Shown here piece by piece: positions 1-60,063 of a stretch of 60,063 nt of DNA. The DNA is from Arenimonas sp. SCN 70-307. GTDB lineage: Bacteria; Pseudomonadota; Gammaproteobacteria; Xanthomonadales; Xanthomonadaceae. The translations under genes and the position numbers were made by a program. Below the pieces are notes generated by a model that had not been told where the DNA came from, made no database searches, and saw nothing but the letters and a program-made list of their open reading frames with translations. The stretch covers positions 1-60,063 of the forward strand of contig NZ_MEDO01000015.1 of NCBI RefSeq assembly GCF_001724815.1. The letters are read 5' to 3'. The number at the start of each line of letters is the position of its first letter. The stretch's first letter is position 1.

Positions 1-98
1 GCATGCGCATACTGGCAATCCGCCTGAACGCCATGATTAGGGATCAGACCGATTGGAGGGTCCACCCGGCCTGAGCAAGACAGTTGCTCCTACAGGGG

Positions 99-665
99 CT
101 AGCGGCAGGAGGCGTCGACGACCTGGGTGAGGCGGCGGACTTCGGACTTGCGGTAGGCGGCGGTGTCGCTGAAGGCGTGCAGGGCGTCGGAGCGGGCCTG
201 GCGGAGCTTGTCCTTGAACACCTGGCAGGAACCGGCGTCGTCGAGCAGCACGCAGGAGTCCTCGACCCAGCGGCAGGTGGCGCCCCAGGGGCCGGCGTCG
301 TAGCCGAGCACCGCCAGCGGCACGCAGCGCGGGTTGGGGTCGTAGTTCTCGCTGTACCGGGTTTCGCCGTCGTAGGCCGTGCACAGGTACATCGGCGGGG
401 GCGGCAGCGGCAGCGGCGGTGGCGGCGCCTCGATGAGGGGTTCGGCTTCGGCCGGCGGCTCGTCCGGCGGCGCCGGCCGCGGTGGCGGATCCTGCGGGCG
501 CACCATGCTGCGCTGCTCCTGGGCCTGGCCGGCCGCGCAGGGCGCGTCCTGCAGCGTCACCCGGCCCTGGGCGTCGGTGCAGCGATAGACCGTGATCTGC
601 TGCGCGCCGGCCGGGCCGACGCAGGCGAGCAAAATGGCTAAGCTTGGCCACCAGCGTCGATGCAT
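99..665 (-). CDS. Secreted cysteine-rich protein with an N-terminal DUF4124-like segment
   Basis: 188 residues. I chose the ATG at 665 because it begins with a clear signal peptide (residues 1-22, charged MHRR start, hydrophobic core, cleavage near AGA-QQ); upstream in-frame codons have no such signal. Residues 23-45 (VYRCTDAQGRVTLQDAPC) resemble the DUF4124 motif found in many small xanthomonad periplasmic proteins. A proline-rich linker follows (about 57-92). The C-terminal half has six cysteines (95, 114, 131, 138, 147, 187), and with C29 and C43 this makes eight after the signal peptide, suggesting disulfide bonding in the periplasm. It is divergent from the amidohydrolase with 49 bases between the starts. 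Function unknown. Confidence 0.7.
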   Translation of the reverse strand: MHRRWWPSLAILLACVGPAGAQQITVYRCTDAQGRVTLQDAPCAAGQAQEQRSMVRPQDPPPRPAPPDEPPAEAEPLIEAPPPPLPLPPPPMYLCTAYDGETRYSENYDPNPRCVPLAVLGYDAGPWGATCRWVEDSCVLLDDAGSCQVFKDKLRQARSDALHAFSDTAAYRKSEVRRLTQVVDASCR

Positions 666-714
666 GCCGGCATTGTCCGCCCGCGACGCCGCCACTTCCA
701 GCCCGGGAAACCCC

Positions 715-2292
715 ATGCTCCGACTGCTTCGCCTGGCCCTGCTGCTGCTCGCCGCCCCGGCCCTGGCCGCCATCCCGCCGGCGCCCGAACGCACCGAGGG
801 CGAAGGCCCCTGGCCGCAGCTGATCCTGCGCGGCGCCACCGTCATCACCGGCACCGGCGCGCCGGCCTACGGGCCCGTGGACATCGTCATCGAGGGCAAC
901 CGCATCGTGCGCGTGCAGATCGTCGGCAGCGCCAACGCGCCGATCGACCCCGCCGGCCGGCCCGCGCTCAAGCCCGGCGGCCGCGAGATCGACCTCGCCG
1001 GCCACTACGTCATGCCCGGCATCGTCGACATGCACGGCCACATCGGCGGCGACGAGCAGGGCGTCAACGCCGAGTACGTGTACAAACTCTGGCTGGCGCA
1101 TGGCATCACCAGCGTGCGCGACCCCGGCTGCGGCAACGGCATCGACTGGTGCGTGTCCGAGGCCCGGCGCAGCGCCGCCAACCGGATCGCCGCGCCGCGC
1201 ATCTTCCCCTACGCCTTCTTCGGCATGGGCCGCGACGGACCGATGACCACGCCCGAGCAGGCCCGCCAGTGGGTGCGCGACATGAAGGCGCGCGGCGCGC
1301 TGGGCATGAAGTGCTTCGGCTACCGGCCCGACATCCTCGAGGCCGCCTTCGACGAACTCAGGAAGCAGGGCATGGGCAGCGCCTGCCACCACGCCCAGCT
1401 CGACGTCGCGCGCGTGAACGTGCTCACCACCGCGCGCTGGGGCCTGACCACCATGGAGCACTGGTACGGCCTGCCCGAGGCGCTGTTCGACGGTCAGCGC
1501 GTGCAGCAGTACCCGGCCGACTACAACTACATGGACGAACAGGACCGCTTCGGCGAGGCCGGCAAGCTCTGGGCGCAGGCGGCCGAAAAGGGCAGCCCGC
1601 GCTACGAGGCGGTGATGGCCGAGCTGCTCGCGCTCGACTTCACCCTCGATCCGACCTTCACCATCTACCAGGCCACGCGCGACCTGATGCGCGCGCGCAC
1701 CGCCGAGTGGCACGACGAATACACCCATCCGGCGCTGTGGGATTTCTTCACGCCCAGCCGCCACAACCACGGCAGCTTCTTCTTCGACTGGGGCAGCGAG
1801 CAGGAAGCCGACTGGAAGGACAACTACCGCCGCTGGATGGCCTTCGTGGACGACTACAAGGACCGCGGCGGCCGCGTCACGGTCGGCAGCGATTCGGGCT
1901 ACATCTACAAGACCTACGGCTTCGGCACCATCGAGGAGCTGGAGATGCTGCGCGAGGCCGGCTTCCACCCGCTGGAGGTGATGCGCGCGGCCACGCTCAG
2001 CGGCGCCGAGGCGCTGCGCGCCGACGAGCGCATCGGGTCGATCGAGCCGGGCAAGCTGGCCGACCTGGTGGTGCTGTCGGAGAACCCGCTGGCCAACCTC
2101 AAGGTGCTCTACGGCACCGGCCACATCCGCCTGGGCGCCGACGGCGAGCCCACGCGCGTGGGCGGCGTGCGCTACACGATCAAGGACGGCATCGTTTACG
2201 ACGCGGCCGCGCTGCTGGCCGACGTGCGCCGCATCGTGGCGGCCGAGAAGGCGCGCCGCGGCATCGAGCGCCTGCCGCAGCCGGGCCGCTGA
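715..2292 (+). CDS. Secreted amidohydrolase family metal-dependent hydrolase
   Basis: 525 residues, starting at the ATG at 715 which opens a signal peptide (MLRLLRLALLLLAAPALAA). An N-terminal composite beta segment (about 35-95) leads into a TIM-barrel amidohydrolase: metal-binding HGH at 107-109 (DMHGHIGG), K199 (GMKCFGY, candidate carboxylated lysine), H215/H216, H239 and D383 (GSDSG). The C-terminal ERIGSIEPGKLADLVVL segment is typical of the imidazolonepropionase-like branch. The protein probably acts in the periplasm on a cyclic amide, dipeptide or related substrate; the substrate cannot be read from sequence. The gene stands alone and ends in a Rho-independent terminator that overlaps the 3' end of convergent topA. 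Confidence 0.85.
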   Translation: MLRLLRLALLLLAAPALAAIPPAPERTEGEGPWPQLILRGATVITGTGAPAYGPVDIVIEGNRIVRVQIVGSANAPIDPAGRPALKPGGREIDLAGHYVMPGIVDMHGHIGGDEQGVNAEYVYKLWLAHGITSVRDPGCGNGIDWCVSEARRSAANRIAAPRIFPYAFFGMGRDGPMTTPEQARQWVRDMKARGALGMKCFGYRPDILEAAFDELRKQGMGSACHHAQLDVARVNVLTTARWGLTTMEHWYGLPEALFDGQRVQQYPADYNYMDEQDRFGEAGKLWAQAAEKGSPRYEAVMAELLALDFTLDPTFTIYQATRDLMRARTAEWHDEYTHPALWDFFTPSRHNHGSFFFDWGSEQEADWKDNYRRWMAFVDDYKDRGGRVTVGSDSGYIYKTYGFGTIEELEMLREAGFHPLEVMRAATLSGAEALRADERIGSIEPGKLADLVVLSENPLANLKVLYGTGHIRLGADGEPTRVGGVRYTIKDGIVYDAAALLADVRRIVAAEKARRGIERLPQPGR

Positions 2293-2309
2293 GGCCCGCG
2301 CCGCGGGGC

Positions 2310-2337
2310 GCCGCCGGGCTTAGCCGGCGGCCTTTTT
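2310..2337 (+). terminator. Rho-independent terminator of the amidohydrolase gene, inside the topA 3' end
   Basis: GCCGCCGG (2310-2317), loop GCTTAG and CCGGCGGC (2324-2331) form a perfect 8-bp stem followed by CTTTTT. The topA stop codon (TAA on the minus strand, 2320-2322) lies in the loop, and the T-run is made of topA lysine codons. Confidence 0.75.
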
Positions 2338-4812
2338 CGCGACTTTCTTCGTGGCTTTCTTGGCGGCCTTCTTGGTCGCCTTCTTGGCGGTGGCCTTCTT
2401 CGCGACCTTCCTGGTCGCCTTCTTGGCCACGGCCTTCTTCGGCGCGTCGGCGTCGGCGGCCTTGGCGGCCTTCTTCGCCGGCGCCTTCTTGGCGGCCACC
2501 TTCTTGCCGAAGCGGCCGCCCTTGCGCACCGGCTTGCCCTCGGCCAGCAGGGCCTCGCACTCGGCCTGGGTCAGGCTGGCCGGGTCGCGGTCCTTGGGGA
2601 TCTTGCCGTTCTTCTCGCCGTCGGTGACGTAGGGCCCGAAGCGGCCGTTGAGCACCTGGATCCCGGTGCCCGGGAAGGTCTTGATCGTGCGGTTGGCGAT
2701 CATCTCCTCCTTGGCGCGGATCAGCTCGGCCGCGCGCTCGAAGGTGATCGTGTACGGATCGTCCTCCTTGCCCAGCGAGGCATAGGTGTCGCCGCGCTTG
2801 GCGAAGGGACCGAAGCGGCCGATCGCCACCGTCACCGGCTTGCCGTCCATCTCGCCGACGGTGCGCGGCAGGTCGAACAGCGGCAGCGCGTCCTCGAGCG
2901 TGATCGTGTGCATCGAGGTGCCCGGGCGCAGCGAGGCGAACTTGGGCTTCTCCTCGTCGTCCATGTGGCCGATCTGGGCGTAGGGCCCGTAGCGGCCCAG
3001 GCGCACCGACACCGGCTTGCCCGACTTCGGGTCGGTGCCCAGCAGGCGCGCGCCGGTGGCTTCGGAGCGGTCGACCGACTCGCTCTTTTCCTCCACCGTC
3101 GACTTGAACGGCTTCCAGAACCGCTCCATCAGCGGAACCCAGGCCGCTTCGCCGGCGGCCACCGCGTCGAGCTCGTCCTCGAGCCTGGCGGTGAAGTCGT
3201 AGTCGACGTACTGCGCGAAGTGGCTGGTGAGGAACTTGGCCACCGCGCGGCCCACGTCGCTGGGGCGGAAGCGGCGGTTGTCGAGGTAGACGTACTCGCG
3301 GCCCTGCAGCACCTGGATGATGCTGGCGTAGGTGGACGGACGGCCGATGCCGTATTCCTCCAGCGCCTTGACCAGCGAGGCTTCCGAGAAGCGCGGCGGC
3401 GGCTCGGTGAAGTGCTGGTCGGTGTGGATGCTGCCCAGCGGCACGTTCTGGCCGGGCTTCATCGGCGGCAGCTTGCGGCCCTCGTCCTCGTCCTCGCTGG
3501 TCTTGGCATCCTTGCCTTCCTCGTACACGGCCAGGAAGCCCGGGTCGATGATGGTGGTGCCGCTGGCGCGGAAGCTGTGCTCGCTGCCGGCGGCCAGCTC
3601 GACCGAAACGGTGTTCATCGTCGCCGGCACCATCTGCGAGGCCACGGTGCGCTTCCACACCAGTTCGTAGAGGCGGCGCGCGTCGTCGTCGAGGTACTTG
3701 GCGATCGAGGCCGGCGTGCGCAGCGCCGAGGTCGGGCGGATGGCCTCGTGGGCTTCCTGCGCGTTCTTGGACTTGGACTTGTATTCGTTGGGCTTGTCCG
3801 GCACCGCGCCGGTGCCGAAGTCGCGGGCGATGACGTCGCGGATTTCCTTCACCGCGTCCACCGACAGGTTCACCGAGTCGGTACGCATGTAGCTGATCAG
3901 GCCGACGGTGCCTTCCTCGCCGATCGCGACGCCTTCATAAAGCTTCTGCGCCACGCGCATGGTGCGCGAGGTGGTGAAGCCGAGCTTGCGCGCGGCCTCC
4001 TGCTGCAGGGTCGAGGTGATGAAGGGCGGCGCCGGGCGGCGCTTGCGCTCCTTGCTGGCCACGTCGGTGACGCGCAGGGCGTCGCCGGCGGCCTTCACCA
4101 GGCGCGCGCGGGCGGCCTCGGCGTCCTTGGCATTGGTGAGGGTGAACTGCTCGAACTTCTGGCCGTCGAGCTTCACCAGGCGGGCGGTGAAGCCCTGCTG
4201 CGGGTGGTTGAGCTCGGCCTCGACGCTCCAGTACTCGCGCGGCACGAAGGCTTCGATCTCCTCCTCGCGCTCGACGATCATGCGCAGGGCCGGCGACTGC
4301 ACGCGGCCGGCCGAGAGGCCGCGCTGCACCTTGCGCCACAGCACCGGCGAGAGGTTGAAGCCCACCAGGTAGTCCAGGGCGCGGCGCGCCTGCTGGGCGT
4401 CCACCAGGTCGGCGGCCACCTGGCGCGGGTGGTCGACCGCCTCCCGGATGGCGCGCGGCGTGATCTCGGTGAACACCACCCGGTGCAGGTCCTTGCCCTT
4501 GAGCAGGTTGCGCTCCTTGAGGATCTCCGAGATGTGCCAGCTGATGGCCTCCCCTTCGCGGTCCGGGTCGGTGGCCAGGTAGATGGCGTCGGCCGCCTTG
4601 GCCGCCTTGGCGATGGCCTCGACGTGCTTGGTGTTCTTCTCGATCAGCTCGTAGCGCATGGCGAAGCCATGCTCCGGGTCGACGGCGCCTTCCTTGGGCA
4701 CCAGGTCGCGGACGTGGCCGTACGAGGCCAGGACGTGGAAGTCCTTGCCCAGGTACTTGTTGATCGTCTTGGCCTTGGCGGGCGACTCGACGATGAGTAG
4801 GTTCTTGGCCAT
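2320..4812 (-). CDS. topA: DNA topoisomerase I with lysine-rich tail
   Basis: 830 residues. Type IA topoisomerase that relaxes negative supercoils. The N-terminal Toprim domain begins NLLIVESPAKAKTI and has the metal-binding DPDREGE at 82-88. The catalytic tyrosine is Y308 in GLISYMRTDS, followed by the type IA core. Instead of the four-cysteine zinc ribbons of the E. coli enzyme, the C-terminus carries Topo_C-type repeats (RLGRYGPYA, AIGRFGPFA, NGRFGPYV) and then about 60 residues of KKA/AKK repeats, similar to histone H1 tails and expected to bind DNA. The position downstream of dprA and smg matches a widespread proteobacterial order. The last codons overlap the terminator of the convergent amidohydrolase gene. 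Confidence 0.97.
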   Translation of the reverse strand: MAKNLLIVESPAKAKTINKYLGKDFHVLASYGHVRDLVPKEGAVDPEHGFAMRYELIEKNTKHVEAIAKAAKAADAIYLATDPDREGEAISWHISEILKERNLLKGKDLHRVVFTEITPRAIREAVDHPRQVAADLVDAQQARRALDYLVGFNLSPVLWRKVQRGLSAGRVQSPALRMIVEREEEIEAFVPREYWSVEAELNHPQQGFTARLVKLDGQKFEQFTLTNAKDAEAARARLVKAAGDALRVTDVASKERKRRPAPPFITSTLQQEAARKLGFTTSRTMRVAQKLYEGVAIGEEGTVGLISYMRTDSVNLSVDAVKEIRDVIARDFGTGAVPDKPNEYKSKSKNAQEAHEAIRPTSALRTPASIAKYLDDDARRLYELVWKRTVASQMVPATMNTVSVELAAGSEHSFRASGTTIIDPGFLAVYEEGKDAKTSEDEDEGRKLPPMKPGQNVPLGSIHTDQHFTEPPPRFSEASLVKALEEYGIGRPSTYASIIQVLQGREYVYLDNRRFRPSDVGRAVAKFLTSHFAQYVDYDFTARLEDELDAVAAGEAAWVPLMERFWKPFKSTVEEKSESVDRSEATGARLLGTDPKSGKPVSVRLGRYGPYAQIGHMDDEEKPKFASLRPGTSMHTITLEDALPLFDLPRTVGEMDGKPVTVAIGRFGPFAKRGDTYASLGKEDDPYTITFERAAELIRAKEEMIANRTIKTFPGTGIQVLNGRFGPYVTDGEKNGKIPKDRDPASLTQAECEALLAEGKPVRKGGRFGKKVAAKKAPAKKAAKAADADAPKKAVAKKATRKVAKKATAKKATKKAAKKATKKVAKKAAG

Positions 4813-4900
4813 GCCGGGGATGCTCCAGGGCGGCCGCCGTTTGCGGACGCCCAGATGGCGCGGCCCGCGGGGGACGCGGGCCGGGGGGATTCTTCTTTAT

Positions 4901-4933
4901 TCATTAAGGCCCCACGCGGGGCGGGCCTGTCAA
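4901..4933 (-). promoter_or_regulatory. Possible topA promoter region
   Basis: On the minus strand a perfect TTGACA (4933-4928) lies upstream of an unusually AT-rich patch (about 4889-4907, TTAATGAATAAAGAAGAAT read on the minus strand). The best -10 candidates sit 19-21 bases from the -35 box, longer than ideal, so the exact promoter is uncertain. The rest of 4813-4964 is GC-rich with no other recognisable signal. Confidence 0.35.
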
Positions 4934-4964
4934 GCAAGGCCCCGCCCCGGGGGCCGGGGCCGGC

Positions 4965-6122
4965 CTAGCGGCAGGCTTCCGGCAGGTAGCGGGACGGGAC
5001 GCCCTCGGCGGTGCAGCTGCGGCTGCCGTCGCCGTCGTACTGCAGGGTCAGGGTGCCGCCCGCGGCACCCCGCAGCTCGGTGCGGTCGGAGAGCACCAGG
5101 ACCAGGTCGCAGTAGCCCTCCTCGGGTTCGGTGAGGCGGATCACCCGCACGTTCAGGCTGGCCGCCGAGCCCTGGCCCAGCTCCTCCACGTCCCGCGGGC
5201 AGCGGTCGGTATTGGCCTTGAACTCGTCCACCATCACGCCGACCGAGCGGCCTTCGGCCAGGGCCGCGGCCACCTGCGAGCGGATGACGTAGTCCTGGTA
5301 GGCGGGCAGGGCGATGGCGGCCAGGATGGCGATGACACCCACGGCGACCATGCCCATCACCACCACCAGCACCGCGATCACGGCGCCATTGATGCCGGTG
5401 CCCTGGCGGCCGGGCTGCTCGCTGTAGGCCCACTTGTCGACCACGTAGGTGCCGGCCAGCAGGTCGTGCAGGGCCTGCTTGCGGCGGGTCCAGCCCGCCA
5501 GGAAGAAGCCGATGTAGAGCGTGGCATAGGACAGCAGGCTGCCGGCCCAGCGGGCCGAAGCCTTGCCCCAGCCCAGGCGCCGGCCGCCGGCGTCGACCAC
5601 CTTGATGCCCAGGGCCAGCTTGCCCACGGTGGCCTGCAGCTTCGAGCGCTCCATGCCCACGTAATAGAAGTAGCTCATCAGCGCATAGGCCAGCACCAGC
5701 AGCACGCCACCGGTGATGGCCACGGTTTCGCCGTCGACCTGGCTGGCCGCCATGACCGCGATGATCACCGAGCCGATCATCAGCACCACGTAGTAGGCGC
5801 TGCCCAGCAGCAGGCCGTCGATGAGGTAGGCGCCCAGGCGGCGCAGGAAGCCGGCGTCCTGGACCCGGTCGATGTCGGCGGGGGCGGCCGGGCCCTGCGC
5901 GGGCGCGGCACTGGCCACCAGCGGCGGCACGGGCGGGACGGCCGGCGCGGGCAGCGGCAGCTCGGAGAGGTGTGCCTCCAGCGGCTCCCACTGGGCCATG
6001 CCTTCACGCCAGACCAGGCTCTCGCGCCGCACCTGGCCCCGGCGGAAGGCCTCGGCCAGCGCCTCGGCACCCAGCGGTCCCTGGCGCACGTGCGCATCGT
6101 CGACGAAGTACCACATCACCAT
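4965..6122 (-). CDS. GYF_2-RDD membrane protein with a C-terminal pilin-like segment
   Basis: 385 residues, starting at the ATG at 6122 (ATGGTGATGTGGTAC) after a GGAGTGGGA ribosome site. Residues 1-52 match a GYF_2/DUF4339 domain (WYFVDDAHVRQGPLG ... MAQWEPLEAH). A Pro/Ala linker (55-83) follows, then an RDD membrane domain (about 90-222; FLRRLGAYLIDGLLLG, GKLALGIKVVD, KQALHDLLAGTYVV). After it comes a segment strikingly like the first helix of type IV pilins (about 255-285: VGVIAILAAIALPAYQDYVI), but without the G/F-x4-E prepilin peptidase site, and a small cysteine-containing C-terminal domain. It is probably an inner-membrane protein with a periplasmic pilin-like domain. The gene lies between smg and topA. 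Function unknown. Confidence 0.8.
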   Translation of the reverse strand: MVMWYFVDDAHVRQGPLGAEALAEAFRRGQVRRESLVWREGMAQWEPLEAHLSELPLPAPAVPPVPPLVASAAPAQGPAAPADIDRVQDAGFLRRLGAYLIDGLLLGSAYYVVLMIGSVIIAVMAASQVDGETVAITGGVLLVLAYALMSYFYYVGMERSKLQATVGKLALGIKVVDAGGRRLGWGKASARWAGSLLSYATLYIGFFLAGWTRRKQALHDLLAGTYVVDKWAYSEQPGRQGTGINGAVIAVLVVVMGMVAVGVIAILAAIALPAYQDYVIRSQVAAALAEGRSVGVMVDEFKANTDRCPRDVEELGQGSAASLNVRVIRLTEPEEGYCDLVLVLSDRTELRGAAGGTLTLQYDGDGSRSCTAEGVPSRYLPEACR

Positions 6123-6163
6123 GGTTCCCACTCCCCGTGGCGACGCCGGGCGTCGCGCTCCCC

Positions 6164-6193
6164 AAAAGAAAACGCCCGGCCGGTGCCGGGCGC
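6164..6193 (-). terminator. Rho-independent terminator downstream of smg
   Basis: Read on the minus strand, CGCCCGGC-ACC-GGCCGGGCG forms a strong hairpin followed by TTTTCTTTT. It lies between the smg stop (6221) and the RDD gene start (6122), so it should end the lysM-dprA-smg transcript. Confidence 0.8.
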
Positions 6194-6220
6194 CTTCACA
6201 GGGTAGCGGCGAACGCGGGT

Positions 6221-6694
6221 TCAGTGAACCGGTTCGGGCTCGTCCTCGAACATCTGGCTTTCCATCCAGGCATAGGCGGCCTCGGAGCCGGGCTGGTTGA
6301 ACAGCACCATCAGCACCACCCACTTGAGGTCGTCCACGTCGACTTCGTCCTGGTCGAGCGCCATCACGCGGTCGAGCACCAGCTCGCGCTGGTGGGCGTC
6401 GAGCACGCCGCTGTGTTCGAGGAACATCAGGAAGCCGCGGCAGTCGGCATCGAGGCGGTCGAGCTCGGGTTCGGAGTACACCCGCACCGGGGTCTGCGGC
6501 CGCGGCGCGGCCACGGCCGGGCGCTGGCGCGCGAGTTCGTCGAGCCAGTCGAAGGCCTTGTTGATTTCGGCGGGGGTGAATCCGGCCTGGATCAGGCCGT
6601 TCTGGAGCGAGTCGCGGTCCCGGACGGCGTCGGGGTCGTCGTAGAAGTAGTGCTCGAACAGGTACAGCAGGACGTCCAGTATGGTCTCTTTCAT
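6221..6694 (-). CDS. smg: Smg family protein (DUF494)
   Basis: 157 residues, the usual length for the family. The start [17 protein letters not shown] is the Smg/DUF494 signature, and the C-terminal half ([23 protein letters not shown]) is also typical. The molecular role is unknown; the family is known mainly from its conserved place beside dprA (smf) and topA-type genes, as here. It follows dprA on the minus strand with 36 bases between and probably shares its transcript, which a strong terminator ends just downstream. Confidence 0.93.
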
Positions 6695-6730
6695 TACCCT
6701 CAGCCTGCGCCAGGCGGCGCGATGGGAAGG

Positions 6731-7849
6731 TCAGGGGCGCCGGGCGTAGCGGCCGTTGTCGGCGACCACCCGCCCTTCCAACTCCATGACCAGCAGCATG
6801 GAGGACAGTTCGGCCACCGTCAATCCTGTTCGACCGGCCAGTTCATCCAAAGAGCTGGGGTCGTGGCCGAGGGCGGACCACAAGCGCTTGTGGTCGTCGG
6901 GGAGGGACGGCTGTCCGCCGGCTGAGCGTCCGGAGGCAGCGTCGGGGGCCTCGCCAAGGCGTCCGCGCAGTGATTCGGCCAGGCTGGCGGCCACCGGCCC
7001 GAGCGCCGCGATGACTTCGCCGGGCGTCTCCACCAGGGCCGCGCCCTCGCGGATCAGGCGGTGGCAGCCGCGGGCCACCGGGTTGTCCACCGAGCCGGGC
7101 AGGGCGAACACCTCGCGCCCGGCCTCGGCCGCCAGCCGGGCGCTGATCAGGGCGCCCGAGCGCAGTGCGGCCTCGACGACCACGGTGCCCAGCGACAGCC
7201 CGGCGATGATGCGGTTGCGGCCGGGGAAGTGGCTGGGCATGGCCGCGGTGCCGGGCGGGTGTTCGCTGACCACGAGACCCTCGGCGGCGATGCGCGCCAT
7301 CAGGCCGGCGTTGCGGCGCGGGTAGGCCAGGTCCGGCCCGGTGCCGATCACGGCCAGGGTGCGCCCGCCGGCCTCGAGCGTGCCCTCGTGGGCGGCGGCA
7401 TCGATGCCTTCGGCCAGGCCGCTGGTGACCGCCCAGCCGGCCTCGGCGAACACGCGCGCGAACCCGCGGGCGCGCTGCCGCCCGCCCGGCGAGGGATGCC
7501 GGCTGCCGACCACCGCCACCTGCGGGTGCCAGAGCAGCGCGGGGTCGCCCTCGAGGAAGAGCAGCGGCGGCGGCGACGGGGTGCGCCGCAGCAGGGCGGG
7601 ATAGTCGGGCGAGTGCCAGGCCAGGACGCTCCGGCCACGGCCGGCCAGCCAGGCCTGGTCGTTGCCAAGTTGCCGCGGGCAGGGCCGGGCCAGGGCATCG
7701 CGAGCCGGGTCGGGCAGCGGCAGGCCGGCGCCATGGCGTGCGGCCGCGAGGGCGGCCTCGGGGCCGGGCTGGCTTTCGAGCAGGTGCCTCAGCAAGGCGG
7801 CGGGAAGGCCGGCGCGGGCCAGCAGGAGCAGGGCGGTGTCGGGTTCCAT
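6731..7849 (-). CDS. dprA: DNA-processing protein DprA
   Basis: 372 residues. DprA (Smf) binds incoming single-stranded DNA during natural transformation and loads RecA. The central Rossmann domain has VAVVGSRHPS (GSR at 115-117), VTSGLAEGID (141-150) and FPGRNRIIAGLS (208-219), all family signatures. An N-terminal helical region (1-60) and a C-terminal winged helix (about 330-372, SLDELAGRTGLTVAELSSML) complete the full-length form. The downstream gene is smg; upstream, across a 49-base gap holding a perfect 12-bp hairpin, lies the LysM gene in the same direction. Confidence 0.96.
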   Translation of the reverse strand: MEPDTALLLLARAGLPAALLRHLLESQPGPEAALAAARHGAGLPLPDPARDALARPCPRQLGNDQAWLAGRGRSVLAWHSPDYPALLRRTPSPPPLLFLEGDPALLWHPQVAVVGSRHPSPGGRQRARGFARVFAEAGWAVTSGLAEGIDAAAHEGTLEAGGRTLAVIGTGPDLAYPRRNAGLMARIAAEGLVVSEHPPGTAAMPSHFPGRNRIIAGLSLGTVVVEAALRSGALISARLAAEAGREVFALPGSVDNPVARGCHRLIREGAALVETPGEVIAALGPVAASLAESLRGRLGEAPDAASGRSAGGQPSLPDDHKRLWSALGHDPSSLDELAGRTGLTVAELSSMLLVMELEGRVVADNGRYARRP

Positions 7850-7860
7850 GGCCCCGACAG

Positions 7861-7888
7861 CATCACGGCGCCCTGGGGCGCCGTGATG
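7861..7888. repeat. Perfect 12-bp inverted repeat between the LysM gene and dprA
   Basis: CATCACGGCGCC (7861-7872), loop CTGG, GGCGCCGTGATG (7877-7888). No T-run on either side, so it does not look like a simple intrinsic terminator. It lies 10 bases past the LysM stop and 11 bases before the dprA start (minus strand), where it could stabilise the upstream message or tune dprA expression. Confidence 0.7.
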
Positions 7889-7898
7889 TAGGAAAAGC

Positions 7899-9005
7899 TT
7901 ATTCGGTGGCGTCGGGATGTTTCAGCAAGTCGCCGTGATGCACCGGCCGGATGCCATCCATCACCAGCGCGTAGCTGACCTTGTCGAAGGTGCGGAACAC
8001 CATCAGGTTGCCCACGAACTCGTCCGGCAGCTGCACCTTGTCGGCCTTGGCGGCGGCACCGGTGCGGTGGCTGACGACGTCGGCGACGCGGCTGCCTTCG
8101 TTCCAGATCGACATGACGTGGCCGTTGCGGATGCCGTCGCGGGCACCCACCGACAGCGCCACCACCAGGTGCGGACCGGACTGCATGCCGTCGGCGACGG
8201 CCAGGATGCGGGCGCCGGCCGGGACGTTGTCCGGGGCGCGCGGCAGGAACTGCAGGTCGTAGGGCTGGGCCTCGGACGGCATGACGCGGTCGCCGACGCG
8301 GATCTCGCGGCCTTCCTCGCGCAGCACCACCGAAGCGACCTCGCCCCTGACGGCGGTGACTTCGCCGGTGGCGTGGATCTGCAGCTCGTAGCCCAGCTTC
8401 TCGCCGGTGGCCTCGCCGAAGCCCGGCGGCACCACCCAGTGGCTGTGCTGGCGGTCGCTGCGGAAGTCCAGCGGGCTGGCGCCCGGCAGGTTGCGCTTGT
8501 TGCCGCCGCCGAAGACGTTCACCGGGCGGGCGATGTCGACCACCATGCCCGGCGCCGCGCCCTGCAGGCCGCGCACGTAGACCAGCTGGCCGGCCGTGCT
8601 GTAGAGCCGGTCGTCCTCGAGGCCGATGACGTGGGGCAGGGCCTTCGGATCCTCGACCACGGTGAAGTGCTTGAGCAGCGCCTCGACCTCGGACAGCGGG
8701 ATCGTATTGACCGCCTCGCCGACCTGCGGGCCTTCGGCCTGCACGCGCGGCTGGCCATCCACATAGACCAGGCTCAGCACCTGTCCCGGGTAGATGAGGT
8801 GCGGATTCTGCACCTGCGGGTTGGCCTGCCAGATCTCCGGCCACAGCCAGGGCTTCTGGAGGAAGCGACCCGCGATGTCCCAAAGGGTGTCGCCCTTCTT
8901 TACCACGTACGTGGTGGGATGGTCCCCGCGAAGGTCGGCCGCGATGACGGCGCCCGCGAGGGTGAGCAACATGGCAGCTGTAACTGCAAGAAGCCGTTTA
9001 AGCAT
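7899..9005 (-). CDS. Secreted LysM domain protein
   Basis: 368 residues. Signal peptide at 1-22 (MLKRLLAVTAAMLLTLAGAVIA). One LysM domain at about 31-80 (TYVVKKGDTLWDIAGRFLQ ... NPHLIYPGQVLSLV) should bind peptidoglycan. The remaining 280 residues are beta-rich without a catalytic motif I recognise. Proteins of this layout (LysM plus a long unassigned C-terminus) are commonly encoded next to dprA and divergent from def in gammaproteobacteria, as here. It probably acts in the periplasm at the cell wall. The promoter lies in the 137-base region shared with def. Confidence 0.85.
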   Translation of the reverse strand: MLKRLLAVTAAMLLTLAGAVIAADLRGDHPTTYVVKKGDTLWDIAGRFLQKPWLWPEIWQANPQVQNPHLIYPGQVLSLVYVDGQPRVQAEGPQVGEAVNTIPLSEVEALLKHFTVVEDPKALPHVIGLEDDRLYSTAGQLVYVRGLQGAAPGMVVDIARPVNVFGGGNKRNLPGASPLDFRSDRQHSHWVVPPGFGEATGEKLGYELQIHATGEVTAVRGEVASVVLREEGREIRVGDRVMPSEAQPYDLQFLPRAPDNVPAGARILAVADGMQSGPHLVVALSVGARDGIRNGHVMSIWNEGSRVADVVSHRTGAAAKADKVQLPDEFVGNLMVFRTFDKVSYALVMDGIRPVHHGDLLKHPDATE

Positions 9006-9045
9006 GGCGGCTATCCACCTGATTTCCCCGGACAGGTTGGGCGAC

Positions 9046-9092
9046 TATAGCCCAAATCCGGCCCCGGATTGCAAGCCCGCCGGGGGTATACT
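9046..9092. promoter_or_regulatory. Divergent promoter region for the LysM gene and def
   Basis: Two -10-like boxes point outward: TATAGT on the minus strand (9051-9046) toward the LysM gene and TATACT on the plus strand (9087-9092) toward def. The plus box predicts a leader of about 45 bases. No convincing -35 boxes; assigned from -10 similarity and gene arrangement. Confidence 0.45.
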
Positions 9093-9142
9093 GTCGTGCC
9101 GGCCCCTTGAGGTCCGGGCCCTTGTTCCCCATCTTCCCGTCC

Positions 9143-9649
9143 ATGGCCAAGCTCCCCATCCTGGAATTCCCCGATCCCCGCCTGCGCACGGTCGCCAAGC
9201 CCGTCGAAACGGTGGACGACGACCTGCGCCGGCTCGTGGACGACATGTTCGAAACCATGTACGCCGCGCCGGGCATCGGCCTGGCCGCGAGCCAGGTGGA
9301 TGTCCACCTGCGCCTTCTCGTCCTTGACGTAAGCGAGGACCAGAGCCGGCCAATGGTGTTCATCAACCCCGAGATCCTCTCGGCCGAGGGCCACCAGGTC
9401 TACCAGGAAGGCTGCCTGTCGGTGCCGGGCATCTACGCCGACGTCAAGCGCGCCAACAAGATCCGCGTGCGTGCGCTCGACCGCGACGGCAAGGCGTTCG
9501 AGCTCGACGCCGACGGCCTGCTGGCGGTGTGCATCCAGCACGAGATGGACCACCTGGCCGGCAAGGTCTTCGTGGACTACCTCTCGCCGCTCAAGCGCGA
9601 GCAGGTCAAGAAGAAGCTCGCCAAGCAGCAGCGCGCCAGCGCCGCCTGA
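9143..9649 (+). CDS. def: Peptide deformylase
   Basis: 168 residues, the usual length. Removes the formyl group from nascent N-terminal formyl-methionine. All three motifs are present: GIGLAA (44-49), EGCLS with metal ligand C91, and HEMDH (133-137) giving the two histidine ligands and the catalytic glutamate. I start it at 9143 ([15 protein letters not shown]), which matches the family N-terminus. It is first in a def-fmt-rsmB run: fmt begins one base after the def stop codon, so the enzymes that add and remove the formyl group are co-expressed. Confidence 0.98.
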
Positions 9650-9650
9650 G

Positions 9651-10577
9651 ATGCCCCTGCGCATCGTCTTCGCCGGTACGCCGGAGTTCGCCGTGCCCTG
9701 CCTGCGCGCGGCCGCCGGACGCGGCGAGGTGGTGGGCGTGTGGACCCAGCCCGACCGCCCGGCCGGCCGCGGCCGCCAGCTGGCGCCTTCGCCGGTGAAG
9801 CTCGAGGCGCTGTCCCGCCAGCTGCCCGTGTTCCAGCCCGAGAACTTCAAGTCCGCCGAGGCGCGTGAACAACTGAGCGCCCTGCAGCCCGACCTGATGG
9901 TGGTGGTGGCCTACGGCCTGATCCTGCCCCAGTCGGTGCTCGACATCCCGCGTTACGGCTGCTGGAACGTGCACGCCTCGCTGCTGCCGCGCTGGCGCGG
10001 CGCCGCGCCCATCCAGCGCGCGCTCGAGGCCGGCGACGCCGAAACCGGCGTGTGCCTGATGCAGATGGAGAAGGGCCTGGACACCGGCCCGGTGCTGCTC
10101 TCGCTCGCCACGCCCATCACCGACGACGACACCGGCGGCAGCCTGCACGAGCGCCTCGCCGCGCTCGGCGCCGAGGTGCTGGGCGATGGCCTGAAGCTGC
10201 TGCGCGCCGGCATGCGCCCGGTGCCGCAGCCGCAGCCTGCCGAAGGCGTCACCTACGCCCACAAGCTCGACAAGGCCGAGGCGCGGCTGGACTGGTCGCG
10301 CCCCGCGCGCGAGCTGGCCAATCGCGTTCGCGCCTTCAATCCCTGGCCGGTGGCCGAGGCCATGCTCGCCGGCGAGCGCCTGCGCATCCACGCCGCGCGC
10401 GCGCTCGACCTCGCCCACGGCCAGGCGCCCGGCACCGTGCTCGCCGCCTCCCGCGAAGGACTGGACGTGGCCTGCGGTGAAGGCGCCCTGCGCCTGCTGC
10501 AGGTGCAGCGCGAAGGGGGCCGGGCCATGCCGGTGGCCGATTACCTCAACGCCCGCCCGGCGCTGGCCGGCCGATGA
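9651..10577 (+). CDS. fmt: Methionyl-tRNA formyltransferase
   Basis: 308 residues. Transfers a formyl group from 10-formyl-tetrahydrofolate to initiator Met-tRNA. The N-terminal domain begins [15 protein letters not shown], and N106, H108 ([13 protein letters not shown]) and D144 (KGLDTGPVL) correspond in type and number to the E. coli catalytic residues. The C-terminal OB-fold starts near 205. The ATG at 9651 follows the def stop by one base, and the stop overlaps the rsmB start (ATGA), indicating translational coupling. Confidence 0.98.
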
Positions 10578-11884
10578 GCGGCCCGGGCTCGGCCCTGCGC
10601 GCCGAGGCGGCCCGCGTGCTGCAGGCCGTGCTGGCCGAGGGTCGCTCGCTCAAGGCCGTGCTCGGCCGAAGCCTGCCGGGCGTGGCCGACCCGCGCGACC
10701 GCGCCCTGCTCGAGGCGATCTGCTTCGACGCCCTGCGCCACCGCCGCCGCTATGAGTTCGCGCTGTCGGGCTGGCTGGCCCGGCCGCTGCCGCGGCGTGA
10801 CCAGGCCGTGCACTTCCTGCTGCTCGCCGGCCTGGCCCAGCTCAAGGGCCTGGGCCTGGCGCCGCACGCTGCCGTGGGCGCCACCGCAGAAGCCGCCCGC
10901 GACCTGGGCCGAAGCGGCCTGGTCGGGCTGGTGAACGCGCTGCTGCGCCGCGCCAGCCGCGAAGCGCTGCCCGAAAGCGAAGACCCGGCGGTGGCCGGCA
11001 GCCATCCGGACTGGCTGGTGGCGCGCCTGCGCGCCGACTGGCCCGCGCAGGCCGCGGCCATCCTCGCCGCCAACAACCAGGCCGCGCCGCTGTGGCTGCG
11101 CGCCAATCCGCGCCAGGGCAGCGCGGCTGCGCTGCAGGCGCGGCTCCACGAGGCCGGCCTGGACGCGGCGCTGGTGCCGGAGGTTCCGGGCGCGCTGCGC
11201 CTGGACACCCCGGTGCCGGTCGAGGCGCTGCCGGGCTGGGAGCAGGGCGCACTGTCGGTGCAGGACGGCGCCGCCCAGCTGGCCGTGCTGGCGCTCGACC
11301 CTCGGCCGGGCGAGCGCGTGCTCGATGCCTGCGCCGCGCCCGGCGGCAAGGCCGCGCAGCTCGTCGCGGCCCTGGGCAACGGCGAAGTGCTGGCGCTGGA
11401 CGTCGATGCGCGCCGGCTGGCGAAGGTCTCGCAGCTGCTCCAGCGCCTGCACCTGGAGGCGCCGAACGTGCAGGTGCGCGTCGCCGATGCCGCCGCGCCG
11501 GAGGGCTGGTTCGACGGCCGCGCCTTCGACGCGATCATCCTCGACGCGCCGTGTTCGGCCACCGGCATCATCCGCCGCCAGCCCGACATCAAATGGCATC
11601 GCCGCGAGGCCGACATCGAATCCCTGGCCGTCCTGCAGGCGCGCCTGCTCGATGCGCTCTGGCCGCTGCTCAAGCCCGGCGGCCGGCTGCTCTACGCCAC
11701 CTGCTCGGTGCTGGTGCAGGAGAACGCGGCGCAGGTGCAGGCCTTCCTCGAGCGCCATCCCGAGGCCGTCGTGCGGCCGCTGGACGAGCGCTTTGGCCAC
11801 GCCAGCGGCGCCGGCCGCCAGCGCTTGCCGGGCGAGGGCGGCATGGATGGTTTTTTCTACGCGCTGCTGGCCCGGCCGGCCTGA
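10574..11884 (+). CDS. rsmB: 16S rRNA m5C967 methyltransferase
   Basis: 436 residues. N-terminal NusB-like RNA-binding domain (about 1-140) and a C-terminal SAM-dependent RNA m5C methyltransferase. The SAM-binding loop is [10 protein letters not shown] (251-260); the two cysteines of the mechanism are C327 in DAPCSATG and C377 in YATCSV. It overlaps fmt by 4 bases (ATGA) and ends head-to-head with the glycosyltransferase gene, whose stop codon directly follows. The position after def-fmt is conserved in proteobacteria. Confidence 0.97.
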
Positions 11885-12643
11885 TCAGGCGGCGTCGTCG
11901 AGCAGCTGGTACTTGAGCCGGGCGTAACGCGCCTGCAGCCAGTGGAAGCGCAGGCCGGGCAGGCCATCGACCACGCCCAGGCGCAGCACCACGTGCTTGA
12001 GCAGGTAGGCAAGCGCCGCCAGTTCGCCGCGGCCGGGCAGCACCACCCGGCCGCGCCGGGCCTGGTCGTCGGCCCAAAGCCGGGCATGGCCCTCGAGCTT
12101 GCGCCAGTGCGCCTCGGGGCAGCCGGCGATTTCGTGCTCGATGCCGATGCGCGAATTCGCCACGCGCTGGCCGCGGGTGTCGAGCTCCTCGTGCACCGGC
12201 CGGATCTCGTAGCGCAGGTGGTTGCGGAACAGGCGCGGCAGCGGTTCGCGCGCGAAACCGCCGCCGCGCATTCGATGGCCCAGGAAATGGGCGCGCCGGC
12301 GCAGGCGCCAGGCGTCGGCATGCTCGACCGCGCCGGTTTCGAACAGCGCGCGCAAGGCATCGACCGCGCCCGGCTCGAGCCATTCGTCGGCATCGAGCAG
12401 CAGCACCCAGGGCTGGCCCGCGCGCGAGATGGCCGTGTTCTTCTGGCTGGCGTAGCCCAGCCATTCCTGGTGTTCGACCTGTGCGCCCATGCCGCGGGCG
12501 ATGGCCACCGTGTCGTCGGTGGAGCCCGAGTCGAGCACGATCACTTCACGGCAAACCGCCAGCAGCGGCCCGAGGCAGCGCGCGATGCGCCCGGCTTCGT
12601 CGCGGGTGACGACGATGCCGGTGAGGGGCAGGGGCGTGGCCAT
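11885..12643 (-). CDS. Family 2 glycosyltransferase (WaaE/KdtX-like)
   Basis: 252 residues from the ATG at 12643. GT-A fold: LTGIVVTRDEAGRIARCL at the N-terminus, VLDSGSTDDT near 36-45, and a DxD-type metal site at D84/D86 (LLLDADEW). The pattern EWLGYASQKNTAI and the later RLFRNHLRYEIRPVHEEL resemble lipopolysaccharide core beta-1,4-glucosyltransferases of the WaaE/KdtX group. It probably works on the cytoplasmic face of the inner membrane in LPS core or glycan synthesis; the sugar and acceptor are not determinable here. It is divergent from the ArnT-like gene with 49 bases between. The adjacent glycan-transfer gene supports an envelope role. Confidence 0.82.
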   Translation of the reverse strand: MATPLPLTGIVVTRDEAGRIARCLGPLLAVCREVIVLDSGSTDDTVAIARGMGAQVEHQEWLGYASQKNTAISRAGQPWVLLLDADEWLEPGAVDALRALFETGAVEHADAWRLRRRAHFLGHRMRGGGFAREPLPRLFRNHLRYEIRPVHEELDTRGQRVANSRIGIEHEIAGCPEAHWRKLEGHARLWADDQARRGRVVLPGRGELAALAYLLKHVVLRLGVVDGLPGLRFHWLQARYARLKYQLLDDAA

Positions 12644-12678
12644 GGGCACGGGCTTGTCCGGGGGGCGGGCCCGGTGAT

Positions 12679-12684
12679 TATAGT
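12679..12684 (+). promoter_or_regulatory. -10 box of the ArnT-like gene
   Basis: TATAGT eight bases before the ATG at 12693, predicting a transcription start within a few bases of the start codon. No ribosome-binding site is visible. Confidence 0.5.
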
Positions 12685-12692
12685 GGCGCGCC

Positions 12693-14381
12693 ATGACAAC
12701 CGCCGACCGTCGAGCCGCCCTCGCCCTGCTCACACTGGCCTTGCTGGTGCTCGCCGCGGGTTACGGCCTGCGCGACCCCTGGCCCGCCGACGAACCCCGC
12801 TTCGTGCTGGTGGCCAAGCAGATGGTCGACAGCGGCGACTACCTGTTCCCGCACCGCGGCGCCGAGCTCTACCCCGACAAGCCGCCGATCTACTTCTGGC
12901 TGCTCTCGCTGGCCTACGGGCTCGTGGGCAGCTGGCGCGGCAGCTTCCTGCTGCCCTCGCTGCTTTCGGCCCTGGGCACGCTGGCTCTGGTGTACGACCT
13001 CGGCCGGCGCCTGTGGAGCCCGCGCGCCGGCTTCTGGGCGGCGACGGCGGTGCTGGTGAGCCTGCAGTTCGTCTACCAGGCCAAACGCGCGCAGATCGAC
13101 CCGACCCTGGTCTTCATGACCACCTTCGCCTTCTATGGCCTGTGCCGGCACGTGCTGCAGGGCCCGCACTGGCGCTGGTACCTGGCCGCCTGCTTCGCCG
13201 CCGGCCTGGGCGTGGTGACCAAGGGCGTGGGCTTCCTGCCGCTGCTGGCGCTGCTGCCCTTCGCGCTGATGGCGAGGCGGGGCTGGCAGGGCCTGGCGCC
13301 GGTGCCGGCGGGCAGCGGCCTGCGCTGGTGGGCGGGCGGCCTGGCCTTCCTTGCGGCGATCGCGCTCTGGCTGGGGCCGGTGCTGGCGGTGGGACTGACC
13401 AGCGGCAACCCCGAGCACGAGGAATACCTGCGCAACATCCTGTTCAAGCAGACCGCGCAGCGTTATGCCGACCCGTGGCACCACCACGAGCCCTTCTGGT
13501 ATTTCGGCCAGGTGGTGCTGCTCTTCTGGGCGCCTTTTTCGCTGGCGCTGCCCTGGCTGCTGCGCCCCTGGCGCGAGGCCTGGCGGGCTCGCGACGCAAA
13601 GGTCTGGCTGCCGCTGGCCTGGTTCGGCCTGGTGATCGTGTTCTTCAGCCTCAGCGCCGGCAAACGCGACATGTACATCCTGCCGGCGCTGCCGGCGCTG
13701 GCGCTGGCGGCCGCGCCCTTCCTCGACGACATCTCGCGGCGGCGCGGTTTCCGCCTGCTCGTGCTGGCCTTCACCGCGCTGCTGTCGCTGGTGCTGGCGG
13801 CCGGCGGCCTGATGGCCCTGTTCGGCGACCCCTCGTTCGAGGCGAAGTTGGTGGCCGAGCGTGGCCTGGGCCAGGAAGCGCGCTGGCTGTGGTGGATGCT
13901 GGTCGGGGTCGGCGGCAGCGGCCTGCTGGCGGTGCTGGTTGCGGCGGCGGCGAAGCTGCGCGGCGCGCTGGCGGCCTGCGCCTGGCTGCTGGCGGCGCTG
14001 TGGTGCGGCTACGGCTTCGTGGTGCATCCGCTGCTGGACGACGAGAACTCCGCGCGCAAGGTGATGCAGGCCGCGCGCGACCTCGCCGGGCCCGGCACGA
14101 CCATCGGCCTGGTGGACTGGAAGGAGCAGAACCTGCTGCAGGCCGTCGGCCCGGTGGCCGAGTTCGGCTTCCGCGCCGATCCGCTCGTGCAGCTGGCCCG
14201 CGCCCGCGCCTGGCTGGCGCAGGCGCCGGGCGAGCGCGTGCTGATGCTGCAGTCGAGCAAGGACCTGGCCTGCGTGGACACCGCGGCCGGTAGCCAGCGC
14301 GTCGGAACCGCCAACCGCCGCGTGTGGTGGCTGGTCGACGAGCGTGCGCTGGCCGGCTGCGAGGCCCCGACCGCCCCGTGA
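12693..14381 (+). CDS. ArnT/PMT-family integral membrane glycosyltransferase
   Basis: 562 residues, mostly membrane helices (about 11-12). GT-C fold, dolichyl-phosphate-mannose/lipid-A aminoarabinose transferase type. After the first helix comes the loop with the acidic motif (RDPWPADEPRF, 27-36, containing the D-E-x-R signature), then YPDKPPIYFWLLSL, both typical of ArnT and related transferases. These enzymes move a sugar from a polyprenyl-phosphate carrier to lipid A or another periplasmic acceptor. No arn operon genes are present, so an aminoarabinose role is not shown. The start fits a near-leaderless transcript. Confidence 0.83.
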   Translation: MTTADRRAALALLTLALLVLAAGYGLRDPWPADEPRFVLVAKQMVDSGDYLFPHRGAELYPDKPPIYFWLLSLAYGLVGSWRGSFLLPSLLSALGTLALVYDLGRRLWSPRAGFWAATAVLVSLQFVYQAKRAQIDPTLVFMTTFAFYGLCRHVLQGPHWRWYLAACFAAGLGVVTKGVGFLPLLALLPFALMARRGWQGLAPVPAGSGLRWWAGGLAFLAAIALWLGPVLAVGLTSGNPEHEEYLRNILFKQTAQRYADPWHHHEPFWYFGQVVLLFWAPFSLALPWLLRPWREAWRARDAKVWLPLAWFGLVIVFFSLSAGKRDMYILPALPALALAAAPFLDDISRRRGFRLLVLAFTALLSLVLAAGGLMALFGDPSFEAKLVAERGLGQEARWLWWMLVGVGGSGLLAVLVAAAAKLRGALAACAWLLAALWCGYGFVVHPLLDDENSARKVMQAARDLAGPGTTIGLVDWKEQNLLQAVGPVAEFGFRADPLVQLARARAWLAQAPGERVLMLQSSKDLACVDTAAGSQRVGTANRRVWWLVDERALAGCEAPTAP

Positions 14382-14418
14382 ACGCCCCGCCGCTGGCCCG
14401 GCCGGCCGCGCTTGGCGC

Positions 14419-14424
14419 TAAACT
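14419..14424 (+). promoter_or_regulatory. Candidate -10 box for trkA-trkH
   Basis: TAAACT 45 bases upstream of the trkA ATG in an 88-base gap after the ArnT-like gene. No strong -35 box. Confidence 0.35.
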
Positions 14425-14469
14425 GGCGGCGTTCGCAGGGACGGCCAACGTCGAGGGCGGCAAGGGCAC

Positions 14470-15849
14470 ATGAAGATCCTCATCCTGGGCGCAGGCCAGG
14501 TCGGCACCTCGGTGGCTTCGGCGCTCGCGTCGGAGAACAACGACATCACCGTCGTCGACACCGACCACCAGCGCCTGCGCGACCTCGCCGAAAAACTCGA
14601 CATCCGCACCGTCGTCGGCCACGCCTCGCTGCCCAGCGTGCTGCTGCAGGCCGGCGCCGAGGACGCCGAGCTGCTGGTGGCCGTCACCTCCAGCGACGAG
14701 GTCAACCTCATCGCCTGCCAGGTGGCCCAGCACCAGTTCCGAACGCCCACCCGCGTGGCGCGCCTGCGCGAGGCGCAGTACCTGGACGTGGCCGCGCTGG
14801 CCGACCCCGAGCATTCGGCGGTGAACGCCGCCATCAGCCCCGAGCAGCTGGTGTGCAAGCACGTCGAGCGGCTCATCGAATATCCAGGCGCGCTGCAGGT
14901 GCTCGATTTCGCCGAGGGCCGCGTGCAGCTGGTGGCCGTGCGCGCGGTGCCGGGCGGCGCGCTGGTGGGGCACGAGATCCGCGAGCTGCGCGAGCACCTG
15001 CCCGCGGGCGTGGACGCGCGCGTGGCGGCCATCTTCCGCAAGGGCCGGCCCGTGCAGCCCGAAGGCCACACCGTCATCGAGGTCGACGACGAGGTGTTCT
15101 TCCTCGCCGAGCGCAAGGACATCCTGACGGTGATGGGCGAGCTGCGCCGCGTCGACGCGCGCCCCGCGCGCCGCCTGCTGATCGCCGGCGGCGGCAACAT
15201 CGGCCGCAACCTGGCGCGCAGCCTCGAGAGCCGCTATTCGGTGAAGGTGCTCGAGCGCAGCCGCGAGCGCGCCCGCGGCATCGCCGAGGACCTGCTCAAC
15301 TCGATCGTGCTGGTGGGCGACTGCGCCGACGAGGACCTGCTGCGCGAGGAGAACATCGACCAGACCGACGTCTACTGCGCAATGACCAACGACGACGAGG
15401 CCAACATCCTCTCGGCGATGCTGGCCAAGCGCATGGGCTGCCCGCGCGTGATCTCGCTGATCAACCGGCCCAGCTACGCCGAGCTGGTGGAGGGCGGCAC
15501 CATCGACATCGCCGTCAGCCCGCAGCTGGTGACGCTGGGCGCGCTGCTGGCGCACATCCGCGAGGGCGCGCCGGCGCGGGTGTACTCGCTGCGCCGCGGC
15601 GCGGCCGAGGCCATCGAGGTGGTGGTGCGCGGCGACGCGCGCACCTCCAAGGTCATCGGCCGCGCGCTCGACGAACTCGAACTGCCTGCCGCCACCACCA
15701 TCGGCGGCATCGTGCGCGGCGACAAGCTGCTGATCGCCCACCACGACGTGGTGATCGAGTCGGGCGACCACGTCATCCTGTTCGTGATGGACAAGCGCGA
15801 GATGGACAAGGTCAGCGCGCTGTTCCAGACCGGGGCGACCTGGCTGTGA
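14470..15849 (+). CDS. trkA: Trk potassium uptake system regulatory subunit TrkA
   Basis: 459 residues. Cytoplasmic NAD(H)-binding subunit that gates the TrkH potassium channel. Two repeats, each with an RCK_N Rossmann domain and a TrkA_C domain: the first begins MKILILGAGQVGTSVA (GxGxxG at 7-12) with the acidic strand-end VVDTD; the second begins near residue 236 (RLLIAGGGNIGRNLA). A GGGCGGCAAGGGCACATG context provides the ribosome site. trkH starts inside the last codons (GTGA overlap), so the two subunits are coupled. Confidence 0.97.
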   Translation: MKILILGAGQVGTSVASALASENNDITVVDTDHQRLRDLAEKLDIRTVVGHASLPSVLLQAGAEDAELLVAVTSSDEVNLIACQVAQHQFRTPTRVARLREAQYLDVAALADPEHSAVNAAISPEQLVCKHVERLIEYPGALQVLDFAEGRVQLVAVRAVPGGALVGHEIRELREHLPAGVDARVAAIFRKGRPVQPEGHTVIEVDDEVFFLAERKDILTVMGELRRVDARPARRLLIAGGGNIGRNLARSLESRYSVKVLERSRERARGIAEDLLNSIVLVGDCADEDLLREENIDQTDVYCAMTNDDEANILSAMLAKRMGCPRVISLINRPSYAELVEGGTIDIAVSPQLVTLGALLAHIREGAPARVYSLRRGAAEAIEVVVRGDARTSKVIGRALDELELPAATTIGGIVRGDKLLIAHHDVVIESGDHVILFVMDKREMDKVSALFQTGATWL

Positions 15850-17303
15850 GCCAACGCTTCCGCGCCATCCAGCGCATCCTGGGCGTCATCATCGTCCTGT
15901 CCTCGCTGACCAAGCTGCCGCCCGGTTTCCTGGCCCTGGCCTGGGGCGAGAAGGGCACGCCGGGGGTGTTCTTCGGCAGCTTCCTCGCCAGCGCGCTGGT
16001 GGGCTTCTTCCTGTGGCTGCCGGTGCGCAGCGTCAACTACGACCTGCGCCTGCGCGACGGCTTCCTCATCGTCACGCTCACCTGGGTCTTCGCCAGCCTG
16101 GTCTCGGCGCTGCCCTTCGTGCACGGCCCGCCGAACCTGAGCTACACCGACGCCATCTTCGAGGCCACCTCGGGCCTGACGACCACCGGCGCCACGGTCA
16201 TCACCGGCCTCGACGCCCTGCCGCCGAGCGTGCTGTTCTACCGGCAGCTGCTGCAGTTCCTCGGCGGCATGGGCATCGTGATCCTGGCGGTGGCCATCCT
16301 GCCGATGCTCAAGATCGGCGGCACCCAGCTCTTCCGAGCCGAAAGCACCGGCCCGACCAAGGACACCAAGCTCACCCCGCGCATCGCCGAGACGGCCAAG
16401 GCGCTGTGGGCGGTGTACTTCGGCCTGACCATCCTGTGCGCGGGCTCGTTCTGGGTGGCCGGCATGGGCCTGTTCGACGCCATCGGCCACGCCATGTCCA
16501 CGGTGTCCACCGGCGGCTTCTCGACCCACGACGCCGGCTTCGCGCACTGGGACAGCGGCCTGCTCGAGTGGATCGCCATCGTCTTCATGATGCTCGGCGG
16601 CATCAACTTCGGCCTGCACTTCGTCGCCTGGCGCCGCGCGTCGCTCTCCGTCTACGGCACCGACTCCGAGCTCAGGGCCTTCCTGCGCATCACCGTGGGC
16701 ATCAGCCTGGTCGTGGGCCTTTCGCTCTGGGTCGCCGGGACCTACCAGGGCTTCGGCGAATCGCTGCGCACGGCCACCTTCCAAGTCGTCTCGATCATCA
16801 CCACCACGGGCTTCGTGATGCCGGGCTTCGACCAGTGGCCCGGCGCGCTGCCCTTCATCGTCGTCACCGTCGGCGTCATCGGCGGCTGCTCGGGCTCCAC
16901 CGTCGGCGGCCTGAAGGTGGCTCGCGTGGTGATGGTGGTGCGCCAGGGCTACCGCGAGATCAAGCAGCTGGTGCACCCCAAGGCCCAGTTCCTGGTGAAG
17001 ATGGGCGGCCGGCGCGTGTCCGAATCGGTGGTGCTGTCGGTCAGCGGCTTCATCGCCATCTGGATGCTGTGCTTCATGGTGATGGTGATTGGGTTCAACG
17101 CCACCGGGCTCGACCTGGCCTCGGCCTACGGCGCGGCGGTGGCCATGCTGGCCAACTCCGGCCCCGGCCTGGGCAGCACCGCCTATACCTTCGCCGGCGC
17201 CGGCGACGCCGCGGTCTGGCTCGGCACCGTGGGCATGGTGCTCGGCCGCCTGGAGGTGTTCTCGGTGCTGGTGCTGCTTACGCCGCAGTTCTGGCGGGAG
17301 TAG
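15846..17303 (+). CDS. trkH: Trk potassium transporter membrane subunit TrkH
   Basis: 485 residues starting at the GTG at 15846, which overlaps the trkA stop codon (GTGA). Inner-membrane K+ channel of the TrkH/KtrB superfamily with four pore repeats; filter-like glycine segments include [30 protein letters not shown] and ANSGPGLGS. With TrkA it forms the constitutive potassium uptake system. The 3' end overlaps the convergent PH-domain gene by 26 bases. Confidence 0.96.
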
Positions 17304-18780
17304 GCCGCGCGTCCATCGCCGCGGCCAGCCGCGCGCGCAGCGCCTCGGCCTCGGCCATGGGCAGGTAGCGCACCCGCACCGGCGGGTCGAAGGGGCTGGC
17401 GCCCACCGTGTCCATCAGCAGCGTGGCCATGCCGTGCCGGCGGTCGAGCGGCGACTGGCTGAGCACCAGCGACTGGATGCGCCGCACCTCGACGAAACGC
17501 CAGCGTTTGTCGAGCCAGCCTTCGCGCACGGCGACCAGTCCGCCTTCCTCGCTGTAACCCGCGTGCCGCGCCCACACCACCGCGCGCAGCGCCAGCACCG
17601 GCAGCAGCGCCAGCGTGGCCAGGCCCACGGCGCCGTTGAGCCAGGTGAGCAGGCCGGCCAGCAGCAACGTGGCCAGTGCCGGAAGGCCGAACTGCCGGCG
17701 CCAGGCGCGCGGGTGCAGCCGGCGCCACTCGCGCATCGGCCAGTGGCCGCCGGGCAGCAGGTGCCGCACCAGTTCGTCGCAGGCTTCGGGCGTCGCCAGC
17801 GGCGCGAGGTCGCGCAGCGAGCGCTGGTCGTTGGCGGTCTGCATCGACGCACTGTCCACGCGCAGCGAGCGGCGCTTGAACCAGCGGTGCACCAGGCCCT
17901 CGTGCAGGCTCCAGGCCTGGATGCGCGAGCGCGGCATGTTCGCCCGCATCCGGGTGAGCAGGCCGCGCTGGGCGCTGAGCCGGCGGCCCTGCTCGGTGAG
18001 CGTGAAGCCGTGGAACTGCAGCAGGGCCAGCGCGATCGAGAGCAGGCGCAGGGCCAGCACCACCGCCAGCAGCACGCCGGTGATGCCGATCGCCCAACCC
18101 AGCCAGTCCAGCTGCTGCCCGCGGCCCCATTCCACCGCGCCCTTCACCGACGGGCCGATCCAGTCGTCGAGCACGTCGGCCTGGGCCAGGACACCGAAGG
18201 CCGCCGCGGCCAGGATCAGGCCGCGGTTGGACACCAGGCCCAGCCGCACCACTTCGGCGGTGTCCATCGCCAGCAGCACCCGCGACGCGGGCGGCGCGGC
18301 TTCGGTCTGCGCGGCGCCGGTGGCGTGCTCGTGCCCGCGCACCAGTTCCTCCAGCGCCTGCGCATCGGCCAGCGAAAGCACGCGCATCTCGGCCTCGGCC
18401 TGCATGCCGCCGGCCGATTCGAGCCGCACCTCGGCCACGTTGAACAGGCGGTGCAGCACGGTCTGGTGCAGGGCCACGTTGTGCACGCGCTGCCAGGGCA
18501 CGTGGCGCAGGCTCTTCTGGAACACGCCGCTGCGGATGACGATGCCATCGGCCTCGATGCGGAAGCGGTAGAAGAAGTACTGCAGCACCGCCGCCACCAC
18601 CAGCACGCCGGCGCCCGCCAGGCCCCACAGCTCCCAGGAGTTGCCGCGCCCGCCGAACAGCAGCACCAGCAGGGGCAGCGCAAAGCTCTTGAGCTGCTGG
18701 ATGAGCACGAACAGCCAGCTCAGCGGGTGCAGGCGGCGCTCGCCGCCGCCCGGGGCGATCGGCTCAGAGGCTGTCGTCAT
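17278..18780 (-). CDS. PH domain-containing membrane protein (YdbT-like)
   Basis: 500 residues from the ATG at 18780. Several membrane helices (about 20-60, 180-250, 340-400) separate bPH_2 (DUF304) domains: the first near 65-150 ([32 protein letters not shown]), another around 255-330 ([20 protein letters not shown]) and a third at the C-terminus ([20 protein letters not shown]). This matches the YdbT-type partner commonly encoded after a YdbS-like protein, here the next gene upstream with a 17-base overlap. Such pairs sit in the inner membrane; their role is unresolved. It overlaps convergent trkH by 26 bases. Confidence 0.85.
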
Positions 18781-19282
18781 GGCGGTCGGCCTCGGGCAGC
18801 AGGGCATCGCGCAGGGCCACGGCGTCGGCGTCGTGGAAGCCCGACTGGCGCAGCGCATGCATCCGGGTGCCGGCCGTGTGCACCACCAGGGTGGCCAGGC
18901 CGAAGCGGCGCTCGATCGGGCCGCGCTCGAGGTCGAGGTGCTGCACGCGGCTGCGCGGCACCAGCACCTCGCTGCGCCAGACCAGGCCGCGGCGCACGCG
19001 CAGCCCGTTGGCGTCGAGCCGCCAGTGGGTGCGGCGCCAGCGCGCGCGCGCCAGCCAGACCAGCAGCGCGACGGGCAGCAGCCAGATCCCCAGCGCCGCC
19101 GCGACCCGCAGCGGCAGCGACAGGTCGTCGGCGGCCACGAACACCACCACGGCCACCGCGGTGGCCGGCAGCAGCGCCGAAAGCGCCGTGGCGATCGACC
19201 AGACCGTGCGTGCGGCCGGGGGCAGCGGCTGCCAGTCCCCGGCGTCGGCCAGGGCGGGGTTGTCGGTGGCGTCGGCGGTCAT
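18764..19282 (-). CDS. PH domain-containing membrane protein (YdbS-like)
   Basis: 172 residues from the ATG at 19282, which overlaps the stop codon of the acyltransferase gene. Two adjacent membrane helices (about 30-75) followed by one bPH_2 domain (about 85-160: [40 protein letters not shown]). This is the small YdbS-like member of a YdbS/YdbT pair. Together with the LpxL-type gene upstream, the three form a tightly overlapping minus-strand operon. Function unknown. Confidence 0.85.
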
Positions 19283-20199
19283 CGCGGGTCCTTGGCGGGG
19301 GTCTTGTAGGGGTTGGGCTCGCCCGAGCCAGGTGGCCTGAGCGTGTAGCGCTTGTAGGTCCATTGGTACTGCCGGAGGTCACGCCGCGCCACCGCTTCGA
19401 CCGCCGAATTCATGGCGGTGGTGGCGGCCAGCAGGTCGTCGGAGGCGATGGCGGCGGGCGCCGGTTCGAAGTGCAGCGTGTAACGGCCGTCCTCGCCGCG
19501 CTCGGCGAAGCCGACCAGCACGGCGGCGCCGGTACGCGCAGCCAGCTTGGGGATCAGGCTCAGCGTCAGCGCCGGCACGCCGAAGAAGGGCGCGAATTCG
19601 CCGCCGCCGAGCTTGGGCTGGTGGTCGGGGGTGATGCCCACCACCTCGCCGGCCTGCAGTGCCCGCCACAGCGGCCGCATGGCGGTGGCCTCGGCCGGCA
19701 CCAGGCGCACGTTCTCGCCGCCGCGGGCCAGGCGCAGGAAGCCGTCGCCGGCGGCGCTCTCCGGCACGCGGTAGACGAGGCTGAAGGGGCCGCGCGCGGC
19801 CATGAATTCGACCAGCAGCTCCCAGCTGCCGTAGTGCGGGGCGGCGATGATCACGCCCTGGCCGGCGGCCTCGGCGGCCTCGAGCCGGTCCAGGCCCACG
19901 CAGCCGGCGACGCGCGAGAGGGCGTCGGCGCGTGGGCGGGTCCACAGGCGCAGGGTTTCGAAGCTGGCGCGGCCGGTTTCGCGCATCACCTCGCGCACCA
20001 GCGCCTCGCGCTCGCCGGCGGGCAGGGCAGGCAGGGCCAGTTCGAGGTTGCGCCGGGCCACCCGGGGTTCGCGGCCGTTGGCGCGCCAGGCCAGGCCACC
20101 CAGCCAGCGGCCCAGGCCATCCTGCAGGCCCCGCGGCAGGCGGCCGATGCACCAGGCGAGGGCATAGAGGCAGCGGCTGGCGAAGGGCACGGGGGGCAT
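19279..20199 (-). CDS. LpxL/HtrB-type lipid A late acyltransferase
   Basis: 306 residues. Lysophospholipid acyltransferase fold that adds a secondary acyl chain to lipid A at the inner membrane. The catalytic H-x4-E motif is HYGSWE (122-127). [32 protein letters not shown] and [20 protein letters not shown] are family patterns. An N-terminal hydrophobic segment (about 8-40) anchors it. The length matches LpxL/LpxM enzymes; which acyl position it serves cannot be read. It is first in a three-gene overlapping operon with the two PH-domain proteins and is divergent from dtd. Confidence 0.9.
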
Positions 20200-20274
20200 G
20201 GCCCGAGTTTAAGGGAATCGCCGCGGCGTCCGGCCGCGTTGACCGCCCGCGCCGGCCGCGGCGACCATGCGGCC

Positions 20275-20712
20275 ATGATTGCCCTGATCCAGCGCGTCAC
20301 CGAAGCCTCCGTCCGCGTCGAGGGCGAACTCGTCGGTGCCATCGGCCCCGGCCTGCTGGCCCTGGTGGCGGTGGAGCCGGGCGACGACGAGCCCCGCATC
20401 GCCCGCATGGCCGAGCGCCTGCTTGGCTACCGGGTGTTCGCCGACGAGGCCGGCCGGATGAACCGCTCCCTGGCCGACACCGGCGGCGGCCTGCTGCTGG
20501 TGAGCCAGTTCACCCTGGCGGCCGACACCCGCAGCGGCATGCGCCCCAGCTTCACCTCGGCCGCCAGCCCCGAGGACGGGCGCCGGGGCTTCGAGCGCCT
20601 GGTCGGGCTGTGCCGGGCCCGGCACCCGGTGGTTGAAACCGGCCGTTTCGGCGCCCACATGGTGATTGGGCTGGTCAATGACGGCCCGGTTACCTTCCGC
20701 CTGCAGAGCTAG
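20275..20712 (+). CDS. dtd: D-aminoacyl-tRNA deacylase
   Basis: 145 residues, the standard length. Hydrolyses D-amino acids (and Gly mischarged on tRNA-Ala) from tRNA. The N-terminus [18 protein letters not shown], the SQFTL motif (77-81) and NDGPVTF (135-141, holding the Gly-cisPro pair of the active site) are diagnostic. The start at 20275 is fixed by that N-terminus, since the same frame stays open for a long way upstream without coding sense. It lies between the LpxL-type operon (divergent) and rpoD. Confidence 0.97.
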
Positions 20713-20762
20713 GCAAAAACCTTCGGTTCATCAAACAGATAGCGGCCCGAAGGGCATTCCTG

Positions 20763-20768
20763 TATCCT
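20763..20768 (+). promoter_or_regulatory. Candidate -10 box upstream of rpoD
   Basis: TATCCT 37 bases before the rpoD ATG, just after an imperfect hairpin (CTTCGG..CCGAAG, about 20721-20751) that might terminate dtd. No good -35 box at the expected spacing. Confidence 0.3.
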
Positions 20769-20805
20769 GCGCGGTTCCATTTTCCCAGTCTCGGGACACG
20801 TTTTC

Positions 20806-22653
<1,848 letters not shown>

Positions 22654-22658
22654 TTCAC

Positions 22659-22700
22659 TCCTCTCCCTCTCCCGCCTGCGGGAGAGGGCCGGGGAGAGGG
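22659..22700. repeat. CTCTCCC/GGGAGAG palindromic intergenic repeat
   Basis: CTCTCCCTCTCCCGCCTGC then GGGAGAGGGCCGGGGAGAGGG. The inner arms CTCTCCC and GGGAGAG pair, and the outer CCCTCTCCC and GGGGAGAGGG strengthen the stem. Elements of this style are common between xanthomonad genes. It lies directly after the rpoD stop and before the terminator. Confidence 0.65.
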
Positions 22701-22702
22701 CA

Positions 22703-22731
22703 AACGGCCGCGCAAGCGGCCGTTTTGCTTT
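22703..22731 (+). terminator. Rho-independent terminator of rpoD
   Basis: AACGGCCGC-GCAA-GCGGCCGTT stem-loop followed by TTGCTTT, 50 bases after the rpoD stop codon and just upstream of the tRNA gene. Confidence 0.8.
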
Positions 22732-22750
22732 ACGATTCCGAGTCGACGAC

Positions 22751-22823
22751 GGGCCTATAGCTCAATGGTCAGAGCACGGGACTCATAATCCCTTGGTTCC
22801 AGGTTCGAGTCCTGGTGGGCCCA
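22751..22823 (+). tRNA. ileX: tRNA with CAU anticodon, most likely tRNA-Ile2 (lysidine-modified)
   Basis: 73 bases forming a full cloverleaf. Acceptor GGGCCUA pairs with UGGGCCC (one G-U), the discriminator is A at 22823, the anticodon CAT is at 22784-22786 (position 34 by count), and the T-arm is CCAGG-TTCGAGT-CCTGG. CCA is not encoded. The short variable loop and CUUGGU context resemble E. coli tRNA-Ile2 rather than elongator tRNA-Met, and in E. coli ileX also lies beside rpoD. The C34 would need TilS to become lysidine and read AUA. Automatic tools may label it tRNA-Met. Confidence 0.9.
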
Positions 22824-22855
22824 GATCAACCACCGCCGCAAAACGGAGCAAGCGT

Positions 22856-23464
22856 TTGCCGTCCTTCCTGAGCAAGCTCGCCACCACCCTCGGCCTGCCG
22901 CGTTCCAAGCGCCTGTTCGACGGCGACGACGCGATGTTCAAGCGCACGGTTCGCAAGGACCTCGTGTATGCCGAGTATGGCTGCGGCGCCTCCACCATCT
23001 GGGTCGCGCGCCACGTCGGCTGCCGCATCCTCAGCGTCGATACCGCCAAGGCCTGGGTCGAAACGGTGAAGAAGGAATGCGCCGGCGTCGACGGCCTGTC
23101 GATCCACCACTGCGACCTGGGTCCCGTGGGCAAGTGGGGCCGCCCGGTCAGCTACGAGAAGGCCGCGGCCTTCCCCGAGTACACCGACTGGATCTGGAAC
23201 CAGGACGTGCAGCCCGACGTGGTTCTGGTGGACGGGCGCTTCCGCGTCTGCTGCTTCCTCACCAGCCTGCTGCGGGCGCGCGAGGGCACCCGCATCCTGT
23301 TCGACGACTACACCGACCGCCCGCACTACCAGGTGGTCGAGCAGTACCTGCCGCGCAGCGAAACCGACGGCCGCCAGGCCCTGTTCGTGGTGCCGGCGCG
23401 CGATCGGCTCGACGTCGAGGGCGTCCGCCAGGCCATCGAGCGCTTCCGCTTCGTGATGGACTAG
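22856..23464 (+). CDS. Class I SAM methyltransferase-like protein
   Basis: 202 residues from a TTG start at 22856, chosen because GGAG (22843-22846) lies 9 bases upstream; the frame is open further back, but only through the tRNA gene. YAEYGCGASTIWVARH (about 38-53) fits the glycine-rich SAM motif, followed by an acidic strand-end (RILSVDTAK) and PDVVLVDGRFRVCCFLTSLL and RILFDDYTDRPHY, patterns of small-molecule or sugar-linked methyltransferases of unclear substrate. It begins only 32 bases after the tRNA end, so it may share its transcript. The next in-frame ATG (22934) would remove the N-terminal helix. Confidence 0.65.
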   Translation: MPSFLSKLATTLGLPRSKRLFDGDDAMFKRTVRKDLVYAEYGCGASTIWVARHVGCRILSVDTAKAWVETVKKECAGVDGLSIHHCDLGPVGKWGRPVSYEKAAAFPEYTDWIWNQDVQPDVVLVDGRFRVCCFLTSLLRAREGTRILFDDYTDRPHYQVVEQYLPRSETDGRQALFVVPARDRLDVEGVRQAIERFRFVMD

Positions 23465-23552
23465 CCGCTTCGGCGGCGAACGACGCGCTACCGACGCATT
23501 CCCGTCATGCACGGGCCCTAGCCTTGCCGGTCTTCTTCCAGGGAGATCGGAC

Positions 23553-24497
23553 ATGCGGCATCGGGGATGGCTCGTGCTGGGCGCGCTGGCGCTGGGTTTG
23601 GCGGGATGCGGCGAGGCGCCGACCGGGGCGCCCGCCGGCGCCACGCCTGCCGCCGCCGCCGGCACGGCCTTGCCGGCCGCCACCGACGAAGCCGGCCTGC
23701 GCGCCGCCGCCTCGCGCGCGCTCGCCGAGCAGCGCCTGTACGCGCCCGCGGGCGACAACGCCATCGAGCACTACCTGGCCGTGCGCGCCCTGGCGCCCGC
23801 CGACGCCGACGTGGAGACCGCGCTGCTGGAACTGCTGCCGTATGCCGTGATCGGCAGCGAGCAGGCCATCGCCCGCGGCGACTTCGACGAAGCGCAGCGC
23901 CTGCTGGCCCTGGTGCAGCGCACCGACGGGGCGCTGCCGGCGCTCGCGCGCCTGCGCGACCAGCTGGCGGCCGCGCAGGCGGACGCGGCGCTGGCCGCGG
24001 AGCGTGCCGCCCGCGAAGCCGAGGATGCCGCGCGCCGTGAGCAGGCCGCACGGCTCGCGGCCGCGAATGCCGCCCCTGCGCCCGTGGCCTCCCAGGCACC
24101 GTCGTCCACGCCGGGCGCAAGCAGCGCTGCGGCCGCTTCGGTTCCGCCACCGGCAACCGAGGCAACGGCGCCTTCGCCCGCAGCGACGGCGGCGGCCACG
24201 GCGGCACCGCCTGCGGCCCCGCGCCCCGCCGCGACGCCGCTGCCGCAACTGCTCAGCGCCCCGCAGCCGCGCTATCCGCCGCAGGCCCTGCGCCGCAAGC
24301 TCGAGGGCGAGGTGGTGCTGGAGCTGCGCATCGAGGCCGACGGCCGCGTCGGCTCGGCCCGCGTGCTCTCGGCCAACCCGCCCGGCCTGTTCGACGACGC
24401 AGCCGTGGCCGCCGCCAGCCGCTGGCGCTTCGAAGCCGGCGCGGCCGCCGTCACCACCCGCCAGGTCGTGCGCTTCCGACTGCCGAAGGAGGGCTGA
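23553..24497 (+). CDS. Lipoprotein with a C-terminal TonB domain
   Basis: 314 residues with AGGGAGATC as ribosome site. The N-terminus is a lipoprotein signal (LGLAGC, lipidated C19), not the single membrane helix of classical TonB. Residues 45-140 are helical, TPR-like (AIEHYLAVRALAPAD, GDFDEAQRLLALVQ); an Ala/Pro-rich linker covers about 170-225; and a TonB_C domain fills about 230-314 (PQPRYPPQALRRKLEGEVVL ... WRFEAG). It may touch TonB-dependent receptors or cell wall from a lipid anchor but has no obvious means of coupling to ExbBD. The following gene is Fur-controlled hemP. Confidence 0.8.
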   Translation: MRHRGWLVLGALALGLAGCGEAPTGAPAGATPAAAAGTALPAATDEAGLRAAASRALAEQRLYAPAGDNAIEHYLAVRALAPADADVETALLELLPYAVIGSEQAIARGDFDEAQRLLALVQRTDGALPALARLRDQLAAAQADAALAAERAAREAEDAARREQAARLAAANAAPAPVASQAPSSTPGASSAAAASVPPPATEATAPSPAATAAATAAPPAAPRPAATPLPQLLSAPQPRYPPQALRRKLEGEVVLELRIEADGRVGSARVLSANPPGLFDDAAVAAASRWRFEAGAAAVTTRQVVRFRLPKEG

Positions 24498-24506
24498 CGC
24501 AGGCGG

Positions 24507-24534
24507 TTGACACGCAAATGCGAATCATTATCAT
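24507..24534 (+). promoter_or_regulatory. hemP promoter with overlapping Fur box
   Basis: TTGACA (24507-24512), a 16-base spacer and TATCAT (24529-24534) form a strong sigma-70 promoter. The 19-mer at 24514-24532 (GCAAATGCGAATCATTATC) matches the Fur consensus at 15 of 19 positions by eye and covers the spacer and -10 box, so Fe-Fur should block transcription of hemP. Confidence 0.85.
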
Positions 24535-24564
24535 CAAAGCCGAGACCCCACCCAGGACCCGGCC

Positions 24565-24735
24565 ATGCACGACGCCCGCTTCCAACCCGCCCCGACGCCG
24601 GCGCGCCCGGCGCCCGCCACCGACTTCGACAGCCGCGAACTGATGCGCGGCACGCGCGAAGTGCTCATCCGCCACGGCGACCAGGTCTATCGCCTGCGCC
24701 ACACCCGCAACGACAAGCTCATCCTGGTCAAGTAA
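24565..24735 (+). CDS. hemP: Hemin uptake protein HemP
   Basis: 56 residues, short and easily missed. A variable N-terminus is followed by the conserved HemP core: SRELMRGTREVLIRHGDQVY then RLRHTRNDKLILVK at the C-terminus. HemP/HmuP proteins are small cytoplasmic factors linked to haem uptake; in some bacteria they help activate the haem receptor gene. The gene lies behind a promoter with a strong Fur box, consistent with iron-starvation induction. A TonB-dependent haem receptor, the usual neighbour, is absent here. Confidence 0.9.
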   Translation: MHDARFQPAPTPARPAPATDFDSRELMRGTREVLIRHGDQVYRLRHTRNDKLILVK

Positions 24736-24758
24736 GCCTGCGCGTCGCGCAAGCTGGC

Positions 24759-24764
24759 TAGAAT
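24759..24764 (+). promoter_or_regulatory. Candidate -10 box of the ABC-2 exporter operon
   Basis: TAGAAT 28 bases before the GTG start at 24793. This would give the operon a promoter separate from Fur-controlled hemP. No clear -35 box. Confidence 0.35.
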
Positions 24765-24792
24765 GCCGGCTGGACCAGCGGCAGGGGCGCAC

Positions 24793-25653
24793 GTGATCCA
24801 CATCGAAGGTTTGTCTTTCGGATACCGGAAGACGCGGCTTTACGACGGCTTCCACCTGCGGCTCGACCAGCCCGGCGTCTACGGCCTGTTCGGACGCAAC
24901 GGCAGCGGGAAGTCGACCCTGCTCAAGCTGCTGGCGGGCCTGCTGTTCCCGCAGGCCGGCCGGGTGAACGTGCAGGGCCACGAACCGCGCCATCGCGACC
25001 CGCGCCTGCTGGCGCAGGTGATGCTGGTGCCCGAGGAGTTCCATCTCCCCGATCTCAGCCCCGAGGCGCTGCGCCGCACCCATGCGGCTTTCTATCCGCG
25101 CTTCTCGCCCGAGGCCTTCGGCGATTATCTCGATGTGTTCGAGCTCGAGCGCGACCGCCGTTTCGGCGAGATGAGCCTGGGCCAGAAGAAGAAGGCCGTG
25201 ATGGCCTTCGACCTGGCCAGCTTCACCCCGGTGCTGCTGCTCGACGAACCCACCAACGGCCTGGACATCGTCGGCCGCGACCAGTTCAAGGCCATCATCG
25301 CCCGCCCCGAGCACCGCGAACGCGTGGTGGTCATCAGCACCCACCAGGCGCACGACCTCGAGCGCATCCTGGGCCATGTGCTGTTCGTCGACGCCGCGCA
25401 GCTGGCGCTCTCGGCGCCGATGCCGGCGCTGGCGCGCGCGCTGAGCATGGGCGTGGCCGACGACGACGCGGCCCTGGCCGGCGTCGAAGGCCTCATCTAC
25501 CACGAGCAGATGGGCACGCAGCGGCCCTACGTCGCGCGCAACCGCGGCGACGGCCCCGGCAGCGTGCATCTCGAGCTGCTTTACAAGGCGCTGAGCCTCA
25601 ACAAGGCCGGCGTGCTCGACGCCATGCGCCATGCGGAGGTGGCCCATGTTTGA
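24793..25653 (+). CDS. ABC transporter ATP-binding protein
   Basis: 286 residues from a GTG at 24793 (CAGGGGCGCAC upstream); an ATG at 24763 is possible but lacks a ribosome site. Walker A GRNGSGKS (34-41), Walker B PVLLLDEPTNGLD, H-loop STHQAHD. The signature motif is degenerate (MSLGQKKK), as often seen in ABC-2 exporters of the CcmA/YtrB style. The permease gene overlaps its end by 8 bases. Substrate unknown. Confidence 0.92.
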   Translation: MIHIEGLSFGYRKTRLYDGFHLRLDQPGVYGLFGRNGSGKSTLLKLLAGLLFPQAGRVNVQGHEPRHRDPRLLAQVMLVPEEFHLPDLSPEALRRTHAAFYPRFSPEAFGDYLDVFELERDRRFGEMSLGQKKKAVMAFDLASFTPVLLLDEPTNGLDIVGRDQFKAIIARPEHRERVVVISTHQAHDLERILGHVLFVDAAQLALSAPMPALARALSMGVADDDAALAGVEGLIYHEQMGTQRPYVARNRGDGPGSVHLELLYKALSLNKAGVLDAMRHAEVAHV

Positions 25654-26452
25654 GCCAGCGCGTTTCCTCCGCCTCGCGCGCGCCCAGTGGGCCGAGCAGT
25701 GGCGCAGCTGGGCCTGGTTCCTGGGCGTCGGCATCATCGTGCACTTCGTGGTGCTGGCGCTGCTGCTCTTCAGCGGCGACAACGGCCATCGCAGCTTCCA
25801 CGCCGCCGCGCAGATCGGAATCTTCTATGCCGGGCTGTTCATCACCGGCACGGTCTTCGCAGGGCGCTACTTCAACGGCATGGCCCGGCGCGAGTCGGCC
25901 GGCCTGCTGCTGATGCGGCCGGCTTCGACCTTCGAGAAGTGGCTGCTGGCGTTGCTGGTGGTCGTGGTGGCTTACCCGCTGGCCTACGCCCTGGCCTTCC
26001 AGGTGTGCAACCTGCCGGCGGCGCTCTACGCCGGCGGCAAGGTGGCTGCCGACATTGCCGCCGGCGCCGAGGATACCCGTCCCTACATGGCCGACTGGGG
26101 GCGCTACGAACCGGTGTTTCCCTGGCAGGTATTCGAAAGCCGAGGGGCCTTCCTGAACGTGGTGCTCTGGTTGGGAACCCTCCAGGGCTTCGCCCTGCTG
26201 GGCAGCGTTTACTTCCGCACGATGCCCTTCCTCAAGACAATCGTGGCCGGCTTCGTGCTGATGCTCCTGCTCATCTTCGCCTCGGTCTTCGGCGGGGACC
26301 CTGACGTGTTCCTGTCCTGGTGGACCCCCGGCACGCGCGAGAGGGCGACCGAAGGCCTGGTCCCGATACTGATCCCCCTGGCCTGGTTCGCGGTGCCCGC
26401 GCTGACCTGGCTCGCCTCGCTGTTCGCCCTGCGCGAGAGGCAGGTCGCATGA
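25646..26452 (+). CDS. ABC-2 type transporter membrane protein
   Basis: 268 residues with about six membrane helices (around 25-48, 55-80, 100-130, 172-190, 198-218, 235-255). It overlaps the ATPase gene at its start and the next gene at its stop (ATGA), so the three are coupled. TM organisation and pairing with the ATPase indicate an ABC-2 exporter permease. No motif reveals the substrate. Confidence 0.85.
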   Translation: MFEPARFLRLARAQWAEQWRSWAWFLGVGIIVHFVVLALLLFSGDNGHRSFHAAAQIGIFYAGLFITGTVFAGRYFNGMARRESAGLLLMRPASTFEKWLLALLVVVVAYPLAYALAFQVCNLPAALYAGGKVAADIAAGAEDTRPYMADWGRYEPVFPWQVFESRGAFLNVVLWLGTLQGFALLGSVYFRTMPFLKTIVAGFVLMLLLIFASVFGGDPDVFLSWWTPGTRERATEGLVPILIPLAWFAVPALTWLASLFALRERQVA

Positions 26453-27201
26453 TGCCGCGCACCCTGGCCTGCTTCGGTCTTGCCTTGGTCGTGCTGGTGG
26501 CGGCGCTGGTGCTGCCGTCGCGGCCGCCGGCGCCCCTTGACCAGCGCCTGCTGCTCGACCTCGATGGCGTCCGCGAGGTCGAGGTGCGGGGCGACGGCGG
26601 CGTCGCCATCGCGATGGGCGGGAAGCTCACGCCGGCCATCGAGTGGTCGCCGGACACCGGCGAGGTGCGGCAGGCGCGCGAAGGCGACCGGCTCGTGCTG
26701 GAGCTGCCGGCGCAGGCCAGTCCGTACATAAGGCTGCAGCTTCCCGCCAGCGTGCAGTCGCTGGTGGTGCCGGGTGCCCGCATCGATGCGGGCGAGGGCG
26801 TTGCGCAGCTCGATATCCGCACCACGGGCGACCTGGTCTGGAATGGCGATGCCGTTCGCCTGGCCATCCACGACGCGCGCCCCCGTGGCGAGGACGGCGA
26901 GGGCGCTCACCCGCCGGCGGCGCCCCCAGCGGCGGCCGCTGCCGCCACCCTGCCTGACGACTGCCTGGGCGCCTGCGGGCAAATTGTGGGCATCGAATCC
27001 GGCCGGATCGGGGAGCTTGTGGTGCACCTGCGGGCCAACGGCCTGCGCATCAACCAGCCCAGCCAGGTCGGGGAGGCGAGGCTGCACCTGGGGCCCGACG
27101 CCTGGGTTTCCCTCGGGCCGCTGCGCGACCTGGCCAACCTGCACATCCAGCACGACGAGGTGGTCGCGGCCGACGCGCCCACCACGGAGCCTGAAGAATG
27201 A
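26449..27201 (+). CDS. Uncharacterised membrane-anchored beta-rich protein of the ABC operon
   Basis: 250 residues, starting at the ATG at 26449 that overlaps the permease stop codon. One N-terminal hydrophobic segment (about 5-23, signal anchor or signal peptide), then alternating beta-like stretches (VREVEVRGDGGVAIAMGGKL, IRLQLPASVQSLVVPG, QLDIRTTGDLVWNGDAVRL) that recall DUF2807-like adhesin folds, an Ala/Pro insert near 155-170 and a CLGAC pair (177, 181). No known family recognised. Coupling to the exporter suggests an accessory or periplasmic partner. It overlaps the esterase start by 4 bases. Confidence 0.7.
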   Translation: MMPRTLACFGLALVVLVAALVLPSRPPAPLDQRLLLDLDGVREVEVRGDGGVAIAMGGKLTPAIEWSPDTGEVRQAREGDRLVLELPAQASPYIRLQLPASVQSLVVPGARIDAGEGVAQLDIRTTGDLVWNGDAVRLAIHDARPRGEDGEGAHPPAAPPAAAAAATLPDDCLGACGQIVGIESGRIGELVVHLRANGLRINQPSQVGEARLHLGPDAWVSLGPLRDLANLHIQHDEVVAADAPTTEPEE

Positions 27202-27869
27202 ACCTGCTCGACTGCGTTGAAAGAACCACCGGCGCCGCGCCGGTCTGGTCCATCCTCTGGCTGCACGGCCTGGGTGCCGACGGCCACGACTTCGAGCCGA
27301 TCGTGCCCGAACTGCTTCGGCCGGGCTGGCCGGCGCTGCGCTTCGTGTTCCCGCATGCGCCGGTGCGCCCGGTGACGCTCAACAACGGCCTGCCGATGCG
27401 GGCCTGGTACGACCTCAAGAACCTCGACCTCGACCAGCGCGCCGACGAAACCGGCGTGCGCCAGTCCATCGCCCAGGTCGAGGCGCTGATCGCCCGCGAG
27501 AACGAACGCGGCGTGCCCAGCGAACGCATCGTGCTGGCGGGTTTCTCCCAGGGGGGCGCCATCGCCCTGGCCGCGGGCGTGCGCCGCGAGGCGCCGCTGG
27601 CGGCCATCGTCGGCCTGTCAACTTACCTGCCCATGGGCAGCACCACCGCCGCCGAGGCCACGCCCCAGGCCTTGCGCACGCCGGTCTTCATGGCCCACGG
27701 CAGCCACGACCCGGTGGTGCCCGAAGGCTTCGGCGCCCGCAGCCGCGACCAGCTGCGCGCCCTGGGCGTGGCCGTGGACTGGCACAGCTACCCGATGCCG
27801 CACAGCGTCTGCGCCGAGGAAGTGCGCGACCTGGCCGGCTGGCTGGGCCAGCGTTTCCAGGCCGGCTGA
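27198..27869 (+). CDS. Carboxylesterase/phospholipase-type alpha/beta hydrolase
   Basis: 223 residues, typical of the short cytoplasmic carboxylesterase family (PF02230). Nucleophile S117 in GFSQGG, D171 in HGSHDPVVP and H202 in [11 protein letters not shown] make the triad; the oxyanion-side [12 protein letters not shown] is at 21-32. It should hydrolyse small acyl esters or lysophospholipids. It overlaps the previous gene by 4 bases, so it is the last gene of the ABC operon, though it may be functionally independent. Confidence 0.92.
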
Positions 27870-27889
27870 GCCGGCCGCCCGCGCTGGGG

Positions 27890-27895
27890 CATACT
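27890..27895 (+). promoter_or_regulatory. -10 box of algR, leaderless arrangement
   Basis: CATACT ends exactly 6 bases before the algR ATG at 27902, placing the likely transcription start at the A of the start codon. No Shine-Dalgarno sequence precedes the ATG. Confidence 0.5.
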
Positions 27896-27901
27896 TCGCC
27901 C

Positions 27902-28633
27902 ATGAAGCTGCTGATCGCCGACGACGAGCCGCTGGCCAGGCAACGCCTGGCCGCGCTGGTGTCCGAGCTCGGCGGGCACGTGGTGGCGGGCGAGGCGGGC
28001 AACGGCCGCGAGGCGGTCGAGCGCGCCGAGGCCCTGGGCGTGGACGTGGTGCTGCTCGACATCTCGATGCCGGTGATGGATGGCCTCGAGGCCGCGCACC
28101 ACCTGGCCTCGCTGCGTGCGCCGCCGGCCGTCGTGTTCTGCACGGCCTACGACCAGCACGCGCTGGCCGCGTTCGAGGCCGCCGCGGTCGACTATCTGGT
28201 CAAGCCAGTGCGCAAGGAGCGCCTGGCCGACGCGCTCGAGCGCGCCCGTCGCCACCGCAGCGCCCAGCAGCTGCCGGTGCTGCCCGGCGCCGGCGAACGC
28301 CGCCGCAGCCACCTCAGCGCGCGCCTGCGCGGCAGCCTGCGGCTGATCCCGGTCGAGGACATCCGCTACCTGCAGGCGGAAGAGAAGTACGTGGTCGTGC
28401 ACCATTCGCGCGGCGAAGACCTGATCGAGGAATCGCTCAAGTCGCTCGAGCTCGAGTTCGCCGACCGCTTCATCCGCATCCACCGCAACTGCCTGGTCGC
28501 CGCCGACGAATTCGCCGAGCTGCGACGCGGCGCCGACGGCCAGGTAAGGGCCATCCTTCGCAACGATTCCGCCGCGCTCGAAGTCAGCCGCCGCTGCCTG
28601 CCCGCGCTGCGCGAACGCCTGAAACACCTCTAG
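27902..28633 (+). CDS. algR: LytTR-family response regulator AlgR
   Basis: 243 residues. REC receiver domain (1-120) with acidic pair D7/D8, phospho-acceptor D53 (VVLLDISMP) and K101 (YLVKPV). A LytTR DNA-binding domain occupies about 140-243 ([35 protein letters not shown]). The gene sits directly upstream of hemC, as in Pseudomonas and many gammaproteobacteria, which supports the AlgR name. In Pseudomonas AlgR controls exopolysaccharide and type IV pili; targets here are unknown. No partner kinase gene lies in the window. Confidence 0.9.
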
Positions 28634-28641
28634 GGGGACCC

Positions 28642-29550
28642 ATGGAACGCATCCGGCTGGCCACGCGCGAGAGCGCGCTCGCGCTCTGGCAGACCGAACA
28701 CGTGGCGGCGCTGCTGCGCGCGGCGCATCCGGGGCTCGAGGTCGAGCTGGTGCCCATGACCACCCGCGGCGACCAGGTGCTGGACCAGCCGCTGGCCGAG
28801 ATCGGCGGCAAGGGCCTGTTCCTCAAGGAACTCGAGGTGGCGATGCTCGAAGGCCGCGCCGACGCCGCGGTGCACTCGCTCAAGGACGTGCCGATGGAGC
28901 TCGAGGGCCCGTTCGAGCTGGCCGCGGTGCTCGAGCGCGCCGACCCCTTCGATGCCTTCGTCTCCAACGAGTTCGAGGCGCTCGAGGAGCTGCCCTTCGG
29001 CGCCCGCGTCGGCACCTCCTCGCTCCGCCGGCAGGCGCTTCTGCGCGCGCACCGGCCCGACCTGAAGCTGCTCGATTTGCGCGGCAACGTGAACACCCGC
29101 CTGGCCAAGCTCGACGCCGGCGACTACGACGCCATCGTGCTGGCCTGCGCCGGCCTCGAGCGCCTCGGGTTGGGCGCGCGCATCCGCGAGCGCCTGCAGG
29201 CGCCGCGCTTCATCCCGGCGGCGGCGCAGGGCGCGGTGGCGGTGGAGATCCGCGCCGGCGACGAGGCCACGCGCGCGCTGCTGGCGCCGCTCGACCACGA
29301 GGCCACGCGCCTGTGCACCCGCGCCGAGCGCGCCATGACGCGCCTGCTCGGCGGCAGCTGCCGCGTGCCGATCGCGGCCTTCGCCACGATCAACAAGGAG
29401 CGGCTTTCGCTCGAGGGCCTGGTGGGCGACGCCAGTTCCGGCAAGACCGTGCGCGGCTATGCCAGCGGCCCGCTGTCGGAGCCGGAAAAGCTGGGCGAGC
29501 AGGTCGCCGACATGCTCGTCGCCCGCGGCGCCGACGCGCTGCTGCCCTAG
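28642..29550 (+). CDS. hemC: Porphobilinogen deaminase (hydroxymethylbilane synthase)
   Basis: 302 residues. Joins four porphobilinogens into hydroxymethylbilane in haem synthesis. [13 protein letters not shown] at the N-terminus, catalytic D82 in SLKDVP, the arginine-rich [10 protein letters not shown], and C240 (LGGSCRVP), which carries the dipyrromethane cofactor. It follows algR by 8 bases with AGGGGGACC as ribosome site, so the two are co-transcribed. hemD, its frequent downstream partner, is absent; a long palindrome and the convergent soe-like operon follow. Confidence 0.98.
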
Positions 29551-29554
29551 CTCT

Positions 29555-29638
29555 TGTAGGAGCGCCTTCAGGCGCGAATGTTTGTTTTTGCCTTTGCCTT
29601 CGGCAAAGAAGGGATTCGCGCCTGAAGGCGCTCCTACA
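29555..29638. repeat. GTAGGAGCG-type palindrome with perfect 25-bp arms
   Basis: Left arm 29555-29579 (TGTAGGAGCGCCTTCAGG then CGCGAAT) and right arm 29614-29638 are exact reverse complements. The 34-base centre holds a second hairpin, CTTTGCC-TTC-GGCAAAG (29592-29608). It lies between the convergent 3' ends of hemC and the soeC-like gene. It resembles REP/BIME elements; no matching transposase is in the window. Confidence 0.85.
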
Positions 29639-29652
29639 GGGCGGGGTGCGGC

Positions 29653-30618
29653 TCAGTAGTAGGTCATGACGAGGTGCCTGGCCTCGGCGAAGAACAGCCA
29701 CCGCTCCACCAGCGCCCCCAGCAGCGAGGCCAGCACCGCCAGCGCCAGCACGGGCGTGGCGAAGTCCTCGAAGCGCCAGGCCAGCCAGCAGCACGCCACC
29801 GGCACCAGCGCGAACAGCAGCACGGCGATCGCGCGCAGCTTGCGCGAGTGCTTGCGCGCCAAGACGAAGCCCATCTCGGTGGTGAGGTAATTGGCTTCGG
29901 TGTGCGGCCGCTCGAACACGCTCGCCCCGCGCCCGGCCGGCAGGCCGAGGGCCGAGGCGCGCGTCACCGGCGACGGCCGGCGGTCGATCGACCACCAGTA
30001 ACCGAGCTTGAGCAGCGCCAGCCCCACCGCCAGCACCGACGCCACCGCCAGCAGTTGCGACACCGCCACGCCGCCCGCCAGGCGCTGGCCCAGCAGCATC
30101 AGCAGCAGCCCGCACAGCAGCGCGAAGCCCAGGTACACCGGCGGCACCAGCGCATGGCGCCAGGCCGGCACGGGCTTGAGCGAGGCGTAGATCATCGCCG
30201 TCGAGAACACCGTCGCCAGCGCCAGCAGCGCCGCCGCGCGGATGGCCCAGCGCGCCTCGTCGGGCAGGCCGGCGCCGGTGGCCTCGCCGCGCAGCGGCGC
30301 CGAAAGCCACCAGCACAGCAGCACCACCGGCACGTACACCGCCACCGCCAGCACGCCCTCGCGCGAGAGCCACGAGGTGCGCCACTGGCTGAAGGCGCGC
30401 CAGGCGCGCTGCGGCTGGCCGAGATGGCCGAGCGAGCTGAGCAGGCCGGCGGTGAAGAGCAGCGTCGCCGCGCCGATCAGGCCCAGGAACATCAGCGGCG
30501 TGCTGCCCATCAGGGCGCCCGGGCGCTCGAAGGCCAGCAGCAGCATGGTCCAGGCCAGCAGCCCGTAGCCGGCGCCGGAAAGGGTGGTGAAGAGCAGGAC
30601 GGAAAAGGCCGGATGCAT
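29653..30618 (-). CDS. soeC: Membrane anchor subunit, DmsC/SoeC-like
   Basis: 321 residues with about eight membrane helices, of the DmsC type that passes electrons between an iron-sulfur subunit and the quinone pool. The N-terminus (HPAFSVLLFTTLSGAGYGLL) and LGHLGQPQRAWRAFSQWRTS are family patterns. It is the last gene of the minus-strand operon soeA-like, SLC13, soeB-like, soeC-like, one base after soeB. The assignment to sulfite dehydrogenase (SoeC) rather than DMSO or polysulfide reductase rests mainly on the partner subunits; family membership is firm, substrate is inference. Confidence 0.75.
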   Translation of the reverse strand: MHPAFSVLLFTTLSGAGYGLLAWTMLLLAFERPGALMGSTPLMFLGLIGAATLLFTAGLLSSLGHLGQPQRAWRAFSQWRTSWLSREGVLAVAVYVPVVLLCWWLSAPLRGEATGAGLPDEARWAIRAAALLALATVFSTAMIYASLKPVPAWRHALVPPVYLGFALLCGLLLMLLGQRLAGGVAVSQLLAVASVLAVGLALLKLGYWWSIDRRPSPVTRASALGLPAGRGASVFERPHTEANYLTTEMGFVLARKHSRKLRAIAVLLFALVPVACCWLAWRFEDFATPVLALAVLASLLGALVERWLFFAEARHLVMTYY

Positions 30619-30619
30619 G

Positions 30620-31369
30620 TCAGCGGCTCAGGGCGCGGTCGAGCCAGCGCAGCAGGGGATTGAGTTGCGAGGTGTCCAGTTTCTCGGCGGCGGGCGCGGC
30701 GGCTTCATCGGCCGGACCCGCGCGGCGCGGCCGCTGCGGCAGGTAGCGGTTCACCGGCGCGTAGCCCAGCTCGGGCATCAGCGGCACGCCGCCGCGTTCG
30801 GCCACCAGCTTCGACACCTCCGAGTCCGGATCGCCGAGGTCGCCGAAGTGCCGCGCCTTGGTCGGGCAGGCCTGCACGCAGGCCGGCTGGCGCTGCGCCT
30901 CGGGGATGGTTTCGTTGTAGATGCGGTCCACGCACAGCGTGCATTTTTTCATCACGCCCTCGACCGCGCTGTATTCGCGCGCGCCGTAGGGGCAGGCCCA
31001 GCTGCAGAGCTTGCAGCCGATGCACTTGTCCTCGTCCACCAGCACGATGCCGTCCTCCGCGCGCTTGTAGCTCGCGCCCGTGGGGCAGACGGTGACGCAG
31101 GCCGGTGTTTCGCAGTGCAGGCAGCTGCGCGGGAAGTGCAGGGTGGTGGCGGGCTGGTCGCCGGCGGCCTCGACCTCATAGCTGTGCACGCGGTTGAACC
31201 ACACGCCGCTGGGGTCCTTGCCATAGGGCCGCTCGTCGGTGAGCGGCCCGGCGATGCCGCCGGCATTCCACTCCTTGCAGCTCACCGCGCAGGCATGGCA
31301 GCCCACGCAGGTGTCGAGGTCGATGACCAGGCCGAGTTTCTTCTTCGAGGGGGCGGGAAGGGCGGTCAT
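30620..31369 (-). CDS. soeB: Four-cluster ferredoxin subunit, SoeB/DmsB-like
   Basis: 249 residues. Sixteen cysteines arranged for four [4Fe-4S] clusters: C21/C24/C27/C31 (DTCVGCHACAVSCKEWN), C83/C86/C91/C95, C116/C119/C122/C126 and C143/C146/C164/C168. The lead LGLVIDLDTCVGCHACAVSC with CKEWN and SGVWFNRVHSYEVE resembles SoeB of sulfite dehydrogenase as I recall it, but DmsB-type proteins share the layout. It wires electrons from the molybdenum subunit to the membrane anchor. The ATG at 31369 lies one base after the stop of the SLC13 gene. Confidence 0.8.
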   Translation of the reverse strand: MTALPAPSKKKLGLVIDLDTCVGCHACAVSCKEWNAGGIAGPLTDERPYGKDPSGVWFNRVHSYEVEAAGDQPATTLHFPRSCLHCETPACVTVCPTGASYKRAEDGIVLVDEDKCIGCKLCSWACPYGAREYSAVEGVMKKCTLCVDRIYNETIPEAQRQPACVQACPTKARHFGDLGDPDSEVSKLVAERGGVPLMPELGYAPVNRYLPQRPRRAGPADEAAAPAAEKLDTSQLNPLLRWLDRALSR

Positions 31370-31370
31370 G

Positions 31371-33152
31371 TCAGAAGGGGAAGAACTTCGGGATCAGGTA
31401 CACGGCGAGGCCCCAGAACAGCAGGTTGAGCGGCATGCCGATCTTCATGAAGTCGGTGAAGCGGTAGTTGCCGGCGTTGTAGACCATGGTGTTGGTCTGG
31501 TAGCCCACGGGCGTGGCGAAGCTGGTGGAGGCGGCGAACAGCACCGCCACCAGGAAGGGCGTGGGGCTGACCCCCAGCGACACCGCCGTTGAGAAAGCGA
31601 TCGGCGTGATCAGCAGCGCGGCCGCATTGTTGCTCATCAGTTCGGTCAGCATCGAGGTGATCAGGTACACGACGGCCAGGACCGCCAGCGGGCCCAGCCC
31701 GCCGACCCAGTGCACCGAGAAATCGGCGATGCCCTGCGCCAGCCCGGATTTCTGCATGGCGATGCCCAGCGGCAGCACGCCGGCCAGCAGCACGATCACC
31801 CGCCAGTCCACGGCCTGGTAGGCCTGGTCGTTGCCGATGCAGCGCGTGGCCACCAGGGCGATGCCGCCGAGGATGGACGAGGCGACGATCGGTAGCCAAC
31901 CCAGGGCCGCCACGCCCACGGCGGCCACCATGATGCCCACCGCCAGCAGCGCCTTGCTGCGCGGCGGATTGGCGTCGCCGCGTTCGTTGAGCACCACCAG
32001 GTTCTGGTTGGCGCGGAAGGTGTCGACCTCCGGGCGCGGGCACAGCAGCAGGAGCACGTCGCCGACGTTGAGGCTGACGTCGCGGATCTTCTCGCGCAGC
32101 ACCTCGCCGCGGCGGTGCAGGGCCAGCACGGTGGCGTTGTAGTTCCACTGGAAGTCCAGCTCGCGCAGGCTGCGCCCGACCAGGCGCGCGCCGGGCGCGA
32201 CCATCACCTCGAGCAGCACCTGCGCAGCGTCGCCGTCCTCGCCGGTGAACTGGCTGTCCTGGAGCTTGAATTCCGGCTCGAGCTCGAGCTTGGCCTCGTC
32301 CTTGAGCGCCCTGAGCTTCTCCCAGTCGCCGCGCACCAGCAGCACGTCGCCCTCGCGCAGCTTCTCGGCGCGCGGCGCCCAGTGCTTCTCGGTGCCGCGC
32401 AGCAGCTCGAGCACGTACACCGAGTGGCGCTCGGCCAGCTGCGAGGCGGCCACCGAATGGCCGATCAGCGGCGAGTCGGCCATCACCCGCAGCTCGGTGA
32501 TGTACTTGCCCAGCTCGTAGGTTTCGGTCAGCTGCGACGGCGGGTGGTGCGGCAGCAGCCAGCGCCGGAAGACCATCAGGTAGACGAAGCCCACGCCCAT
32601 GGTGATCAGGCCCACCGGCGCGAAGTCGAACAGGCCGAAGCCCGGGTGTCCCAGGTCCTTGGCCATCGAATTGACCAGCAGGTTGGTCGAGGTGCCGATC
32701 AGCGTGCACACGCCGCCCATTTGCGCCGCGTACGACAGCGGGATCAGCACCTGCGAGGGCGAGCTGCGGTTGGCCGCCGTGGCCGCCAGCACCAGCGGCA
32801 GGAACACCGCCACCGCGGCGGTGTTGTTGACGAAGGCCGAGATCGGCCCGACCACCGCCATGATCAGCAGCATGAACAGCCAGGGCCGGCGCACGCGCCC
32901 GAACAGGCGGCCGATGGAAAGCAGCGCGCCGGTGTGCGCCAGGCCGGCGCTGAGCACGAACATCGCCGCCACGGTGATCGTGGCCTCGCTCGAAAAGCCC
33001 GACAGGGCCTCGGCCGGGTTCACCAGCCCGAGCACCAGCAGGCTGGCCAGCACCAGCATGGCCACCACGTCCACCGGCAGCTTCTCGGTGACGAACAGCG
33101 CGACCGCGCCCACGAGCACCAGCAGGGTGAGCAGGGCGTCCATGTCCATCAT
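31371..33152 (-). CDS. SLC13-family anion permease with RCK_C (TrkA_C) domains
   Basis: 593 residues, starting at the ATG at 33152 that overlaps the soeA-like stop codon (ATGA). Membrane helices at about 4-190 and 395-593 enclose a cytoplasmic insert (about 205-375) with two TrkA_C-type domains (SVYVLELLRGTEKHWAPRAE; APGARLVGRSLRELDFQWNY). NNTAAVAVFLPLVLA and SNNAAALLITPIA are the paired helix-break motifs of the divalent anion symporter family. These carriers move sulfate, thiosulfate, dicarboxylates or related anions. Its place inside a sulfite-dehydrogenase-like operon suggests a sulfur oxyanion; this is inference. Confidence 0.88.
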   Translation of the reverse strand: MMDMDALLTLLVLVGAVALFVTEKLPVDVVAMLVLASLLVLGLVNPAEALSGFSSEATITVAAMFVLSAGLAHTGALLSIGRLFGRVRRPWLFMLLIMAVVGPISAFVNNTAAVAVFLPLVLAATAANRSSPSQVLIPLSYAAQMGGVCTLIGTSTNLLVNSMAKDLGHPGFGLFDFAPVGLITMGVGFVYLMVFRRWLLPHHPPSQLTETYELGKYITELRVMADSPLIGHSVAASQLAERHSVYVLELLRGTEKHWAPRAEKLREGDVLLVRGDWEKLRALKDEAKLELEPEFKLQDSQFTGEDGDAAQVLLEVMVAPGARLVGRSLRELDFQWNYNATVLALHRRGEVLREKIRDVSLNVGDVLLLLCPRPEVDTFRANQNLVVLNERGDANPPRSKALLAVGIMVAAVGVAALGWLPIVASSILGGIALVATRCIGNDQAYQAVDWRVIVLLAGVLPLGIAMQKSGLAQGIADFSVHWVGGLGPLAVLAVVYLITSMLTELMSNNAAALLITPIAFSTAVSLGVSPTPFLVAVLFAASTSFATPVGYQTNTMVYNAGNYRFTDFMKIGMPLNLLFWGLAVYLIPKFFPF

Positions 33153-36001
33153 CCGCGCCTCCGGAAGTCCGCGCCGTAGCGCAGTGGCGTGGCGTCGGCA
33201 TGGTCGCCCAGCGGCGCGAAGCGCGGCGCCACCTCGTCCACGGTGCCGGCCTTGTGGATGGCCACGCGCAGGTCGAACCAGGCGGCCTGGCCCGTCACCG
33301 GGTCGGCGTTGGCGTAGCCGCCGTCGGGCAGCTGGTCGGAGATCAGGTGGTTGAGCAGGAAACCCTTGGTCGCCTCGGGCGCGTCGGCCGACAGGCGCCA
33401 GGCGCCGCGGCGCTTGCCGATGGCGTTCCAGGTCCACACGGTGTCGGGCTGCACGTTGCCGGCCAGCCGGCACTGCACGGTGATGCGGCCGTGGTGCGAA
33501 TCCACGTGCACCCAGTCGTCGTCGGCCAGGCCGTGGCGCGCGGCGGTGTCGGGGTGCAGGTAGAGGTAGTTGCGCGCGGTGATCTGCCGCAGCCAGGCGT
33601 TCTGCGAACCCCAGGCGTGGTACATGAAGGGCGGGCGCTGGGTGACGGCGCTCAGCGGATACTGCTTCAGGTCGAGCTGGCTGCCCTCGAAGGGCTCGTA
33701 CCAGGTCGGCAGCGGGTCGAAGTAGGTGGCCACGCGCCGGCGTTCGGCCTGCGGCGGCTGCACGGGCCCGTGGCCCCGTGCAGCGAGGCGGAATTTCTGC
33801 AGCGTCTCCGAATACAGCTGCAGGACCACCGGCTCGGCCTTCGCGATGAAGCCCATCGACTGCGACCACTGCAGGTAGTCGCGGTTGGCCATCTTGAAGT
33901 AGCGGCCTTCGGCGGGCACCTCGGCGCTCCAGAAGCCGCCGTTCTCGCGGTAGCGGTCGAGCTGCCGCGGGTTGGGCGGGCCCTTGCCGTGCTGGCTGCC
34001 GTCGCCGCGCCAGCCGGCCAGCAGGCCGACGCCGGGCGCGCGTTCGTGGTGGACGATGTAGTCGGCGTAATCGCGGTAACGCGGGCTGCCGTCGTCCTTC
34101 AGCAGCGCCGGCAGGCCGAGGCGCGCGCCCAGGTCGAGCAGCACGTCCTGGAAGCCGCGCACGTCGCGGCCCTCGCGCTGGCTGGCGCTGTCGAGCACGG
34201 GGTGGCGGATGGCGTCGGCGGCGCGGTCGGCGTCGGAGATCGGGCGGTCGAGCAGCGAGATCGCGTCGAAGCGCTCGAGGTAGGTGGTGTCGGGCAGCAC
34301 CAGGTCGGCGTAGGCCACCATCTCGCTGGCGTAGGCGTCCGAATAGATGATCTTCGGGATGCGGTACTGGCCCGATTCGTCCTTGTCGGTCAGCCAGCGC
34401 ATGGTCTCGGCGGTGTTCATCGCCGAGTTCCAGCTCATATTGGCCATGAACAGGAACAGCACGTCCACCGGTTTCGGGTCGGCCGCCCAGGCATTTCGGA
34501 TGACCGTGTGCAGCATGCCGTGTACGGCCAGCGGGTAGCGCCAGGAATAGGCGTGGTCGAGGCGCCGCGGCTGGCCTTCGGCGTCCACCAGCAGGTCTTC
34601 GGGGCCGTGGATGAAGCCCAGCGGCGCGGCGTCGAGCGCGCCGTTGGCCTGGCGCGTCCTGCCCGGCCGGTTGGCCGGCGGCACCGGCCGCGGGAAGGGC
34701 GGCTGGTAGCGGAAGCTGCCCGGCGTGTCGACCGCGCCCAGCAGCAACTGCAGCAGGTGCAGGGCGCGGCAGGTGTGGAAGCCGTTGGAATGCGCGCTGA
34801 TGCCGCGCATGGCGTGGAAGGCCACGCCGCGCCCGACCATGCGCTCGTGGCGCACGCCGTGCACGTCGGTCCAGGGCTGCTCGAGCACCACCGGCTCGTC
34901 GAAGGCCGCGGCGGCGATTTCCCGCGCCAGCCGGCGGATGGTGGCGGCGGGCACGCCGCAGCGTTCGGCCACGGCTTCGGGCGCGTACTGCGGATCGAGG
35001 TAACGCTGCGCGACGAGGTGGAAGACCGGGCGCGCGCGGCGGCCGTCGGGCAGGGTGTATTCGCCGATGATGGCGGGATGGATGCCTGTCGCATCCGCCG
35101 CCGCCGCCCTCCCCGTAGGAGCGCCATCAGGGGGCCGGTTCCAGCACAACGGCCGGCCGTCGGCGTCCCGCGCAAACAGCCCGTCATCGGCGCCGCCCGG
35201 GTTGTCGACCACCAGCCAGTGCGCGTTGGTGTAGCGCACCAGGTAATCGAGGTCGATGCGGTCGGCCTTGAGCAGCTCGTGGATGAGCGCGAACACCATC
35301 AGCCCGTCGGTGCCCGGCCGGATGCCCACCCACTCGTCGGCGATGGCACCGTAGCCGCTGCGCACCGGGTTCACCGCCACCACCTTGGCGCCGCGCTGCT
35401 TGAGCTGGCCCAGGCCGAGCTTGATCGGGTTGGAGTCGTGGTCTTCGGCCACGCCCCAGAGCATCAGGTACCTGGTGTGCTCCCAGTCCGGCTCGCCGAA
35501 CTCCCAGAAGCTGCCGCCCAGGGTGTACAGGCCGCCGGCGGCCATGTTCACCGAGCAAAAGCCGCCGTGGGCGGCGTAGTTGATGGTGCCGTACTGCTGC
35601 GCCCACCAGCCGGTGAGGGCCTGGCTCTGGTCGCGGCCGGTGAAGAAGGCCAGGCGGTCGGGGTCGCGCTCGCGGGCCTCGCGCAGCCAGCCGGCGGCCA
35701 GGTCCAGGGCCTCGTCCCAGGAGATTTCCTCGAAGCGGTTCTCGCCGCGCTCGCCCACGCGCTTCATCGGCTTGTCCAGCCGCGCCGGCGAGTAGTGCTG
35801 CATGATGCCGGCCGAGCCCTTGGCGCACAGCACGCCGCGGTTGACCGGGTGCGCCGGGTTGCCCTCGATGTAGCGCACCTTGCCTTCGCGCAGGTGCACG
35901 TTGATGCCGCAGCGGCAGGCGCACATGTAGCAGGTCGTCTGCCGGACCTGGTCGCCCACGGGCTGCTGCAGATTCAGGTCGGGCTCGCGCATGGCGGTCA
36001 T
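33149..36001 (-). CDS. soeA: Molybdopterin oxidoreductase, SoeA-like catalytic subunit
   Basis: 950 residues. DMSO-reductase superfamily enzyme with an N-terminal [4Fe-4S] motif (C24-x2-C27-x3-C31 and C59) and bis-MGD domains; C149 in HGGFCSVN is the probable molybdenum ligand. There is no twin-arginine signal, so it should work in the cytoplasm, as described for SoeA of Allochromatium vinosum and unlike DmsA, PhsA or PsrA. The partner subunits (four-cluster ferredoxin and DmsC-like anchor) fit SoeABC, which oxidises sulfite to sulfate and feeds the quinone pool. A half REP-like sequence (35115-35131) lies in the coding region. Divergent from a WYL regulator. Confidence 0.8.
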   Translation of the reverse strand: MTAMREPDLNLQQPVGDQVRQTTCYMCACRCGINVHLREGKVRYIEGNPAHPVNRGVLCAKGSAGIMQHYSPARLDKPMKRVGERGENRFEEISWDEALDLAAGWLREARERDPDRLAFFTGRDQSQALTGWWAQQYGTINYAAHGGFCSVNMAAGGLYTLGGSFWEFGEPDWEHTRYLMLWGVAEDHDSNPIKLGLGQLKQRGAKVVAVNPVRSGYGAIADEWVGIRPGTDGLMVFALIHELLKADRIDLDYLVRYTNAHWLVVDNPGGADDGLFARDADGRPLCWNRPPDGAPTGRAAAADATGIHPAIIGEYTLPDGRRARPVFHLVAQRYLDPQYAPEAVAERCGVPAATIRRLAREIAAAAFDEPVVLEQPWTDVHGVRHERMVGRGVAFHAMRGISAHSNGFHTCRALHLLQLLLGAVDTPGSFRYQPPFPRPVPPANRPGRTRQANGALDAAPLGFIHGPEDLLVDAEGQPRRLDHAYSWRYPLAVHGMLHTVIRNAWAADPKPVDVLFLFMANMSWNSAMNTAETMRWLTDKDESGQYRIPKIIYSDAYASEMVAYADLVLPDTTYLERFDAISLLDRPISDADRAADAIRHPVLDSASQREGRDVRGFQDVLLDLGARLGLPALLKDDGSPRYRDYADYIVHHERAPGVGLLAGWRGDGSQHGKGPPNPRQLDRYRENGGFWSAEVPAEGRYFKMANRDYLQWSQSMGFIAKAEPVVLQLYSETLQKFRLAARGHGPVQPPQAERRRVATYFDPLPTWYEPFEGSQLDLKQYPLSAVTQRPPFMYHAWGSQNAWLRQITARNYLYLHPDTAARHGLADDDWVHVDSHHGRITVQCRLAGNVQPDTVWTWNAIGKRRGAWRLSADAPEATKGFLLNHLISDQLPDGGYANADPVTGQAAWFDLRVAIHKAGTVDEVAPRFAPLGDHADATPLRYGADFRRRG
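35115..35131. repeat. Half GTAGGAGCG-type repeat inside the soeA-like gene
   Basis: GTAGGAGCGCCATCAGG differs at one position from the arm of the palindrome at 29555. It is translated on the minus strand as part of a Pro/Gly/Ala-rich stretch (NRPPDGAPTGRAAAADATG, about residues 288-306), which looks like a surface insertion. Confidence 0.55.
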
Positions 36002-36071
36002 TGTGCCAGTGGCGGGGCAGGGGCAGGAACTGCCATCCTAGGTGCCTGCCCGCGTCACCCCCGGAACGACC

Positions 36072-37040
36072 ATGGACCGCTACGAGCGCATCCTCGCCCT
36101 GCACCGCAGCCTCAAGACCGCCCGCTACCCGGTGCCGATCCGCAGCCTGATGGAAGAGCTGGGCTGCTCGCGCGCCACGCTCTACCGCGACATCGCCTTC
36201 CTGCGCGACGCGCTGGGCGCGCCGATCGAGAGCGAGGGCGAGGGCAGCATCCGCTACGAAACCCGCGAGGCCGAGCGCTTCGAGCTGCCGGGCCTGTGGC
36301 TCAATTCCGACGAACTGCACGCGCTGCTCGCCGCGCACCAGCTGCTCGACCGCACCGGCCAGGGCGTGCTCTCGAGCGCGCTGGCGCCGCTCAAGGGCCG
36401 CATCGAATCGCTGCTGGCGCAGCAGGCCGGCGGCAAGCGCTGGCCGGTGGAGCGCGTGCGCGTGATCGCCAGCGGCGTGCGCCGCCGCGACGAGCTGGCC
36501 TTCCGCCTGGTGGCCAGCGCCGTGCTCGAGCGCCGCCAGCTGGAGTTCGACTACCTGGCGCGCTCGACCAACGAGCGCACCCACCGCAAGGTCTCGCCGC
36601 AGCGGCTGACGCACTACAAGGACAACTGGTACCTCGACGCCTGGGACCACGACCGCGAGGCGCTGCGCAGCTTCTCCGTCGACCGCATCCAGCACGCGCG
36701 CCTGCTCGACGGCGCCGCGCGCGACCTGCCCGACGAAGAGCTCAACCAGCACCTGGCCGCCAGCTACGGCATCTTCTCCGGCGCGCCCAAGGGCATCGCC
36801 ACCCTGGTGTTCTCGGCCAAGGCCGCGCGCTGGGTGGCCGACGAGCACTGGCACAGCAAGCAGGAGGGCCGCTTCCTGCCCGACGGCCGCTACGAGCTGA
36901 AGCTGCCCTACAGCAACGCCAAGGAGCTGCTGATGGACGTGCTGCGCTACGGCGCCGACGCCGAGGTGCTCAAGCCGCCGGCGCTGCGCGCCCAGGCCCG
37001 CACGATGCTGCAGCTGGCGCTGTCGGCGTATGAACGCTGA
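36072..37040 (+). CDS. WYL-domain transcriptional regulator
   Basis: 322 residues from the ATG at 36072. An N-terminal winged helix-turn-helix (about 1-60; YPVPIRSLMEELGCSRATLY) is followed by a WYL domain (about 145-215; ERRQLEFDYLARSTNERTHR, then the WYL-like NWYLDAWDHDREALRSFSVD) and a WCX C-terminal region. Such regulators sense ligands or nucleic acids. It is divergent from the soe-like operon with 70 bases between, so it is a candidate regulator of that operon. It overlaps the patatin gene by 11 bases. Confidence 0.9.
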   Translation: MDRYERILALHRSLKTARYPVPIRSLMEELGCSRATLYRDIAFLRDALGAPIESEGEGSIRYETREAERFELPGLWLNSDELHALLAAHQLLDRTGQGVLSSALAPLKGRIESLLAQQAGGKRWPVERVRVIASGVRRRDELAFRLVASAVLERRQLEFDYLARSTNERTHRKVSPQRLTHYKDNWYLDAWDHDREALRSFSVDRIQHARLLDGAARDLPDEELNQHLAASYGIFSGAPKGIATLVFSAKAARWVADEHWHSKQEGRFLPDGRYELKLPYSNAKELLMDVLRYGADAEVLKPPALRAQARTMLQLALSAYER

Positions 37041-37995
37041 GGCCAGGCGGTCGGGGTCTTCCAGCGGCAGGCGCGTGGCGCTGGTGCTCGGCGCCGGCGG
37101 CGCGCGCGGCATCGCCCACGTGGGCGTGATCGAGGCCATCGAGGCGCGCGGCTACGAGATCGCCGGCATCGCCGGGGCGTCCATGGGTTCGCTGGTCGGC
37201 GGCATCTACGCGGCCGGCCGCCTCAAGGAGTACACCGAGTGGGCCTGCGCGCTCGAGCGCGGCGACGTGCTGCGCCTGCTCGACTTCGTCTACGGCTACC
37301 CGGGCCTGATCCGCGGCGAGCGGGTGATCGCGGCCCTGCGCGAGCTGGTGGGCGACCACCTGATCGAAGACCTCCCGATCCCCTACACCGCGGTTGCCAC
37401 CGACCTGGCCAGCCAGCGCGAGGTGTGGCTCACCCGCGGCAAGCTCTTCGACGCCATCCGCGCCTCGATCGCCATCCCGATGGTGTTCACCCCGGCCCAG
37501 TTCGAGGGCCGCGAGCTGGTGGACGGCGGCCTGCTGGCGCCGGTGCCGATCGCTGCCACGCGGCAGATGCGCGTGGACCGCGTTATCGCCGTGGACGTCA
37601 ATGGCCCGGTGCCCTGGGCCAACCCGGGCCTGGAGCCGCGCGCCGAGGAGGCCGAGGCCGGCCACGGCGAGGACGAGAACGGCGAGGGGCCGGACGACGA
37701 CGCCCCCGAGGGCCTGCGCGAGCGCATGGCCTCGATCTGGGACTCGATCACCGCCTCGGTGGCCTCGGCCCGCGCCGGCAAGAACAAGAGCCGCGGCGTG
37801 ATGGACCTGATGTCGCGCTCGCTCGACACCATGCAGGCGCACATGGCCCGCGTGCAGCTGGCCCAGGACCCGCCCGACCTGCTGATCCAGCTATCGCGCG
37901 AGACCGCCACCTTCTACGAGTTCTGGCGCGCCCGCGAGCTGGTCGACAAGGGCCGCGCCGCCGCCGAAAAAGCCCTCGACGCCGCCGGCCTGTGA
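37030..37995 (+). CDS. Patatin-like phospholipase (RssA/NTE-type)
   Basis: 321 residues. Oxyanion loop GAGGARG (21-27), nucleophile S51 in GASMG, and the catalytic aspartate D165 in VDGGLLAPVP give the Ser-Asp dyad. The N-terminal 200 residues cover the patatin fold; the remaining 120 are helical with an acidic low-complexity segment (about 208-228). It should hydrolyse acyl lipids in the cytoplasm or at the membrane. It is translationally coupled to the WYL gene. The TGA stop (37993-37995) is the first part of a family B palindrome. Confidence 0.9.
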   Translation: MNAEARRSGSSSGRRVALVLGAGGARGIAHVGVIEAIEARGYEIAGIAGASMGSLVGGIYAAGRLKEYTEWACALERGDVLRLLDFVYGYPGLIRGERVIAALRELVGDHLIEDLPIPYTAVATDLASQREVWLTRGKLFDAIRASIAIPMVFTPAQFEGRELVDGGLLAPVPIAATRQMRVDRVIAVDVNGPVPWANPGLEPRAEEAEAGHGEDENGEGPDDDAPEGLRERMASIWDSITASVASARAGKNKSRGVMDLMSRSLDTMQAHMARVQLAQDPPDLLIQLSRETATFYEFWRARELVDKGRAAAEKALDAAGL

Positions 37996-38024
37996 ACCAG
38001 GTTGGATAAAATCAACCTGGTTCG
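37993..38024. repeat. Family B palindrome, short form
   Basis: GAACCAGGTTG (37994-38004), loop GATAAAAT, CAACCTGGTTC (38013-38023): perfect 11-bp arms. The 22 bases at 38003-38024 recur at 52556-52577. The upstream patatin TGA stop codon overlaps the left arm (G-TGA-ACC). It lies between convergent genes (patatin and lipocalin). Confidence 0.85.
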
Positions 38025-38030
38025 TTTGGT

Positions 38031-38600
38031 TCATTGAAAGCCGGGTTGGCCGGCTTGTTCGGCCAGCTGGGGCACCTTCGAGATCGTCTCCGGGTCGTAG
38101 CCCCAGTCGGCGAAGCGGGCGCGCAGGCGCTGGTAGAGCGCTTCGTCCATGGTCTGCTCGCGGGCAAAGATCCAGGCCAGCTTGCGCTTGGGGTGGCCGA
38201 TCAGCGCCCAGGAGTAATCGGGCGCCACCTCCATCACCAGCAGGTCGGCCTTCACCAGGCCGCCGTAGAAGGCAATGCGCCACTGAGCGTTGTTGGTGCC
38301 GGGCACGACGGTCGCCACGCCGTTCATCGACTTCTCGGGCTTGTCGAAGGCCTTGCGGTAGACGTAGGTGTTGGCGATGCGGCCGTCCTCGCGCAGCGCA
38401 TAGACGTCGGCCGTGGCGACCTTGCCGCGCTCGGCGAAGTAGGGGACGTTGGCGATCACCCACCAGCGGCCCATGTAGCGCTCGAGGTCGACGCTGGCTT
38501 CGGTGCGGAGCGGGGGCATGGCGGTTCCTCCGGTGCTGGCGCAGCCGGCCAGCAGGGCCAGCAGGAGCGCAAGGGCGAACGGGGTGGCGAGGCGGCGCAT
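38031..38600 (-). CDS. blc: Outer-membrane lipocalin (Blc-like lipoprotein)
   Basis: 189 residues from the ATG at 38600. Lipoprotein signal with lipobox LLAGC (C20). Lipocalin signature YMGRWWVIANVPYF early in the mature part, then TYVYRKAFDKPEKS and YSWALIGHPKRKLAWIFARE, closely matching bacterial lipocalin Blc. Binds fatty acids or lysophospholipids at the outer membrane. It is divergent from the small membrane protein at 38727 and convergent with the patatin, another lipid-handling protein. Confidence 0.93.
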   Translation of the reverse strand: MRRLATPFALALLLALLAGCASTGGTAMPPLRTEASVDLERYMGRWWVIANVPYFAERGKVATADVYALREDGRIANTYVYRKAFDKPEKSMNGVATVVPGTNNAQWRIAFYGGLVKADLLVMEVAPDYSWALIGHPKRKLAWIFAREQTMDEALYQRLRARFADWGYDPETISKVPQLAEQAGQPGFQ

Positions 38601-38726
38601 GGGCGGCTCCCGAGGATGGTGGTGCATAGCCTGCCCGGGGCGCGCTGAAGGTGGCGTCAATCCGGCGTCTCGGTCCCTGAGACACCGGCCCGGCAGGCTG
38701 CCTCCACGCCCACCGAGGACACGCCC

Positions 38727-39047
38727 ATGGCCCGCTTCCGCACCGACCCCGAGCCCTCCGTCGACCCCGTCCTGGCCCGCGCGCTCTGGCAGCTCCTGGG
38801 CCTGGCCGCGCTGGCCGTCGTCCTGCCGCCGCTGAGCTTCGGCCAGTTCCTGCTCGGCCCCGTCGCCTCCGCCTGGCTGCTGGCGCTGCCGGCCCTGGCC
38901 CTGCTCACGCTGCATCGCCGCTTCCTGGCGACGGCGTGGCGTGCGCACCTCGTCCGCGCCACGCCACGCCGCCGCCAGCGTTTTGCCGCGCGGGCGGCGC
39001 GTCCGGTCAGTCGCGCACGCCGAGCCGCTTTCGCTCGAGCCGCCTGA
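38727..39047 (+). CDS. Small membrane protein, uncharacterised
   Basis: 106 residues. Two hydrophobic segments (about 18-40 and 44-62) followed by a strongly basic C-terminal tail (RRFLATAWRAHLVRATPRRR). No family recognised. Support is moderate: the ATG has CCGAGGACACGCCC upstream, which offers a weak ribosome site. The 3' end overlaps the convergent RimK-like gene by 41 bases. It could be a spurious reading in GC-rich sequence, though the membrane pattern argues against that. Confidence 0.45.
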   Translation: MARFRTDPEPSVDPVLARALWQLLGLAALAVVLPPLSFGQFLLGPVASAWLLALPALALLTLHRRFLATAWRAHLVRATPRRRQRFAARAARPVSRARRAAFARAA

Positions 39048-40506
39048 GGAACTCGGCCATGATGCGGCGGTACAGGTCCTCGCCCAGGTAGGCGTCCTCG
39101 ACGCCGGCGTCGATGCTGGGGTTGTCGTTGACCTCGATGATCACCGTGCGGTCCTTCACCACCTTCAGGTCCACGCCATAAAGCCCGTTGCCGATGGCGT
39201 TGCTGGCGCGGGTGGCCAGGCGCACCACTTCGGCCGGCGCCTCGCGGATGGGCAGGGTCTTGAAGCCGCCCGAGCGCACCGTGCCCGGTTTGCCGCCGGC
39301 CTTGGCGGCGTGGTCGTAGATCTGCCAGTGCCCGCGCGACATGAAGTATTGGCAGGCGTACAGGGGCTCGCCGTCGAGCACGCCGATGCGCCAGTCGAAC
39401 TCGGTGGGCACGAACTCCTGCGCCAGCAGCAGCGCGGTCTGCTGGAACAGCAGCTCGGCGGCCGACTTCAGCTCTTCGGGCGTGGCCACCTTGTGGATGC
39501 CGCGCGAGAAGCTGCCGTCGGGGATCTTCAGCACCAGCGGCAGGCCCAGCAGGTCGGGCAGGGCGGCGAGCTTGCGGGCGTCGTCGCGGAACACGATCTC
39601 GGTGCGCGGCGTGGGCAGCTTGCGGCCGCGCAGGCGGTCGTGCAGGTAGATCTTGTTGGTGCAGCGCAGGATCGACTGCGGGTCGTCGATCACCACCATG
39701 TCCTCGCGCTCGGCGCGGTGGGCGAAGCGGTAGGTGTGGTTGTCGACCGCGGTGGTCTCGCGGATGAACAGCCCGTCGTACTCGGCCAGCCGCGCGAAGT
39801 CGCGCCGGCCGATCGGGTCGACCTCGATGTCGAGTTCCTTGCCCGCCTCGATGAAGGACTTGAGCGCCTTCTTGTTCGACGGCGGCATCGGCTCGTCCGG
39901 GTCCTGCAGCATGGCCAGGTCGTAGCGGTACTTGCGGCGCGCGCGTGGCTTGCGCCAGAGCTTCTTGCTGAAGGCGTCGAGCGCGTCGGCGAAGGCGGTT
40001 TCCTGGTCGTCGGTCAGCGTGTGCAGGCTGGCCGGCTTGATCGCCGCGATCTGCCACACCCGCTGGCGCTCGAACTCGATGCGCAGCACCGGGCAGGGGA
40101 AGGTTTCGAACACCTGCTGGGCCAGGTCCTCGAGCGGCGCGTAGTGGGTGCGGCCGAAGTACACCAGCAGCCCGAAGTCGCTGGCGTCGCGCGAGCCCTC
40201 CGGCAGGAACTTGCCCAGGCTCGCGTTGAGGTCCTCGATGTCCAGGCCGTAGAGCGAGCGCCGGCGCAGGTCGTTGATGGTGCGCACGCTGGGGATCACC
40301 TTGTGGCCGCGCGCCTCGGCCAGCAGCGACACGTAGTAGCCGGTGCCCATGTACTTGTAGCTGCGGCACAGGTTGATCACCTGGGTGCGTTCACCCTCGG
40401 CGCCCACGTCGCCGCGCAGGTAGTCCGCGGCGGCCACCACGTTGTCGGAGGGATAGAAGGCGCCCCAGTCCGAGGGCTTTTCAACGACGATGACGAGGCG
40501 GCTCAT
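39007..40506 (-). CDS. RimK family ATP-grasp ligase with RLAN domain
   Basis: 499 residues. The N-terminal half (about 1-210) fits the RimK-like ATP-grasp N-terminal (RLAN) domain (LVIVVEKPSDWGAFYPSDNV, INLCRSYKYMGTGYYVSLLAE). The C-terminal ATP-grasp domain (about 270-490) has LVLKIPDGSFSRGIHKV, FDWRIGVLDGEPLYACQYF and the magnesium-binding VIIEVNDNPSIDAGVED. Such enzymes join an amino acid or carboxylate to an amine via an acyl phosphate. The substrate is unknown. It is divergent from a GNAT acetyltransferase with 66 bases between, a pairing compatible with peptide or amino-acid modification. Confidence 0.88.
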   Translation of the reverse strand: MSRLVIVVEKPSDWGAFYPSDNVVAAADYLRGDVGAEGERTQVINLCRSYKYMGTGYYVSLLAEARGHKVIPSVRTINDLRRRSLYGLDIEDLNASLGKFLPEGSRDASDFGLLVYFGRTHYAPLEDLAQQVFETFPCPVLRIEFERQRVWQIAAIKPASLHTLTDDQETAFADALDAFSKKLWRKPRARRKYRYDLAMLQDPDEPMPPSNKKALKSFIEAGKELDIEVDPIGRRDFARLAEYDGLFIRETTAVDNHTYRFAHRAEREDMVVIDDPQSILRCTNKIYLHDRLRGRKLPTPRTEIVFRDDARKLAALPDLLGLPLVLKIPDGSFSRGIHKVATPEELKSAAELLFQQTALLLAQEFVPTEFDWRIGVLDGEPLYACQYFMSRGHWQIYDHAAKAGGKPGTVRSGGFKTLPIREAPAEVVRLATRASNAIGNGLYGVDLKVVKDRTVIIEVNDNPSIDAGVEDAYLGEDLYRRIMAEFLRRLERKRLGVRD

Positions 40507-40560
40507 GGCGGCGGGGCGGGGGCGATGGCGCGCAGCATGAGCCTTCGGCGGCGGCTTGGA

Positions 40561-40566
40561 TAGACT
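40561..40566 (+). promoter_or_regulatory. -10 box of the GNAT gene, leaderless arrangement
   Basis: TAGACT ends 6 bases before the ATG at 40573, so transcription probably starts at or next to the start codon. Confidence 0.5.
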
Positions 40567-40572
40567 GCCGGC

Positions 40573-41055
40573 ATGCCTGCCGAATCCCGCCTGCGCGACG
40601 CCCGCCCCGACGACCTGCCCGCCCTGCTCGCGCTGGAGGCCGGCTTCCCGGGCGACCGGCTCTCGGCCCGCCAGTTCCGCCACCACCTGGCCAACCCGCG
40701 GGCCCGGCTGCGGGTGGCCGTGGCCGGCGGCCGGCTGCTGGGCTACCACCTGCTGCTGTTCCGGAAGGGCAGCGCCTGGGCCCGTCTTTATTCGATCGCC
40801 GTGGACCCGGCCGCCCGCGGCCAGGGCCTGGGCCGCCGACTGCTGGCCGACGCCGGGCGCCAGGCCCGCGCCGCCGGCCGCACCGGCCTGCGCCTCGAAG
40901 TCCGCCAGGACAACCACGCCGCCGCCGCCCTCTACGAAGCCGCCGGCTACCGCCGCACCGCCACGCTGCCGGCCTACTACCAAGACGGCACCAACGGCTG
41001 GCGCTACGAGAAAGGGGGTCAGGTTCACTTACCCGGGCGCCGAGCGCCCGGGTAA
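40573..41055 (+). CDS. GNAT family N-acetyltransferase with repeat-derived tail
   Basis: 160 residues. GNAT fold: RLYSIAVDPAARGQGLGRRL (about 75-94) contains the acetyl-CoA binding R-G-Q-G-L-G loop, and EVRQDNHAAAALYEAAGY is the typical last helix-strand region of RimI-like enzymes. The last 14 or so residues (GGQVHLPGRRAPG) are encoded by a family A palindrome whose right arm supplies the TAA stop (41053-41055). The native protein probably ended near WRYEKG. It is divergent from the RimK-like ligase. Substrate unknown. Confidence 0.88.
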   Translation: MPAESRLRDARPDDLPALLALEAGFPGDRLSARQFRHHLANPRARLRVAVAGGRLLGYHLLLFRKGSAWARLYSIAVDPAARGQGLGRRLLADAGRQARAAGRTGLRLEVRQDNHAAAALYEAAGYRRTATLPAYYQDGTNGWRYEKGGQVHLPGRRAPG

Positions 41056-41075
41056 GTGAACCTGACCCCCTTTCT
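41009..41075. repeat. Family A palindrome with 32-bp arms
   Basis: Left arm 41009-41040 and right arm 41044-41075 are exact reverse complements around loop CGA. The outer half reads AGAAAGGGGGTCAGGTTCAC and the inner half TTACCCGGGCGC. Coding of the GNAT gene runs through the left arm and stops in the right arm. It lies between same-direction genes (GNAT and S9 peptidase). Confidence 0.9.
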
Positions 41076-41158
41076 TGGGGCATGACGAAAGGCCTACGGC
41101 GGGTTAACAAGGGGCCGTGCTAGCGTCCGGGGCTTGCACCACACCGGGGAACCACCCA

Positions 41159-43273
41159 ATGCGCCTGACCACCCTCGCCTGGCTCACCGCCGGCGCGCTC
41201 ACCCTCTCCCTGCCCGCCACGGGCCAGCAGCCGACCATGCACACGCTTCCCGACGACCCCTACCTCTGGCTTGAAGACGTCGAGGGCCAGGAAGCGCTGG
41301 ACTGGGTGCGTGCGCGCAACGCCGTCTCCAAGGAGGCCCTGGCCGGCGACCCGCGCTTCGAACAGGTGCGCACCAGCCTGCTCGAGATCCTCGACTCCAA
41401 CGCCCGCATTCCCTACGTGGGCAAGATGGGCGACTACTACTACAACTTCTGGCGCGACCGCGACAATCCGCAGGGCGTCTGGCGCCGCACCACGCTCGAG
41501 GAGTACCGCAAGGACCAGCCCCGGTGGGAGGTCCTGCTCGACATCGACGCGCTCGGCAAGGCCGAGGGCGTGAACTGGGTCTGGGCCGGCGCCGAGTGCC
41601 TGCGCCCCGAGTACGACCGCTGCCTGATCGACCTCAGCCGCGGCGGCGCCGACGCCACCGTGACCCGCGAGTTCGACGTTTCCGACAAGGCCTTCGTCGA
41701 GGGCGGCTTCAGCCGGCCCGAGGCCAAGGGCCAGGTGAACTGGATCGACATCGACACCGTCTACGTGAGCACCGATTTCGGCGACGGTTCGATGACCGAC
41801 TCGGGCTACCCGCGCATCGCCAAGGAATGGAAGCGCGGTACGCCGCTGACGGCGGCCCGCACGATCTTCGAGGGCCAGGCCAGCGACATCTCGGTCGGCG
41901 CCTACCGCGACGACACCCCGGGCTACGAGCGCGACTTCGTCTACCGCGGCCTGACCTTCTACACCAACGAGCTCTACCTGCGCGGCGAGGGCGACAAGCT
42001 CACCAAGCTCGAGCTGCCCGACGGTGCCCAGAAGGGCGTGTTCCGCGAGTGGCTGAGCGTCGAGCTGCGCCAGCCCTGGACCGTGGGCGGCAAGGAGCAC
42101 CCGGCCGGCTCGCTGCTGGCCATCAAGCTCGACGCCTTCCTGGCCGGCGACCGCGACTTCGACGTGCTGTTCGAGCCCACCGCCAACACCTCGCTGGCCA
42201 GCTCGGGCGCGACCAAGGACTACTACTTCATCAACGTCCTCGAGGACGTCAAGAACCGCATCTACGTGCTCACCCCGGGCGAGGATGGCTGGAAGAAGGA
42301 GCCGCTGGTGGGCGCGCCGCAGTTCGGCACCGTCGGCATCAGCGCGGTGGACGCCGATGAGTCCAACGCCTACTTCATGACGGTGGCCGATTACCTGACC
42401 CCGACCTCGCTGCTGATCGGCGAGATCGGCAAGCAGCCCGAGACGCTCAAGCAGCTGCCGGCCTTCTTCGACGCCTCGCCCTACCGCATCGAGCAGCACT
42501 TCGCGACCAGCAAGGACGGCACCAAGGTTCCTTACTTCATGGTCTCGCGCAAGGACCTGCGGCTCGACGGCGACAACCCGACCCTGCTCTACGGCTACGG
42601 CGGCTTCGAGGTCTCGCTCACCCCGGGTTATTCGGCGGGCGTGGGCAAGGCCTGGCTGTCCGACGGCGGCGTGTACGTGGTGGCCAACATCCGTGGCGGC
42701 GGCGAGTACGGCCCGCGCTGGCACCAGGCCGCGCTCAAGGAAAACCGCAACAAGGCCTACGAGGACTTCGCGGCCGTGGCCGAGGACCTGATCGCCCGCA
42801 AGGTCACCCAGCCCAGGCGCCTGGGCATCCAGGGCGGCAGCAACGGCGGCCTGCTGATGGGCAACATGACGGTGATGTACCCGGAGCTGTTCGGCGCCGT
42901 CGTCTGCCAGGTGCCGCTGCTCGACATGCAGCGCTACCACAAGCTGCTGGCCGGCGCGTCCTGGATGGCCGAGTACGGCGACCCGGACAAGCCGGAGGAG
43001 TGGGCCTTCCTGCGCAAGTTCTCGCCGTACCAGAACGTCAGCAAGGACGTGAAGTACCCGCCGGTGCTGTTCACCACCTCCACCCGCGACGACCGCGTCC
43101 ACCCGGGCCACGCCCGCAAGATGATGGCGCTGATGGAGGCGCAGGGCCACGACGTCACCTACTACGAGAACATCGAGGGTGGCCACGGCGGCGCCGCCAA
43201 CAACGCCCAGTCGGCCTACATGGGCGCGCTGGCCTACACCTTCCTCAAGCAGAAGCTCTTCGAGGGCAAGTGA
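41159..43273 (+). CDS. Secreted prolyl oligopeptidase family peptidase (S9)
   Basis: 704 residues from the ATG at 41159 with signal peptide MRLTTLAWLTAGALTLSLPA. Beta-propeller domain (about 90-440) after an N-terminal helix region (DDPYLWLEDVEGQEALDWV, an S9A hallmark), then the alpha/beta hydrolase domain with nucleophile S561 in GGSNGG, aspartate in TSTRDDRVHPGH and histidine in EGGHGG. Should cleave short peptides, probably after proline, in the periplasm. The next gene, two bases further on, encodes a second S9 peptidase, so the two are co-transcribed. Confidence 0.95.
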   Translation: MRLTTLAWLTAGALTLSLPATGQQPTMHTLPDDPYLWLEDVEGQEALDWVRARNAVSKEALAGDPRFEQVRTSLLEILDSNARIPYVGKMGDYYYNFWRDRDNPQGVWRRTTLEEYRKDQPRWEVLLDIDALGKAEGVNWVWAGAECLRPEYDRCLIDLSRGGADATVTREFDVSDKAFVEGGFSRPEAKGQVNWIDIDTVYVSTDFGDGSMTDSGYPRIAKEWKRGTPLTAARTIFEGQASDISVGAYRDDTPGYERDFVYRGLTFYTNELYLRGEGDKLTKLELPDGAQKGVFREWLSVELRQPWTVGGKEHPAGSLLAIKLDAFLAGDRDFDVLFEPTANTSLASSGATKDYYFINVLEDVKNRIYVLTPGEDGWKKEPLVGAPQFGTVGISAVDADESNAYFMTVADYLTPTSLLIGEIGKQPETLKQLPAFFDASPYRIEQHFATSKDGTKVPYFMVSRKDLRLDGDNPTLLYGYGGFEVSLTPGYSAGVGKAWLSDGGVYVVANIRGGGEYGPRWHQAALKENRNKAYEDFAAVAEDLIARKVTQPRRLGIQGGSNGGLLMGNMTVMYPELFGAVVCQVPLLDMQRYHKLLAGASWMAEYGDPDKPEEWAFLRKFSPYQNVSKDVKYPPVLFTTSTRDDRVHPGHARKMMALMEAQGHDVTYYENIEGGHGGAANNAQSAYMGALAYTFLKQKLFEGK

Positions 43274-43275
43274 CC

Positions 43276-45459
43276 ATGAAACTGCGCCTGCTTCCCCTGA
43301 CCGCGGCCCTGCTGGCCGTTTCCCTCGCCGGCTGCGACCGCCAGGCCCCGGCCGATGCGCCGGCGGCCAGCGCCCAGCCCGCGTCCACCTCGCGCCTGGG
43401 CGACCTCGCCGGCGCGCCGGTGGCCGAAAAGCGCCCGTACCAGGTGGTGGCGCCGCACGGCGCCTCGCGCGAGGACGAGTACTACTGGCTGCGCGACGAC
43501 ACCCGCAAGGACGAGGCCGTGCTGGCCTACCTCAACGCCGAGAACGCCTACGCCGACCAGGTGATGGGCCCGCTCAAGGCGACGCAGGACGCGCTCTACG
43601 AGGAGCTCGTGGGCCGGGTGAAGCAGGACGACTCGAGCGTGCCCTACTTCGAGGACGGCTACTGGTACTACACGCGCTTCGAGACCGGCAAGGAGTACCC
43701 CATCCACGCCCGCCGCGAGGGCACGATGGAGGCGCCCGAGCAGGTGATGTTCGACGTCAACCAGATGGCCGAGGGCAAGAACTTCTTCCAGCTCGGCAGC
43801 ATCGAGGTCAGCCCCGACGGCCGCCTGGCCGCGTTCGCCTCCGACGAGGTCGGCCGCCGCCAGATGGTCATCCAGGTCAAGGACCTGGCCACCGGCGAGG
43901 TGCTGGCCGACCGCATCACCGGCGCGTCGAACAGCCTGATGTGGGGCAACGACAACCGCACGCTCTACTACATCGAGAACGACCCGACCACGCTGCTCAC
44001 CAAGCGCGTCAAGGCGCACGTGCTGGGCACGCCGGTCGAAGCCGACAGGCTGGTGTACGAAGAGAAGGACGACACCTTCTACATGGGCATGGGCCGCACC
44101 CGCTCCGACGAGTACCTGTGCATCGGCGTGAGCAGCACGGTGTCGTCGGAGATGCGCTGCACCGACGCCGACGCGCCGGGCGAGTTCAAGGTGCTGGCGC
44201 CGCGCGAGCGCGACTTCGAGTACCAGGCCGACCACCTCAACGGCCGCTGGGTGATCAACACCAACTGGGACGCCACCAACTTCCGCGTCATGAGCCTGGC
44301 CGACGGCCAGGCCTGGGGCGACCGCAAGCTCTGGCAGGAGATGATCCCGCACTCGGAGGAGGTGCTGATCTCGGGCGTCACGCTGTTCGACGGCTTCATC
44401 GCCGTGTCCGAGCGCAGCGGCGGCCTGCAGCGCATCCGCATCCGCGACTGGGACGGCCAGCGCGACGAGTTCGTCAAGGCCGACGAAAGCGCCTACGCGA
44501 TGGGCATGTCGGTCAACGCCGAGCCGGGCACCGACTGGCTGCGCTACAGCTACACCTCGCTGACCACGCCGGCGACGACCTACGAGCTCAACACCGCCAC
44601 CGGCGAGCGCCGCATGCTCAAGGAGCAGCCGGTGCTGGGCGGCTTCGACAAGAACAACTACGTCACCGAGCGCCTGTGGGCCACGGCCCGCGACGGCACG
44701 AAGGTGCCGGTGTCGGTGCTCTACCGCAAGGGCTTCGCCAAGGACGGCACGGCCGCGCTGTACCAGTACAGCTACGGCTCCTACGGCTCGAGCTCGGACC
44801 CGGGCTTCAACGCCAACGTCATCAGCCTGGTCGATCGCGGCGCGGTGTACGCGGTGGCGCACATCCGCGGCGGCCAGGAGATGGGTCGCCAGTGGTACGA
44901 CGACGGCAAGCTGCTCAACAAGATCAACACCTTCACCGACTTCATCGACGTCACCGACTTCCTGGTGGCCGAGGGCTACGCGGCCCCGGGCCGCGTGGCG
45001 GCGATGGGCGGCAGCGCCGGCGGCCTGCTGATGGGCGCGGTGGCCAACATGGCGCCCGAGAAGTACGCGGCCATGGTGGCGCACGTGCCCTTCGTGGACG
45101 TGGTGACGACGATGCTCGACGAGTCGATCCCGCTCACCACCAACGAGTTCGACGAGTGGGGCAACCCGAAGGACCCGGTGTACTACGACTACATGCTGTC
45201 GTACTCGCCCTACGACCAGGTCAAGGCCCAGGCCTACCCGCCGCTGCTGGTGACCACGGGCCTGTGGGACAGCCAGGTGCAGTACTTCGAGCCGGCCAAG
45301 TGGGTCGCCCGCCTGCGCGCCACCAAGACCGACAACCAGCCGCTGCTGCTGCGCACGAACATGGAAGCCGGCCACGGCGGCAAGTCCGGCCGCTTCCAGC
45401 GCTACCGCGAACGCGCCGAAGAATACGCCTTCGTCCTCCACCACCTCGGCCTGCTCTGA
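43276..45459 (+). CDS. ptrB: Oligopeptidase B-type S9 peptidase, lipoprotein
   Basis: 727 residues. Begins with a lipoprotein signal (AVSLAGC, cysteine 18), so this copy is membrane-anchored outside the cytoplasm, unlike the cytoplasmic E. coli enzyme. The mature part starts ASREDEYYWLRDDTRKD, the typical oligopeptidase B opening. Propeller (about 130-450), then the catalytic domain with S580 in GGSAGG, aspartate near LWDSQVQYFEP and histidine in EAGHGGKSG. Expected to cleave short peptides after Arg/Lys. It follows the other S9 peptidase by two bases. A family A palindrome begins 5 bases after its stop. Confidence 0.93.
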   Translation: MKLRLLPLTAALLAVSLAGCDRQAPADAPAASAQPASTSRLGDLAGAPVAEKRPYQVVAPHGASREDEYYWLRDDTRKDEAVLAYLNAENAYADQVMGPLKATQDALYEELVGRVKQDDSSVPYFEDGYWYYTRFETGKEYPIHARREGTMEAPEQVMFDVNQMAEGKNFFQLGSIEVSPDGRLAAFASDEVGRRQMVIQVKDLATGEVLADRITGASNSLMWGNDNRTLYYIENDPTTLLTKRVKAHVLGTPVEADRLVYEEKDDTFYMGMGRTRSDEYLCIGVSSTVSSEMRCTDADAPGEFKVLAPRERDFEYQADHLNGRWVINTNWDATNFRVMSLADGQAWGDRKLWQEMIPHSEEVLISGVTLFDGFIAVSERSGGLQRIRIRDWDGQRDEFVKADESAYAMGMSVNAEPGTDWLRYSYTSLTTPATTYELNTATGERRMLKEQPVLGGFDKNNYVTERLWATARDGTKVPVSVLYRKGFAKDGTAALYQYSYGSYGSSSDPGFNANVISLVDRGAVYAVAHIRGGQEMGRQWYDDGKLLNKINTFTDFIDVTDFLVAEGYAAPGRVAAMGGSAGGLLMGAVANMAPEKYAAMVAHVPFVDVVTTMLDESIPLTTNEFDEWGNPKDPVYYDYMLSYSPYDQVKAQAYPPLLVTTGLWDSQVQYFEPAKWVARLRATKTDNQPLLLRTNMEAGHGGKSGRFQRYRERAEEYAFVLHHLGLL

Positions 45460-45464
45460 AACAA

Positions 45465-45513
45465 AGAAAGGGGGTCAGGTTCACTTCCCGGAAGTGAACC
45501 TGACCCCCTTTCT
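45465..45513. repeat. Family A palindrome, compact form
   Basis: 24-bp arms (45465-45488 and 45490-45513) around a single C: outer AGAAAGGGGGTCAGGTTCAC and inner TTCC. It lies between the convergent 3' ends of the oligopeptidase B gene and the 45520 gene; the latter's stop is 6 bases away. Confidence 0.9.
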
Positions 45514-45519
45514 CGTTCC

Positions 45520-46185
45520 TCACCAGCCGGCTTGCTGGAGGAGGAGTTCGGTGCGGGGGTCGGCGGGGGTGGCGACCAGGCCGCCCTGCGGGTTGAGCGC
45601 GATGTCGAAGCGGGCGCCGTCGATCATCGGCAGGTAGGCGGCGCTGCCCCAGCGGGCGTCGGCGATGGGCAGGCCGGCCAGCCAGCGCTGGCGGAATTCC
45701 CAGAAATCCCAGCCTTCGCGCAGGTCGTGCACGCTGCGTTGGGCCGTGCGCTCCTGCGCCGGCTCGGCGTAGCGGCCCGAGAGCCGCTCGAAGCGATAGA
45801 CCGGCGGCAGGCCCGCCAGCTGGCCGCCCAGGGTCCAGCGGATCACCCGGGCGTCGAGCTGCCACTGGTCGCCGCGCAGTTCCAGCACCCGCGGCGGGTC
45901 TTCGCCCAGCACCACCGTGGCCTCGAAGTGCTGGCTGCCCAGCTGGCGCAGGGCGATCGAAGCCACCGGCACGTCGGCCAGCAGCCACTGGTACTGCCGC
46001 AGCAGCGCGCCCGTGCCCGCCAGCACCAGGGCCAGGCCCAGCACCAGCGCGCCGAGCAGGCGCCCGGACCAGCCGCGGCGCGGCTGCGGGCGCAGCGTGC
46101 GCTTGCGGCGCCGGGGCAACCAGGGCAGCAGCCCCAGCACGGCCAGCACCAGCGCGGCGGTGAACAATCCGCCCGAAAGCGACAT
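45520..46185 (-). CDS. Uncharacterised inner-membrane protein
   Basis: 221 residues from the ATG at 46185, preferred over the ATG at 46197 because GGAGG sits 4 bases before it. Two membrane helices (about 4-23 and 42-62) joined by a basic loop (RRRKRTLRPQPRRG), then a 155-residue soluble domain with several tryptophans (GDQWQLDARVIRW, DLREGWDFWEFRQRWL). Homologues in xanthomonads are often labelled as multidrug proteins without evidence; I see no transporter motif. Its -10 box overlaps that of lptM on the other strand. Confidence 0.7.
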   Translation of the reverse strand: MSLSGGLFTAALVLAVLGLLPWLPRRRKRTLRPQPRRGWSGRLLGALVLGLALVLAGTGALLRQYQWLLADVPVASIALRQLGSQHFEATVVLGEDPPRVLELRGDQWQLDARVIRWTLGGQLAGLPPVYRFERLSGRYAEPAQERTAQRSVHDLREGWDFWEFRQRWLAGLPIADARWGSAAYLPMIDGARFDIALNPQGGLVATPADPRTELLLQQAGW

Positions 46186-46217
46186 CCCGGCCTCCATTCG
46201 CTGCAGTCCAGCCCCGG

Positions 46218-46225
46218 ACTATACT
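46218..46225. promoter_or_regulatory. Overlapping divergent -10 boxes of lptM and the 45520 gene
   Basis: ACTATACT reads as TATACT on the plus strand (46220-46225), six bases before the lptM ATG, and as TATAGT on the minus strand (46223-46218), toward the membrane protein gene. The two polymerases would compete for one site. -35 boxes are weak. Confidence 0.55.
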
Positions 46226-46231
46226 CGCCGC

Positions 46232-46345
46232 ATGAAAACCTCTCGCGTGCTGATGCTCCTGCTCGCCCTCGTCCTGGTCGCCGCCTGCGGCAACAAGGGC
46301 GACCTGGTGCGCCCGGCCCCGGCCACCGCCACCGCCGCGCCATGA
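46232..46345 (+). CDS. lptM: LPS translocon maturation lipoprotein LptM (YifL)
   Basis: 37 residues. Lipoprotein signal with a lipobox ending at the lipidated cysteine (LVAAC), then the short conserved stretch GNKGDLVRP and a Pro/Ala tail. LptM helps LptD oxidation and assembly at the outer membrane in E. coli. The gene lies immediately upstream of dapF with a 4-base ATGA overlap, the same order as yifL-dapF in E. coli, which supports the call for such a short gene. The transcript is predicted to be leaderless. Confidence 0.88.
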   Translation: MKTSRVLMLLLALVLVAACGNKGDLVRPAPATATAAP

Positions 46346-47196
46346 GCCCGGGGCGGGCCCTGCGCTTTTCCAAGATGCACGGCGCAGGCAATGATTTCGT
46401 CGTGCTCGACCTGCGCGGCGGCCGCCCCGCGCCCGCGCCCGGGCTGGCGCGCCGGCTCGCCGACCGCCACCAGGGCGTGGGTTGCGACCAGCTGCTGACC
46501 ATCGAGGACAGCGCCGACCCCGCCTGCCTGGCGCGCTACCGCATCTGGAACGCGGACGGCTCGGCCGCCAACCAGTGCGGCAACGGTGCGCGCTGCGTCG
46601 CCGCCTGGCTGCGCCGCGACGGCGCCGCCGCCACGCCGCGCTTCCGGCTCGACAGCCCCGCTGGCCCCGTGCAGGCCGAGGCCCTGGGCGAAGGCCGCTA
46701 CGCCGTCGGCATGGGCCGCCCGCGCCTGGCGCCGGCGGAAATTCCCTTCCTGGCCGCCGGCGACGCCACCGAGCACCGCCTCGCGCTGGCTGAAGGCGAG
46801 GTGGCCTTCGGCGTCGTCTCGATGGGCAACCCGCATGCCGTCGTCGAAGTGGCCGATGTCGCCGCCGCGCCCGTGGCCACGCTCGGCCCGGCGCTGCAGG
46901 CCCGGCCTGAGTTCCCCGAAGGCGTGAACGTGGGCTTCGCCCAGGTGCTCGCGCCCGACCGCATCCGCCTGCGCGTGTTCGAGCGCGGCGCCGGCGAAAC
47001 CCTGGCCTGCGGCAGCGGCGCCTGCGCCGCCGTGGTGGCGCTGGTGCGCCGCGGCCGCCTCGCGCGCCATGCCTTCGTCGAGCTGCCCGGCGGCACGCTC
47101 GAAATCACCTGGCCCGCCGACGACGCACCCGTCGTCATGGCCGGCCCCACCGCCTTCGTGTTCGAAGGCGAACTGCTGCTGGAGCAACCCGAATGA
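46342..47196 (+). CDS. dapF: Diaminopimelate epimerase
   Basis: 284 residues. Converts LL- to meso-diaminopimelate for lysine and peptidoglycan. Start RFSKMHGAGNDFVVLD is diagnostic; the two active cysteines are C79 (NQCGNGARC) and C223 (LACGSGACAA). It overlaps lptM at its start and the DUF484 gene at its stop by 4 bases each, making the first three genes of lptM-dapF-DUF484-xerC translationally coupled. Confidence 0.98.
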   Translation: MSPGRALRFSKMHGAGNDFVVLDLRGGRPAPAPGLARRLADRHQGVGCDQLLTIEDSADPACLARYRIWNADGSAANQCGNGARCVAAWLRRDGAAATPRFRLDSPAGPVQAEALGEGRYAVGMGRPRLAPAEIPFLAAGDATEHRLALAEGEVAFGVVSMGNPHAVVEVADVAAAPVATLGPALQARPEFPEGVNVGFAQVLAPDRIRLRVFERGAGETLACGSGACAAVVALVRRGRLARHAFVELPGGTLEITWPADDAPVVMAGPTAFVFEGELLLEQPE

Positions 47197-47870
47197 TGGA
47201 CGAGAAGAGCGAGCGCCTGGGCGCCCATGAAGTCGCGGCCTTCCTGCGACGCCACCCGAAGTTCCTGGCGCAGTTCCCGGACCTGGCGGTGTCGCTGGTG
47301 GTGCCCAAGGAAGAAGGGCAGGCGGCCTCGCTGGCCAGCTACCAGCTCGACGTGCTGCGCGACAAGAACCGCGAGCTCACCCGTCGCCTGAACGAGCTCT
47401 ACGCCAACGCGCAGGAGAACGAGCGCCTGGCCGTGCGCACGCACCAGTTGAGCCTGGCGCTGATGCGCGCCAACGGCCCCGCCGAAACGCTGCGCACGAT
47501 GGTGGCGGTGCTGGGCGAGGACTTCCGCGGCGAGCTGGTGCGCGTGGTGCTGTTCGAGGCCGTGCCGGGCCTGGAGGCCGACTGGCTGCAGGTGGTCGCG
47601 CAGGGCGACGCCGCGCTGGCGCCCTTCCGCGACTTCATGGCCGCCGGCGAGCCGCTCACCGGCCGCCTCAACCAGGACAAGCTGGCGCTGCTGTTCGGCC
47701 CGCGCGCCGCCGAGGCCGCCTCGGCCGTGCTGCTGCCGCTGCCCGGCGTGGGCATGCTGGCGGTGGGCAGTTCCGACGCCAACCGCTTCTTCCCGGGCAT
47801 GGGCACGCTGTTCCTGCGCCTGATGTCCGAGGCCCTGGTGACCGCGCTGGGCCGCGCGCCGCGCGACTGA
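47193..47870 (+). CDS. DUF484 family protein
   Basis: 225 residues. N-terminal VAAFLRRHPKFLAQFPDLAV, a coiled-coil-prone stretch (about 45-75, LRDKNRELTRRLNELYANAQ) and a GAF-like C-terminal domain (about 85-220) match DUF484 (YigA). The family has a conserved place between dapF and xerC, as here, but no established function. It overlaps dapF by 4 bases and lies 2 bases before xerC. Confidence 0.93.
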   Translation: MMDEKSERLGAHEVAAFLRRHPKFLAQFPDLAVSLVVPKEEGQAASLASYQLDVLRDKNRELTRRLNELYANAQENERLAVRTHQLSLALMRANGPAETLRTMVAVLGEDFRGELVRVVLFEAVPGLEADWLQVVAQGDAALAPFRDFMAAGEPLTGRLNQDKLALLFGPRAAEAASAVLLPLPGVGMLAVGSSDANRFFPGMGTLFLRLMSEALVTALGRAPRD

Positions 47871-47872
47871 GC

Positions 47873-48778
47873 ATGACCGGCGCCGCGCCGCTGCAGCCGG
47901 AGGTCGACGCCTTCCTGGCGTGGCTGGCGGTCGAGCGCCGGATGTCGCCGCACACGATTTCGGCCTATCGCCGCGACCTGGCCGACCTGGCCGGCTGGAT
48001 GCGCGATTCCGGGCTGGAGCAGTGGACGCGCCTGCGCCAGGAAGCGCTGCGCACCTACGTCGCCGGCGCGCACCGGCGCGGGCTGTCGGGCAAGAGCCTG
48101 CAGCGTCGCTTGTCGGCCATCCGCAGCTTCTTCGGCTGGCTGGGCCGCGAGCACGGCAGCGAACTCAACCCGGCGCTCGGCCTGCGCGCGCCCAAGGCGC
48201 CGCGCAAGCTGCCGCAGGTGCTCGATGCCGACGAGGCCGGGCGCCTGGTCGAGGTGCCCACCGATGCCCCGCTGGGCCTGCGCGACCGGGCCATGCTCGA
48301 GCTGTTCTATTCCTCCGGCCTGCGCCTGAGCGAGCTGTGCGGCCTGCGCTGGGGCGCGCTCGACCTGGCCGAGGGCCTGGTGACGGTGGTGGGCAAGGGC
48401 GGCAAGACCCGCCTGGTGCCGGTGGGCAGCCACGCCCGCACGGCGCTGGCGGCGTGGCGCGACGAGAGCAAACCTGCTGCGGATTCGCCGGTGTTCCCCG
48501 GCCGCAGCGGCGGGCCGATCAGCCCGCGCACGGTGCAGGCGCGGCTGCGCGAGCTGGCCATGCGCCAGGGCCTGTTCAAGCGCGTGCATCCGCACCTGCT
48601 GCGGCACAGCTTCGCCAGCCACGTGCTCGAGTCCAGCGGCGACCTGCGCGGTGTGCAGGAACTGCTGGGCCACGCCGACATCGCCACCACCCAGATCTAC
48701 ACCCACCTCGACTTCCAGCACCTGGCCAAGGTGTACGACGCCGCACACCCCCGCGCCCGCCGCAAAAAACCCGCGTGA
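47873..48778 (+). CDS. xerC: Tyrosine recombinase XerC
   Basis: 301 residues. Resolves chromosome dimers at dif together with XerD. N-terminal core-binding SAM-like domain (about 8-95), then the catalytic domain with R141, K165, H241, R244, H267 and nucleophile Y276 (TTQIYTHLD). Position after dapF-DUF484 separates it from xerD and integrases. Its TGA stop codon (48776-48778) is the outermost part of a family A palindrome. Confidence 0.97.
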   Translation: MTGAAPLQPEVDAFLAWLAVERRMSPHTISAYRRDLADLAGWMRDSGLEQWTRLRQEALRTYVAGAHRRGLSGKSLQRRLSAIRSFFGWLGREHGSELNPALGLRAPKAPRKLPQVLDADEAGRLVEVPTDAPLGLRDRAMLELFYSSGLRLSELCGLRWGALDLAEGLVTVVGKGGKTRLVPVGSHARTALAAWRDESKPAADSPVFPGRSGGPISPRTVQARLRELAMRQGLFKRVHPHLLRHSFASHVLESSGDLRGVQELLGHADIATTQIYTHLDFQHLAKVYDAAHPRARRKKPA

Positions 48779-48873
48779 CAAGAAAGGGGGTCAGGTTCAC
48801 TTATCGGGGATGTGATTCGCGAATTCCCCGGGGAGCGTCTCCCGATAAGTGAACCTGACCCCCTTTCTTGTCA
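48776..48873. repeat. Family A palindrome with 33-bp arms and 32-base centre
   Basis: Left arm 48776-48808 and right arm 48841-48873 are exact reverse complements; they start TGACAAGAAAGGGGGTCAGG and end in ATCGGG inward. The left arm begins with the xerC stop codon TGA. The centre holds smaller palindromes (ATTCGCGAAT at 48815). It separates xerC from hslV. Confidence 0.9.
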
Positions 48874-48932
48874 CCCCTTGGCTTGTCGCCAGGCCGCCCC
48901 CAGAACGGTAGGACGCCCGCAATGGAGTGCCC

Positions 48933-49472
48933 ATGGACCCCCAAACCTTCCACGCCACCACCATCCTGTCGGTCCGCCGCCACGGCAAGGTCGTCGTCGC
49001 CGGCGACGGCCAGGTCACGCTGGGCCACACGGTGATGAAGGGCAATGCCCGCAAGGTGCGCAAGCTGGCCGGCGGCAAGGTGATCGCCGGCTTCGCCGGC
49101 GCCGCGGCCGATGCCTTCACGCTGCAGGAGCTGTTCGAATCCAAGCTCGAGAAGCACGGCGGCCAGCTCGTGCGCGCCGCCGTCGAGATGGCGCGCGAAT
49201 GGCGCACCGACCGCCGCTTCGGCAAGCTCGAGGCGCTGCTGGCGGTGGCCGATGCGCAGACCTCGCTGGTCATTTCCGGCACCGGCGACGTGATCGAGCC
49301 CGACGACGGCATCATCGCCATCGGCTCCGGCGGCCCCTACGCCCTGGCCGCGGCCCGCGCGCTGATGCAGCACAGCGAACTCGACGCCCGCGCCATCGCC
49401 GAGGCAGCGCTCAACGTCGCCGGCGACATCTGCATCTACACCAACCGCAACCTCGTCATCGAGGAACTGTGA
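48933..49472 (+). CDS. hslV: ATP-dependent protease subunit HslV
   Basis: 179 residues from the ATG at 48933 with GGAG 5 bases upstream. Proteasome beta-like threonine peptidase: after a short propeptide (MDPQTFHA) the mature chain begins at the Thr-Thr pair ([19 protein letters not shown]). [21 protein letters not shown]-type patterns are present, read here as [20 protein letters not shown]. It forms the peptidase rings of HslVU. Its stop overlaps the hslU ATG by one base (TGATG). No convincing heat-shock promoter was identified. Confidence 0.98.
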
Positions 49473-50812
49473 TGTCCGAACTGACCCCCCGCGAGATCGT
49501 CGGCGAACTCGACCGCTACATCATCGGCCAGGCCGGCGCCAAGCGCGCCGTGGCCATCGCGCTGCGCAACCGCTGGCGGCGCATGCAGCTCGATCCTTCG
49601 CTGCGCGACGAGGTGATGCCCAAGAACATCCTGATGATCGGCCCCACCGGCGTGGGCAAGACCGAGATCGCGCGCCGCCTGGCGGCGCTGGCGAACGCGC
49701 CCTTCGTGAAGGTCGAGGCCACGCGCTTCACCGAGGTGGGCTACGTCGGCAAGGACGTCGAGCAGATCATCCGCGACCTCGCCGACGGCGCGGTGAAGAT
49801 GTTCCGCGAGCAGGCCAAGCAGCGCGTGCGCACCCTGGCCGAGGAGCGCGCCGAGGACCGCATCCTCGATGCCCTGCTGCCGCGCCGCCGTGGCCCCGGC
49901 TTCGCCATCGAGGTCGGCGCCGAGGGCGAGAGCGAAACCCGCAACAAGCTCCGCCGCCAGCTGCGCGCCGGTGATTTCGACGACCGCGAGATCGAGCTCG
50001 AGCTGGCGCCGCCGATGGCCGGCGGCATGGACCTGATGACGCCGCCGGGCATGGAGGAGATGGGCGCCCAGCTGCGCCAGATGTTCCAGAGCCTGGGCGG
50101 CGGCAAGACGCAGAAGCGCATGCTCGCGGTGAAGGCCGCGCGGCCGCTGCTGCTCGAGGAGGAGGCGGCCAAGCTGGTCAACGAGGAGGAGATCCGCGCC
50201 CAGGCCGTGGCGGCCTGCGAGCAGAACGGCATCGTCTTCATCGACGAGATCGACAAGGTGGCGCGCCGCCAGGACGCCGTCGGCGGCGGCGACGTGAGCC
50301 GCGAGGGCGTGCAGCGCGACCTGCTGCCGCTGGTCGAGGGCAGCACCGTCAGCACCAAGTACGGCACCATCCGCACCGACCACATCCTGTTCATCGCCTC
50401 GGGCGCCTTCCACCTGGCCAAGCCCTCGGACCTGATCCCGGAGCTGCAGGGTCGCTTCCCGATCCGCGTCGAGCTCACCGCGCTCAGCCAGGCCGACTTC
50501 AAGCGCATCCTCACCGAGCCGAAGAACGCGCTGGTGCGCCAGTACATGGCGCTGCTGGCCACCGAGGGCGTGAACATCGGCTTCGACGACAGCGCCATCG
50601 ACCGGCTGGCCGAGATCGCCTTCCTGGTCAACGAGCGCCAGGAGAACATCGGCGCCCGCCGCCTGCACACCGTGCTCGAGAAGCTGCTCGAGAAGCTCAG
50701 CTTCGAGGCCCCCGACAAGGGCGGGCTGTCGCTGATGATCGACCGCGCCATGGTCGACGAGCAGCTGGGCGACGCCGTGCAGGACCCGGACCTGAGCCGC
50801 TACATCCTCTGA
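49472..50812 (+). CDS. hslU: ATP-dependent unfoldase subunit HslU
   Basis: 446 residues. AAA+ ATPase that unfolds proteins for HslV. Starts [19 protein letters not shown]; Walker A GPTGVGKT (57-64), the pore motif in [11 protein letters not shown], an intermediate I domain (about 110-240), Walker B IVFIDEID and sensor/arginine regions ([13 protein letters not shown]). The C-terminal end RYIL is the tail that docks into HslV. Followed by a family B palindrome. Confidence 0.98.
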
Positions 50813-51049
50813 CCAAGCTGAACCACGTGAACCAGGTTCATTTTACGGCGCGAAATGCCCCGGAATGCCGGTGTATCCCGGGCCGTAAAATGAACCTGGT
50901 TCACTGGCTTGTCAGGTTTTCCGCGCGGCGCCGGTCTGTTGATCCAAGCCCCCTTGGAGCGACCGACCGCCGTGCCCGCCGCCCTCGCCACCGCCACCCC
51001 GACGCCGCGCACCGCGCGGCCGCCTGAGTCACGGATCCCCGCCGAGCCC
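50813..51049. other. Longest gene-free stretch in the window
   Basis: 237 bases between hslU and the ECF sigma gene. It holds a family B palindrome (50827-50904) and then about 145 bases of GC-rich sequence in which I find no clear promoter, hairpin or small gene. The sigma factor frame stays open upstream to 50909, but that part shows no protein-like pattern. Confidence 0.6.
50827..50904. repeat. Family B palindrome with 23-bp arms
   Basis: Left arm 50827-50849 (GTGAACCAGGTTCATTTT then ACGGC) and right arm 50882-50904 are exact reverse complements around a 32-base centre with a weaker inner pairing (CCCCGG..CCGGTG region). It begins 15 bases after the hslU stop codon. Confidence 0.88.
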
Positions 51050-51550
51050 ATGGACGCCCCCGCCAGCCCGCGCATCGAGGACGTGCTGGCCGAGCAGGGG
51101 CCGATGCTTGCGCGCATCGCCGGCAGCTACGAGGCCGAGCCGGCCCGCCGCGACGACCTGCTGCAGGAAGTCAGCCTCGCCGTGTGGAAGGCCCTGCCGC
51201 GCTGGCGCGGCGAATCCTCGCTGCGCACCTTCGTGGCGCGCGTGGCCCACAACCGCGCCATCGACCACCTCGCGCGCGAGCGCAACGCCCGCGGCGAGGA
51301 GCTGCACGACGAGCATCCCGACCCCGGCGCCACGCCCGTGCAACACGCCGAGGCGCACCAGCGCCGCGCCGGCCTGGTGGCCGCCGTGCGCCAGCTGCCG
51401 CTCGGCCAGCGCCAGGTGGTGGTGCTGGCGCTGGAAGGCTTCGCCCTGCGGGAGATCGGCGAGGCGCTGGGCGTCGAGGAAAACACCGTCGCGCAGCGCC
51501 TGAGCCGCGCGCGCCGGCAGCTCAACGAATGGCTGGGAGAGACGGCATGA
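51050..51550 (+). CDS. ECF-type RNA polymerase sigma factor
   Basis: 166 residues from the ATG at 51050. Region 2 (about 15-80: RRDDLLQEVSLAVWKALPRW, SSLRTFVARVAHNRAIDHLA) and region 4 (about 105-160: AVRQLPLGQRQVVVLALEGF, LREIGEALGVEENTVAQRLS), separated by a short linker, without regions 1 or 3. It directs polymerase to a small stress- or envelope-related regulon. It is coupled to the next gene by an ATGA overlap, the usual place of an anti-sigma factor. Confidence 0.92.
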   Translation: MDAPASPRIEDVLAEQGPMLARIAGSYEAEPARRDDLLQEVSLAVWKALPRWRGESSLRTFVARVAHNRAIDHLARERNARGEELHDEHPDPGATPVQHAEAHQRRAGLVAAVRQLPLGQRQVVVLALEGFALREIGEALGVEENTVAQRLSRARRQLNEWLGETA

Positions 51551-52140
51551 ACGGGCCGATGAAGGAATGGGACGCCCTGGGCTCGGATTGGCGCGAGCAG
51601 GCCGTGCCGGCGGTGGACGTCGAGGCGCTGCGCGGAGAGGCCGGCCGCCAGGGCCGCCGACTGCGCTGGACGCTGGTGGCGGAAACGTTCATGGCGCTGC
51701 TGGCGATGCTGCTGGTGGGCTGGATCGCCCTGCGCGAGGGCGCCGTGCCGATGGAGCGCTGGCTTTTCGGCGCCCTGGCGCTGTCGATGATTCCCTACCA
51801 GGGCTACGTGCTCTGGCGCCGCCGCCACGACTGGAGCGAGGCCGGCCTCGATGCCGAGGCCCTGGTCGAGCTTGAACTGCGCCGCTGCGCCGGCACCGAG
51901 CACTACTGGCGCTTCGGCATGTGGTCGGTGCTGGTGCTGTGGGTGGTGATCTTTGCGGTGCTGATGGCCGGCCTGCACGGCGACTGGCCCATCGAGCAGG
52001 TGAGCGGCCTGGTGGGCGCCCTGGGCGCCAACGTCGTGGTGATCCCGCTCATCGGCCTTTACGGCCTGGCCCGCTGCCGCGGTGCACGCCAGCGCCGCGA
52101 GCGCCTGCTTGCGCTCCGCGGCCAGCTGCGCGGGCCGTAA
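51547..52140 (+). CDS. Membrane protein coupled to the ECF sigma factor, possible anti-sigma
   Basis: 197 residues, overlapping the sigma gene by 4 bases. A cytoplasmic N-terminus of about 40 residues (EWDALGSDWREQAVPAVDVE) is followed by four hydrophobic segments (about 43-62, 67-84, 121-141, 150-170) and a basic tail. The N-terminus has no HxxxCxxC zinc motif of classic ZAS anti-sigmas. Gene position suggests it holds or modulates the sigma factor at the membrane; that is inference. Confidence 0.7.
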   Translation: MNGPMKEWDALGSDWREQAVPAVDVEALRGEAGRQGRRLRWTLVAETFMALLAMLLVGWIALREGAVPMERWLFGALALSMIPYQGYVLWRRRHDWSEAGLDAEALVELELRRCAGTEHYWRFGMWSVLVLWVVIFAVLMAGLHGDWPIEQVSGLVGALGANVVVIPLIGLYGLARCRGARQRRERLLALRGQLRGP

Positions 52141-52143
52141 AAT
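52138..52143 (+). promoter_or_regulatory. -10 box of the DUF971 gene, leaderless arrangement
   Basis: TAAAAT overlaps the stop codon of the upstream gene (TAA, 52138-52140) and ends 6 bases before the ATG at 52150. Confidence 0.5.
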
Positions 52144-52149
52144 GGCGGC

Positions 52150-52500
52150 ATGAGCCCTCGCCCCACCGACCTCGTCCTGCACCGCGCCTCGCACGTCCTC
52201 GAAGTGGCCTTCGAGGACGGCCGGCGCTTCCGGCTGCCCTGCGAATACCTGCGGGTCGAATCGCCCAGCGCCGAAGTGCAGGGCCACGGCCCGGGCCAGA
52301 AGGTGCTGGTGGCCGGCAAGCGCGACGTGAACATCCGCGCCATCGACCCGGTGGGCCACTACGCCGTACTGCTGCGCTTCGACGACGGCCACGAAAGCGG
52401 CCTGTTCAGCTGGAGCCTGCTGGCCACGCTGGGCGAGGAATACGACACGCGCTGGGCCGCCTACCTCGCCGCCCTCGAAGCCGCCGGCCAAAGCCGGTGA
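52150..52500 (+). CDS. DUF971 domain protein (GBBH-like N-terminal fold)
   Basis: 116 residues, one domain. RPTDLVLHRASHVLEVAFED, RFRLPCEYLRVESPSAEVQG, NIRAIDPVGHYAVLLRFDDG and SGLFSWSLLATLGEEY are the conserved blocks of DUF971, the fold also found at the N-terminus of gamma-butyrobetaine hydroxylase and in iron-sulfur assembly-related proteins. It commonly neighbours ubiE and hslVU in proteobacteria, as here. Function not established. Its TGA stop (52498-52500) overlaps the left arm of a family B palindrome. Confidence 0.92.
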   Translation: MSPRPTDLVLHRASHVLEVAFEDGRRFRLPCEYLRVESPSAEVQGHGPGQKVLVAGKRDVNIRAIDPVGHYAVLLRFDDGHESGLFSWSLLATLGEEYDTRWAAYLAALEAAGQSR

Positions 52501-52576
52501 ACCAGGTTGATTTTATCCAACCAGGTTCATTTTCGGGCTGGCAAATGAACCTGGTTGGATAAAATCAACCTGGTTC
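52499..52576. repeat. Family B palindrome, long form with 34-bp arms
   Basis: Left arm 52499-52532 and right arm 52543-52576 are exact reverse complements around a 10-base loop. Each arm holds two copies of the ACCAGGTT core separated by GATTTTATCCA, so the element looks like a nested duplication of the short form at 37994. It lies between the convergent DUF971 and arsC genes. Confidence 0.9.
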
Positions 52577-52626
52577 GTGTTGAAGCGACCTGCCTGTCGG
52601 GCCTGACGGCCCTCCCCACGGGATTC

Positions 52627-52971
52627 CTAAAGGAATTCCTGGAACCGCTCGACGGGCCGGCCAATCACCGCCTTCCCGCCCACCTCCAGCACCGGCCGCT
52701 CGATCAGCCGCGGGTGCGCCGCCAGCAGCGCCGCCCATTCGGCCGCCGGCCTCTCGTCGGTGGCGGCCAGGCCCAGTTCCCGGGCCTCGTCCTCCTTGAA
52801 GCGCACCAGCGCCCGCGGGTCCCCGCCCAGCTTGCCCAGCAGGGCCAGCACGGCCGCCGCCGAGGGCGGCTGCCCCAGGTAGTCCACCACCTCGGCCTGC
52901 AGCCCCCGCGCCGCGAGCCAGGCCAGCGCCTCCCGCGACTTGCTGCACCGCGCGTTATGCCAAAGCTTCAT
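52627..52971 (-). CDS. arsC: ArsC-family glutaredoxin-like reductase
   Basis: 114 residues from the ATG at 52971. Thioredoxin fold with C9 in [11 protein letters not shown], the motif of glutaredoxin-dependent arsenate reductases, and a C-terminal [15 protein letters not shown] strand-turn. Reduces arsenate to arsenite, or may be a YffB-like protein of unknown substrate, since no other ars genes are near. It sits alone on the minus strand between DUF971 and ubiE. Confidence 0.85.
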
Positions 52972-52993
52972 GCCGCCACCTCGAAAATGGAGG

Positions 52994-52999
52994 GATAAT
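52994..52999 (+). promoter_or_regulatory. -10 box of ubiE, leaderless arrangement
   Basis: GATAAT ends 6 bases before the ATG at 53006; five of six positions match TATAAT. No ribosome-binding site at the normal distance other than the promoter sequence itself. Confidence 0.55.
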
Positions 53000-53005
53000 G
53001 GTCGC

Positions 53006-53764
53006 ATGGACGAAAAAAGCACGCAGGGCACCACCCACTTCGGCTTCCGCGACGTGCCGGTGGCGGAGAAGAAGAAGCTCGTCGGCCAGGTCTTCAGCTC
53101 GGTCGCGCGCCAGTACGACCTGATGAACGACCTGATGTCGCTGGGCATCCACCGCGTGTGGAAGCGCTACTTCGTCGGCACTTCGGGCGTGAAGCGCGGC
53201 GACCGCGTGCTCGACCTCGCCGGTGGCACCGGCGACATCGCCGCGCTGCTGCACGAGCGCGTGGGCGAGACGGGCAGTGTGGTGCTGGGCGACATCAACG
53301 CGCAGATGCTCGGCGTCGGCCGCGACCGCCTCACCGACCGCGGCCTGGTGCGCGGCCTCGAGTACGTGCAGCTCAACGCCGAGGCGCTGCCCTTTCCGGA
53401 CGCCAGCTTCGACCTGGTCACGATTGCCTTCGGCCTGCGCAACGTCACCGAGAAGGCCAACGCCCTGCGCGAGATGCACCGCGTACTCAAGGTCGGCGGC
53501 CGCGCGCTGGTGCTCGAGTTCTCGCAGGTCAAGCCCGAGTGGTTCCGCCCCGTGTACGACTTCCATTCCTTCCAGGTGCTGCCGCGCCTGGGCAAGCTGT
53601 TCGCCAACGACGCCGACAGCTACCAGTACCTGGCCGAGTCGATCCGCAAGCACCCGCCGCAGGACGAGCTCAAGGCCATGATGGAAGCCGCCGGCTTCGC
53701 CCGCTGCGACTACCGCAACCTCAGCGCCGGCATCTGCGCCATCCACTCCGGCTACAAGGTTTAG
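53006..53764 (+). CDS. ubiE: Ubiquinone/menaquinone C-methyltransferase UbiE
   Basis: 252 residues. SAM-dependent C-methylation in quinone synthesis. [42 protein letters not shown] loop [12 protein letters not shown] (about 64-75) and [20 protein letters not shown] are UbiE signatures. The stop codon overlaps that of the convergent GspE-type gene by two bases. Confidence 0.98.
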
Positions 53765-55443
53765 TCGGCGCGCACGCGCCAGGCTTCGGTGAGGGAGATC
53801 AGGCCCTCGCGGGCCAGGTTCACGGCGGCCTGTGTCAGCGGCACCATGCCGTCCTCGATCGCGGCGGCGTGGATCTGGTCGGCTTCGGCGCCGGGCACGA
53901 TCAGCGACTGGATGCGCGGCGACACCACCATCAGCTCGTACACCGCGCGGCGCTTGAACACGCCCAGCCCGTCGCAGTGCGAGCAGCCGCGACCCTTGTG
54001 GAAGACCTCGTCCGGGCCCACGCCCAGGCTTTCGCGGATGTGCGGGTCGACGTCCTCGACTTCCCTGCAGTGCGTGCAGGTCAGGCGCACGAGCCGCTGC
54101 GACATCACCGCCAGCAGCGAGGCGCGCAGCAGGTAGGCCTCCACGCCCAGGTCGAGCAGGCGCGTGACCGTGGTGGCGGCGGTATTCGTGTGCAGCGTGG
54201 ACAGCAGCAGGTGGCCGGTGAGCGCGCTCTCGACGGCGATGCCGGCGGTCTCGCGGTCGCGGATCTCGCCCACCATGATCACGTCCGGGTCGTGGCGCAG
54301 GAAGTTGCGCATCGCGCTGGCGAAGGTGAACTGCGCGGCGCGGTTGACCTGCATCTGCTGGATCTCGTCGATGTAGAACTCGACCGGGTCCTCGATGGTG
54401 AGGATGTTGATGCGCTGCTTGCGCAGCTCGAGCAGCATCGCGTACAGCGTGGTCGACTTGCCGCAGCCGGTCGGGCCGGTGGTGAGGAACATGCCGTGGC
54501 TGCGGCTCATCACGTCGTCGATGCGACGCCGGTCTTCGGGCGTGAGGCCGAGCTGGTCGATGTCCCAGAGGCCTTCCTTGGTGTCGAGGAGGCGCACCAC
54601 CACGCTCTCGCCGAACACCGCCGGCAGCACCGAGATGCGCAGGTCGATGGCGCGCCCGTCGTCGAACACGAAGCTGGTGCGGCCGTCCTGGGGCTTGCGG
54701 TGCTCGGCCAGGTTCATCGAACCGAGCACCTTGATGCGGCTGGTCACCGCCGGGTGCAGGCTGCTCATGATGCGCCGCACCGGCACCATCTCGTCGTCGA
54801 TGCGGTAGAGCACGTCGGTGCCGTGCTCGCCCGGGCGCAGGTGGATGTCGGAGGCGCGCCGCGCCACCGCCTCGGCGATCAGCCCGTGCACGATGCGCAC
54901 CACCGGCTTTTCGCGCGAGAGGCGCTGCGCCTCCTGCTCGGTGGTTTCGACGATCGTGCCGGTCGGGTCCACGCCCAGCTGGCGGGCGATGTCGCGGTCC
55001 TCGACCTGGTCGTAGTGGCGGGCGATGGCCTCGCGGATGTCGCGCCCCGTCGCCAGCACCGCCTGGACGCGCTGGCGGGAGAGGAAGTCGAGCGTGCTCA
55101 GGGCCTCGGCATTGCCCGGGTCCTCCATCGCCACGGCGACGCTGCCGCCGCGCACCAGCAGCGGCACCGCCCGCAGGCGGCGGGCCACCTCCGGCCGGAT
55201 CAGGGCGGTCGCGGACGCGTCGGGCTCGAGGCCCGACAGCCGGGCCAGCGGCACCCCCAGCGAGGCCGCCTGCTCGTAGTGCGACTCGGTGCAGTCGTCG
55301 CCCAGCGCCAGCCACTGCGCCAGCGACAGCCCGCCACCCTCGTGGTTCCAGGTCGAGCCGGCCTGGGAGAACTCCAGCCAGCGGGCCAGCTCGGCGGGTG
55401 CCTTGATCAGGTGCGGGGAGGCGGGCTTGGCGTTGGCGGACAT
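53761..55443 (-). CDS. GspE/PilB-type secretion or pilus ATPase
   Basis: 560 residues. N-terminal T2SSE_N-like domain (about 20-150), then the AAA ATPase with Walker [10 protein letters not shown] (about 318-326), Asp box TIEDPVEF, Walker [11 protein letters not shown] and a tetracysteine zinc motif (CTHC ... CSHC, about 457-485). Powers a type II secretion pseudopilus or type IV pilus. No other gsp or pil genes lie nearby, so this is an orphan in the window; either a relocated PilB/GspE or a PulE-like paralogue. It is convergent with ubiE and divergent from the M1 peptidase. Confidence 0.88.
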
Positions 55444-55548
55444 GGCTCTGGCCGGGGTGGGATGCCTTCAGTATGGCCCAGCCCGGCCGGCGCGCTTTGA
55501 GCCATGTCAGGTCCCGGGCGCCGGGCCTTGCCCGGGGGCCCGCTGGGA

Positions 55549-55554
55549 TAGAAT
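55549..55554 (+). promoter_or_regulatory. Candidate -10 box of the M1 peptidase operon
   Basis: TAGAAT 28 bases upstream of the ATG at 55583, preceded 15 bases earlier by TTGCCC (55528-55533), a weak -35 with short spacing. Confidence 0.4.
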
Positions 55555-55582
55555 CGGGATATCCCGCCGTACGGAAACACCC

Positions 55583-57463
55583 ATGCGCCTGTTCAGCCTG
55601 CTGCTTGCCCTGCTGCTGCCCCTGCCGGCCTTCGCCCAGGCCGACCGGCTCGTCGACGAGCACTCCTACGCGGAGCCGTCGAAGGTGCGCATCAGCCACC
55701 TGGCCCTGGACCTCGAGGTCGACTTCGACAAGCGCCAGCTGGCCGGCAGCGCCACGTTCGACCTGCAGTGGGCCGACCCGGCCGCGCGCGAGCTGGTGCT
55801 CGACACCCGCGACCTGGAGATCGCCAAGGTCGAAGGCCGCACCGGCAACCGCAAATGGCGCGAGCTCGACTTCAGCCTGGCCGAGGCCGACCCGCGCTTC
55901 GGCAGCAAGCTCACCATCACCCTGCCGCGCCAGTTCGCGCAGGTGCGCGTGACCTACCTCACCTCGCCGCAGGCCTCGGGCCTGCAGTGGCTGGCGCCGG
56001 GCATGACCGCCGGCGGCAAGACGCCCTTCATGTTCAGCCAGTCGCAGGCCATCCACGCCCGCAGCTGGGTGCCGCTGCAGGACACGCCCTCGGTGCGCTT
56101 CACCTACACCGCGCGCATCAAGACCCCGCCCAGCGTGATGGCGCTGATGAGCGCCGACAACGAGCCGGCCGCGCTGCGCGACGGCGACTACTCCTTCGAG
56201 ATGCCGCAGGCCATCCCCAGCTACCTGATGGCCATCGCCGCCGGCGACCTGGTGTTCAAGCCGATCTCGCCGCGCGCCGGCGTCTGGGCCGAGCCGCAGA
56301 CGGTGGACCGCGCGGTGAAGGAGTTCGAGGACACCGAGAAGATGATCGAGGTGACCGAGCAGCTCTACGGCCCCTACCGCTGGGGTCGCTACGACCTGCT
56401 GATCCTGCCGCCCTCGTTCCCCTTCGGCGGCATGGAGAACCCGCGCCTGAGCTTCATCACGCCCACCGTGATCGCCGGCGACAAGTCGCTGGTGTCGCTG
56501 ATCGCGCACGAACTGGCGCATTCGTGGTCGGGCAACCTCGTCACCAACGCCACCTGGAAGGACATGTGGCTCAACGAGGGCTTCACCAGCTACGTCGAGA
56601 ACCGCATCGTCGAGGCGCTGTACGGCAAGGAGCGCGCCGACATGGAGTTCGTCAACAGCCGCAACGGCCTGCTCGAGGAGATGAAGCAGGTGCCGGTGGC
56701 GCAGCAGGTGCTGATGCTGCCCGCGCGCGCCGGTTCCGATCCGGAGGAGGCGCTGGGCGCCGTGGCCTACGACAAGGGCGCCTGGTTCCTGCAGTTCCTC
56801 GAGCAGCGCTACGGCCGCGAGGCCTTCGATCCCTTCCTGCGCGCCTGGTTCGACCAGCACGCCTTCCAGAGCGCCACCAGCGAGCAGTTCCTGGCCTTCC
56901 TCGAGGCCGAGCTGATGGCCAAGAACCCGGGCAAGGTGACGCGCGAGGAAGTGCTGGCCTGGATGACCCAGCCCGGCATCCCCGACAACGCGCCGCGCAT
57001 CGAGTCGCCGCGCCTGGCCGCCGTCGATGCCGCCCGCGCCGACTGGCTGGGCGACCGCAAGGCCGCGCGCGAGCTGCCCACCGCCGCCTGGACCACGCAG
57101 GAGTGGGTGTACTTCCTCGAGGGCCTGCCGGCCACGCTCGAGCCCGACCGTTTGGTCGAGCTCGACCAGGCCTTCCGCTTCACCGGCACCGGCAACGGCG
57201 AGATCGCCCAGCGCTGGTATCCGCTCAGCGAGCGCAGCCAGTACTTCGAGGCGCGGCCGGCGATGAGCCTGTTCCTGCGCAAGATCGGCCGCCGCAAGCT
57301 GATCATGCCGACCTACGAGGCGCTGGCCTCCACCGAGGACGGCCTGGCCTTCGCCACCCAGATCTTCGCGATGGCGCGGCCGGGCTACCATCCGATCACG
57401 ATCGGCTCGGTCGAAGCCTTGCTCACCAAGGCGCGCGCGGCGCTGGAAGCGGCGCCGCAGTGA
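55583..57463 (+). CDS. Secreted M1 family zinc aminopeptidase
   Basis: 626 residues with a signal peptide (MRLFSLLLALLLPLPAFAQA). Zinc site H309-E310-x-x-H313 with E332 (HELAHSWSGNL ... LNEGFTSY), preceded by the substrate-binding FGGMENP. The shape (N-terminal beta domain, thermolysin-like catalytic domain, helical C-terminal domain of the leukotriene A4 hydrolase type) fits a cold-active-aminopeptidase/LTA4H-like M1 enzyme. Removes N-terminal residues from peptides in the periplasm. The downstream hydrolase gene starts within its stop codon (GTGA). Confidence 0.95.
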   Translation: MRLFSLLLALLLPLPAFAQADRLVDEHSYAEPSKVRISHLALDLEVDFDKRQLAGSATFDLQWADPAARELVLDTRDLEIAKVEGRTGNRKWRELDFSLAEADPRFGSKLTITLPRQFAQVRVTYLTSPQASGLQWLAPGMTAGGKTPFMFSQSQAIHARSWVPLQDTPSVRFTYTARIKTPPSVMALMSADNEPAALRDGDYSFEMPQAIPSYLMAIAAGDLVFKPISPRAGVWAEPQTVDRAVKEFEDTEKMIEVTEQLYGPYRWGRYDLLILPPSFPFGGMENPRLSFITPTVIAGDKSLVSLIAHELAHSWSGNLVTNATWKDMWLNEGFTSYVENRIVEALYGKERADMEFVNSRNGLLEEMKQVPVAQQVLMLPARAGSDPEEALGAVAYDKGAWFLQFLEQRYGREAFDPFLRAWFDQHAFQSATSEQFLAFLEAELMAKNPGKVTREEVLAWMTQPGIPDNAPRIESPRLAAVDAARADWLGDRKAARELPTAAWTTQEWVYFLEGLPATLEPDRLVELDQAFRFTGTGNGEIAQRWYPLSERSQYFEARPAMSLFLRKIGRRKLIMPTYEALASTEDGLAFATQIFAMARPGYHPITIGSVEALLTKARAALEAAPQ

Positions 57464-58413
57464 GCGGACGCGGCGCGCGGCCCGCCTGGTGGCTGCGCGC
57501 CGGCGCGGTGGGGCTGGCAGTGGCCGGCCTGGGCGCCGCGGTCGCGCGGCCTGAATATGTGCTCGAGGCCGAGTTCGCGCGCCAGCGCTGGCTGGCGGGC
57601 GCCAAGGAAACCTCCTTCGATGTCGCCGGGCACCATTGGCGCGCCTTCGAGGCCGGCCCGGCCGGCGCGCCGCTGCTGGTGCTGGTGCATGGCTTCACCG
57701 GCAGCAAGGAAAACTGGCTGCCGCTGGCGCGCGAGCTCTCGCGCGACTACCGCGTGCTGGCCGTGGACCTGCCCGGCTGGGGCGAGAGCGAACGTCGCGA
57801 TGAGGCCGACTACGGCCCGGTGGCGCAGGCCGCGCGCCTGGCCGAGCTGATCGCCGCGCTGCCGCAGGCGCCGCAGATCGTGGTGGGCCACTCGATGGGC
57901 GGCCAGATCGTCGGCCTGCTGGCCTCGCGGCATCCGCAGGCCGCGCCGCGCATCGTGCTGATGTCCTCGGCCGGCGTGCGCTACCAGGAGAACGCCTTCG
58001 CCAGCGCCGTGCTCGCCGGCGAGAACCCCTTCCAGGTGACCACCCGCGCCGAGCTGCACCGCTACCTGGGCATCGTCTTCGCCGATCCGCCCTTCGTGCC
58101 CTGGCCGGCCACCGAGGCGCTGGTGCGCCGCCGCCGCGCCGACGCCGCCTTCGAGCAGCGCGTGCTCGACGGCATCGGCCGCGGTCCGGAGGCGTTCGCG
58201 CTCGAGGCCGAGCTGGGCAACATCGCCGCGCCCACGCTGCTGCTGTGGTGCCGCGACGACCAGGTGATCGACATCAGCGCCGCCGACGTCTTCGCCGCCG
58301 GCCTGCGCGACAGCCGCCGCGTCGTCCTCAGCGGCTGCGGCCACATGCCGATGATGGCGCAGCCGCGCCAGGTCGCCGAAGCGATCAACGCTTTCGCGGG
58401 CGGGCCGGGCTGA
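57460..58413 (+). CDS. Membrane-anchored alpha/beta hydrolase
   Basis: 317 residues from a GTG that overlaps the M1 peptidase stop (GTGA). One N-terminal hydrophobic segment (about 9-30) anchors or exports it. Hydrolase fold with oxyanion LVHGFTGSKENW (about 75-86), nucleophile S145 in VVGHSMGG, aspartate in LLLWCRDDQVID and histidine in SGCGHMPMM. Resembles lipase or esterase members near monoacylglycerol lipase. Substrate unknown. Coupled with its neighbours on both sides. Confidence 0.88.
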   Translation: MSGRGARPAWWLRAGAVGLAVAGLGAAVARPEYVLEAEFARQRWLAGAKETSFDVAGHHWRAFEAGPAGAPLLVLVHGFTGSKENWLPLARELSRDYRVLAVDLPGWGESERRDEADYGPVAQAARLAELIAALPQAPQIVVGHSMGGQIVGLLASRHPQAAPRIVLMSSAGVRYQENAFASAVLAGENPFQVTTRAELHRYLGIVFADPPFVPWPATEALVRRRRADAAFEQRVLDGIGRGPEAFALEAELGNIAAPTLLLWCRDDQVIDISAADVFAAGLRDSRRVVLSGCGHMPMMAQPRQVAEAINAFAGGPG

Positions 58414-58418
58414 CGCGC

Positions 58419-59900
58419 TTGCGCCGGGGCTTCGCCAGGGGCATCCATCCGGGCTGGCGGGTGCTGCGCTGGGTGCTGGTGGCCTGGCTGGTGGCCACGG
58501 CGCTGGTGGTGCTGGGCAGTGCCTTCAGCGCCCGCAGCCTGCCCGATCTCGAGCCCTGGCACCGCTGGAACTTCGAGAACGAACCGGGCGCCGGCGAACT
58601 GCGCGACATGGACTGGGCTGCCTACCTGCGCGCCGAGCAGGCGGTGTTCGACGAACTGCGCGCGCACCTCGCCGCCGAGCCCCGACCTGGCCGCTATCGT
58701 TATGAGACGCAGAGCCAGCTGGGCGCGCGCGACGGTGCCATCGACTGGAACCGCAGCCAGGTGCTGGCGCCGGAAGGCCCGGTGCGCGGCGGCGCGCTGA
58801 TGCTCCACGGCATGAGCGATTCGCCCTACAGCCTGCGCCACCTGGCCGAGATCTACCGGGCGCGCGGCTTCGTGGTGGTCATCCCGCGCCTGCCGGGCCA
58901 CGGCACCGCGCCCGCGGGGCTGCGCAGCGCGCAGTGGACGGATTGGCTGGCGACGGTGGAGCTGGCGGCGCGCGAGGTGCGCGCACTGGCAGGCGAGGAC
59001 AAGCCTTTCCATCTCGTCGGCTACTCCAACGGCGCCGCCCTGGGGCTGAAGTACGCGATGGACCGTGCGCAGGAGGGCGACCGCGCCGGGCTTCCGGTGC
59101 CCGACCGGCTGGTGATGGTGTCGCCGATGATCGGCATCGGCCGGCTGGCGGCGTTCTCGCGCTTGATGCCGCTGCTGTCGTGGGTACCGTACTTCGAGAA
59201 GTCGCGCTGGCTGGACGTGCAGCCGGAGTTCAATCCGTTCAAGTACAACTCGTTCCCGGTGAACGGCGTGCGCCAGTCCTGGCTGCTGGTCGGTGCCGTG
59301 CAGACCCAGCTGCTGCAACTCAATGCCACCGGGCGCAGCGACCGGCTGCCGCCGATCCTGGCCTTCCAGTCGGTGCTCGACGGCACGGTGAGCACCCGCG
59401 CGGTGGTGCGCAACCTGTTCGACCAGCTGCCGGCCAACGGCAGCGAACTGGTGCTGTTCGACATCAACCGGCAGGGCGTGCTGGCGCCGATGCTGCGGCG
59501 TTCCGCGGGCACGATCCTCGACGAGCTGCAGCCGGGCGAATCCTTCACGTACCGGCTGACGGTGGTGGGCAACGTGGATGCCGAGTCGGCCAACGTGGCC
59601 GAGCGCCGGCGCGAACCCGGCCAGCGCGAGGTCGTGTTCAGGCCGCTGCCCTACCTGTATCCCCCGAACGTGTACTCGCTCTCGCACGTGGCGCTGCCGT
59701 TCCCGGTGGACGACCCGCTGTACGGCCTGTCGCCAAGAACCGACGAGGACTACGGCATCCGCCTGGGCACGCTGGCCCTGCACGGCGAACGCGGCGCGCT
59801 CTCGGTCGGCACCGACCAGCTGCTGCGCCTGGGCAGCAACCCCTTCTACGACTACCTCTCCACCCGCATCGACCAGACCCTCGAGCAACAGGCGGACTAG
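58419..59900 (+). CDS. Membrane-anchored alpha/beta hydrolase, larger paralogue
   Basis: 493 residues if it starts at the TTG at 58419; a CTG at 58410 in the same frame, overlapping the preceding stop, is an alternative, and no ATG precedes the membrane helix (about 14-35). The hydrolase fold shows GALMLHGMSDSPYSLRHLA, the nucleophile elbow VGYSNGAALGLKYA, aspartate in QSVLDGTVS and histidine near SLSHVALPF. An extended C-terminal region (about 380-493) is not recognised. Third gene of the M1-hydrolase-hydrolase run. Start uncertain; function unknown. Confidence 0.78.
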   Translation: MRRGFARGIHPGWRVLRWVLVAWLVATALVVLGSAFSARSLPDLEPWHRWNFENEPGAGELRDMDWAAYLRAEQAVFDELRAHLAAEPRPGRYRYETQSQLGARDGAIDWNRSQVLAPEGPVRGGALMLHGMSDSPYSLRHLAEIYRARGFVVVIPRLPGHGTAPAGLRSAQWTDWLATVELAAREVRALAGEDKPFHLVGYSNGAALGLKYAMDRAQEGDRAGLPVPDRLVMVSPMIGIGRLAAFSRLMPLLSWVPYFEKSRWLDVQPEFNPFKYNSFPVNGVRQSWLLVGAVQTQLLQLNATGRSDRLPPILAFQSVLDGTVSTRAVVRNLFDQLPANGSELVLFDINRQGVLAPMLRRSAGTILDELQPGESFTYRLTVVGNVDAESANVAERRREPGQREVVFRPLPYLYPPNVYSLSHVALPFPVDDPLYGLSPRTDEDYGIRLGTLALHGERGALSVGTDQLLRLGSNPFYDYLSTRIDQTLEQQAD

Positions 59901-60063
59901 GGATCCAGCCCGCCCCGACGGGCCGTGCGATGGCAGGACGTTCCAGCCTTCGCAAGTTGAGGCCAAAAAAAAGGTTCTTCTCCCAACTGAGGGGAGTGGC
60001 GCACGGCCGACCCGGTAGATTTGTTGGTGTCTAAGCAGCAAATCGGGGCCGGCCGTGGCCGAC
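59901..60063. other. Non-coding end of the window with a large imperfect stem-loop
   Basis: A run of nine A (59965-59973 region), a small hairpin (CTCCC..GGGAG, about 59981-59998), then GGCCGACCC ... GATTTGTTG-GTGTCTAAG-CAGCAAATC ... GGGGCCGGCC (60006-60054), a long imperfect stem. It is far less GC-rich at its centre than the surroundings. It could be an insertion-sequence end, a structured RNA or a terminator; the feature is cut by the window edge. Confidence 0.4.

Follow-up and report, generated by a model that had tools for sequence, protein, structure and literature searches.

Paired arms of a RAYT-linked, TIR-type palindrome family in Arenimonas may be exchanged around host hairpins

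Introduction

To our knowledge, how RAYTs spread REP or TIR repeats is still open: the enzyme gene stays put and the short palindromes multiply. Two described systems come closest to the repeats reported here. TIRYTs, or TIRtrons (TIR-associated tyrosine transposases), are presented in the sections of Di Nocera et al. 2013 (PMC3733652) on which we draw as RAYT-like Y1 genes with flanking inverted repeats unrelated to GTAG REPs, the repeats being scattered through the genome as dimers. They probably correspond to subclass 2.1 of Quentin et al. 2018 (PMC6006769), for which the relevant section of that paper reports a C-terminal HTH-like domain. REPINs, according to the pertinent part of Bertels & Rainey 2011 (PMC3116915), are REP doublets that form a hairpin, whose spacer varies, apparently under constraint on its length and on its capacity to form a hairpin, and shows compensatory changes. 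Here, we compare with these systems a palindrome family, family A, of Arenimonas sp. SCN 70-307.

Results

The window, that is, the whole stretch of 60,063 nt that was analysed, contains three palindromes of family A with perfect stems of 32, 24 and 34 bp. A first-pass annotation had described three palindromes with a common arm and unrelated centres, which is confirmed; it bounded the third at 48776-48873, where the element is indeed present but runs one base further at either end (48775-48874).

41009..41075, no strand: family A palindrome 1; arms 41009-41030 and 41054-41075, unique centre 41031-41053 with a 10-bp inner stem; inverted repeat 41009-41040/41044-41075, 32 bp, 3 nt between, 100% complementary
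45465..45513, no strand: family A palindrome 2; arms 45465-45486 and 45492-45513, 5-nt centre CCCGG; inverted repeat 45465-45488/45490-45513, 24 bp, 1 nt between, 100% complementary
48775..48874, no strand: family A palindrome 3; arms 48781-48802 and 48847-48868, 44-nt centre 48803-48846 with a 6-bp inner stem; inverted repeat 48775-48808/48841-48874, 34 bp, 32 nt between, 100% complementary

Folding, which the same annotation had recommended, shows palindromes 1, 2 and 3 to be far more stable than their shuffles (z-scores -15.4, -10.4 and -13.9, with none of 200 shuffles per palindrome reaching the same stability). All six exact matches of the 15-mer GGGGGTCAGGTTCAC in the window fall inside the three palindromes; at ≤3 mismatches there are 12 matches against 2.04 expected. 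Searched with Rfam at gathering scores, the whole window gave one match, a tRNA, and no known RNA family at the palindromes. The orthologous site of palindrome 1 is empty in the three relatives read (G021, G016 and G019). That of palindrome 2 is occupied in G021 by the same arms around a 10-nt centre, TCCCATGGGA, and has no arms in G016, G019 and G022. Palindrome 3, whose outer stem is extended by 6 bp, lies between xerC (47873-48778) and hslV (48927-49472); in the relatives for which both sides could be read, this site has other inverted repeats in G021 and G016, a tandem array in G013 and none in G019.

The conserved arm of about 22 nt reads AGAAA[C/G]GGGGTCAGGTTCACTT. A whole-genome search for it, also suggested beforehand, finds 54 matches on the plus and 51 on the minus strand at ≤2 mismatches (reversed control, 0/0), and the family comprises more than forty long hairpins with unrelated middles, scattered genome-wide. 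A local repeat confined to the window locus was rejected, as the arm is genome-wide and present in other genomes: its exact 16-mer occurs in 15/61 genomes (SCN 70-307 included, with by far the most), with a patchy distribution among relatives. Of 46 palindromes, 44 have an identical C/G subfamily base in their two arms, against 23.3 expected (p<=5e-5), counted over paired arms with at most one mismatch in the 15-mer; this pairing of variants is new here. The suggestion that the fold rather than the sequence is preserved stands for the centre, which is free, but not for the arm, whose sequence is itself kept and common to the copies.

Centres of about 39-47 nt recur as a class in families A and C, with no sequence in common. 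When 29 of 34 such centres were folded one by one (all except C5:8213, C10:39884, C14:591037 and C24:34317 of SCN 70-307 and C16:40682 of G021), no common fold was seen, so that a conserved sequence or fold was rejected for this class; 24 of the 29 are 41-44 nt long and 17 have an outer stem of 5-6 bp. Two pairs of near-copy centres in SCN 70-307 (C4:45758/83285 and C5:60244/65905) indicate that units do move or duplicate. These near copies, like the recurrence of a length class devoid of shared sequence, favour an ordinary REPIN-like transposition, in which arm-centre-arm is one unit and the centres diverge fast because only pairing and length matter, as seems to hold for REPIN spacers with their compensatory changes in the cited part of Bertels & Rainey 2011. 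We hold this reading to be nearly, though not quite, probable; since the arms are nearly identical between copies and the centres unrelated, it demands that drift be confined to the centre.

With coding assigned by a GC3 rule, 17 of the 46 copies fall between two frames that converge on them, many abutting the stop codons, and several sites hold some palindrome in more than one species. Both observations would suit host selection, under which the hairpins are kept as bidirectional terminators at gene ends, the compensatory changes arise as point mutations under selection and the transposase is now of little importance. Such selection is nevertheless a quite improbable explanation: SCN 70-307 also has in-frame copies in icmF, yoaA and hrpA (two), which cannot be terminators, and the exact subfamily matching in 44/46 palindromes, together with the nested arms around the RAYT gene described below, points to an element-driven process. 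Two short-centre copies, L037 and L049 (at 1187), are likewise spanned by an open frame, which may or may not be coding.

A RAYT-like Y1_Tnp gene of family A lies on another contig, at C10:17382-17708, between nested inverted A arms (17219/17243 on the plus strand and 18039/18063 on the minus strand). The first-pass annotation had proposed looking for a RAYT (Y1_Tnp) flanked by the same arm, and was right that the window has none, as 0/4 Y1_Tnp matches of the genome fall on the window contig, C15. The C10 protein scores 51.4 bits against PF01797 (cut-off 23), with its HVH in MENHVHLLV, and 65.3 bits against NCBIfam REP_Tyr_transpos, under the cut-off of 80; no HTH family in Pfam matches it at E<=1. 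In both G021 and G019, a RAYT-like gene with arms comes after the same RND-permease gene. The genome-wide arm and the RAYT between arms bear out the proposal of a mobile family tied to a RAYT, but not REPs as its nearest known class: family A is not a classical REP because the single arm forms no hairpin (0 kcal/mol) and has no GTAG head.

A second system of this genome, family B, has its RAYT at C4:90317-90643 (minus strand), flanked by B arms and 47% identical to the family A RAYT, and a classical GTAG-type REP, TGTAGGAGCGCCTTCAGGCGCGAA, flanks the third RAYT of the genome, at C27. Their copies in the window are as follows.

50827..50904, no strand: family B palindrome, arm GTGAACCAGGTTCATTTTACGGC
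52499..52576, no strand: family B palindrome of two nested arm units, GAACCAGGTTGATTTTATC and CAACCAGGTTCATTTT, 34-bp stem
38008..38023, minus strand: solitary family B arm, 1 mismatch
29555-29638: classical GTAG-type REP copy

Orthologous sites often keep a palindrome while its arms or its centre change, which is new here. At C24:34315, the only site with clear naked-versus-framed states, a terminator hairpin (GGCCCGC-loop-GCGGGCC) stands naked in 4/19 relative loci, some of them one-sided (G003, G004, G011 and G019), and is framed by A arms in SCN 70-307 and by C arms in G021, its nearest relative. A similar hairpin at C24:33423 has a left A arm only in SCN 70-307 and C-type arms on both sides in G021. 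That a palindrome centre can be host DNA is likewise new, and the presence of this DNA without arms in relatives at some sites had not been foreseen by the annotation. Such a host hairpin, common to species with different arms, speaks against transposition of the whole unit, as does the coding core described below. However, a centre that is always a pre-existing hairpin was rejected as a general rule, since at 41009 and C14:504706 no hairpin exists in the relatives read; arms and centre are lacking alike at these empty sites, which fits whole-unit insertion, and no target duplication was noticed there by eye. The single arm adjacent to a tRNA at C18:119325 was not counted as framed host DNA, as the relatives have other terminators rather than the same hairpin, and C14:591035, with mixed states among relatives, is not decisive.

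The G021 counterparts of 22 A-arm sites of SCN 70-307, the RAYT locus apart, were compared. Five of them are A palindromes and six are C-family palindromes, three have A or variant arms that are nested in C, one is a single A arm and the remaining 7 have neither; a second reading of two of the 7, allowing up to 4 mismatches, again showed neither A nor C arms. Shared sites are over-represented in this comparison because the G021 stretches were taken around G021's own arms. Among 7 sites reached from SCN 70-307 positions, 4 hold an A- or C-type palindrome in G021. Sixteen hand-chosen orthologous core pairs of SCN 70-307 and its nearest relative (13 of 14 paired-arm sites, C30:18811 being left out, plus icmF and two hrpA sites; A. 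caeni, which G021 is only guessed to be, replaces G021 for icmF, and C24:33423 of SCN 70-307 has the left arm only) are more alike than permuted pairs (p<=5e-5), with the top rank reached in 5/16 and the fourth or a lower rank in 9/16, both hrpA sites included.

The icmF coding linker was tested for arms in SCN 70-307 and 13 of 80 loci, with inserts of differing length and 60 mononucleotide shuffles per row; A. maotaiensis and MAG L229 (short linkers) and more distant loci were left out. The inverted-repeat score is 17-29 in 8/14 loci, the largest shuffled score in any row being 11. The significant arms belong to several families, and in 6 of the 8 loci they surround a similar K/G-rich core, which reads GKGKK in three of these loci and is a variant in the other three. 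In donghaensis, ULC165, daejeonensis and terrae, the core is present but no arms reach significance; the converse, arms with no core, is seen in malthae and M120, and in oryziterrae, maotaiensis and the outgroups the linker is shorter and lacks the core. The linker of terrae retains an arm-like left remnant, and the arm-less species may have decayed rather than be ancestral. The tree, which does not include A. daejeonensis (frame broken), leaves 6/15 inner branches open and groups composti and M120 weakly with the outgroups.

Between caeni and SCN 70-307, the inner stem and core of icmF are in common and the arms differ: the left-arm changes are peptide-silent (GQVHFS kept) and the matching right-arm changes alter the peptide (SEPDP to NVPDP), which looks as if one arm had templated the other. 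Replication template switching can create and mend hairpin stems, according to the part of PMC8794818 cited here, and might make and keep the palindromes with the RAYT as a passenger; acting alone it is very unlikely, as it would not account for the presence of one and the same 22-nt arm at over forty unrelated loci. In malthae and MAG B101, wholly different inserts are placed between flanks that are 97.3/98.0% identical over 600 nt, identity falling to 88.3% in the 60 nt right of the insert, and B101 has the inner stem TTCCGG and the core start AGAAGAA in common with metalli. These features are consistent with an allelic import, in which whole elements swapped by homologous recombination with other strains or species would mimic in-place arm exchange; the wholly different inserts between near-identical flanks also count for the arm-pair reading proposed below. 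We consider this import unlikely, given that, next to the insert, the right flank of B101 does not resemble that of metalli (68.3% over 60 nt) and that the common inner stem and core of SCN 70-307 and caeni, with their different arms, would be left unexplained.

Discussion

We propose, as a probable reading of these sequence comparisons, that the unit is the arm pair. Such pairs would be added to hairpins already present, or swapped there for other arms, without displacement of the hairpin, and copying from one of its sides to the other would keep them symmetric; movement of whole units occurs as well. Family A would consist of non-autonomous REPIN-like palindromes served by the TIRYT/RAYT HUH transposase of C10, which would recognise the conserved arm, the centre lying outside the identity of the mobile unit. 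In single-stranded form, the arm pair and its centre make one hairpin. New arms would come to surround hairpin-forming places, or replace the arms already there, in situ; such places are intrinsic terminators at gene ends, older palindromes and tolerated coding linkers, and the DNA between the arms could thus stay that of the host or of an earlier state. A one-sided change would be copied to the other arm across the hairpin, through template switching or RAYT strand exchange, thereby keeping the arms and the bases just inside them complementary, and some copies would also move as whole units. A bolder form of this proposal, in which mobile ends surround a stationary middle, is tentative and rather doubtful: RAYT-recognised arms of competing families would be repeatedly placed on, and exchanged as pairs around, the same host hairpin or linker and symmetrised each time, the arms following the genome and the core following the locus.

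The Arenimonas genomes provide natural comparison states, with a terminator naked, framed by one family or framed by another, and the copies within icmF, yoaA and hrpA can change only within the limits set by their reading frame. Should the core be fixed and the arms exchanged around it, it is the arm pair that would replicate as a unit, not the whole hairpin, and compensatory change would result from copying rather than from selection; arm exchange would then be a route for rewriting terminators and protein linkers. Among the best matches of our literature searches there was no mention of Arenimonas and no title on arm exchange; in the literature searched by sequence string, GGGGTCAGGTTCA and AAGTGAACCTGACCCC had no match, and the 13-mers GGGTCAGGTTCAC and GGGGACAGGTGCA matched 3 and 2 papers, respectively, whose titles suggest no relation.

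MITEs, which are typically served by a DDE transposase, resemble family A in being short and in having ends in common with a gene-bearing copy, whereas family A has an HUH/Y1 enzyme and a centre that is not conserved. The classical GTAG-type REPs of the same genome also combine a RAYT with inverted dimers, but each REP is self-complementary (by eye) and unrelated in sequence to arm A. With REPINs, as far as the cited part of their description goes, family A shares two inverted conserved ends and a variable paired spacer that together form a hairpin, compensatory changes and a cognate RAYT; it differs in that its arm has neither a fold of its own (0 kcal/mol) nor a GTAG/GTGG-type tag, in that the arms pair fully with each other, and in that a host terminator or a coding linker can make up the centre. 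The TIRYT accounts, in the sections cited above, do not mention free palindromic centres, host cores, arm exchange or in-frame TIR copies, and the HTH-like domain reported there for subclass 2.1 has no Pfam counterpart in the C10 RAYT. Family A nevertheless has the RAYT-like Y1 (HUH) gene described in those sections, with long inverted repeats on either side that bear no relation to GTAG REPs, the TIR motif GGGGWSAS (as GGGGTCAG in arm A and GGGGACAG in arm C) and arms that form a scattered repeat family including dimers. From its sequence features, family A thus appears to be a RAYT-linked family of TIR type (TIRYT) in a REPIN-like layout, which fits TIRYT-type TIR dimers better than classical REPs.

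Paired arms and unrelated centres in family A

The three family A palindromes of the window, as the first-pass annotation had proposed, share one arm, AGAAAGGGGGTCAGGTTCACTT, around unrelated centres, on mismatch-free stems:

41009: stem 32 bp, -43.9 kcal/mol; site empty in the nearest relative, G021, and in relatives G016 and G019
45465: stem 24 bp, -27.2 kcal/mol; arms in G021 identical, centre different
48776 (xerC/hslV): stem 34 bp, -44.6 kcal/mol; other inverted repeats in G021 and G016, none in G019

The energies are those of single-stranded DNA, and none of 200 shuffles of each palindrome was equally stable; a single arm does not fold by itself. At xerC/hslV in another relative, G013, a tandem array of GGGTCAGATCAAA units replaces the palindrome (L084:2351-2475).

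The dispersed family supposed in that annotation was recovered in the genome of SCN 70-307 (2.93 Mb, 35 contigs, 99.98% complete), where GGGGGTCAGGTTCACTT has 54 plus-strand and 51 minus-strand matches at up to two mismatches (reversed control, 0 and 0). Exact arm pairs enclose centres of 0-30 nt in 28 cases and of 31-60 nt in 16, one triple-arm site entering both counts. The exact arm 16-mer is present in 15 of 61 genomes, this one included, and in 10 of the 26 other genus members, with at most 15+15 copies versus 53+49 here.

The two arms of a palindrome are matched. The base preceding GGGGTC is C/C in 25 of 46 palindromes read in this genome, G/G in 19 and mixed in two, so that left and right variants agree in 44, against 23.3 expected for independent arms, and exact complementarity reaches past the arms into the centre by a mean of 5.6 bp. 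In family C of G021 the variable arm bases are the same on both sides in 22 of 22 palindromes among those listed, four being judged on part of the sequence. Family A palindromes, or variants, are also nested within family C ones (GGGGAC[AG]GGTGCATTT) here (L073, L074, L065) and in G021 (L134, L115, L109), the outer C arms being partly lost here.

In this genome the centres are 5 to 44 nt long, 12 of the 46 measuring 41-44 nt, as do 24 of 29 long centres across the genus, among which no common fold was seen; near-copy centres form only two pairs in this genome. A GC3 rule places 17 of the 46 copies between convergent frames, many of them in contact with the stop codons, and shows six spanned by an open frame. 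Four of these six, all with long centres, are clearly read through: one in icmF (L036), one in yoaA (L060) and two in a single hrpA gene (L061):

L061:1195-1281: in-frame family A palindrome
L061:2299-2385: in-frame family A palindrome

HrpA and YoaA meet NCBIfam cut-offs; the 588-aa IcmF piece scores 617 bits with NF045497, under the cut-off set for the whole protein. The in-frame arms encode on one side a peptide of the type RGQVHFS, GGQVHFS, RGQVHLS or RGSGSLS, and SEPDP on the opposite side. The G021 hrpA (L289) bears different arms at both sites, one pair being mismatched (GGTAC/GGTGC), which may represent an intermediate.

RAYT genes and their repeats

The stated absence of a RAYT (Y1_Tnp, HUH transposase) gene from the window holds for its entire contig, and the search it suggested, for a RAYT flanked by the family A arm, finds one among four Y1_Tnp genes elsewhere in the genome:

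C10:17382-17708 (247 aa): enclosed by nested family A arms, the left side having a C-type followed by a G-type arm and the right side being its mirror image
C4: 47% identical to the C10 gene; flanked by family B arms, GAACCAGGTT[C/G]ATTTT
C27:20511-20804: between dimers of the classical TGTAGGAGCG REP
C24: no repeat family conspicuous in the flanks

The arms at C10 and C4 and the dimers at C27 therefore make at least three RAYT-repeat pairs in one genome. G021 and G019 carry a RAYT-like gene with arms after the same RND-permease gene (permease family checked for the G021 copy). Other such repeats occur in the window, and the REP at 29555-29638 is also that of the C27 dimers:

29555-29638: classical GTAG-type REP dimer (TGTAGGAGCGCCTTCAGGCGCGAAT), 25-bp arms, 34 nt apart
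50827-50904: family B palindrome
52499-52576: family B palindrome, two nested, slightly different arm units

Host DNA inside the arms, and a proposed arm exchange

Sites persist between this genome and its relatives while their contents change. Of 22 sites with a G021 counterpart, 15 bear an arm or palindrome of the A or C type there and seven bear neither, a comparison in which shared sites are over-represented, the G021 stretches having been picked partly around G021 arms. At 16 sites occupied in both genomes, orthologous centres are more similar than permuted pairs (p<=5e-5), but rank first in only five and second in two; the centres at nine of the 16 look replaced.

At the terminator site C24:34315, A arms enclose ATGAAAAAGGCCCGC-CGA-GCGGGCCTTTTTCAT here and C arms enclose AACGAAACAGGCCCGC-GAAT-GCGGGCCTGTTTCGTT in G021, and a naked GGCCCGC-loop-GCGGGCC hairpin occupies the same gene end in G003, G004, G011 and G019. 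Among the 19 loci compared, four more carry other palindromes, by eye, and the rest show none or offer too little sequence; one contig (G022, L169 left end) opens here with some 50 consecutive C, probably an assembly artefact. At C24:33423 a single A arm precedes a hairpin, a similar one has C-type arms on both sides in G021, and none was found in the other relatives read.

The icmF linker bears an inverted repeat scoring 17-29 in eight of 14 loci, with 5-10 in the other six and a top shuffle score of 11 in any row.

Arms of the icmF palindrome
This genome, malthae, MAG C43: GGGGTCAGGTTCACTT-like
caeni: GGGTCAGGTACATTT
metalli: GTACCAGGTTCATTT
MAG B101: GTACCAGGTACATTT
MAG bin78: GAACCAGGTTCATTT
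MAG M120: GGGGTCAGGGTGCGTTT

The core is GKGKK here and in caeni and C43, a K/G-rich variant in metalli, bin78 and B101, and different in M120; malthae has a collapsed centre. K/G-rich cores without a significant inverted repeat occur in ULC165 (GKGKK), donghaensis (GKGKS), terrae (GGKKKG) and daejeonensis (in DNA), whose icmF is out of frame past the linker in record L263. The caeni palindrome shares with ours the inner stem TTCCCC and a similar core, its arms proper departing from ours at two paired positions; the changes in its left arm are silent and those in its right arm change the peptide from SEPDP to NVPDP, a pattern repeated between metalli and B101 (NEPGT to NVPGT). B101 (L215, a record named Rhizobium sp. 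with an icmF gene very close to that of Arenimonas malthae) and malthae group as sisters in the tree of the flanks with 100/100 support, and their flanks are 97.3 and 98.0% identical over 600 nt on either side of completely different inserts. Import of alleles is a possible explanation; exchange of the arms in place is the best reading of icmF.

The arm is the conserved, RAYT-linked unit, and the centre is bound to its locus at some sites. The comparisons establish the family, its link to a RAYT, the matching of its arms and, at one terminator, both framed and naked states. We propose that new arms would either be placed around hairpins already there or replace those of resident palindromes, and that copying across the hairpin would make both arms alike; an enzymatic step of arm placement or exchange is what we infer. 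Whole units also move, since empty sites and near-copy centres occur. Family A fits the TIR kind of repeat of Di Nocera 2013 (PMC3733652), its arm containing the GGGGWSAS motif of that kind, and family B resembles it.
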